A DNA stretch of 33,665 nucleotides from Candidatus Falkowiibacteriota bacterium (GTDB lineage Bacteria; Patescibacteriota; Patescibacteriia; Patescibacteriales; Patescibacteriaceae). Made by a program: the position numbers and the translations under genes. Positions 1 through 33,665 of this stretch are shown here, one piece after another. Under the pieces are notes generated by a model. The model worked only from the letters and a program-made list of their open reading frames with translations. It did not search any database and was not told where the DNA came from. The stretch is from NCBI GenBank assembly GCA_903897785.1, contig CAIUCZ010000006.1, forward strand, positions 1 through 33,665, in the 5' to 3' direction. Every line of letters starts with the position of its first letter. Position 1 is the stretch's first letter.

Positions 1-62
1 AATTCGCATTTTTTGCGGTTTCAATTCGTGGTATTCGCATGCCAATTCGCATTTTTCGCATT
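1..62. repeat. ATTCG-word repeat cluster
   Basis: Degenerate copies of words such as AATTCGCATTTTT and ATTCGTGGTATTCGCAT follow one another. The same words recur at 4526-4712, 4918-4977, 13313-13340, 18399-18424 and 23391-23462, always in spacers or at gene ends. No coding or RNA gene is visible here. Confidence 0.7.
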
Positions 63-70
63 AATTAAAA

Positions 71-538
71 TCATGGATAAAAGAATAAGTATAAAAATAA
101 TAATAAGCAATAATTGAACAACAGAAACCACTTGTTCGACCATTTCATCCCGTTAAACGAATAGTTGGTAAACGGCCAAAAAATCGGCGCGGCCATCATC
201 GAATCGTCGGAATGAGTAAAAATGTCCACCAAAATATGCAGCCCCCAAGCGCACCATAAAATTGACCAATCCGGCGCCCAGACGCGCAAAGCCAAAAAAA
301 CCGTCAGCCACACCGGCAGGCTGTGCACAACGGCGTAAATCATTTTGACATAAGCCGGTACCAGGGTGGCCGGCGGTTTTTTGAAAAACAGGCGCTTGCG
401 AAAAAATTTGTTGTTATAGATCCCGCACAAACCGATCAGATCCGGCAAAACGCCAAACAACACCGCAAAGCGGCGTTCTTGCCAGGGCAGATCTTTAAAC
501 ACCAGGTTAGTCAGAAGGGCGTGAGCAATAATGTCCAT
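71..538 (-). CDS. small membrane protein, YdjM/DUF457-like putative metal-dependent hydrolase
   Basis: A 155-residue, strongly hydrophobic protein with three or four membrane segments. Polar residues sit at spacings typical of the YdjM/DUF457 and phospholipase-C-like membrane hydrolases: His6 near the N-terminus, the VLPD motif (Asp33), His72 in VVHSLP, and HILVDIFTH (His101, Asp105, His109). These could form a metal site at the membrane; substrate unknown. The start ATG at 538 has no Shine-Dalgarno site, as for most genes here. It is the only minus-strand gene in the first 7 kb and has no evident operon partner. The family assignment rests on the His/Asp pattern only, so the catalytic role is inference. 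Confidence 0.6.
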   Translation of the reverse strand: MDIIAHALLTNLVFKDLPWQERRFAVLFGVLPDLIGLCGIYNNKFFRKRLFFKKPPATLVPAYVKMIYAVVHSLPVWLTVFLALRVWAPDWSILWCAWGLHILVDIFTHSDDSMMAAPIFWPFTNYSFNGMKWSNKWFLLFNYCLLLFLYLFFYP

Positions 539-540
539 AA

Positions 541-694
541 ATAGTTCATAAAGTTTATAAAGTTATACCCGCCTGCAACGCTATGCGTAGCATTTCGGGC
601 AGGAAGTTCATAAAGCATCTTGCTTTATAACTTTATGAACTTCCCTCCAGTAACGCTTGAGCGTAGCTCTGCGGGCTGGTCAACTTTATGAACT
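541..694. repeat. palindromic repeat cluster (GTTCATAAAGTT words plus two CCTGC/CCAG hairpin elements)
   Basis: Three things alternate. There are copies of the word GTTCATAAAG in both orientations (544, 605, 640, 684). A palindrome-like element at 568-603 begins CCCGCCTGCAACGCTATGC and ends CGGGCAGG. A second element at 656-689 begins CCAGTAACGCTTGAGCG and ends GCGGGCTGG. Both elements recur, one nested inside the other, at 21189-21258. This is a non-coding spacer between the divergent genes at 71-538 and 1000-2514. Confidence 0.75.
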
Positions 695-739
695 CTTGCT
701 TTGCTAAGCATACCAACTCCAGCCGCTAAAATCAACCGT

Positions 740-768
740 TTGCCAAAACCGTTGTCTTATGCTATAGT
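740..768 (+). promoter_or_regulatory. promoter for rny
   Basis: TTGCCA at 740-745 is followed by a 17-nt spacer and TATAGT at 763-768, preceded by an extended -10 TGC. Transcription would begin near 775, leaving an untranslated leader of about 225 nt before rny. It fits the pattern shared by most promoters in this window. Confidence 0.6.
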
Positions 769-999
769 CGGGATAAGACCAATTTAATAAATTAAAAAAT
801 CGGCTGACGCACTTGTTGACGGTTGCAGACTACAAGATTTTTTTAACTTAGATTAGTTAATTTTTGTGAAAAATTACTTTGTTGACTCCAAAAAAACTCA
901 TGGCAAACTTTCCCTCAAACAGGTGGAAAGCGTTTATGCCGTGGCCTAATTTTCGTTAAACCTCTCTCCGTTACAATTACTCTCGGCCCACAACTCTTT
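769..999 (+). other. long rny leader with candidate short ORFs
   Basis: About 225 nt between the predicted start of transcription and the rny ATG. It holds a 27-codon GTG-initiated frame (866-949, beginning MKNYFVDSKK) and an overlapping 19-codon ATG frame (900-959) in another phase. Neither has a Shine-Dalgarno site. It could be a regulatory leader, a decayed gene end or plain spacer; I see no known riboswitch in it. Confidence 0.3.
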
Positions 1000-2514
1000 A
1001 TGGACTATCTTTTTTATGCCATCGCGGCCCTGGCCGCTTTTGGTATTGGTTATTGGATCCGCCAACAGCAAGCCATGTCCAAATTGAACAGCGCCGAGCT
1101 GCGCGTGGAAAAATTGCTAACCGAAGCCAAGACCAAGGAACAGCAAATCATCATTGATGCCAAAGACCGGGCGTACAAAATCGGCGAAGAGGCCAAGCGC
1201 GAAGCCAAACACGCTCAAGACGAAATCGCCAAAATTCAAGCCAAGTTGGAACAGCGCGAAAGTTTGTTCGGCCAAAAGTTGTTGGAACTGCAAGAAAAAC
1301 AGCAGGAGCTTTATGATAAATTAAACAAGCTGGAAGAAGCCAAAGAAAAAATCAAGCAGATTCGCGAAGAACAATTGCAAAAACTGGAAAAAATTGCCGG
1401 CCTAACCCGCGAAGAAGCCAAAGAAGTCATTTTCAAAAACATGGAAGCCGACACCAAAGAAGCTTTGGCCTCGCGCTTGAATAAGCTGGACAAAGAGTCT
1501 GATGATTTTTTGGAAGAACGGACCAAAGAAATGATGGCCAATGTCATCCAGCGTATTTCCTCCACTTTTACCGCCGAGCTGACCACCTCCAATGTCGATT
1601 TGCCTAATGATGAAATGAAGGGCCGGATTATCGGCCGCGAAGGCCGCAATATCAAAGCGATTGAGCAGTTGACCGGTGTGGAAATCTTGGTTGACGATAC
1701 GCCCAACATGATTGTCATTTCCGGCTTTTCCGGCATTCGCCGCCATATTGCCAAAAAGACTCTGGAATATTTGATTAAAGACGGCCGCATTCATCCGACT
1801 AAAATTGAAGAAGCGGTCGAACAAGCCAAAAAAGATTTGGCTGTCGATATCAAAAAAGCCGGTGAAGAGGCTTTGTACGAAATGGGGCTGGCCGGATTTG
1901 ATTCCAAATTGGTCCAGATTTTAGGCCGTTTGAAATATCGCACCAGCTACGGTCAGAACGCCTTAAAACATGCTGTCGAGGTGTCGCATTTGGCCGGATT
2001 TTTGGCCAAGGAATTGGGTGGCGACGTGGCCATGGCCAAAAAAGCCGGTTTATTTCACGATATCGGCAAAGCGGTGGATCACGAAATTCAAGGCACGCAC
2101 GGCGAACTGGGCGGACAGATCGCCCGCAAGTTCAACTTGCCGCCGGACGTGATTGACGCCATCGAAAACCATCACGAAGATCGACCGGGCAATCTGATTA
2201 CGGTTATTGCCAAAGTGGCTGACGCCATTTCTTCGGCTCGTCCGGGTGCGCGCCATGACAGCTTTGAACAATATGTTCATCGTTTGGAAGAATTGGAAAA
2301 ACTGGCTGTCAGCTTTGACGGGATTGAAAAGGCTTATGCCATTCAAGCCGGCCGCGAAGTGCGCGTCTTTGTCGACGCCGGCAAGGTCGGCGATTTGGAA
2401 GCGCGGGAAATGGCCAAAAATGTCGCCAAAAAAATCGAACAAGAATTAAAATATCCGGGCGAAATCAAAGTCAACTTGCTGCGCGAAATGAGAGTAATTG
2501 AGTACGCCAGATAG
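1000..2514 (+). CDS. rny: ribonuclease Y
   Basis: Membrane-anchored endoribonuclease that starts decay of many mRNAs. The 504 residues match the usual length of about 520. Residues 3-20 form one N-terminal membrane helix, 25-170 a long charged coiled coil, 195-270 a KH RNA-binding domain with GRIIGREGRNIKAIE at 208-222, and about 320-420 an HD phosphohydrolase domain with LFHDIGK (His353-Asp354) and the later HH of ENHHEDRP. All expected catalytic residues are present. The ATG at 1000 is the only start that keeps the anchor helix; there is no Shine-Dalgarno site. A promoter at 740-768 precedes it. RNase J lies 2.5 kb downstream on the same strand, so both main decay nucleases of this Gram-positive-style system are in the window. 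Confidence 0.96.
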   Translation: MDYLFYAIAALAAFGIGYWIRQQQAMSKLNSAELRVEKLLTEAKTKEQQIIIDAKDRAYKIGEEAKREAKHAQDEIAKIQAKLEQRESLFGQKLLELQEKQQELYDKLNKLEEAKEKIKQIREEQLQKLEKIAGLTREEAKEVIFKNMEADTKEALASRLNKLDKESDDFLEERTKEMMANVIQRISSTFTAELTTSNVDLPNDEMKGRIIGREGRNIKAIEQLTGVEILVDDTPNMIVISGFSGIRRHIAKKTLEYLIKDGRIHPTKIEEAVEQAKKDLAVDIKKAGEEALYEMGLAGFDSKLVQILGRLKYRTSYGQNALKHAVEVSHLAGFLAKELGGDVAMAKKAGLFHDIGKAVDHEIQGTHGELGGQIARKFNLPPDVIDAIENHHEDRPGNLITVIAKVADAISSARPGARHDSFEQYVHRLEELEKLAVSFDGIEKAYAIQAGREVRVFVDAGKVGDLEAREMAKNVAKKIEQELKYPGEIKVNLLREMRVIEYAR

Positions 2515-2662
2515 ATTTTGGATATTAGAAATTGGATTTGTCTCGAAATTTTTGATTGATTGGACAAAAATAATATTTTCTGCTATATTTTAATCAGCTT
2601 TTCCTCTCTCCATCAATTGGAGCAATCCAATATCTAAAATCTAATATCCAACATCCGGCTCT
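2515..2662. repeat. inverted ATTGGAT / ATCCAATATCTAA word pair flanking a promoter
   Basis: A left copy at 2515-2540 (TTTTGGATATTAGAAATTGG) and an inverted right copy at about 2627-2662 (CAATATCTAAAATCTAATAT, then CCAACATCCGGCT) flank the promoter at 2560-2589. The right copy nearly repeats the word at the stop codon of the giant pilin gene (8489-8511). The same arrangement surrounds the glyS promoter. Confidence 0.65.
2560..2589 (+). promoter_or_regulatory. promoter for the solute-binding protein gene
   Basis: TTGGAC at 2560-2565, an 18-nt spacer, then TGC-TATATT with the -10 at 2584-2589. The start codon at 2667 lies about 70 nt beyond the predicted transcription start. Confidence 0.55.
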
Positions 2663-2666
2663 TATT

Positions 2667-4520
2667 ATGTTTTCTCTGACTAAAAAAGATAAACCAAAAA
2701 ATCCGGTCGACAACTTGGACAAAAAGTTGGTCGCCAGTTTGTCAAAATCGCGCATCCCCAATTTGCGCCAGCTAAAATATCTCCACCGCTTTTTGAACAA
2801 GCAAGAGATGGCTTTGTTTTATAGCGCTTTGGCTTTGGTGGCCGTCGGTTTGCTTTATTTTGGTTATCAATTCTACACCGGTCATACCGCGGCCACTCCG
2901 GCCGGCAATGACACTTATACCGAAGGCGTTGTCGGTTCGCCCAAATACATCAACCCGCTTTATGCCAATCTAAACGACGTCGACAACGATTTATCGAGTT
3001 TGATCTTTTCCGGTTTGTTTCGCTTTGACGGCCAAGGCAAGTTGATCAAAGATTTAGTGACCGATTATCAAGTCAGCGCCGACCATCGTGTTTACACCGT
3101 TAAAATTAATAAAAACGCCGGCTTTACCAACGGCGACGCTTTAACGGCCGATGATATTATTTCCACCTTCAGCTATATTACCTCACCGGATTATAAATCA
3201 GCCTTGGCCGATACTTTTGCCGGCGTGTCTATCGATAAGATTGACAATCAAACCGTCAAATTCACTTTGCCGGAGAATTACGGCCAATTCTTACAGTTGC
3301 TGACCTTTGGCATTTTGCCGTCATCGATTTTTGATCAAATCTCGGCCGGCAATCTGCCTTTGGCGGAAATCAACATCAAACCAATCGGTTCTGGCATGTA
3401 CAAATTTACGTCTTTGACCAAAGATCCCGGCGGCAGCTTAAAGTCATATACCCTGACGCGCAATGAAGATTATTACGGCCAAAAACCATACATCAAAACT
3501 TTGACTTTTGAATTTTTTCCGTCAGCCCAAGAAATGGTCTTGGCCTTAAACAACGGCTCGCTGGACGGTGCCGGTTATCTGCCCAAAAAATTGTATGCTT
3601 CGGTGGCGGCCAAAAATTCTTTTTATTTTCATCAATTAAACTACCCGCAAGTTAACGCCGTTTTATTTAATTTGGGCGACAAGCTGGTCGGCTTAAAACC
3701 GATTCGCCAAGCGCTGGCTTTGGGCACGGATAAAAAGTTATTGCTCAAACAATTGGATCTGACCGGCGCGCAAATTCAAGACGGTCCCCTGCCGGCCGAT
3801 TCGGAGTTGTATAGCGACAACTTTAATCATTACGCCACCGACGTCGCGGCCGCGGCCAAATTGTTGGATGATAATAATTGGAAGATTATTAATGTCGATC
3901 AAGGACAGCTCGATCAAGCGCGCACCGATGCGACAACTGCCAAAGGCGCCCAACTGGCCGATGATCAAACCAAATTGGAGCTAGGTATCGGCGCCTGGCG
4001 CAACAACGGCAAACAGTGGTTGATTATAAAATTATCAGCCGTCAAAGATGACGATAGTGCCGTAATCGCCCGACAACTAGCTGATCAATGGCAAACTTTG
4101 GGCGTTAAAACCGAAGTGACTTTGCTTGACGCCAATGACGCGCCGACGACGATCGTTAAAAATAAAAACTTTTCCGTCGTGGTGTATAACATGGATAGCG
4201 GTGTTGACGGCGATTTGTTTCCTTTCTGGTCCACCGGCCAGGCCAACAATTTAACCGGCTTTGGCGGCAAAGACACGGACAAGCTTTTGGCCACGGCTCG
4301 CGGCGCCGCCACTTTGGCCGCACGCAAAACCGCTTATCAGACGTTTAGCCAAAATTTGATGGATGATGCGCCGGCAATCTTTTTGTATAATCCGGGCTAT
4401 ACTTATTTGCAAAGTAAAAAAGTGCGCGGCTTTGATGTCGGCCGGCTCTATGATCCGAAAGATCGATTCAATAATATCGCGGATTGGTATATTAAGACAA
4501 AGAGCAAGTTCAAGTTTTGA
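2667..4520 (+). CDS. membrane-anchored ABC transporter substrate-binding protein, family 5 (peptide/oligopeptide type)
   Basis: 617 residues. A cytoplasmic basic region (1-47) is followed by one membrane helix (about 49-71) and then an extracellular SBP_bac_5 fold. Recognisable parts are the opening segment GVVGSPKYINPLYA (about 87-100), SGLFRFDG, the LTADDIISTF segment typical of the family, and the C-terminal part with YNPGYTYLQSKKVRGF. Such proteins capture peptides or other solutes for an ABC importer. There is no lipobox cysteine: anchoring is by an uncleaved helix, as in many CPR homologues. No permease or ATPase gene is adjacent, so the partner transporter is elsewhere or absent. It ends in TGA, one of the genes showing the standard code. 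No Shine-Dalgarno site. Confidence 0.88.
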   Translation: MFSLTKKDKPKNPVDNLDKKLVASLSKSRIPNLRQLKYLHRFLNKQEMALFYSALALVAVGLLYFGYQFYTGHTAATPAGNDTYTEGVVGSPKYINPLYANLNDVDNDLSSLIFSGLFRFDGQGKLIKDLVTDYQVSADHRVYTVKINKNAGFTNGDALTADDIISTFSYITSPDYKSALADTFAGVSIDKIDNQTVKFTLPENYGQFLQLLTFGILPSSIFDQISAGNLPLAEINIKPIGSGMYKFTSLTKDPGGSLKSYTLTRNEDYYGQKPYIKTLTFEFFPSAQEMVLALNNGSLDGAGYLPKKLYASVAAKNSFYFHQLNYPQVNAVLFNLGDKLVGLKPIRQALALGTDKKLLLKQLDLTGAQIQDGPLPADSELYSDNFNHYATDVAAAAKLLDDNNWKIINVDQGQLDQARTDATTAKGAQLADDQTKLELGIGAWRNNGKQWLIIKLSAVKDDDSAVIARQLADQWQTLGVKTEVTLLDANDAPTTIVKNKNFSVVVYNMDSGVDGDLFPFWSTGQANNLTGFGGKDTDKLLATARGAATLAARKTAYQTFSQNLMDDAPAIFLYNPGYTYLQSKKVRGFDVGRLYDPKDRFNNIADWYIKTKSKFKF

Positions 4521-4525
4521 TATAT

Positions 4526-4712
4526 AATGCGAATCTACGAATTGTATTCCCCTGCGCGGAGGACAGGTGCGAATACCGCGAATGACATAGCGAAAAATGC
4601 GAATGAACGCCAAACTCTAACAATTCCAATAATAAAAATTGATGGATTCGCATCTTTCGCGGTTTCAATTCGCGGTATTCGCATAAAAATTCGCATCTTT
4701 CGCATTAATAAA
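4526..4712. repeat. ATTCG-word repeat cluster upstream of tRNA-Leu
   Basis: Words such as GCGAATACCGCGAATG on one side (4526-4605) and GGTATTCGCATAAAAATTCG on the other (4645-4707) are roughly inverted copies. A small element beginning CCCCTGCGCGGAGGACAGG sits at about 4549-4567. Together with 4799-5011 this makes a spacer of about 490 nt whose only gene is the tRNA. No convincing promoter for the tRNA is visible, so read-through from 2560-2589 is possible. Confidence 0.7.
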
Positions 4713-4714
4713 CT

Positions 4715-4798
4715 GCCCAAATGGTGAAATTGGTAGACACGCAACGTTCAGAGCGTTGTTCTCGCAAGGGAGTGAGGGTTCAAATCCCTCTTTGGGCA
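4715..4798 (+). tRNA. tRNA-Leu (anticodon CAG)
   Basis: A class II tRNA of 84 nt. The acceptor stem GCCCAAA (4715-4721) pairs with TTTGGGC (4791-4797), with discriminator A at 4798. The D-arm contains GGTAGACAC, and the anticodon arm CAACG-TTCAGAG-CGTTG puts CAG at positions 34-36. A long variable arm and the T-arm GAGGGTTCAAATCCCTC follow. The 3' CCA is not encoded (CGA follows), so it must be added by CCA transferase. It reads the leucine codon CUG. Confidence 0.96.
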
Positions 4799-4828
4799 CG
4801 AGCGAAAAATTAAAAATTATAAATTAAG

Positions 4829-4870
4829 AATTAAAAATTGGGAGTGCCACTTCTCGGACAATTTTTAATT
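4829..4870 (+). terminator. AT-rich hairpin after tRNA-Leu (possible terminator; also a repeat word)
   Basis: AATTAAAAATTG (4829-4840) pairs perfectly with CAATTTTTAATT (4859-4870) around an 18-nt loop. No clean T-run follows, and the arms belong to the AATTAAAAATT word family also seen at 7356-7388, 29713-29746 and 33296-33366, so terminator function is uncertain. Confidence 0.4.
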
Positions 4871-4916
4871 ATTAATTATTAATTTTTAATTAAAATATAA
4901 ACTCTCTAAATTGAGT

Positions 4917-4945
4917 TTGCGACATTCGCAACCAATTCGTAGTAT
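4917..4945 (+). promoter_or_regulatory. possible promoter for rnj inside an ATTCG-word cluster
   Basis: TTGCGA (4917-4922), a 17-nt spacer and TAGTAT (4940-4945). It lies in the repeat words that fill 4918-4977, so the match may come from the repeat. Transcription would start near 4952, about 60 nt before rnj. Confidence 0.35.
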
Positions 4946-5011
4946 TCGGATATTAATTCGTTGTATTCGTATTAACTACCTAATCTTAACTAAACAAACG
5001 AACTCTATTTT

Positions 5012-7300
5012 ATGATGAAGTACAAACCAAAAAATCGTTTTATCAACGATCTACATGACGTGCTGGAACCGGTGTTAACCGGCCGGCCCGCCAACCAAAA
5101 GCCGCAACCAAAACAACCGGCTCGCTTTAACGCGCCAAAAAATGCGGCCAACAACAACTCCGGCCAGAAGAATTTTAAGTGGCAAGAGCACAATCAACAG
5201 CGCTTTCATTCAAATCAGCCGACCGCGCAAAATAAAAGTGCCAATAACCTTAGGCCCGTCAAAAACATCAGCCGCCAGGCCGATGACTGGTCAAGCCTGC
5301 CCGATGAACCGACGCACCTTGCGCCCAACAGACCCGCCGCTAACGCAGGGCTAACACCATATCAAGCCAAACAAAAAATGCGCCAACAGCAAACCGCTTA
5401 TCAACAACAGCAAGTGCGCGCCAACCTGGCCAAGCAAAACTTTGCCCCGACAGCCAACGCGCCTTTGCCGGTCGGCATGACGCAAAATATTCGCCACAAA
5501 CTGCATTATCAACCGATTAATCAAGCTAAACCGCAACCGGAAAAGTCAATGACACCGAAAATTTTTGATAAAAACAAAAACAATAAAAATCAAGCGACAG
5601 CCAAACCCGCCTCATCGGCGGGCGACAAGTTAAAAATTATCCCCTTGGGCGGCAACGAAGAAGTCGGCCGCAACATGACCATTTTTGAATACGGCGAGGA
5701 CATCATTATTCTTGATATGGGCTTGCAGTTTCCGGAAGAAGACATGTTGGGCATTGATTTCATCATTCCCAACGTCAGCTATCTCAAAGGCAAAGAACGC
5801 AATATTAAAGCAGTCTTGTTTTCCCATGGCCACTTGGACCACATCGGCGCCGCGCCGATGCTCTTGGAAAAATTAAACTATCCGACGATTGTCGGCCGTC
5901 CCCTGACCCTGGCCATGATTCGCCACCGCCAAGAAGATTATAAACCCAACACCGGCAAATTATTGTCGGCCATCACCATCAAGACTTTAAATGACGTTTT
6001 GGTTTTTGGCAATTTCCGCGTTAAATTTTTCCAAATTGATCACTCCATCATGGATGCCGTCGGTTTGATTATCGAAACTCCGACCGCCACTGTGATTCAT
6101 CCCGGCGATTGGACATTGGAAAAAGACGAACACGGCAAACCGCGTTTGGATTATTCGCACTTGGCCGATCTGAAACGGCCGACCGTTTTGATGCTGGAAA
6201 GCTTGGGTGCGACCGATATTCGGCCGTCGGCGTCCACCCAAGACATGCAAGATAATTTAACCAAACTGATCACCGAAGCACCAGGCCGCGTCATTGTCGG
6301 CACCTTTGCTTCGCAAATTGAGCGAGTCGGCTGGATTATCGCTTTGGCCGAATCTTTAAACAAAAAAGTTGTCTTGGACGGTTTTTCCATGAAGAATAAT
6401 ATTGAAATCGCCCAAGAACTCGGCTATGTCAAGCCGGCCAAAGGCACCTTGATCAAAATGGAAGAGCTTGCCAAGTACCCGGACAACCGCATTGTCGTCT
6501 TGGCGACCGGCGCCCAAGGCGAAACCAACGCTTCGCTCTCGCGCATCATCAGCGGCAACCATCGCGCCATTAAAATTCAAAAATCAGACACGGTAATTTT
6601 TTCTTCCTCAGTCATCCCCGGCAACGAGCGCAGTATTCAGACGCTGAAAGATAAATTGTATCGCCAATGCGACAACGTCATTCACGGCGAGATTATGGAC
6701 ATTCATGTTTCCGGCCATGCCAATCGCCACGATATCGCCTATTTGCTAAAAACCATCAGGCCGAATTATTTTCTGCCGGTTTATGCCTATCATTATATGT
6801 TGCATGAAGCGAGCAACCTGGCCAAAAACATCGGCTTTCCGGCGCAAAATATTTTTATTTTGGACAACGGCCAAGTGGCCGAATTTGATCATGCCGGTGG
6901 CCGAGCCACCAAAACCAAAGTCCCGGCCGGACTGGTGATGATTGACGGTTTGGGCGAAGGCGACGGCGCGGATATTGTCGTCAAAGACCGCCAAGCTTTG
7001 AGCGAAGCGGGCATGATCGTTATCATCAGCCAGCTGAATGTCAAAACCGGCGAGCTGGTCGGCAGTCCGGACATAATTTCACGCGGTTTTATCTATATGA
7101 AAGAAAATCAAGAACTGCTGCAAAAAATTCGCCAGCGCATCCGCAAAATTGTCAAAGAGGCCAAAGAAATCAAAAATGACAACGACTTGGAAAACATTAA
7201 AAGCAAAATTCGGGTGGATATCGGCGGCTTCTTGTTCCAGCAAACTCATCGCAAGCCCGTTGTTTTACCTGTTCTCTTGAAAATCGGCAATACAAAATAA
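5012..7300 (+). CDS. rnj: ribonuclease J with long disordered N-terminal extension
   Basis: Metallo-beta-lactamase/beta-CASP ribonuclease with 5'-3' exo- and endonuclease activity in mRNA decay and rRNA maturation. Of 762 residues (usual length about 555) the first 205 or so are low-complexity, rich in Asn, Gln, Pro and Lys, including a Gln-rich stretch near 125-138. The catalytic core starts at KLKIIPLGGNEEVGRN (about 206), with the zinc motif SHGHLDHIG (His272, His274, Asp276, His277), the beta-CASP region in the middle and HVSGHANRHD later. The C-terminal domain ends in the VVLPVLLKIG segment. The start may be either of two adjacent ATGs (5012 or 5015); neither has a Shine-Dalgarno site. 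The extension could bind RNA or partner proteins (inference). A perfect hairpin terminator follows the gene. Confidence 0.95.
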   Translation: MMKYKPKNRFINDLHDVLEPVLTGRPANQKPQPKQPARFNAPKNAANNNSGQKNFKWQEHNQQRFHSNQPTAQNKSANNLRPVKNISRQADDWSSLPDEPTHLAPNRPAANAGLTPYQAKQKMRQQQTAYQQQQVRANLAKQNFAPTANAPLPVGMTQNIRHKLHYQPINQAKPQPEKSMTPKIFDKNKNNKNQATAKPASSAGDKLKIIPLGGNEEVGRNMTIFEYGEDIIILDMGLQFPEEDMLGIDFIIPNVSYLKGKERNIKAVLFSHGHLDHIGAAPMLLEKLNYPTIVGRPLTLAMIRHRQEDYKPNTGKLLSAITIKTLNDVLVFGNFRVKFFQIDHSIMDAVGLIIETPTATVIHPGDWTLEKDEHGKPRLDYSHLADLKRPTVLMLESLGATDIRPSASTQDMQDNLTKLITEAPGRVIVGTFASQIERVGWIIALAESLNKKVVLDGFSMKNNIEIAQELGYVKPAKGTLIKMEELAKYPDNRIVVLATGAQGETNASLSRIISGNHRAIKIQKSDTVIFSSSVIPGNERSIQTLKDKLYRQCDNVIHGEIMDIHVSGHANRHDIAYLLKTIRPNYFLPVYAYHYMLHEASNLAKNIGFPAQNIFILDNGQVAEFDHAGGRATKTKVPAGLVMIDGLGEGDGADIVVKDRQALSEAGMIVIISQLNVKTGELVGSPDIISRGFIYMKENQELLQKIRQRIRKIVKEAKEIKNDNDLENIKSKIRVDIGGFLFQQTHRKPVVLPVLLKIGNTK

Positions 7301-7312
7301 GCTGCATTTAAC

Positions 7313-7354
7313 TTATAACAAAAAAGACGGCGATGGTCGTCTTTTTTGTTATAA
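7313..7354. terminator. bidirectional terminator between rnj and the convergent membrane gene
   Basis: A perfect 17-bp stem: arm 7313-7329 (TTATAACAAAAAAGACG) pairs with 7338-7354 around an 8-nt loop. The A-tract and T-tract are inside the arms, so it can act on both strands, which suits the two convergent genes. Confidence 0.85.
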
Positions 7355-7375
7355 AAAATTTTTAATTCTTGATTT

Positions 7376-8386
7376 TTAATTTTTAACTTGTCCCAACACT
7401 CTCATTATTTTACTCTGTGCCGTCCCCTCTCTTAATCTTAAAAACAGCCCGGTCCAGACCGACACCTGGAATACCGCCAGCATGGCATAACCCCAAAGCA
7501 ACAAGGCGTAAAACAAAATCATCATCGAGAAGAAAAGCCACAGCACGGCTGTACTCCATTGCCAGGTCCAAAACAAATTCAAAACAAACAGCACCGGAAT
7601 CGTCGTACCGACCACGGCCAGCATGACGGCCAGGTTGCCGATCAATTCCGTAAAAAATAAACCAAACGACATTTCAACGCTGACCAGCCAATTGGCAAAA
7701 AATAATTTCCCGGCGCTAACCAAAGCCGGCCATAATTTTTGTTTTTCCAAAACCAAAAAACCGATGGCGTAGCGCTCGAGCATTGCCGTCAAAGCCAAGC
7801 CGGCGGCCAAAACAATAAACAGCGCCCCGCCGCCCAAATACAAAACAAGCGACTGATGATAAGCCAGCAAAAAAGTGGCGCTGACGATATAAAAAATCAC
7901 GCCGGCCAAAAATTTAAAACCGGCATTCAGAAAAAACACCGGCCAAAAATATTGTTTGCCGGCCAAAAATCCCAGCGCCAAGCCCGGTTTAACCGTATCG
8001 GCCGCCGCCGTTTGGTTCTTGATAATCACCGCGGCGTTATTCACCAGCGCCGTTTGTGCCATGGAAGCCGCCGCCAAAAAAGCCAGATACAGCAAAGCGA
8101 TGACCGCGGCAATCAGTATCAACAAAAAAATACTGCCCGGAAACGACCACAAGGCCTGGCGCAAATTGGCCAAAACGCTCCAGCTGATGCCGTTGGCCGA
8201 ACCGGCGGCCAAAAATTGTTTCCAATTTAACCAAAAATTATTCGGCTCGCCAAAGCTGGTATAAATCAATTGCGTTTCAATTGTGCCGCCGACCACGGCG
8301 GCAAAAATGCCAAAGAGCCATAAATATTTATGGCGCCAGGCGATTGCCGCGGCTTGTTTAAGAATATCAAAGTAAAGAGATGCCAT
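7376..8386 (-). CDS. polytopic membrane protein of unknown function
   Basis: 336 residues from the chosen ATG, with about six hydrophobic segments and little soluble sequence. The N-terminus reads MASLYFDILKQAAAIAWRHK, then YLWLFGIFAAVVGG, a short amphipathic start common to a broad class of CPR membrane proteins of unknown role. A longer frame opens with TTG at 8437, but its first codons overlap a GGAG-containing spacer stretch. The ATG at 8386 is preferred because the hydrophobic domain begins there and a TATACT box lies just upstream (8407-8412). I see no catalytic motif. The gene at 31307-32194 has a similar overall build but no clear sequence match. Confidence 0.75.
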   Translation of the reverse strand: MASLYFDILKQAAAIAWRHKYLWLFGIFAAVVGGTIETQLIYTSFGEPNNFWLNWKQFLAAGSANGISWSVLANLRQALWSFPGSIFLLILIAAVIALLYLAFLAAASMAQTALVNNAAVIIKNQTAAADTVKPGLALGFLAGKQYFWPVFFLNAGFKFLAGVIFYIVSATFLLAYHQSLVLYLGGGALFIVLAAGLALTAMLERYAIGFLVLEKQKLWPALVSAGKLFFANWLVSVEMSFGLFFTELIGNLAVMLAVVGTTIPVLFVLNLFWTWQWSTAVLWLFFSMMILFYALLLWGYAMLAVFQVSVWTGLFLRLREGTAQSKIMRVLGQVKN

Positions 8387-8486
8387 AAAAAAATAATTAA
8401 ACGACAAGTATAAATATTGGATTACTCCTTTTACCAATTTTAATTAAGTCCCTTGTTTAAACATTAAAAAATAAATCAAAAGTCAA

Positions 8487-8512
8487 AGATCTAATATCCA
8501 AAATCCGGCTTA
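8487..8512. repeat. ATCTAATATCCAAAATCC word at the 3' end of the first giant pilin gene
   Basis: Nearly the same word as 2641-2662 in front of the solute-binding protein gene, one mismatch over about 21 nt. Here it overlaps the stop codon of the gene at 8510-13285. The rest of 8387-8509 is AT-rich spacer with nothing else recognisable. Confidence 0.6.
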
Positions 8513-11500
8513 TCTGACACATCTGACCGTCAAACCGTTGTTCTTTGCTCTGTAGCCACGAAAAACCGCGGTCGTTGGCGGCGTAGAGGAGGTAATCACT
8601 CGCTCTTCGGCTTTGCCGGTAGAAAATTCCATAGTTGACCAAAAATGCCCTTTCGCACCAATATCAGCAAAAGAACCGGTATCGCTAAACCCGCCATAAG
8701 CACCGTTCCAGGTGGTGTTATTGTAATAGCCCATGTTGCCGAAAGCTCCGGCCGGAACGCAATCAGAACTTAACTGTCGACTCGCCACACAAGTTGTGCT
8801 GGTAACATAAGAATCCTCCAACGTCCACCATTCGTTGGCCGTGTTGGCCGCGCCGTTATCAACCGGGATATGAAAACCGGGCGGACAAATGCCCTGATAT
8901 TTATCCGGCGCTCCGCCGGAAAACAAAGTGTGAGTATTATAGTAACTACTGGTGGCCATGGTTTGCGCCCATTGATAAAGCGCGCCAAACGGTGAAGATG
9001 AATTGCAACTAGACTGATCATTGCCATAGCAATAACGTTGGATCGGATTGTTGTTTTGATCACCGCTACCGGTGGTGATAATCGTCCCCAAATTGAGCGG
9101 CCCGGTCCAACATTGATTAGCACTGTTCACTGTCACGTAAGAACAAGTCGTTGTGCTATTGGCCAAACAAATGCTATGCGGATAAGTAATATTAGCGCCG
9201 CAATTAAAGCTGGCGCAGCTGCCCGGATAATAACCGTTGGTTTGCGTATCAGCCTCTTGGCAAATTTGGTTGGTGGCCGAGCAATCTTGCTTGACACAAA
9301 CCGGGCTGGTATTGAGATTAGTGCAAGCCGGATCAATGGTCACCGTTTTCTTGCTACAACCGTAATAAACAAAGGTGTTTTTGTTATCCATGGTGCAACC
9401 GGAATTAACAGTCGCACAGTTGAGAGCGCAAGTGGCGGCGACAAACTTATTTTGCGTCGCGTTCCAGACGTCATCGGTGGTGGTGTTGTAAACTTTGCTG
9501 ACAATTGCCGTGCCGTTGCAACCGTAATCGCCATGCGTCCCGGAACAATATTTTGCCGTCGAGGTGACAATACAATCGCCGTCATTGCCGCTGATCGTCG
9601 GGCCGGCGCAAACCACTGTCGCCGGTGAAGAAGAACAATCCGAATTGCCAGCGGTATAGCTGTTATAACCGATTGTGCTGTAACCGACAACCGCACCGCT
9701 GCAAGTGCCGACTTCGCACACGCCTTGCTCGCCTTTGTGGCATTGGCCGAACAAATCTTCGTTGATTTGAGCCACCGGGACGCCGTCGGCATTGCCATTG
9801 CAAACCACGCAAGTAAACGGCGTGGCCGTAGCGCTGACCAAGCTCGGCGCGGAGTCCGGTGTCAAAACACCGCCGGAAGTACAACAAGCCGCGCCCGGAT
9901 AATCCCAGTTCAAGTTATCGGCGCAATCGGTATGGTTCAATACCCAACCGGTCATCGTGCCGGGATCGGCGCAGGTGGTCGAAGCGTTGGCAACATTGCC
10001 ATAGCCGTCGTTGTCCGCGTCGCGATAATAAGTCGGACAAACACACTGGCCGGCACTGCAAGTGGCATTGGCTTGGCATTGACTGCAGGTGTTGTTGTAA
10101 GCGGTTTGTTGATGACAGCCGCCACTGCCGTCGCAGGCCGCCGGCTGGGTCAACGGATGAGCTGAATCAAAACAAGCGGTCGCCGGGTTGGGCAAGGCGG
10201 TATAAGCATACGGCGCACTTTGGCTGATACTGCAGTTATGCGTACAGTCGGCTGAAATTTGGCTGGTCGGATCGGCCGCCGACCAAAGCTTGGTACTGCT
10301 GGCATGTAAATCAACCGCTTGGGTGGCGCCGTTGCAAGCATAAGAATTACCCGGCGTCTGGCAATAAGTGACGGTTTGGCTGATGGTGCACTTGCTGTTG
10401 TCTATCGACCAAGTACTGCTGGCGCAAACATAAGTCGACGGTTTATAAGTGCAATAGCTGTTGCCGTTGGTGTCAAGATTGCCGCTGCAAGCGTCTTGCT
10501 GGCAGTTGGCCGGCGTGCTGGTGCATTGATTATAAAGATCCGCATCTTGAGCAATCGCCACCGGCGTATTGGTCGCCCCGTTGCAGGTGACGCAAGTCCA
10601 ACCGGTGCCGACCGGGGCGCCGGTAATAAACCGATTGTTAACACAGCAAGCGCCGCTGGTGCATTGCGCCGTGCACACTCCGTCTTGGCAAACGCCGTTG
10701 TTGGCGCAAGCCGGCGAACAGGTGCCGTTATTCCAAGCGCTTTGCGCCACGCAGCTGCCATTGCCGTCGCAGGTCGAAGGCGTGGTCGACGGCGTATTTT
10801 GATCAGCGCAAGACGGCGGCGTGGTCGGTGAAACCGTGCCGTTGGCTCCGCAATTATGCGTGCAATCGGTATAAATCTGGCTGTTCGGATTGGCCGCGGT
10901 CCACATTTTGGTGCTGCTGGCATAAAGCGTGGTCGTGCTGACATTACTGCTGTTGCAATCATAAGCATTGCCGGAACAGTAATCATTGGCTTGTCGGATC
11001 GTGCATTTGTCAGCCGACATTGACCATGCGCCGGTCTGGCAAATATAAGTTGACGGCTGATAAGCGCAATAACTGTTGCCGGAAGAATAATTACTATAAC
11101 CGATGCCCGTGCCACTGCAGGTGTTTGCCTTGCACGGAGTCGAGGCGCTGCTATTGCAATCGCTAGAAACAGTCCCGCCGGCCACAGTCATCGGTGTACT
11201 GGTACTGCCGTCGCATTTAACACAGACAAATGGCGCGTTGGTGCCATTAACTGTCGGGGTCGTATCGACAGCGGCCGGTTGGCCGTTGGTCCCGCAACAA
11301 GCCTTGCCCGGGAAAATCCAATCGGCATTATCATCGCAATCGATCGCCGTACTGGTGGCGGTATAGCCTTGCGGCGCAATATTACTGCAGGTAGTCGTGG
11401 TTAAGCCATTGATGTTGCCATATAAATCGCCGTCAAGATCCTGGTAATAAGCATAATGAACCAAACAATCGACGCATTGGCCGCCGGAACAAAACGGCGT

Positions 11501-13285
11501 GGAGCCGGAACAAGCAGTTGTCACGCATGTACCGTTATAAGCCGCCGGGCGATCGCAAACACCTTTGCCCTCCGCGTCGCCTGATTTACTGCAACCGACC
11601 GGTTGATTTTTTGGTGTATTGCCGTAACATTCTTCGGGCGGATTGGGCAAATAATAAGTCGTCGGGTTGGTGCCCGTACTGCAAGTAGCATCGCAACTGG
11701 CCGGTCTTTCCCCAACCGACCCGTCCGTCTTGGCATAAAAGACATCACCGGTGCTGGTCACAAAGCCCCAATGAGTCGTGCTGTTGCCAGTGGTCTGACA
11801 ATCATAATGACTGCCGTCACAACTGTAAGTATTATAATAATCGGCACAATAATTGGCATAATCAATGCTAATAGAACTATCTTTGGTTAAAATGGCCATC
11901 GGCGTCGTCGAGCAAACGGAATCTGAATTCAGATAAGCGCAATAACCGTTACCGCTGCCGTTAAGACTGCCGCTACACTTGGCATCCCGGCAAGGATGAG
12001 CGTCATCGGTTGTGCACCGACTGTCCGAACTGCCGATTGCCACCGGCGTGCTCGTCGTGCCGTCGCATTTGACGCACAGCCAATCCCCGTCCGGCGCCTG
12101 ACCTTTGGGCGTCGCTTTATCAGCCATAAATTTATATGGCGAGGTGGAAGTATCGCAACAAGCGCCGCCGCTGCATTGATCAGTCACGCACGCGCCGTCA
12201 CGGCAACCTTCGGTGCAAGTCGCGACTGTCGTTGAATCAATAATGTCTGCCATGTCGCACGCGCCATGGCCGTCACAGCCAAAATAATTTATTATTGCGT
12301 CGTTGTTGGAGCAAGCCGGCGTCGAACTGCAGCTCAAATTTTTGTCAGCCAATTGCGTATCGCCATTGTCGTCGTTATAAACAAAAGATGATGAAGCGTT
12401 AATCGCGCTCGGACTGGTGTTCTGGCAATCCGATCGGCCGTCAACGCAAAGGCTGGCTTCATAACGCTGGCCGCTACAATAGCCTTTGATTGTAAAATCG
12501 CCGGCCGTATGACCGCAAGCTTCACCGGCTTTATAACCGCAATTACTATTGCAACACACACCGGACGAACAAGCGCAACCCGGACCTCCGCCGCCGCTCA
12601 AGCCACAATTGATATGTCTGGTTTCACCGCAAGAATCGGTAGTAGTTTGATAACTCCAATTACCTTGAAATTTTGTCGCGCACAAAACAGAATCCGATTC
12701 GGCATTGTCACAGCTGGTGCCGCGCAATCCGTCATAAGTAGTGGTGTTGACGCCGGAGGTTTGTCCTTTGACATTGGTATTTCCGTCCAAACAATACAGC
12801 CACTGATAACCGGTTTGCCACTGGTCATCATCCGCGCCACAGGTCGCTCCGTCCAAAAGACAAGGATTATCCAAAATTTTCGGATGATATTTTTCCGGCG
12901 GACAAGGAATATAACAGCTTTCTTTGTCTTCGCAAGATTGGCTGGAGTTCGGCGGATCCAGCGGCGCCAAAGCTAAAAATGTTTTATTGTCTTTTTTGGC
13001 GATCAACGGTTTGCCGGGCGTCAGACAATCAAACGTCATATTTTTAGCACTGGCCTTATAACCTTGTTCGCACACCCCGGGAAAAACACCGGCGGCATTA
13101 TAATAAGCGTCCAAAGCGGCTTGCACTTCTTTGGCGTCGGCCACGCGCACGGCGTCATTTTTTTTCACTTGCGCCGCTTGCCAGCCGCCGACACCGATCA
13201 TGGCAATCAACACAAAGACGGCGATCACGATAATGATCTCCACAATAGTAAAACCGGCAAACTTTTTATTTTTAGCCAAAGCCAT
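8510..13285 (-). CDS. giant prepilin-type, cysteine-rich repeat protein with C-terminal FISUMP domain
   Basis: 1591 residues, about ten times a normal pilin. Leader MALAKNKKFAG, then FTIVEIIIVIAVFVLIAMIGV (split here as FTIVE plus the hydrophobic helix), a class III prepilin signal with Glu at +5. After a pilin-like head (to about 110) comes an ectodomain with roughly 130 cysteines. Four copies of a module begin near a CVKCDG/CVTCNG/CVVCNG motif at about residues 401, 685, 895 and 1157. They share CSG...GNSYCAY, W(S)..KCTI, LYASSTK.W and TDCTHNC. Two segments (about 610-665 and 1084-1135) fit the putative metal-binding DxDGDxYGN...DC.DN...PGA.CC pattern. The last 170 or so residues (QCWTGPLNLG, FCYGND-type RYCYGNDQSSC, GICPPGFHIP, final GLTVRCVR) are a FISUMP domain. 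It is probably exported, disulfide-bonded and displayed on or as part of a type IV pilus; an adhesive role is inference. Confidence 0.85.
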   Translation of the reverse strand: MALAKNKKFAGFTIVEIIIVIAVFVLIAMIGVGGWQAAQVKKNDAVRVADAKEVQAALDAYYNAAGVFPGVCEQGYKASAKNMTFDCLTPGKPLIAKKDNKTFLALAPLDPPNSSQSCEDKESCYIPCPPEKYHPKILDNPCLLDGATCGADDDQWQTGYQWLYCLDGNTNVKGQTSGVNTTTYDGLRGTSCDNAESDSVLCATKFQGNWSYQTTTDSCGETRHINCGLSGGGGPGCACSSGVCCNSNCGYKAGEACGHTAGDFTIKGYCSGQRYEASLCVDGRSDCQNTSPSAINASSSFVYNDDNGDTQLADKNLSCSSTPACSNNDAIINYFGCDGHGACDMADIIDSTTVATCTEGCRDGACVTDQCSGGACCDTSTSPYKFMADKATPKGQAPDGDWLCVKCDGTTSTPVAIGSSDSRCTTDDAHPCRDAKCSGSLNGSGNGYCAYLNSDSVCSTTPMAILTKDSSISIDYANYCADYYNTYSCDGSHYDCQTTGNSTTHWGFVTSTGDVFYAKTDGSVGERPASCDATCSTGTNPTTYYLPNPPEECYGNTPKNQPVGCSKSGDAEGKGVCDRPAAYNGTCVTTACSGSTPFCSGGQCVDCLVHYAYYQDLDGDLYGNINGLTTTTCSNIAPQGYTATSTAIDCDDNADWIFPGKACCGTNGQPAAVDTTPTVNGTNAPFVCVKCDGSTSTPMTVAGGTVSSDCNSSASTPCKANTCSGTGIGYSNYSSGNSYCAYQPSTYICQTGAWSMSADKCTIRQANDYCSGNAYDCNSSNVSTTTLYASSTKMWTAANPNSQIYTDCTHNCGANGTVSPTTPPSCADQNTPSTTPSTCDGNGSCVAQSAWNNGTCSPACANNGVCQDGVCTAQCTSGACCVNNRFITGAPVGTGWTCVTCNGATNTPVAIAQDADLYNQCTSTPANCQQDACSGNLDTNGNSYCTYKPSTYVCASSTWSIDNSKCTISQTVTYCQTPGNSYACNGATQAVDLHASSTKLWSAADPTSQISADCTHNCSISQSAPYAYTALPNPATACFDSAHPLTQPAACDGSGGCHQQTAYNNTCSQCQANATCSAGQCVCPTYYRDADNDGYGNVANASTTCADPGTMTGWVLNHTDCADNLNWDYPGAACCTSGGVLTPDSAPSLVSATATPFTCVVCNGNADGVPVAQINEDLFGQCHKGEQGVCEVGTCSGAVVGYSTIGYNSYTAGNSDCSSSPATVVCAGPTISGNDGDCIVTSTAKYCSGTHGDYGCNGTAIVSKVYNTTTDDVWNATQNKFVAATCALNCATVNSGCTMDNKNTFVYYGCSKKTVTIDPACTNLNTSPVCVKQDCSATNQICQEADTQTNGYYPGSCASFNCGANITYPHSICLANSTTTCSYVTVNSANQCWTGPLNLGTIITTGSGDQNNNPIQRYCYGNDQSSCNSSSPFGALYQWAQTMATSSYYNTHTLFSGGAPDKYQGICPPGFHIPVDNGAANTANEWWTLEDSYVTSTTCVASRQLSSDCVPAGAFGNMGYYNNTTWNGAYGGFSDTGSFADIGAKGHFWSTMEFSTGKAEERVITSSTPPTTAVFRGYRAKNNGLTVRCVR

Positions 13286-13299
13286 AAGATGTAATCCGA

Positions 13300-13396
13300 A
13301 TGCTACAAATTAACATTCGAATCTGCGAATTTTACGAATTTTCCAAACACACTATTTGTAGATTTGGATATTTTATTCGTAGATTTGGATTATCCT
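13300..13396. repeat. ATTCG / TTTGTAGATTTGGAT word cluster in the leader of the first giant
   Basis: Words ATTCGAATCTGCGAATTTTACG and the repeated TTTGTAGATTTGGAT fill the roughly 100 nt between the promoter at 13400-13428 and the start codon at 13285. No Shine-Dalgarno site is present. Confidence 0.6.
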
Positions 13397-13399
13397 TGT

Positions 13400-13428
13400 A
13401 TTATACCAAGTTACAAAAAAAGGCACAA
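13400..13428 (-). promoter_or_regulatory. promoter for the first giant pilin gene
   Basis: Read on the minus strand: TTGTGC (13423-13428), a 17-nt spacer ending TGG, and a perfect TATAAT (13400-13405). It gives the 1591-residue gene its own transcription start, separate from the upstream giant. Confidence 0.65.
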
Positions 13429-13435
13429 GAAGAAA

Positions 13436-16400
13436 TTAACGATAATAATTCGTCACTACGCATCTGATTGAAGCGCCGATATTAACAGGCGCATGGTAGC
13501 GATTAATTTTCGTGGGATAAGCGCTGCCGATACTTCTAAAAAAAAGATTACCGCTGTCAAAATAATCTTTCGACCAAAAGATTGACGTGTTGGCGTTTGA
13601 ACCGCCATAGCCAAACGAACCGTCCACATTACTAATACCGACATAGCTCAAATTCATGCCGGTTGAAAGTCTCAACTTCGTAGTCGAGGCGGCATCATCG
13701 CATTGCCATTGATCAGACCTGTCTTTATCACAAGTCAGTCCATATTTTTTATAATCTTGTTCCAAATTACTCCAGTCTATATCACCGGCGATCGTTGTTC
13801 CCGGCGGACAGAATCGATCAAGCAAAGAACGATCGTCCCGCGTCGGCAACTGATAAAGTCCGCCCGCGGCGGCACAAGCGCTTTGGTCATTGCCATAACA
13901 AAATTTTTCAAAATTATTGATTGATCGATCCGCGCTATGCAAAGTGCAAGTCGAGGTGGAATTCATCGCTCGAGAAGCACACGTCGTATGTGATGAATCA
14001 TAAGCCTTGCAATTACCCTCGCAATCGTTAATGTATTGGCCGTAATTCAAATTCGATCTCAACCAGCATTCGCCGGCCGTTGCATCATAAAAAGTTTCAT
14101 ACTTCGTGCCGTCTCGCGGGTCTTCGACCTTGCCCTTGCCCGGACCGCAATTATCAAAATTTCCATTAATACACTCCACAGTTTTAATGCTTGACGTCGT
14201 GTTGTCGCCCTGACAACCGTTGCTTCCGTAGTTGCCGCATAGGACACACAGTTCATAGCCGTAGCGCTCCAGCGTGATTGTGCCATTGTTGCAAGTTTGA
14301 TTGGAAAACCAGCCGGTTGTCCACATAACGTGCGCCGGGTCATCGCTCAACCAGTGAGCGGTTCGTTGCGCGCCGGCTCCGCCGTTTTTACCATAAATAT
14401 CCTGCAAAGAAAATTCACCGTTCACCTTTTCCGTTTTGCCCAGCCAGCGATAATGCTGATTGACGTCGGGTACAATCATCCAGTCGCAATAGTCCGACTC
14501 ATCTGCCGTTTTGGCCGGATTGTCACGGCAAACGCCATTTTGATATTCCGGAGTGTATCTGGCGGTAACATAAGTATTGTACCAATTGGCATCGCCATAA
14601 CCGTCGCCGTCCGTATCTAATGTCGTTGTGCCGCTTAGCGCGTCCGTGCACGCCATATCGCCGCAGCTGTTGTTGGCATCATTACACGGACTGCTTGCCG
14701 CCGGCCCGAAATAACCGGCTTTAAAATTATTTAAATAATTCAAATTGTCTGTCGAGTAAGTCAAATAAGATTTTAACCCGCTTTGATTATCAATCGCCGT
14801 CGTCGGAATCGCCGTATTCCAAATCACCTCGCCGACATGGCTGGCGTCATCGCCATAGCAATAATAAGCCACATTACCGCTGCCGGCGGTAGTCAAAAAT
14901 CCGCCGCTCGTGTCGCAACCGGCAGAATCGCAAATTGCGCCGCCGCAACCGGGCGTCGGATCGATGCAAGCCTTGCTGATCACGTTTTTGACAATCCGGC
15001 CGCAATAATTATTGGTATTGCCGTTGCTGTCGCGGCCGCACGTCGAGCTGGTGTTAAACTGCGTCCAATCCCCGCCCATACTGTTTTTGTTCGGCCAAGC
15101 CGGCACGGAAAAATTACCGTAATTATTAATGTCGCCGCCACTGCCCTCCCAAAATTGATGCATGGCGCAACCGGACCAACTGGGATTGGTCACATTACGC
15201 TGCCAAAGAACATCTCTGGCATTATAGTTGATTGTACTGGTGCCGTCTGATGAAGCGACAAACCCCGGGGTCAAACAAACCGCGCAGGTTTTTGGATAAT
15301 CGTGGGCATAACAAGTTTTATTTTTGGCCAAATGCGTTTCCCACTGACAACAACGATTATTATCCGCTTGTTTCAAATCGGCAAAATTTACCGCTTGGGT
15401 ATTTTGGCCGCTGCCAAAATACCATCCGCCCGCGCCGTTCGGATGAGCCGGCTTGTTTGGATCATTTTTATCAACATAACACTGATCGTCGCAACCGACG
15501 TCTTTGACCAAATAATTCGTGCCCCAAGCGCCTTGATCGCTCCAGGGCACGGAAAAAATACATTTTCGATTGACTTCCGTACAATGGCAAGTTTGCTGAG
15601 TATTACTTGTCGCTTGGCACGTCCAAGTGCCGTTGCATTTATGCCAAGCCGCGTTGGCATCGGTATCGTCGGGAATGGGGAAATTAATTAAAGCCGTATC
15701 GGTCGCCGCACCGCCGCCCGGCATATGATTACCGTCAGCACAGGCGGTTAGCCAATTTCTGGTAACCGAATAGAAGGTGGCGGTGGCGCCGTCGCAATTA
15801 TCTTTCGTGCAAGGCGCATCCCAAGCGGCGTCGGCCGTAGTCGTGGCCGTGTCCCAACGATCGTTAGCCGTGCTGGTACAAGTTTTATAATCGGCATCGC
15901 TAAAACAATAATTGGCCGCGCAATGATAAGCGCAAGTGTTATTGTCGGCTGGCTCGGTCGCGCCATAAGAAGCGTTACTCGGCAGCCACTTTTTGTTAGC
16001 GTAATCATAACGCTGATCAACTTGGCAAGTTTGACTATTACCGCAATTGTCATCCCACCACACGGCATAGCTCGGCCGATTCGGACTGCAAACTTTTGTT
16101 TGTTCGTTAATGCACTTGCCGTCGACCCAATCATATTCGTCTTTGCAAACATAATGACAAGCATCGGCGGCCGCTTCCGTGTCATAACTCGTGTCGGTAG
16201 CCGGGCTCCAGGCCGTTTCGTCGCTGTCGCTAGTATTTGAAGTATAGGCTTGCGTAATCGTATTCGTACTGTTCCACTGGGTGGTGGCCTGCCAATCGCT
16301 TTGCAAAGTTGACGTAGCACAAGCGGCTTGGCGAGAAGCAATGCAAGTATTCTTGGTAATATCATAATAATAACCCGCTCGGCATTTAAAATAACAATTA

Positions 16401-17797
16401 CCCGTGCCGGCCACCAAACTATGGGTATAAGTCAGCCCCGGCCGCCAATCATATGAATCGTTCTCGTCCGTCCAATTTTGAGTGATATTGTTGACGCTGT
16501 TGTAATTGGCATAGTCCGGCAAGCCGAAGCAATCTCGGGTGCGCGTAGCCAAACAATCCTCGGCCGTAGACGTTTGCGTGGCCGTAGTCCAATTCCAAGT
16601 TCTGCCGCAAACAAAATTACAGCAATCTTTATGGTCTTCCGTACCGCAAGCCGGACTAGTCCCATCAGAATGCTCCAGCCGGGTTGCCTCCGGCATATAT
16701 CGCTCCAAGCTGGAATTCCAAAGTTGTTCAAACGTACTGCTGGCATACCAGTGGTATCGGCTGGTTTCGTCAAAATCGATTTTGTCGCCCAAAACCAAAA
16801 TATCCGTCGCATCGGTCGTCGTGCAATCCGGATATTGCGGCAAAGGCAGAATGCAACGGCAACCTTGCTCGTCGCAGACAAAATGATAATTTTTATGACA
16901 GTAAAACGCGCACTGTCTCGGATGCAGCTGGTCCAGCTGATCAAATGTTTTTTGCTGAATGGAAATAATCAGATTCCTCAAAGTACTGCTGTTATAAGTC
17001 AAATCACATTGGTCGCTCGGTTCATATTTGCCGCTATTGGTCGACCAAATCGCCCAATAGTGCAGAGAAAAAGTGGCGTTACTTCTGTCGGTAATTCCCC
17101 AATTGTCCCAATTGCACGCACATTGAACATCGGGATGGCATGGATTGGTGCAATAACTGCCGCAACCGTCAGCCGGCGGCGTATTTTTCTGATCGGTTTT
17201 ATCCCAGCAATTGGTCGTATCATTACAATTGGGCTGGCACGGTCCGCCCTCGCCCAAAGCGATCAGCTGATGCGGCGTGGCCAAATAATAACCGGCTTTG
17301 TTGTTGCCATTGATGCCCGCCGGCAAACAAAATTTAATGGCATAAGGAAATGTCGTGGTCGCCTTGGCGTTCGGATCATACCATTGATAATTTAAATAAT
17401 AATGATCGCCCAGATTCGGCTCGGTGTTGGTGCAGGCTTGATTATCTTCGATAACCGGCAATTCCGGAATGGCCTCCAGATAAACCGTGCCGCTGTTTTT
17501 AACTTTGTTCAGCAAGGGCTGGCCGGAAATCACTTCGTTTAAATTAGCATCGGCGGCGCTCATGGTCGGGTAACGATGTTCATAAGCATTAAACTGTTCG
17601 GCGCGCTGCTGAAATAAAGTAACCGCCAGCATGGTTGTGCTGGCCACGGAAGACGCTTTCGGCCGATCAAAATAATAAAAACCCAAAGCGGTCAGGATGA
17701 CGATAATCGCCAACACCACCAGCACCTCGATCAAGGTGAAAGCGGTTTTAGTTGGTAGTCGGTAGTTGGTAGTTGGTAATTTGTCAGGTAAAGACAT
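13436..17797 (-). CDS. second giant prepilin-type, cysteine-rich protein with C-terminal FISUMP domain
   Basis: 1453 residues. A 19-residue leader ends TKTA before FTLIEVLVVLAIIVILTALG, a canonical class III prepilin signal. Residues 20-180 resemble the whole small pilin encoded next door: ISGQPLLNK...GTVYLEAIPELP and YAIKFCLPAG...LATPHQLI match its ISGQSLTARGAVFLDNLPFLP and YVINFCLPAD...KTATPQGI. A long ectodomain rich in Cys, Trp, Asn, Asp and Thr follows, with repeated YHCxAxYxF-like Cys pairs and one LDTDGDGYGDANW calcium-loop-like motif. It ends in a FISUMP domain (about 1235-1453; CWLRSNLNYG, FEKFCYGNDQSAC, LYQLPTRDD, RFCPPGTTI, final SIRCVVTNYYR). It is exported and probably pilus- or surface-bound. 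No homologue with a proven role is known to me. Confidence 0.85.
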   Translation of the reverse strand: MSLPDKLPTTNYRLPTKTAFTLIEVLVVLAIIVILTALGFYYFDRPKASSVASTTMLAVTLFQQRAEQFNAYEHRYPTMSAADANLNEVISGQPLLNKVKNSGTVYLEAIPELPVIEDNQACTNTEPNLGDHYYLNYQWYDPNAKATTTFPYAIKFCLPAGINGNNKAGYYLATPHQLIALGEGGPCQPNCNDTTNCWDKTDQKNTPPADGCGSYCTNPCHPDVQCACNWDNWGITDRSNATFSLHYWAIWSTNSGKYEPSDQCDLTYNSSTLRNLIISIQQKTFDQLDQLHPRQCAFYCHKNYHFVCDEQGCRCILPLPQYPDCTTTDATDILVLGDKIDFDETSRYHWYASSTFEQLWNSSLERYMPEATRLEHSDGTSPACGTEDHKDCCNFVCGRTWNWTTATQTSTAEDCLATRTRDCFGLPDYANYNSVNNITQNWTDENDSYDWRPGLTYTHSLVAGTGNCYFKCRAGYYYDITKNTCIASRQAACATSTLQSDWQATTQWNSTNTITQAYTSNTSDSDETAWSPATDTSYDTEAAADACHYVCKDEYDWVDGKCINEQTKVCSPNRPSYAVWWDDNCGNSQTCQVDQRYDYANKKWLPSNASYGATEPADNNTCAYHCAANYCFSDADYKTCTSTANDRWDTATTTADAAWDAPCTKDNCDGATATFYSVTRNWLTACADGNHMPGGGAATDTALINFPIPDDTDANAAWHKCNGTWTCQATSNTQQTCHCTEVNRKCIFSVPWSDQGAWGTNYLVKDVGCDDQCYVDKNDPNKPAHPNGAGGWYFGSGQNTQAVNFADLKQADNNRCCQWETHLAKNKTCYAHDYPKTCAVCLTPGFVASSDGTSTINYNARDVLWQRNVTNPSWSGCAMHQFWEGSGGDINNYGNFSVPAWPNKNSMGGDWTQFNTSSTCGRDSNGNTNNYCGRIVKNVISKACIDPTPGCGGAICDSAGCDTSGGFLTTAGSGNVAYYCYGDDASHVGEVIWNTAIPTTAIDNQSGLKSYLTYSTDNLNYLNNFKAGYFGPAASSPCNDANNSCGDMACTDALSGTTTLDTDGDGYGDANWYNTYVTARYTPEYQNGVCRDNPAKTADESDYCDWMIVPDVNQHYRWLGKTEKVNGEFSLQDIYGKNGGAGAQRTAHWLSDDPAHVMWTTGWFSNQTCNNGTITLERYGYELCVLCGNYGSNGCQGDNTTSSIKTVECINGNFDNCGPGKGKVEDPRDGTKYETFYDATAGECWLRSNLNYGQYINDCEGNCKAYDSSHTTCASRAMNSTSTCTLHSADRSINNFEKFCYGNDQSACAAAGGLYQLPTRDDRSLLDRFCPPGTTIAGDIDWSNLEQDYKKYGLTCDKDRSDQWQCDDAASTTKLRLSTGMNLSYVGISNVDGSFGYGGSNANTSIFWSKDYFDSGNLFFRSIGSAYPTKINRYHAPVNIGASIRCVVTNYYR
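17752..17786. repeat. TTGGTAGTCGGTAG microsatellite coding for the second giant's leader peptide
   Basis: Tandem near-copies of GGTAGTTGGTA, a word type usual in CPR spacers. Here they form the codons LPTTNYRLPT of the prepilin leader just before the cleavage site. Confidence 0.65.
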
Positions 17798-17805
17798 ATG
17801 AGGTG

Positions 17806-17834
17806 ATTATACAACAAAAAAGTTTAAAATGGAA
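17806..17834 (-). promoter_or_regulatory. promoter giving a nearly leaderless mRNA for the second giant
   Basis: On the minus strand: TTCCAT (17829-17834), a 17-nt spacer and a perfect TATAAT (17806-17811). Transcription should begin around 17799, at most a few bases before the ATG (17797). There is no room for a Shine-Dalgarno site. Confidence 0.5.
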
Positions 17835-17837
17835 TTT

Positions 17838-17903
17838 AGAATCTGGAATTTGGAATCTGGAAAAATTCGCATTCCAAATTATAAATTCCAAATTCCAGAT
17901 TCT
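17838..17903. repeat. 19-bp perfect inverted repeat, GAATCTGGAATTTGGAAT family
   Basis: AGAATCTGGAATTTGGAAT (17838-17856) is exactly inverted at 17885-17903, with an ATTCG word in the loop. The right arm supplies the stop codon of the small pilin gene. The same word family is found at 21171-21187, 21263-21283 and 32264-32331. Confidence 0.8.
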
Positions 17904-18405
17904 ACGGCATAATCGGCACCACCGCCCCTTTATCAATCCCCTGCGGCGTTGCCGTTTTCAAGCCGGCGGAAATCGACGGACCGACATCGGCCGGCAAACA
18001 GAAGTTAATCACATAGGCTGCGCCCTTATTCTTTACTTGATAAAGTAAGGTCAGATCGTTGCTATTGTTCGGATTGGCACACGGACTGCCCGTCGGCAAA
18101 TTGGGTAAAAACGGCAGGTTGTCCAAAAACACTGCACCCCTGGCCGTCAAACTCTGGCCGGAAATTAAAAATGGCGGATAATGGCCGGTTGCCGCGCGAT
18201 AATATTCCAGCCGCTGTTGCACCAGCTGCACATCCGCCAGCGTCTGGGCGGCCGCGGAAATTTGTCGCGGCTGATTCAAACCGACCAAAGCCAAAGCCGC
18301 CAGCAGAACGATGATAGCCAAGACGACCAGAACTTCTATCAAGGTGAAAGCGGTGTTAGATTGTAGGTCGCAGATTGTAGGTTGTAGACCACTCCCCGTT
18401 CGCAT
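17902..18405 (-). CDS. type IV pilin-like protein (prepilin-type N-terminal methylation domain)
   Basis: 167 residues from the ATG at 18405, the normal size of a pilin or pseudopilin. The leader is 19 residues ending SNTA, then FTLIEVLVVLAIIVLLAALA with Glu at +5; prepilin peptidase would cut before the Phe. The head carries an N-terminal helix and a C-terminal Cys pair (SPCANPNN and INFCLPAD) that could form a disulfide loop. Its whole length aligns with the first 180 residues of the downstream giant, which shows how the giant arose. The frame stays open upstream into ftsK, but the class III signal fixes the start near 18405; a start at 18471 (MNELRST) is possible. It may be the major or a minor subunit of the same pilus. 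No promoter is clear; co-transcription with ftsK is possible. Confidence 0.85.
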   Translation of the reverse strand: MRTGSGLQPTICDLQSNTAFTLIEVLVVLAIIVLLAALALVGLNQPRQISAAAQTLADVQLVQQRLEYYRAATGHYPPFLISGQSLTARGAVFLDNLPFLPNLPTGSPCANPNNSNDLTLLYQVKNKGAAYVINFCLPADVGPSISAGLKTATPQGIDKGAVVPIMP

Positions 18406-18425
18406 AAATTTGTAGATTCGTAGTT
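18358..18425. repeat. TTGTAGGTCGCAGATTGTAGG word cluster at the small pilin start
   Basis: Words of the TTGTAGGT / TTTGTAGATTCGTAG type, common elsewhere as spacer sequence. At 18358-18390 they encode the leader residues LQPTICDLQS; at 18403-18425 they form the start codon region. Confidence 0.6.
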
Positions 18426-18475
18426 TCTGCCGATTACACTGACAGAAGCAAGTCGAGCGTAATTCGTTCATCGCA

Positions 18476-21115
18476 TTAATCGCTGAACCAGTAATCAATC
18501 CCGCCTTTTTTCGGCCGCTCATCTTCGTCATCTTCTTTATCCAAAAAGCCCGGAACTTCACTTTCATTTTTAACTTCATCTTCAGTTTCCTCTTCGTCAA
18601 TTTTTTCATCCTCGTCCGCCTCCTCGTTTAATTCTTCCGCTTCTTCGTCTTCAGCCTCGCGTTCTTCATCGGCTTCAATTTCCTCCTCATCGCCAGGATC
18701 CTCATCAATATTCTCGTCATCCTCTAATTCATCACTGTCACTTTCATCCTCGGATTTGTAAATTTGTAATGATTTGTATTTGTAGTCATTATCTTCATCG
18801 TCATTCCCTTCGCCGGCACCATCACTCAAATAATTATTCGGCGCTTGGGCGGTTTGTTGATTATGCACCGGCATACCGGCCATCGTTTGGCCTTGCGACG
18901 ATTCATATTGCTCCAGCGTCATCATAATCTCGCGCGGCTTGGCGCCGTTGGACGGGCCGACCAAACCTTGTTCTTCCAAAATATCCAATAACCGCGCCGC
19001 TCGGGCATAACCGACGGACAAGCGCCGTTGCAAAAATGTCGCCGAAGCTTTTTGATGTTGCAACACCAACTCTCGAGCTTCGTGCAACATTTCATCGTCA
19101 TCGTCGGAAGCATTGCCTTCCATGCCCACGCCGGCCACGCCGTGCACTTTTTGCCGCTCCACCACGCCGTCAACATAACAAGCATCGTGAACTTCATGTT
19201 TGAGATAATCCACCACCCGTTTGATTTCCCGATCACCGATAAACGCGCCTTGGATACGTTTTGGTTTGGACATGGTGGCATTGGTATAAAGCATATCGCC
19301 GCGGCCCAATAATTTTTCCGCGCCCGTGGCATCCAAAATGGTGCGCGAATCAATGCTCGATGCGACCGTAAAAGCGATGCGCGCCGGCATGTTGGCTTTG
19401 ATGGTGCCGGTAATGACATTGACGCTCGGCCGCTGGGTGGCCAAAATCAAATGAATGCCGACCGCCCGCGCCATCTGCGACAACCGCACCACGCCGGCTT
19501 CGATTTCTTTGCCGGCCACCATCATCAAATCGGCCAGCTCATCAATAATAAAGACAATATATGGCAAGCGCGGCTTACCAGTGCGCGCCGCCACCTGATT
19601 GTAGCTGGCGATATCGCGTTTGTGCACTTTGGATAAAGTTTCAAAGCGGCGGTCCATTTCGTTCAAGCACCATTTCAAAGCGTTAACAGTTTTGGACACT
19701 TCGGTGATCACCGGCGTCAACAAATGCGGAATGCCATTGTAAATCGTCATTTCCACGCGCTTGGGGTCGACCATAATCAAACGCAAATCATCCGGATTAT
19801 TTTGATAAATCAAACTGACGATAATCGTGTTGAGCATCACCGACTTGCCCGAACCGGTTTGGCCGGCCACCAGCAAGTGCGGCATGCGGCACAAGTCGTC
19901 CAGCATAATTTTGCCGGCCACATCTTTGCCCAGGACAATCGTCGTGTTGGTTTTGCGATCGTCAAATGTTTCGCTTTCCAGCGCTTCGCGCAAGGTCACC
20001 GTGGCAATGGTTTTATTCGGCACTTCAATCCCGACCAAAGATTTGCCCGGAATCGGCGCCTCGATACGCAACGGGTGGGCCGCTAAAGCCAAAGACAAAT
20101 CTTTGTCCAAGGCGGTAATATTGGACAAGCGAATCCCCTCCAGCGGCTTCAATGTATATTGCGTCACCGTCGGACCGACATGAACTTCGCTCATTTCCAC
20201 CGGAATGCCAAAATTGGCAAAAGTTTTTTTAATAATCGCCGTATTGCTTTTGATGTCGCCGCTGTTCGGTTCTTTGCTTTTATCCGACAGCAAATCCAAC
20301 GGCAAATCGATTTCAATGTTCGTCGGCTGCCAAAACGCGCCGCCTTTGGCCGACGCTTGTTCCATCATGGCCGGCGCGGTAAAAGCGGCCGCAGTTTTAT
20401 CAGCCGGCTGGCGAATCGGCGTTTCATCCTCTTCTTCGTCTTCGTCGTCAGCCTCTTTTTCCTCCTCGTTCTCTTCAACAAGTTCAGCGCCTTCGGTCTC
20501 TTTTTCTTCTTCGGCTTCATCTTTTGCTTCACGCTGAGAAACTTTTGACCAAATCAATTTAACCGGATGCATTAATAGTTTGGCCGGCCATTTTGACAGG
20601 CCGATCAAATGCGCCAGACTGGCGCGAAAAATCAACATCAAACCCAAAATCAACAAAATCACAATCAACAAAGCGGTCGGGAAAAAACCGATCAATTTAA
20701 CCGATAACCCGGCCAAAGCAAAACCGAACTCGCCGCCGCCGACGCCGCGTTTGGCCAGCGTGGTCCAATCGGACTGACCGATAAACAAACTCAAAAACGC
20801 CGGATAGGCCAGCAACAATAAAATCAAACCGACAAAACTGGCCCGGCCGACTTCCCAGCGCTCCTTGCCGTAAATTAAAATCGCCGCGCCGAGCAAACAC
20901 AAAGGCAAGAGCCATTTGGCTTGGCCCAAAATCAAGGTCAAAGCTTTATCCAGCGCCGCGCCCGCCAAACCGGCCGAACCAAAAAAGCCCAAGAAGATAA
21001 TCACCGCCAGAATAAAAAACGCCAGCACCCAAATCGTCTGCGCGGTTTCCCCGCCTAAACCGAATGTCGGCAAACTGACAAAATCCAAAACATCTCCTTT
21101 TTTCTTTTTAGCCAT
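18476..21115 (-). CDS. ftsK: DNA translocase FtsK/SpoIIIE
   Basis: Hexameric, ATP-driven double-stranded DNA pump that clears the chromosome from the division septum. 879 residues with about four membrane helices (about 27-165), an acidic linker (about 198-235), the alpha/beta motor with Walker A GQTGSGKS (418-425) and Walker B IVFIIDELADLMM (520-532), ATQRPS (559-564), and a winged-helix gamma domain (about 675-735; RRLSVGYARAARLLDILEEQG). Unusually, about 145 more residues follow the gamma domain, nearly all Asp/Glu, ending GGIDYWFSD. The stretch YKYKSLQIYKS (778-788) in this tail is encoded by a spacer-type repeat word. A promoter lies at 21139-21167; the pilin genes follow on the same strand. 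Confidence 0.95.
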   Translation of the reverse strand: MAKKKKGDVLDFVSLPTFGLGGETAQTIWVLAFFILAVIIFLGFFGSAGLAGAALDKALTLILGQAKWLLPLCLLGAAILIYGKERWEVGRASFVGLILLLLAYPAFLSLFIGQSDWTTLAKRGVGGGEFGFALAGLSVKLIGFFPTALLIVILLILGLMLIFRASLAHLIGLSKWPAKLLMHPVKLIWSKVSQREAKDEAEEEKETEGAELVEENEEEKEADDEDEEEDETPIRQPADKTAAAFTAPAMMEQASAKGGAFWQPTNIEIDLPLDLLSDKSKEPNSGDIKSNTAIIKKTFANFGIPVEMSEVHVGPTVTQYTLKPLEGIRLSNITALDKDLSLALAAHPLRIEAPIPGKSLVGIEVPNKTIATVTLREALESETFDDRKTNTTIVLGKDVAGKIMLDDLCRMPHLLVAGQTGSGKSVMLNTIIVSLIYQNNPDDLRLIMVDPKRVEMTIYNGIPHLLTPVITEVSKTVNALKWCLNEMDRRFETLSKVHKRDIASYNQVAARTGKPRLPYIVFIIDELADLMMVAGKEIEAGVVRLSQMARAVGIHLILATQRPSVNVITGTIKANMPARIAFTVASSIDSRTILDATGAEKLLGRGDMLYTNATMSKPKRIQGAFIGDREIKRVVDYLKHEVHDACYVDGVVERQKVHGVAGVGMEGNASDDDDEMLHEARELVLQHQKASATFLQRRLSVGYARAARLLDILEEQGLVGPSNGAKPREIMMTLEQYESSQGQTMAGMPVHNQQTAQAPNNYLSDGAGEGNDDEDNDYKYKSLQIYKSEDESDSDELEDDENIDEDPGDEEEIEADEEREAEDEEAEELNEEADEDEKIDEEETEDEVKNESEVPGFLDKEDDEDERPKKGGIDYWFSD
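18752..18784. repeat. TTTGTAAATTTGTAATG word inside the ftsK tail
   Basis: A run of GATTTGTA-type words, identical in style to spacer repeats at 13345-13390 and 18403-18425. It lies in frame within the acidic tail and encodes YKYKSLQIYKS. Confidence 0.55.
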
Positions 21116-21138
21116 AAAATTTAATAATAATATTTTTC

Positions 21139-21167
21139 AGTATAGCAAAGAGTTTGGCGGATGTAAA
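21139..21167 (-). promoter_or_regulatory. promoter for ftsK
   Basis: Minus strand: TTTACA (21162-21167), a 17-nt spacer ending TGC, and TATACT (21139-21144). It lies about 25 nt before the ftsK ATG at 21115. Confidence 0.7.
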
Positions 21168-21188
21168 AGCTGGAATTTGGAATCTGGC

Positions 21189-21258
21189 CCGCCTGCAACG
21201 CTATGCCAGCCCGCAGAGCTACGCTCAGCGTTGCTGGCGGGCATAGCATTTCTGGCAG
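21189..21258. repeat. nested palindromic element
   Basis: The outer element begins CCCGCCTGCAACGCTATGC and resumes at TAGCATTTCTGGCAG, matching 568-603. Between the halves sits CAGCCCGCAGAGCTACGCTC...GCTGG, the reverse complement of the separate element at 656-689. One repeat has entered another. Confidence 0.75.
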
Positions 21259-21288
21259 AAATCTAGAATTTGGAATTGGGAATTTTCC

Positions 21289-21337
21289 GTCTCGCCGCAG
21301 TCTCCGAGGCGTAACCGCCGAGAGACTGCGGCGTCTT
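21289..21337. repeat. GCCGCAGTCT hairpin element, copy 1
   Basis: CCGCAGTCTC (21295-21304) pairs perfectly with GAGACTGCGG (21322-21331), flanked by GTCTCG on the left and CGTCTT on the right. The same element recurs at 25091-25140 and twice at 31176-31261. Confidence 0.8.
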
Positions 21338-21373
21338 AAAAAAATGAAGGGCCCCCGCAAGCGAGAACCCTTC
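21338..21373 (-). terminator. intrinsic terminator of the 150-residue orphan gene
   Basis: On the minus strand GAAGGGTTCTCGC pairs with GCGGGGGCCCTTC (21346-21373, with some G-T pairs) and is followed by ATTTTTTT. It lies 31 nt past the stop codon. Confidence 0.85.
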
Positions 21374-21404
21374 TGAATCATTTATTTATTATTAGGAGAT
21401 GCGT

Positions 21405-21857
21405 TTAATTATCGGTTGCCGATGAATCATCGGCTTTCATAGTGATAATAAAATTATCGCTGTCCGGCGGCAAATCGTTGGTCAAAATAGTGTAGCTGAT
21501 TTCTCCGGCAACGGCGCTTTCCATAATCAAAGCTTGAGAATCTTGATCAATAATCTTTTGTTGGCGTTGCGGTGATAAATCGCCGTCAACCGTAACTTTA
21601 TATTTATAAACCGTGTTTAGCTTGGCTACCGGAATGGCAAAAGCGCCTTTGGCCGATCTGGTCGCGTAAACATTATTATCATCAAGCCGGATCGCTTGCT
21701 TATTAAATTTAGTGCACACCAGTTCGGTTCTGCCGCGCAAAGCGTTGATAATCGGATCTAAAAATTTTTTCGGGCCGTAAACGATAACGGCGACCAATAA
21801 AATGCCCATCAATATTTTATAGACGGCACTGCTGTAATCATTAAACCTTGAATTCAT
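21405..21857 (-). CDS. membrane-anchored protein of unknown function
   Basis: 150 residues: a short cytoplasmic start, one membrane helix (about 14-28, ILMGILLVAVIVYG) and an outside domain of about 115 residues predicted to be mostly beta strand, with a single cysteine (LVCTKFNKQ). I do not recognise the family. It has the clearest expression signals in the window: a -35/-10 pair at 21908-21936, a GGAG Shine-Dalgarno nine bases before the ATG, and a strong terminator, so it is a stand-alone, probably well-expressed gene. It lies back to back with murD, whose promoter is some 45 nt away. Confidence 0.8.
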   Translation of the reverse strand: MNSRFNDYSSAVYKILMGILLVAVIVYGPKKFLDPIINALRGRTELVCTKFNKQAIRLDDNNVYATRSAKGAFAIPVAKLNTVYKYKVTVDGDLSPQRQQKIIDQDSQALIMESAVAGEISYTILTNDLPPDSDNFIITMKADDSSATDN

Positions 21858-21907
21858 GGAAAAACTCCAATTAATTTGACAAAGAACTTTAATATTTAAT
21901 TGCCTAA

Positions 21908-21936
21908 ATCATATCATATTTTTAATGAAATGTCAA
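21908..21936 (-). promoter_or_regulatory. strong promoter for the 150-residue orphan
   Basis: Minus strand: perfect TTGACA (21931-21936), a 17-nt spacer ending TGA, and TATGAT (21908-21913). Confidence 0.75.
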
Positions 21937-21981
21937 TACAGAAGACGTTTTCTCTGCAAACTTAGCCATTTTTTATGATTA

Positions 21982-22011
21982 TTGCCAAAAGAACCCAAAG
22001 CCGGCTATAAT
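21982..22011 (+). promoter_or_regulatory. promoter giving a nearly leaderless murD mRNA
   Basis: TTGCCA (21982-21987), an 18-nt spacer and a perfect TATAAT (22006-22011). The ATG of murD at 22025 is only about 7 nt beyond the expected transcription start, too close for a ribosome-binding site. Confidence 0.65.
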
Positions 22012-22024
22012 AAAGCTGATTACT

Positions 22025-23428
22025 ATGACCTTAAACGACTTGCAATGCAAGAAAATCGCCATTTTGGGCTTGGGCTTGGAAAACCAAGCCTTGGTTGACT
22101 TTTTGCTGGCCAAAAAGATCGATTGTGCCCTGACGATTTGCGATGCTCGCTTGGCGCCGGCCTTGGGAGAAAAATACCAAGCCTTGGCCAAACACAAAAA
22201 TATCAGCTGGCAATTAGGGCCGACTTATAATCAAAACCTAGAAGTTTTTGACGTCTTATTTCGCTCCCCCGGTTGGCCGCTAGCTTGCCCCGGGGTACAA
22301 CTTGCTCGGCGCGCCAAAAAAATCGTATCCAGCCCGATGAAATTATTTTTTGATCTTTGCCCGACAAAGAACATTATCGGTGTCACCGGCTCTAAAGGCA
22401 AAGGCACGACGTCCAGCTTAATCACGGCAATGTTAAAAGCCGGCAACCCGCCTTCTCCAGGGCCACGGCGGGCGAAGCGCGTTTGGCTGGGCGGCAACAT
22501 CGGCGTCGCCCCGTTTGCGTTTATCAATAAACTTAAACCCGGCGATTGGGTGGTGCTGGAATTATCCAGCTTTCAACTGGAAGATCTGCCTGCCAGTCCC
22601 CGCATCGCCGTGCTGACCAACTTTACGCCCGAACATCTGGCGCCGGCCGATCCGAACAATCCCAATTATCACTCGGGCTTGGCAAAGTATTGGCAAGCCA
22701 AGTTAAATATCGCCGTTCATCAAACCGCCGGCGGTCTATTTATTGTTAATGAAAAGTTGAAAAATAAAATTGAAAAGCTGTGCGCACAAAAAATACTCAC
22801 GGGCAAAATAAAATATTTCACAAAGTCCGATTTGCCCAGCCGCCTGCCCGGCGAGCACAACAAAGAAAATATCGCCGCCGCCGCTTTGGCCGCCGCGGCC
22901 GCCGGCGTTGACGCCAAAGCGATACTGCAGGCCGTCGCCAAATTCAAAGGCCTGGAACATCGGCTGGAGTTTGTCAAAACCGTGGCGCAAATAAAATATT
23001 ATGACGACAGCTTTGCCACGACGCCCGAATCGACGATGATCGCTTTGCAGTCTTTTGCCGCGCCAATCATTCTTTTGGCCGGCGGAGCGGATAAACGCGC
23101 CGATTTTTCCGCTTTGGCAAAACTAATCAAACAAAAAGTAAAATTAGTGTGTCTACTCTCCGGCGCGGGCACACCGGCTTTGAAAAAATGTTTGCTGGCG
23201 GCCGGCATCAACAAAAAACAACTGCCCGAGTTTGATAATCTGAAAGCGGCCATGAGCGCGGCGCGAGCTTCTGCCGCGGCCGGCAATATAATTTTACTCT
23301 CCACCGCCGGCGCGTCGTTTGGTATGTTTAAAAACTACAAAGAGCGCGGGAATCAGTTTAAAGAGATTGTTAATACGATGAACAAATTAAATGCGAATAC
23401 TACGAACGCTACAAATGTTAGTTCGTAG
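22025..23428 (+). CDS. murD: UDP-N-acetylmuramoylalanine--D-glutamate ligase (MurD)
   Basis: ATP-dependent ligase that adds D-glutamate to UDP-MurNAc-L-Ala in peptidoglycan precursor synthesis; cytoplasmic. 467 residues, slightly longer than the usual 440-450. It has an N-terminal Rossmann-like domain (ILGLGLENQAL; FRSPG), a central ligase domain with the ATP loop GVTGSKGKGTTS (119-130), GGNIGVAPF, VLELSSFQLED and LTNFTPEHL, and a C-terminal domain with YDDSFATTPES and LAGGADKRADFS. Two oddities: about ten extra residues (NPPSPGPRRA, near 141-150) just before the GNIG motif, encoded by a palindromic repeat, and a C-terminus (about NANTTNATNVSS) encoded by one arm of a 22-bp inverted repeat. 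The active-site motifs look intact, so it should be functional. Confidence 0.94.
   Translation: MTLNDLQCKKIAILGLGLENQALVDFLLAKKIDCALTICDARLAPALGEKYQALAKHKNISWQLGPTYNQNLEVFDVLFRSPGWPLACPGVQLARRAKKIVSSPMKLFFDLCPTKNIIGVTGSKGKGTTSSLITAMLKAGNPPSPGPRRAKRVWLGGNIGVAPFAFINKLKPGDWVVLELSSFQLEDLPASPRIAVLTNFTPEHLAPADPNNPNYHSGLAKYWQAKLNIAVHQTAGGLFIVNEKLKNKIEKLCAQKILTGKIKYFTKSDLPSRLPGEHNKENIAAAALAAAAAGVDAKAILQAVAKFKGLEHRLEFVKTVAQIKYYDDSFATTPESTMIALQSFAAPIILLAGGADKRADFSALAKLIKQKVKLVCLLSGAGTPALKKCLLAAGINKKQLPEFDNLKAAMSAARASAAAGNIILLSTAGASFGMFKNYKERGNQFKEIVNTMNKLNANTTNATNVSS
22446..22478. repeat. CCCGCC...GGCGGG palindromic element inside murD
   Basis: ACCCGCC (22446-22452) and GGCGGGC (22467-22473) enclose TTCTCCAGGGCCAC. 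The style is that of the GCCCGCC...GGCGGGCGAAGC repeats common in CPR spacers. It is in frame and adds about ten residues to MurD. Confidence 0.65.
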
Positions 23429-23446
23429 CGTTCGTAGTATTCGCAT
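23391..23446. repeat. 22-bp perfect inverted repeat over the murD stop codon
   Basis: The arm 23391-23412 (begins ATGCGAATACTACG) is exactly inverted at 23425-23446 with a 12-nt loop. The murD TAG stop (23426-23428) lies in the right arm. The hairpin could act as an RNA stabiliser or terminator, but no T-run follows. Further ATTCG words run to 23462. Confidence 0.85.
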
Positions 23447-23514
23447 AATGTTCGCAGTATTAGTATGTATATCCAAACTTTAAAAACCACCGTCCCCGAA
23501 AAATAAAAAAACGC

Positions 23515-23543
23515 TCACTTTACCGCCCGCAAGTTAGGATAAT
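23515..23543 (+). promoter_or_regulatory. possible promoter for the 41-residue ORF and rmuC
   Basis: TCACTT (23515-23520), a 17-nt spacer and GATAAT (23538-23543). The boxes are weak, but the spacing is right and the Shine-Dalgarno of the short ORF follows 17 nt later. Confidence 0.35.
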
Positions 23544-23560
23544 TTAATAGCAGACAACCA

Positions 23561-23569
23561 AGGAGGAGG
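23561..23569 (+). promoter_or_regulatory. strong Shine-Dalgarno site (AGGAGGAGG)
   Basis: A near-perfect anti-16S match right before the ATG at 23571. It is the strongest ribosome-binding site in a window where most genes have none, and the main reason to believe in the short ORF that follows. Confidence 0.7.
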
Positions 23570-23570
23570 C

Positions 23571-23696
23571 ATGTCTAATATTAAGACCCAAACAGGCAGG
23601 CAGAAAACTGAGCGCTTTCGACCGATTATTTTTTTATTGTTAACGACCTTTACCTTAGCGCAAGCGCGCGGAAAAGTCAACTCTTATTTACCTTAA
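23571..23696 (+). CDS. 41-residue signal-peptide-like small protein
   Basis: ATG at 23571, TAA at 23694-23696. The N-terminus is basic and polar (MSNIKTQTGRQKTERFR), followed by a hydrophobic run (PIIFLLLTTFTLAQA) with an A-X-A-like cleavage site, and nine more residues. It may be a secreted or membrane micropeptide, a leader peptide for rmuC (which starts 11 nt after its stop and lacks its own ribosome-binding site), or the decayed remnant of a longer secreted protein. I recognise no family. The strong Shine-Dalgarno site favours real translation. Confidence 0.5.
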   Translation: MSNIKTQTGRQKTERFRPIIFLLLTTFTLAQARGKVNSYLP

Positions 23697-23706
23697 TTTT
23701 AATGAT

Positions 23707-24804
23707 ATGCTTTACTTTATCTTAATTCTGCTAATTTTAGTTGTTCTTGGTTTAGCCGCGGCCTTGACATATCTGACGAAAAATCAGTCAACCAAAAACA
23801 ATCCGGTCAATGAACAATTAGCAGTCTTGTTGGAGCGCATCAACGGCATGAATCGCGAGAACAGCGAACTGCGAACCATGATTGATCAAAAATTAAGTGA
23901 AACGCACGCCGCCAACCGCGCCCAGTTTGGCCAAAGCGCGCAAATGATGCAAGGCATGGCCGGGCAATCGGCCAAAATGATTGCCGAGGTGACGGAAAAA
24001 TTAACCAAAATCGAAGAAGCACACAAACAAGTGGTCAACTTTACGGCTCAGTTAAAAAATCTGCAAGACATTTTGAAGAATCCCAAACAGCGCGGCATTT
24101 TGGGCGAATACTTTTTGGAAGAAACTTTGAAGAATGTTTTGCCGCCCGAGTCTTATCAGATGCAATACAAATTTCAAAGCGGCGAGATTGTCGATGCCGT
24201 AGTGTTTGTCAAAGACCAGATCATTCCGATTGATTCCAAATTCTCTTTGGAAAATTATGAAAAGCTGCTGAACACCAAAGATGCCGAGACCAAAGAAAAA
24301 TACGAACGCGCGTTCAAAGACGATTTAAAAAAGCGCATCGACGAAACGGCCAAATATATTTTACCGCAAGAACACACTATGGATTTTGCTTTTATGTTTG
24401 TGCCGTCGGAAGCGATTTATTATGACTTGCTGACCAGCAAAATCGCCCAAGGCAATATCAACAGCCACGGCTTAATTGAATACGCCTTTCGCGAAAAACA
24501 CGTCATCATTGTCTCACCGACCTCGTTCTTGGCTTATCTGCAAACCGTTTTGCAAGGTTTGCGCGCCTTGAAAATCGAAGAAGGCGCCTTGTCGATTCGC
24601 GCCAACGTGGAAAAGCTGGGCCAGCACCTGGTCGCCTATGATGATTATTTAAAAAAGATGGGGGGCAGTTTATCAACGACCGTCAACCACTACAACAATG
24701 CCTACAAAGAATTTAAAAAAGTGGATAAAGACGTGGCCAGGGTAACCGGAGGCGAAGCGGAAGTGGAAATTTTAACGCTGGATAGACCGAATGTCATTGA
24801 CTAA
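23707..24804 (+). CDS. rmuC: DNA recombination protein RmuC homologue
   Basis: 365 residues. An N-terminal membrane helix (about 2-23) is followed by a coiled coil (about 40-130) and the RmuC domain, starting LKNPKQRGILGEYFLEETL (about 119-137) with IPIDSKFSLENYEKLL, the EHTMDFAFMFVPSEAIY segment and IIVSPTSFLAYLQTV. RmuC proteins belong to the PD-(D/E)XK nuclease-like group and limit recombination between inverted repeats in E. coli, which is notable given the density of inverted repeats here. The start at 23707 has no Shine-Dalgarno site, so it may be translated by coupling from the 41-residue ORF. A 26-bp inverted repeat follows. Confidence 0.92.
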   Translation: MLYFILILLILVVLGLAAALTYLTKNQSTKNNPVNEQLAVLLERINGMNRENSELRTMIDQKLSETHAANRAQFGQSAQMMQGMAGQSAKMIAEVTEKLTKIEEAHKQVVNFTAQLKNLQDILKNPKQRGILGEYFLEETLKNVLPPESYQMQYKFQSGEIVDAVVFVKDQIIPIDSKFSLENYEKLLNTKDAETKEKYERAFKDDLKKRIDETAKYILPQEHTMDFAFMFVPSEAIYYDLLTSKIAQGNINSHGLIEYAFREKHVIIVSPTSFLAYLQTVLQGLRALKIEEGALSIRANVEKLGQHLVAYDDYLKKMGGSLSTTVNHYNNAYKEFKKVDKDVARVTGGEAEVEILTLDRPNVID

Positions 24805-24809
24805 CGTCA

Positions 24810-24884
24810 GTTCATAAAGTTGAAAGTTATAAAGTTCATAAAGTTTTTTGTTCTATTGACTTTATAACTTTCAACTTTATGAAC
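24810..24884. repeat. 26-bp perfect inverted repeat, GTTCATAAAGTT family
   Basis: The arm 24810-24835 (GTTCATAAAGTTGAAAGTTA, then TAAAGT) is exactly inverted at 24859-24884; the 23-nt loop contains TTTTTTG. It fills the whole gap between rmuC and the next gene. It may serve as a terminator or an mRNA 3'-end hairpin. Confidence 0.85.
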
Positions 24885-24902
24885 TTTACAACTATCTTAT
24901 CT

Positions 24903-25913
24903 ATGCCAAATCAGCGGGAACAGTCTATTCTAAAGACATTAATTTACTTCAACTTGCTCGATACGCCGACGACCGCCGAAAACTTGTGGCAAAAACTGTG
25001 GCACGCTCCGGCCGATTTCTCGCAAACTGATTTTCACAACGCTTTAGCCGAGCTGGTTAAACAAAACGTTATTGAACGCGACACCACCGCCTCGCCGCAG
25101 TCTGTCCCGACGTACTCGTCGGGAGGACTACGGCGTCTTTGGCCAACTGAACAAGATTTTTATTTCTTGCCCGGCCGCAGCAATCTAATGCAGTTGCAAC
25201 GCCAGCGCCAAGCCGACTTACAAAAAAAATATCAGATTGCGCAAAGGGCGGGCGGAATTTTAAAATTTGTCAACGGCATCAAAGCGATTGCTGTTTGCAA
25301 CAGCCTGGCCTGGGGCAACATCAAACCCGATAGCGATATTGATTTTTTTATCATCGGCCAAAAAAACCGCTTGTGGCTGGTGCGTTTGTGTGCGACGGCC
25401 GTTTTGCTGTCAACCGATCTTTGGCGCCACGGCAAACTGGTTAACAATAAAATCTGTTTGAGTTTTTTTATCACCGAAGATTACGGCTCGTTGGAAAAAT
25501 TATTACTGCCCGAGGGTGATCCGCATTTTTGCTGGTGGCTGTCCAGCTTTAATTTTATTTATAACAACGGCGGCTTGCAAAAATTTCAAGCGGACAACGA
25601 ATGGTTAAAAAAAATCTTACCCAACTTGCCCGATTGGCGGTTGTCGCCCGTTTACCAAGTCATGGACAGCCGCGCCAGCCGGGTGATAAAAAAAATTAAT
25701 AGTTTATGGTTTGATAATTTTCTTGGCACGGGCTTGAACAACCTGGCCGGCCGGCTGCAACAAAAAAAAATGTCGCTCAATCTCAACAGTTTGGCCCAAG
25801 CTGACGACACGCGCGTCGTCATTAATAATCAGATTTTAAAATTTCATGAAACGGATAATCGTCTTGAGCGGCGCGAGACCTGGCTGGAAAAAATAAAAAC
25901 CGTTCTTGAATAA
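24903..25913 (+). CDS. nucleotidyltransferase-fold protein with N-terminal winged-helix-like region
   Basis: 336 residues. A helical, winged-helix-like N-terminus (REQSILKTLIYFNLLDTP...TAENLW) is followed by a nucleotidyltransferase core with NSLAWGN and KPDSDIDFFII, matching the G-S-x(n)-SDID pattern of the MNT/pol-beta superfamily (Ser kept, Gly changed to Asn). The aspartates of DSDID would bind metal. Substrate unknown; it may modify RNA, protein or a small molecule. An ATG at 24879 would add eight residues but lies in the repeat arm, whose word carries an ATG at several non-coding sites, so 24903 is preferred. About 16 residues between the two domains (SPQSVPTYSSGGLRRL) are encoded by a GCCGCAGTCT hairpin element. 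The stop codon sits in the loop of the terminator. Confidence 0.75.
   Translation: MPNQREQSILKTLIYFNLLDTPTTAENLWQKLWHAPADFSQTDFHNALAELVKQNVIERDTTASPQSVPTYSSGGLRRLWPTEQDFYFLPGRSNLMQLQRQRQADLQKKYQIAQRAGGILKFVNGIKAIAVCNSLAWGNIKPDSDIDFFIIGQKNRLWLVRLCATAVLLSTDLWRHGKLVNNKICLSFFITEDYGSLEKLLLPEGDPHFCWWLSSFNFIYNNGGLQKFQADNEWLKKILPNLPDWRLSPVYQVMDSRASRVIKKINSLWFDNFLGTGLNNLAGRLQQKKMSLNLNSLAQADDTRVVINNQILKFHETDNRLERRETWLEKIKTVLE
25091..25140. repeat. GCCGCAGTCT hairpin element, copy 2, inside a reading frame
   Basis: CTCGCCGCAGTC...GACTACGGCGTCTTT with one mismatch between the outer arms and an inner perfect 8-bp stem TCCCGACG/CGTCGGGA (25105-25124). It carries the same flanks as copies at 21289 and 31176 and keeps the reading frame open. 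Confidence 0.75.
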
Positions 25914-25931
25914 AAACGGTTTTGTTTTTTT
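25895..25931 (+). terminator. intrinsic terminator overlapping the gene's 3' end
   Basis: AAAACCGTT (25896-25904) pairs with AACGGTTTT (25915-25923), followed by G and a run of seven T. The TAA stop (25911-25913) lies in the loop, and the convergent gene's stop begins at 25932, so the spacer is essentially this hairpin. Confidence 0.85.
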
Positions 25932-27228
25932 ATAACACGCCGCTCGGAGTTTTAAGATAATCGATGACTGCCGTAGCAACGGTAAAAATAAGTAACATCA
26001 AAACAAGATCAATCAACGCCACCCAGCCGACAAAAGCCAGCAAACCGATAACGATACTGATCAAGCCGAACAAAATTTGTTTTCGCCCGCGCAACAACGA
26101 AGATAAAACCAAAGCAATCAAGCCGACACGGACAATAAACAAATAAAATACCGGCAAAATCGTTGAGCCGAGATAGAAAAAAAATCCGATCACGGCGGCG
26201 GCGATGATTGTGCCCAGCATCCAATACGCGCGGCTGCTATAGGTCATGTCCAACAAATAGCTGACAAAAAAACCGATTATCGCCAAAGCGATAAAACTAA
26301 GCGTCAACAAGGTATTGGCGTCCGGCAACATCACCGGACTCAAGGCGATCATCGTCGGGTTGGGCCAAGCCAAGCTTTGAAAAATTAAACCGCGCAAAAA
26401 ATCGAACGGCAAAACAAACAAAGCGGTCAGCAGTCCGGCGCGAATCGCCCGATGTCTTTGGTTTTTTGGTCGCCAAAGAAAACTGCAAGCCTCCAAACTT
26501 AATTTAAACATCAAGCCAAAAATCTCTTTCATTAAAGACAAAGAAAACTGCAAATGTTTAAACCAGCGTTTGTAATGGCTACTCAGCCAGCGACCGGGTA
26601 AAATAATTATTGCCGCTAGCAGTAGATCCAAACCGATCGACGGACCAAAAGTCAAACCGGCAGTTGCCAGCACGGCGATTGCCGCGATCAACGCCGACCA
26701 CCAATCTTCATGAACCAAAGCTTCAATCACACAAAGCAACCAGACGACAACAGACAGCCCGGCGACAACTATCAACACGAGAAAGCTGAATCGATGATTA
26801 CCAACCAGCCAAGCGATTGCCCAAACGACAAAACCCAAAATACCGATAATCGCTTGCGCGACACTGCCCCATAACGCGGCATTGTATTTATGGCGACGCG
26901 GCGGAATATCCTTTCTTTCATTGAAGCTGTCGGTCGCCGAATAAAAAATAACGGTTAAAGGCAAAAGCAAGGCCGTTCCCCAATTGGCCAGAATGACTAA
27001 CCATGGAAGTTGCACCGACCAGACATAACTGCCGGGCAAAGACCGGCCCAGCGCCAGAAAAATCAAGCGCCAAACCAGCTCCAGCAGAAAAAGCCCTAGA
27101 CCATACTTCAACAACATTTTTGGCGCGACCAAAGTCGGCCAAAATAATTTCCAGCGAGCACGCAAATAGCGGCAGCTGCTGGCACAAGCCTCATTGGCAT
27201 CATCTGAACAAGTGATGATTTTTTCCAT
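25930..27228 (-). CDS. large multi-pass membrane protein of unknown function
   Basis: 432 residues with about ten hydrophobic segments. The N-terminus is a short cytoplasmic piece with three cysteines (ITCSDDANEACASSCRYL) that could bind a metal or be modified. Polar loops are short, with one basic stretch near the middle (WRPKNQRHRAIRAG). I recognise no transporter or enzyme motif. A Shine-Dalgarno site (AGGAG, 27237-27241 on the minus strand) fixes the ATG at 27228, and a possible promoter lies at 27290-27317. It is transcribed divergently from glyS. Confidence 0.8.
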   Translation of the reverse strand: MEKIITCSDDANEACASSCRYLRARWKLFWPTLVAPKMLLKYGLGLFLLELVWRLIFLALGRSLPGSYVWSVQLPWLVILANWGTALLLPLTVIFYSATDSFNERKDIPPRRHKYNAALWGSVAQAIIGILGFVVWAIAWLVGNHRFSFLVLIVVAGLSVVVWLLCVIEALVHEDWWSALIAAIAVLATAGLTFGPSIGLDLLLAAIIILPGRWLSSHYKRWFKHLQFSLSLMKEIFGLMFKLSLEACSFLWRPKNQRHRAIRAGLLTALFVLPFDFLRGLIFQSLAWPNPTMIALSPVMLPDANTLLTLSFIALAIIGFFVSYLLDMTYSSRAYWMLGTIIAAAVIGFFFYLGSTILPVFYLFIVRVGLIALVLSSLLRGRKQILFGLISIVIGLLAFVGWVALIDLVLMLLIFTVATAVIDYLKTPSGVL

Positions 27229-27289
27229 CTAAAAAACTCCTGCAAAGTTATACAAATTTTTTAAAGAACCATTTTACTAAACTGACAAT

Positions 27290-27317
27290 AGTCTAGTCCT
27301 TGGCGGGGAAAAGTCAA
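27290..27317 (-). promoter_or_regulatory. possible promoter for the multi-pass membrane gene
   Basis: Minus strand: TTGACT (27312-27317), a 16-nt spacer and TAGACT (27290-27295). Acceptable but not strong. Confidence 0.4.
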
Positions 27318-27321
27318 TAGA

Positions 27322-27360
27322 ACTGGATTTTGGAAATTTAGATATTGGATTTTGGATTTT
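27322..27360. repeat. GGATTTTGGAAATTTAGATATTGG word, left copy flanking the glyS promoter
   Basis: This copy has an inverted partner at 27452-27490 (ATCCAATGTCTAACATCCAA...). The two flank the promoter at 27382-27410 in the same way as the pair around the promoter at 2560-2589. Confidence 0.6.
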
Positions 27361-27381
27361 TAGCCAAAAACTTAGCCTTTT

Positions 27382-27410
27382 TTGACTTATTGAAAATAAT
27401 AATCTAGAAT
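27382..27410 (+). promoter_or_regulatory. promoter for glyS
   Basis: TTGACT (27382-27387), a 17-nt spacer and TAGAAT (27405-27410). Transcription should start near 27417, giving a leader of about 70 nt that includes the right repeat copy. Confidence 0.6.
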
Positions 27411-27451
27411 AAAATATGAATTTGACAAATTGAATATAAACATAAAAATAT

Positions 27452-27490
27452 CAATCCAATGTCTAACATCCAACACCCAAAATCTAATAT
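27452..27490. repeat. ATCCAATGTCTAACATCC word, right copy at the glyS start
   Basis: The word keeps a reading frame open in front of glyS (it would read MSNIQHPKSN), which could mislead start prediction. It is the inverted partner of 27322-27360. Confidence 0.6.
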
Positions 27491-28778
27491 GGGCGATAAT
27501 TTAATGGAAAAAATCGTTTCTTTGTGCAAACGCCGTGGCTTTGTTTTTCCCGGTTCGGAAATTTACGGCGGCTTGGCCAATGCCTGGGATTACGGGCCAT
27601 ATGGCGTCTTGCTAAAAAACAACATCAAGGCCGCTTGGTGGCAAAAGTTTGTCTTGGATCGCGATGATATGGTCGGTTTGGATGCGGCTTTATTAATGAA
27701 CACCAAGGTCTATGAAGCTTCGGGACATTTGAAAGAATTTTCCGATCCGCTGGTGGAGTGCAAGGCTTGCCATGAAAGATTTCGCGCCGATCAAATCGAT
27801 ATTACCGCGCCTTGTCCGGCTTGCCGCAAAGGCCAACTGACGGAAGCCAAGCAATTCAATTTAATGCTTAAAACTTTTTTAGGCCCGGTCGAGTCGCCGG
27901 AGAGCGTGGTCTATTTTCGGCCGGAAACCGCCCAAGGTATTTTTGTTAATTTTAAAAACCTGACCGACACGATGCGCTTGAAACTGCCCTTTGGCGTCGG
28001 GCAAATCGGCAAAGCCTTTCGCAACGAAATCACGCCCGGTAATTTTATTTTCCGCACGCGCGAGTTTGAACAAATGGAAGTGGAATATTTTTTCGCGCCC
28101 GACGATGATTGGAAAAATATTTTTGAAAACTGGCAAAAAATTATGCACAGTTGGATAGATGATTTGGGCCTGAACGCAGAGCAAATTCATGAAGTTGATG
28201 TAGAGGACGGGCAGCGTGCTCATTACTCGCAAAAAACCATTGATTTTGAATATGATTTTCCCTTTGGCCGCAAAGAATTATTCGGCCTAGCCTATCGCAC
28301 GAATTTTGATTTGAAAAATCATAACTTGAATTACACCACCGACGACGGCCAAAAAATTATTCCCCATTGTATTGAACCGTCGCTCGGCGTTGATCGCTCC
28401 ATGTTGGCGTTGTTGTGCTCGGCTTACACCGAGGAAGAATTAGAAAACGATACCCGTATAGTTTTAAAATTGCCAATCAAGCTGGCGCCGATTAAAGTGG
28501 CGATATTCCCCTTGTTAAAAAATAAACCGCCGCTGGTGGAGCTGGCAAAAAATATTTTTCATGATTTGAAAAAATCTTTTGTCTGTGAATTTGATGACAA
28601 CGGCAACGTCGGCAAACGTTATCGCCGCCAAGATGAAATCGGCACCCCGTTTTGCATCACCATTGATTTTGATTCTCTGGAAAAACAGACCGTCACTGTG
28701 CGCGAACGCGACACCATGAAGCAAGAAATTATCGAGATTGAAAAATTAAAAGATTATCTGACAAAAAAATTGCAATAA
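27489..28778 (+). CDS. glyS: glycyl-tRNA synthetase (alpha2, class II)
   Basis: Charges tRNA-Gly with glycine. 429 residues, the compact alpha2 form. Visible parts: FPGSEIYGGLANAWDYGPYG at the start, a four-cysteine zinc site (VECKACHERF ... PCPACRKG, about residues 91-117), class II motif 2 (GKAFRNEITPGNFIFRTREF), RPETAQGIFVNF, motif 3 with PHCIEPSLGVDRSMLALL, and an anticodon-binding domain from about 335 (VAIFPLLKN ... GKRYRRQDEIGTPFCITI). The ATG at 27489 (MGDNLMEKIVSL) is chosen over 27459 because the intervening codons belong to a spacer repeat word; 27504 is also possible. No Shine-Dalgarno site. A clear hairpin terminator follows. Confidence 0.95.
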   Translation: MGDNLMEKIVSLCKRRGFVFPGSEIYGGLANAWDYGPYGVLLKNNIKAAWWQKFVLDRDDMVGLDAALLMNTKVYEASGHLKEFSDPLVECKACHERFRADQIDITAPCPACRKGQLTEAKQFNLMLKTFLGPVESPESVVYFRPETAQGIFVNFKNLTDTMRLKLPFGVGQIGKAFRNEITPGNFIFRTREFEQMEVEYFFAPDDDWKNIFENWQKIMHSWIDDLGLNAEQIHEVDVEDGQRAHYSQKTIDFEYDFPFGRKELFGLAYRTNFDLKNHNLNYTTDDGQKIIPHCIEPSLGVDRSMLALLCSAYTEEELENDTRIVLKLPIKLAPIKVAIFPLLKNKPPLVELAKNIFHDLKKSFVCEFDDNGNVGKRYRRQDEIGTPFCITIDFDSLEKQTVTVRERDTMKQEIIEIEKLKDYLTKKLQ

Positions 28779-28786
28779 AAAAATAA

Positions 28787-28816
28787 AAAATCCGCAGAGT
28801 AAAAACTGCGGATTTT
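28787..28816. terminator. bidirectional terminator between glyS and the zinc-ribbon gene
   Basis: AAAATCCGCAG (28787-28797) pairs perfectly with CTGCGGATTTT (28806-28816) around an 8-nt loop. The A and T tracts in the arms serve both convergent genes. Confidence 0.85.
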
Positions 28817-28828
28817 AATTTAAAAAAA

Positions 28829-29161
28829 CTAATAGCCGTAAACGCCGTAAGTCTCGCCGCAATAAGGACAACGGTCATTGCTATCCGGATAATCCGGTAT
28901 TGCAACGGCCTCCCCGCAACTTGGGCAACGACCGCTTTTTTGCGCTGCCGCATTTTTGTCAGAGATTATTCGAGTGACAACGACAATCAAGCAAACAACC
29001 GCATAGACCGCCGCCCAATAAACGAGGCTAAGTTTTTCAGCCGACCAAAAATCGTTGGATATCGGTCTTGGGCCCGTCGACATCGTCCATGCCGTAAAAA
29101 ACGACATCAACAATCCCACAAAAGCCAGCAATACCGGCCAAGTCAAAATTATTTTTTTCAT
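28829..29161 (-). CDS. small membrane protein with C-terminal zinc ribbon
   Basis: 110 residues: two membrane helices (about 6-24 and 45-63) joined by a short loop, then a cytoplasmic or external tail with two CxxC knuckles, RCPSCGEAVAIP and RCPYCGETYG, a typical zinc ribbon. The ATG at 29161 is fixed by a GGAGG Shine-Dalgarno five bases upstream; a frame opening ten codons earlier should be ignored. It follows the gene at 29203-29589 with a 41-nt gap and is probably in the same operon. The function is unknown; zinc ribbons next to membrane helices often act as scaffolds or sensors. Confidence 0.8.
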   Translation of the reverse strand: MKKIILTWPVLLAFVGLLMSFFTAWTMSTGPRPISNDFWSAEKLSLVYWAAVYAVVCLIVVVTRIISDKNAAAQKSGRCPSCGEAVAIPDYPDSNDRCPYCGETYGVYGY

Positions 29162-29166
29162 TTTTT

Positions 29167-29171
29167 CCTCC
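29167..29171 (-). promoter_or_regulatory. Shine-Dalgarno site deciding the start at 29161
   Basis: GGAGG on the minus strand with five bases to the ATG. Confidence 0.75.
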
Positions 29172-29202
29172 AAAAAAACATTATCAAACAACTAAAATAG
29201 TA

Positions 29203-29589
29203 TTACGCCGACCAACCGTGACGACTGGACATATAACTGCCGTCGGCGTCATTGGAATCATTATTATCATCAGCCGGAGCCGCATCTTCTTGAAGCTCTC
29301 TTTTTTTCTTTGCTACAGCAAAGCAGTCAATAAGCGCTATTGTCCAATAAACCAGCAAAAAGAAGCTGACCGTAATTAAATAAACCAGCCAGCGGCCGGC
29401 ATTCTCTTGCTGCGGTGGATTGATTTGGATCAAATCCTTATTAAAAGCCAGCAAGCCGACAACAAAGGGCAAAAGAAACAGGCAAAATTTAAGGATGCTT
29501 CCATAATAAAAATGTTTTGCCAGAATCATCAAAACGCCGATTGAAGCAAGCACCAAGCCGACAAGCCAACATGTTTCATAGGTCTCCAT
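29203..29589 (-). CDS. small membrane protein of unknown function
   Basis: 128 residues with about three membrane helices (WLVGLVLASIGVLMIL, FCLFLLPFVVGLLAF, LVYLITVSFFLLVYWTIAL), then a charged tail rich in Asp and Asn (EDAAPADDNNDSNDADG). The start is the ATG at 29589, five bases after GGAGG (29595-29599); a TTG four codons earlier overlaps the Shine-Dalgarno itself. It is the first gene of a likely two-gene operon with the zinc-ribbon gene. No family recognised. Confidence 0.75.
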   Translation of the reverse strand: METYETCWLVGLVLASIGVLMILAKHFYYGSILKFCLFLLPFVVGLLAFNKDLIQINPPQQENAGRWLVYLITVSFFLLVYWTIALIDCFAVAKKKRELQEDAAPADDNNDSNDADGSYMSSRHGWSA

Positions 29590-29594
29590 AAACA

Positions 29595-29599
29595 CCTCC
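29595..29599 (-). promoter_or_regulatory. Shine-Dalgarno site deciding the start at 29589
   Basis: GGAGG on the minus strand, within GGAGGTG, with five bases to the ATG. Confidence 0.75.
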
Positions 29600-29633
29600 A
29601 AAAAAATATTGTTAAATAACTACAACAATTTAA

Positions 29634-29662
29634 GCTAAACTAGCTTAATCCAATAATGTCAA
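29634..29662 (-). promoter_or_regulatory. possible promoter for the two small membrane genes
   Basis: Minus strand: perfect TTGACA (29657-29662), a 17-nt spacer and a poor -10 TTTAGC (29634-29639). It is back to back with the promoter at 29675-29703. Confidence 0.4.
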
Positions 29663-29674
29663 GAATCATTAAAG

Positions 29675-29703
29675 TTGTCAAGACCAACTTTTTTTGCTAT
29701 GCT
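29675..29703 (+). promoter_or_regulatory. promoter for the M16 peptidase gene
   Basis: TTGTCA (29675-29680), a 17-nt spacer ending TGC and TATGCT (29698-29703). The leader of about 40 nt is filled with AATTTTTAATTCTT words (29713-29746). Confidence 0.6.
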
Positions 29704-29750
29704 TGGCGTATTAAATTCTTAATTTTTAATTCTTAATTTTTAATTAGCAT

Positions 29751-31037
29751 ATGAATTATACTCTAACAAAATTACCATCAGGCCTAAGAATCCTGTCCGC
29801 TCCGATCGCCGGCGCCAAAACCGCCACCATCCTGGTGGCCGTCGCCACCGGCTCCAAACACGAAACGCCGCAGAGCAGCGGCATCGCCCATTTTTTGGAG
29901 CACATGTTCTTCAAGGGCACAAAAAAGAGACCGAACGCCCAAATTATTTCCGGTGAACTGGATCGTTTAGGCGGACAATATAACGCTTTTACCTCCAAAG
30001 AAATCACCGGCTATTGGGTCAAATCCGCCGCCGTGCATTTGCCGCTGGCCCTGGACATTGTCAGCGACATGCTTTTGGGCTCGCAATTTGCCAGCGAAGA
30101 AATCGAACGGGAAAAAGGCGTCATCATCGAAGAATTTAATATGTATCTGGACAATCCCCGCGCCTACATCGGCGAGCTGTTCGAAGCCTGCCTGTACGGC
30201 GATACGCCGGCCGGCCGGGACACTATCGGCACCAAAAAAAATATCAAGAATTTTACGCGCGCCGATTTTATCAATTACAAGAAAAATCATTACACCGCCG
30301 CCAATACTTTTGTTATCGTCGCCGGCAAAATTCCGGCCGACTTTAAAAAAATGGTCAGCCAAAATTTCAAGAACTATCCGCAAACCGCGGCCAAAGACAA
30401 ACTTAAAACCAAAGACAGCCAAAGCGCGGCCAAAATAAAATTGCACTATAAAAAAACCGATCAAGCCCACCTGGCTTTGGGTGTGCGCACCAGCGCTTAT
30501 GGCGCCACCGATCAGCCGACGCTCAAAGTTTTAACGACCATCCTGGGCGGCTCGATGAGCTCGCGCTTGTTTACCCAGTTGCGTGAACGTAACGGCCTAT
30601 GCTATTACGTGCGCGCCTCGACCGAAGCCTACACCGATTCCGGCTATTTGGTAACCAACGCCGGCGTGCAAGTTAACAACATTGAAAAAGCGCTCAAGTT
30701 GATTATGGTTGAATATAAAAAATTAATCGACGAACCGGTAAGCAAGGCCGAATTGGAAAAAGTCAAACAACTGATTTTTGGCCACACCGTCATGGGACTG
30801 GAAGGCACGGACGAAACGGCCGAATGGTTTGCCGGCCAAGCCGTCATCTTGCAAGAGCAAAAAGAAAGCTTAACCAAAATCAAAACGCCGGAAAAATTAT
30901 TGGCCGAAATCAAAGCCGTCACGGCCGAGCAAATCCAAACGCTGGCCAAAAAAATCTTTGTCGAACATAATCTCAATTTGGCGATTATTGGACCGTACGA
31001 AGATGAGAAAAAGTTTGTTGCTTTGCTAAAATTTTAA
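29751..31037 (+). CDS. M16 family zinc metallopeptidase (insulinase/processing-peptidase type)
   Basis: 428 residues, the single-chain length of bacterial M16B enzymes. The inverted zinc motif HFLEH (47-51) with the third ligand about 76 residues later (VIIEEF, Glu127/128) is intact, as is the flanking GIAHFLEHMFFKGTKKR. The second half has the RERNGLCYYVRASTEAYTD segment and GYLVTNAGV typical of the non-catalytic substrate-closing domain. Such enzymes act as dimers on peptides or misfolded segments. No signal peptide is visible, so it is probably cytoplasmic. A promoter precedes it; no Shine-Dalgarno site. After it comes a 270-nt spacer made only of repeats. Confidence 0.94.
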   Translation: MNYTLTKLPSGLRILSAPIAGAKTATILVAVATGSKHETPQSSGIAHFLEHMFFKGTKKRPNAQIISGELDRLGGQYNAFTSKEITGYWVKSAAVHLPLALDIVSDMLLGSQFASEEIEREKGVIIEEFNMYLDNPRAYIGELFEACLYGDTPAGRDTIGTKKNIKNFTRADFINYKKNHYTAANTFVIVAGKIPADFKKMVSQNFKNYPQTAAKDKLKTKDSQSAAKIKLHYKKTDQAHLALGVRTSAYGATDQPTLKVLTTILGGSMSSRLFTQLRERNGLCYYVRASTEAYTDSGYLVTNAGVQVNNIEKALKLIMVEYKKLIDEPVSKAELEKVKQLIFGHTVMGLEGTDETAEWFAGQAVILQEQKESLTKIKTPEKLLAEIKAVTAEQIQTLAKKIFVEHNLNLAIIGPYEDEKKFVALLKF

Positions 31038-31058
31038 TTATCGCTGTCCTCGTCACTT

Positions 31059-31130
31059 GGTCATACCGGCGCATGCCGGTATCCAGATTATAACTACAAC
31101 ACTGGACCCCGGCATCCGCCGGGGTGACCA
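31059..31130. repeat. widespread palindromic pair (CATACCGGCGCATGCCGGTA / CCCCGGCATCCGCCGGGG)
   Basis: Two self-palindromic halves facing each other: GGTCATACCGGCGCATGCCGG... and ...CCCCGGCATCCGCCGGGGTGACC. Read as protein they give strings like VIPAHAGIQ and LDPGIRRGDQ, which I know from spurious ORFs over similar repeats in many bacteria. Confidence 0.75.
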
Positions 31131-31175
31131 GTTATTTTATTTTTTGGCAGGCCAAAGCGCCCAATGCTATTTTCT

Positions 31176-31261
31176 GTCTCGCCGCAGTCTTTTGTACTCA
31201 AAGACTGCGGCGTCTTTAAAATCAAAAGGCCGCAGTCCACTTCGTGAGACTGCGGCGAGAC
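31176..31261. repeat. GCCGCAGTCT hairpin element, copies 3 and 4 in tandem
   Basis: GCCGCAGTCTTT (31181-31192) pairs perfectly with 31200-31211, and GCCGCAGTC (31229-31237) pairs with 31248-31256. The outermost GTCTCGCCGCAGTCT (31176-31190) also pairs perfectly over 15 bp with 31247-31261, so two mutually exclusive folds exist. Confidence 0.85.
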
Positions 31262-31266
31262 AAAAA

Positions 31267-31293
31267 TTCATGAACTTTATAACTTTATGAACT
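31267..31293. repeat. GTTCATAAAG-family words
   Basis: TTCATGAACTTTATAACTTTATGAAC, the same word family as 541-694 and 24810-24884. It ends just before the stop codon of the convergent membrane gene. Confidence 0.6.
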
Positions 31294-31306
31294 CAATCAT
31301 TAGCCC

Positions 31307-32194
31307 TTATTTCCCCAAAGGCAAGGCGGTAATCGCCGGCGCTTGTGCCAGCCAAACCACAGCCAAAATAAACAAAACCAAGGCAACGAGCAGCCACAAA
31401 GCCACCAGCCAATGGCGCGAATTTTTTTTTATTTTTGACTTGCCCTTAATCTTCACCAAATCCAAATAAATATTTTTACTATAAATCAAAGCCAGCGGCA
31501 AACAAAGCAAACCAAAGACATCAGACCAAATCTTGCTGACTTGAGTATAAGTATCCGGCGCTTGATGAGCGATCGCCAGAATCATAAAAATAATAATATT
31601 AACAATCCCGCCGGCAATCATGGCCACCAGCATCATCAACAAAATCCGGCCGGTGACGGCAAACCAATAATCCTTGACCAGCTCGCGGCTGCGTTTGAGT
31701 GCCGAAAAACCTTCATAGCCCTCAAAGAATAACGCCCAATTGGCCATGGCGTAAAAAATAACAAAAATAAAGAACGGAACCACCAAAGCCATAAACCAAG
31801 CCAGCAACATCACCGCCACAGCCAGCGACAACATCAGCCAGCGGCCGACATAGTGCCCGCCCTCGATAAACGATGGCCATAACGCCAATTTGTTTTTGCG
31901 CGCCAAAGCGGCATAAACACCGACCGGTCCGGCCAAGTTGAGCCACACGCCGACCACGAACAACAGCAAAGCCAAACCGCCGGACAAGGCCAAGGCCCAA
32001 GGCAGCTTGAACCAGCCGGTATAAACATCAACCAAGATAATCGCCAAAGAAAAAGAACAAAACAGCATGCCGAACAGCGGCAACAAAGCCAAGGGAATTA
32101 ATTCCGTAAAGCGCTGGCAATATTCTTGCCAAGATTTTTTAATCAGCTGATCGACCGGGGTCAGCATTTTTTTGGTCGAGGATGGTTTGGGCAT
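31307..32194 (-). CDS. polytopic membrane protein with a GYEGFSALKRSRELVKDYW motif
   Basis: 295 residues with six or seven membrane helices and a short cytoplasmic N-terminus (LTPVDQLIKKSWQEYCQRF). Before the fourth or fifth helix is FFEGYEGFSALKRSRELVKD, a pattern shared with membrane domains of the DUF975 / glycerophosphodiester-phosphodiesterase-membrane type (LxxSxxLxxG/D-W). That resemblance is by eye. No catalytic residues are apparent. The TATAAT promoter at 32226-32255 lies about 30 nt upstream; there is no Shine-Dalgarno site. Confidence 0.8.
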   Translation of the reverse strand: MPKPSSTKKMLTPVDQLIKKSWQEYCQRFTELIPLALLPLFGMLFCSFSLAIILVDVYTGWFKLPWALALSGGLALLLFVVGVWLNLAGPVGVYAALARKNKLALWPSFIEGGHYVGRWLMLSLAVAVMLLAWFMALVVPFFIFVIFYAMANWALFFEGYEGFSALKRSRELVKDYWFAVTGRILLMMLVAMIAGGIVNIIIFMILAIAHQAPDTYTQVSKIWSDVFGLLCLPLALIYSKNIYLDLVKIKGKSKIKKNSRHWLVALWLLVALVLFILAVVWLAQAPAITALPLGK

Positions 32195-32225
32195 AAAAAT
32201 TATTTTAATTTTTTGTTACTTTTTT

Positions 32226-32255
32226 ATTATAGCACAAAAGATATTAGGACGACAA
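32226..32255 (-). promoter_or_regulatory. promoter for the 295-residue membrane gene
   Basis: Minus strand: TTGTCG (32250-32255), an 18-nt spacer ending TGC and a perfect TATAAT (32226-32231). Confidence 0.65.
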
Positions 32256-32263
32256 CAAAAAAT

Positions 32264-32331
32264 GGAATCTGGAAGCTGGAACTTTAATTCGCATTATTCC
32301 AGATTCCAGCTTCCGGATTCTAGCTTCCAAA
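32264..32331. repeat. GGAATCTGGAAGCTGGAA inverted words between divergent promoters
   Basis: GGAATCTGGAAGCTGG on the left and ATTCCAGATTCCAGCTTCC on the right, with an ATTCG word between. Same family as 17838-17903. Confidence 0.65.
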
Positions 32332-32334
32332 AAC

Positions 32335-32363
32335 TTCCACCTGCCAATCAACTATGCTATAAT
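32335..32363 (+). promoter_or_regulatory. promoter for the four-helix membrane gene
   Basis: TTCCAC (32335-32340), a 17-nt spacer ending TGC and a perfect TATAAT (32358-32363). The start codon at 32385 is about 15 nt past the expected transcription start. Confidence 0.6.
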
Positions 32364-32384
32364 AAAAACATAATAATAAAATCT

Positions 32385-32813
32385 ATGTCCCTTCGCGCCT
32401 ATCTAATCCTCCTCGGTTCGGCCGCCGCTTTATCCGCCTCGGCTTGGGTATTTGTTTTGTTTAACGTCGATCCGCAAACTACCAACAATGTCGGCTTGGC
32501 CTTGTTTTATTTAACCTTGCTTTTGGCCGTGGCCGGCACCGCCTCTTTGCTTGGCTTTGTCGTGCGCTTTGCCTGGCTGCATCAGCGCATGGCCGGCCGG
32601 ATTATGTTAAACGCTTTGCGCCAAGGCTTTTTGCTGGCAACGCTGGCGGTAACGATTTTATTTTTCTTGGCCAGCCACTGGTTTTCTTGGTTAAACATTG
32701 CTTTATTGTTCATCGCCATCAGCGTCCTGGAATTTTTCCTCTTGGGTTATCAGAAAGAAAGATTGGAACCGTTAGACTACGATTCGGGAGATGACGAATT
32801 TAGAGAGTTCTAA
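32385..32813 (+). CDS. four-helix membrane protein of unknown function
   Basis: 142 residues, four membrane helices (about 5-24, 36-60, 80-100, 105-123) and a charged tail (KERLEPLDYDSGDDEFREF). The ATG at 32385 is chosen: the open frame extends upstream to 32172 but that part is promoter and repeat words. It has no Shine-Dalgarno and a very short leader. I recognise only a general likeness to small CPR membrane proteins. The repeat pair at 32823-32886 follows directly. Confidence 0.75.
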   Translation: MSLRAYLILLGSAAALSASAWVFVLFNVDPQTTNNVGLALFYLTLLLAVAGTASLLGFVVRFAWLHQRMAGRIMLNALRQGFLLATLAVTILFFLASHWFSWLNIALLFIAISVLEFFLLGYQKERLEPLDYDSGDDEFREF

Positions 32814-32822
32814 AACGCGGAT

Positions 32823-32886
32823 CGTCATTCCCGCGTATGCGGGAATCTCGGTCAACAAAAAGATTCCCGCATACGCGGGAATGACG
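32823..32886. repeat. 26-bp perfect inverted repeat of dRS3-like palindromes
   Basis: The left arm (32823-32848) and right arm (32861-32886) are exact inverted copies. Each contains ATTCCC-N8-GGGAAT, the pattern known as dRS3 in Neisseria, here with an 8-bp stem and GTAT or ATAC loop. It lies between two genes and keeps a spurious frame open (IPAYAGI-like translation). Confidence 0.85.
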
Positions 32887-32916
32887 CGCTATTTAATGAC
32901 AACTAAACAAAAAGCT

Positions 32917-33294
32917 ATGTTTAAAAAAATAATCAATTTATTTTCTCGCAAACCAACTCGCTTCCCCTGCGTCGTTGTCGGAAAAATTATCGACATTGCC
33001 AAGCACCCCAACGCCACTCGCCTACAACTAACCAAAGTTGATGTCGGCGCTAAAATTTTAGCTATTGTTTGCGGTGATCCCAATATTAAAGTCGGCCAGC
33101 TGGTGCCGGTGGCTTTGATCGGCGCCAAATTGCCCAACGGCATAATTATTAAAGAAGTCGAGCTGCGCGGCGAACCATCTTTTGGCATGTTGTGCGCGCC
33201 GGACGAGCTGGGATTAGGCGAATCGCACGCGGGTGTGCTATCCTTAAGGAAGGATGCCGTGCCCGGCAAGACTATTGATAAATGGCTGTCTTGA
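32917..33294 (+). CDS. stand-alone tRNA-binding (EMAPII/PheT N-terminal type) domain protein
   Basis: 125 residues. After a short basic start (MFKKIINLFSRKPTR) comes one OB-fold tRNA-binding domain: VVVGKIIDIAKHPNATRLQL, IVCGDPNIKVGQLVPVALIG, LRGEPSFGMLCAPDELGLGE, the series seen in the N-terminus of bacterial PheT. The full PheT is about 800 residues; here the protein stops (TGA) after this domain and what follows is spacer and an unrelated gene, so it is not a cut PheT. It may bind tRNA in trans, like Trbp111 or Arc1p. ATG at 32917 chosen (32896 possible); the upstream frame is repeat. Confidence 0.87.
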   Translation: MFKKIINLFSRKPTRFPCVVVGKIIDIAKHPNATRLQLTKVDVGAKILAIVCGDPNIKVGQLVPVALIGAKLPNGIIIKEVELRGEPSFGMLCAPDELGLGESHAGVLSLRKDAVPGKTIDKWLS

Positions 33295-33295
33295 A

Positions 33296-33366
33296 TTAAA
33301 AATTAAAAAACACCAAATCATCCTGTGATGAACATTTTTAAATTTTTAATTCATAATTTTTAATTA
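33296..33366. repeat. AATTAAAAATTAAAAA inverted AT-rich words
   Basis: AATTAAAAATTAAAAAAC on the left and TTTTTAAATTTTTAATTC on the right, with a small TCATC/GATGA hairpin between (about 33318-33331). Same word family as 4829-4870. Confidence 0.55.
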
Positions 33367-33665
33367 TTTTATGCTTTCTCTTTCCACCACCAAAGACCGA
33401 CGAATCAGTCGGCCGCGGAAAATGCTCTCGAGCGCAAGCTCGAGGCTGATCAAGCGGCAGTCACACCGGTGGCGAAACCTGTGACGGCAAAAGTTGCGGC
33501 GAATAAGACGCGAACGACACCAACCGTCGCTCCCGAAGGGGAAACTCCGCGGGAGAAGCTGATTCGCTTGAGGGCTCAGCAGATTGAAATTGCGAACGAG
33601 CTCAAAAGGGCGGAAATCGCGACGCGGAGAACGCAATCGCCGGCTATGCGGCAAGCAGAACGCGA
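33364..33665 (+). CDS. 5' part of a gene cut by the window edge; start unclear, possible frameshift
   Basis: From about 33412 one frame reads as a coherent, charged, coiled-coil-like protein (AAENALERKLEADQAAVTPV ... TPREKLIRLRAQQIEIANEL ...) and remains open to the end. It is open from 33364 but has no ATG; the nearest ATG (33371) lies in another phase that stops at about 33485. So either a frameshift lies between 33371 and 33412, the start is non-standard, or the true start is a downstream GTG. Base use is noticeably more G/C-rich (GCG, ACG, CGG) than the rest of the window. No family recognised. Confidence 0.4.

Follow-up and report, generated by a model that had tools for sequence, protein, structure and literature searches.

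A giant cysteine-rich prepilin with a predicted C-type-lectin-like head in a Candidatus Falkowiibacteriota genome

The window, by which we mean the whole analysed stretch of 33,665 nucleotides, encodes a protein (P0001) that we consider reasonably likely to be a giant modular minor pilin of a type IV pilus, displaying a C-type-lectin-like binding head. This is the most likely reading of a prepilin signal with its pilin module, four cysteine-rich modules, a C-terminal FISUMP domain and the pilus machinery of the genome, from which we infer assembly into a filament, a position at its tip and attachment to a host. The features of P0001 and of the adjacent prepilin genes are as follows.

8510 to 13285, minus strand: P0001, giant modular prepilin, intact open reading frame of 1591 aa and 165 kDa
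12581 to 13285, minus strand: class III prepilin signal G11^F12TIVE and pilin module, residues ~1-235 (PF07963, geopilin 9egp; C-terminal border approximate)
12185 to 12580, minus strand: cysteine-rich stretch, residues 236-367, possibly a degenerate module
11450 to 12184, minus strand: cysteine-rich module 1, residues 368-612 (this and the next three by pairwise alignment of modules)
10652 to 11308, minus strand: cysteine-rich module 2, residues 660-878
10022 to 10669, minus strand: cysteine-rich module 3, residues 873-1088
9251 to 9898, minus strand: cysteine-rich module 4, residues 1130-1345
11294 to 11452, minus strand: acidic segment 1 with DLDGDLYGN (residue 616), residues 612-664
9878 to 10036, minus strand: acidic segment 2 with DADNDGYGN (residue 1089), residues 1084-1136
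8513 to 9124, minus strand: FISUMP domain (PF09603/TIGR02145), residues 1388-1591, predicted C-type lectin fold (HMM scores, structure model)
13436 to 17797, minus strand: P0002, second giant prepilin, 1453 aa with 82 cysteines (PF07963 21.4 bits; C-terminal FISUMP)
17902 to 18405, minus strand: small prepilin, ~167 aa, start codon uncertain (PF07963 25.5 bits), first of the three prepilin genes

The position and length that a preliminary description had given for P0001 are right, with the minus strand as the coding strand, and its estimate of roughly 130 cysteines turns out to be the exact residue count. Cysteine thus makes up 8.2% of P0001 versus 0.65% of the eleven other proteins of the window. 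The N-terminus reads MALAKNKKFAG^FTIVEIIIVIAVFVLIAMIG, a class III prepilin signal in which Glu5 is present. This signal, which the same description had proposed, is borne out by the G^FTIVE sequence, by a PF07963 match of 23.1 bits in a six-frame search of the genome (cut-off 21.2; the search with whole P0001 gives 16.5 bits, which is under that cut-off) and by the resemblance of residues 7-69 to Geobacter geopilin structures (9egp, E 2.4e-4). Judged by sequence, P0001 would classify as a modular type IV pilin, as it joins a prepilin signal to a C-terminal domain not tied to type IV pilus biology, in a genome that encodes both the pilus machinery and a prepilin peptidase.

HMM searches of this genome recognise PilM, two T2SSE ATPases and T2SSF. 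On contig C75, one locus for pilus assembly encodes PilM, the PilB-type ATPase, the PilC-type platform protein and an ordinary pilin, while the second, PilT-like T2SSE ATPase lies on contig C25 and the prepilin peptidase on contig C23 (Peptidase_A24, 43.1 bits). Fifteen prepilin signals exceed the PF07963 cut-off. Going upstream from P0001, the gene order is P0002, the small prepilin and ftsK, with all three on the minus strand; the FISUMP domain of P0002 is matched at 13457-14077 with about 48.5-48.8 bits for PF09603. Further modular pilins of the genome confirmed by HMM carry LamG (C30), Lcl_C (C55) or FISUMP (C39); for C30 and C37, inspection of the sequences by eye suggests more pilins of the LamG type. 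Pilins with LamG-type or Lcl_C heads are located at L066:5139-10615 (minus strand), L067:6377-7639 (minus strand) and L065:3990-5087 (plus strand).

The prepilin signal could instead act only as a membrane anchor, so that P0001 would be a stalked surface receptor or adhesin outside the pilus filament. The great length of P0001 would suit such a protein, as would the giant FISUMP proteins seen at selected loci elsewhere in the order, which start with Sec-type or transmembrane (TM) segments and not with prepilin signals. Because of these starts, a pilus-free surface role appears to be common for the FISUMP head. Prepilin-FISUMP proteins recognised at selected loci of the order are ~350-510 aa long, and in this selected, non-exhaustive set a prepilin start together with FISUMP on a protein of >1000 aa occurs only in the genome studied here, where it occurs twice. 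We nevertheless regard the anchor as unlikely, since the signal is canonical (G^FTIVE with Glu5), a small prepilin and a second giant prepilin are neighbours, and the pilus machinery looks complete.

The C-terminal FISUMP domain named in the preliminary description is confirmed by two models, both over their cut-offs: P0001 scores 45.1 bits for PF09603 (cut-off 33.9) and 47.2 bits for the NCBIfam model TIGR02145 (cut-off 41.65). We take IPR011871 to be the FISUMP entry. A structure model of the domain built from 47 sequences reaches a pLDDT of 74 and a pTM of 0.76. In a Foldseek search with this model, Legionella Lcl (E 0.014) and Bdellovibrio Bd2740 (E 0.25) rank first. Realignment gives a Z of 7.8 over 96 residues (rmsd 2.9) for Bd2740 and a Z of 7.4 over 97 residues (rmsd 2.6) for Lcl, and behind these two come many further domains of the C-type lectin-like class, among them BDCA2, mannose receptor CRD-4 and Mincle. 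Nearly all structural matches share the C-type lectin fold. We conclude from the model that the FISUMP head of P0001 likely adopts this fold; the agreement among the matches is telling, but none of the scores settles it alone, and as they are moderate, with all Z below 8 and a best Foldseek E of 0.014, we stop short of calling the fold proven.

FISUMP is present in 39 of the 117 genomes searched, with a maximum of 21 copies in one genome. In a scan of genome contigs covering genomes other than its own, the matches come mainly from Bacteroidetes. Among the papers covered here, none names FISUMP. In the P0001 genome the domain is also borne by a subtilase of 2186 aa with 127 cysteines and a Sec-type signal (L008:9743-16303, minus strand). 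Two giant cysteine-rich secreted proteins of 1996 and 1717 aa with a like layout are neighbours at L010:2312-13623 (minus strand), and the 1996-aa protein carries FISUMP and a Sec-type start. In the relative G008, six tandem modular prepilin genes (351-378 aa; L192:890-7260, minus strand) look like an expanded array, and four of the six have a FISUMP motif.

P0001 is probably used for holding on to other cells or surfaces. A pilus-borne P0001 that binds abiotic surfaces, polysaccharides or particles instead of a host cell seems to us somewhat doubtful, even though C-type lectin folds take many ligands and the domain is widespread among genomes of Bacteroidetes, Ignavibacteria and the Fibrobacter type, none of which are known as epibionts. 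Two indirect arguments speak for a host cell. The nearest fold match stems from the prey-recognition fibres of Bdellovibrio, and cultivated Patescibacteria are all episymbionts (PMC12206443).

Between the pilin module and the head, P0001 is dominated by four copies of a cysteine-rich module. The motif CVxC[DN]G occurs at only four sites, residues 404, 688, 898 and 1159, close to the approximate positions 401, 685, 895 and 1157 given earlier. The four copies claimed from the first reading are borne out, and they align above background: the alignment contains 16 invariant cysteines and 13 further invariant residues, and all six module pairs reach a Z of 10.4-28.0 against shuffled sequence. Their likeness exceeds mere cysteine spacing, because a Z of 6.5-17.5 persists in all six pairs against shuffles with every cysteine fixed. 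The preceding stretch of residues 236-367 reaches a Z of 5.3, to module 2 only. P0002 has a cysteine repeat of its own, CxFxCxxxY...C, with no visible kinship to these modules, and comparison of the P0001 modules with P0002 gave no clear matching pair.

Run on 111 genomes from the order and 380 from the phylum, two sets that each include the P0001 genome, a profile of the module finds the four P0001 copies and nothing else. Searches of plasmids, viral contigs, PHROGs, Pfam, NCBIfam and PDB sequences returned no relatives of the module. It is therefore, on current evidence, private to the lineage of P0001. Among the other genomes searched, 110 from the order and 379 from the phylum, none contains it; the module is a new feature, and so is the length of P0001. 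A predicted structure of the module was discarded at a pLDDT of 43, and because the modules lack a usable structure the word stalk is a guess.

Two homologous acidic segments (Z 15.6) accompany the modules. The preliminary description had reported two DxDGDxYGN segments placed between modules; both segments exist, but only the one at residue 616 fits this pattern, and they precede modules 2 and 4 while none lies between modules 2 and 3. A third copy is present in an 827-aa FISUMP protein of the same genome (C39). The segments have a MopE-like look, and MopE-type repeat was considered as a name for them; PF11617, which the preliminary description had suggested as a check, has no match in the segments (E up to 1) or in the genome (E up to 10), and the name was dropped. 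Since PF11617 fails to recognise the segments, metal binding by them is only a guess. A protein whose acidic segments and cysteines serve chiefly for metal binding or storage could be imagined from the DxDGDxYG resemblance and from the homology of the segments, including the copy in the other FISUMP protein. We consider this highly improbable, as the MopE-type model does not match, just two segments occur within 1591 residues, and the lectin-type head would be left unexplained.

Fib_succ_major and DUF1566 domains are alike and are targets of retroelements (PMC4159848). In relatives of the P0001 genome, reverse transcriptases adjoin some FISUMP genes, and in 8 of the 10 relatives' loci fetched a repeat close to the FISUMP gene recurs, almost unchanged, at the 3' end of that gene. 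At these eight loci, 90-100% of the differences in the repeat core fall at template adenines; in G097, the shortest variable repeat, the sites are few and the binomial p is 0.0095 with borders included. Two of the genes, in G012 (424 aa) and G097 (370 aa), encode prepilin-FISUMP fusions in which both HMMs are over cut-off and the 3' end is the variable repeat of a diversity-generating retroelement (DGR):

L088:3654-4928, minus strand: prepilin-FISUMP gene of a relative with DGR variable repeat (template L088:2914-3092; reverse transcriptase adjacent)
L091:3198-4310, plus strand: prepilin-FISUMP gene of a relative with DGR variable repeat (template L091:5006-5069; reverse transcriptase adjacent)

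The G012 template also resembles the 3' ends of four further FISUMP genes at 69-77% identity. The other FISUMP genes that end in DGR variable repeats (L085:2831-8017, L086:2611-8721, L089:4027-7320, L090:2034-3902, L093:2310-3347 and L094:529-1557) all have Sec-type or TM starts, and the products of two of these six, 1728 and 2036 aa long, contain LamG-type domains, which an HMM confirmed for L086. What is new here is that FISUMP 3' ends in relatives, two of them on true prepilins, are DGR variable repeats. In this order, retroelements can thus diversify the FISUMP heads of pilins. Adenine-directed variation at the FISUMP ends of prepilins is as expected for a ligand-binding surface, and the variation seen in relatives independently supports such a role for the domain. 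Among the papers covered here, none treats diversity-generating retroelements together with type IV pilins; a link published elsewhere may exist.

For P0001 itself, DGR control was considered and set aside. Its last 351 bases match only themselves in the assembly, which is 96% complete, so that a template on a missing contig is possible. The only reverse transcriptase of the genome (L084:6899-7510, plus strand) is broken by a TAA stop, and its surroundings revealed no template/variable pair.

The preliminary description had pictured a pilin with a long cysteine-rich stalk and a terminal binding domain. This picture gains support from the predicted C-type lectin fold and from the hypervariable FISUMP domains of relatives. 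In a pilus-borne P0001, the prepilin peptidase would cut the leader after Gly11 and the protein would enter the filament via its hydrophobic helix. Because P0001 is bulky, it would probably be located at or near the pilus tip. There, the cysteine-rich modules may form a disulfide-stiffened stalk that keeps the head clear of the filament, and the FISUMP head would bind a ligand carried by a partner cell or by another surface. The pilus would then tether the cell, and retraction would pull it in. P0002, the LamG pilins and the Lcl_C pilin may represent parallel heads with different specificities.

Beyond that, the type IV pilus of this order could bear a bank of pilin-borne C-type-lectin heads, some hypermutated by DGRs, that serves as an evolvable means of partner recognition; P0001 and P0002 would be its long-stalk forms, with a private cysteine-rich stalk module. 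We put this forward tentatively. A pilin family with heads of the lectin type, in part retroelement-diversified, offers concrete genes for the question of partner choice and attachment in epibiotic Patescibacteria. P0001 also extends the known range of type IV pilins in both size and architecture, and it poses the question by what route a cysteine-rich pilin of 165 kDa leaves a monoderm cell and is assembled. We know of no precedent for export and disulfide bonding of a pilin of this size by such a cell.

The earlier statement that no described system with this architecture is known was too strong, as the literature contains modular pilins onto which binding domains are grafted, and IPR011871 appears in a published survey (PMC8179133, PMC9934059). 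Established examples are PilB, with a vWA module, and PilC, with a lectin module, of S. sanguinis; both are modular pilins that bind ligands (PMC8179133, PMC9934059). The survey by Raynaud et al. 2021 counts IPR011871 among the 15 commonest modular pilin architectures, also lists LamG (PF13385) and includes several examples from Patescibacteria; its extreme multi-domain pilin has 860 residues (PMC8179133). Like PilB and PilC, P0001 has an N-terminal pilin module and a grafted binding domain (PMC8179133). PilB, however, is ~50 kDa and PilC 53 kDa, whereas P0001 is 165 kDa and contains four private cysteine-rich modules. A further precedent is PilX2 of the cultivated Patescibacterium Nanosynbacter lyticus TM7x, a minor pilin that shares an enlarged C-terminal domain with P0001; PilX2 is needed for full host binding, which is reduced upon its loss (PMC12206443). 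Its large head is a beta-propeller and its signal peptide noncanonical, in contrast to the predicted C-type lectin head of P0001, and the passages of that source used here report no cysteine modules for PilX2, whereas P0001 has four (PMC12206443). Given the described modular pilins, the survey listing and the PilX2 precedent, P0001 thus belongs to a known kind.

Two further groups resemble P0001 in the head. Bd2740 (tip of the Bdellovibrio MAT fibre, PDB 8oks) and Lcl (Legionella, PDB 8q4e) are, as is predicted for P0001, long surface proteins with a C-terminal C-type lectin fold, but neither is a pilin, their identity to the P0001 head is 12-16%, and Bd2740 makes up the tip of its fibre as a trimer. 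The C-terminal domain of P0001 recurs in the DGR variable proteins that carry Fib_succ_major or DUF1566 (PMC4159848) and in cellular targets of DGRs in the CPR (PMC8144416); P0001 differs from them in having no template repeat in its own assembly. From the described modular pilins, P0001 departs by its size, its private cysteine-rich modules and the company of other giant pilins.
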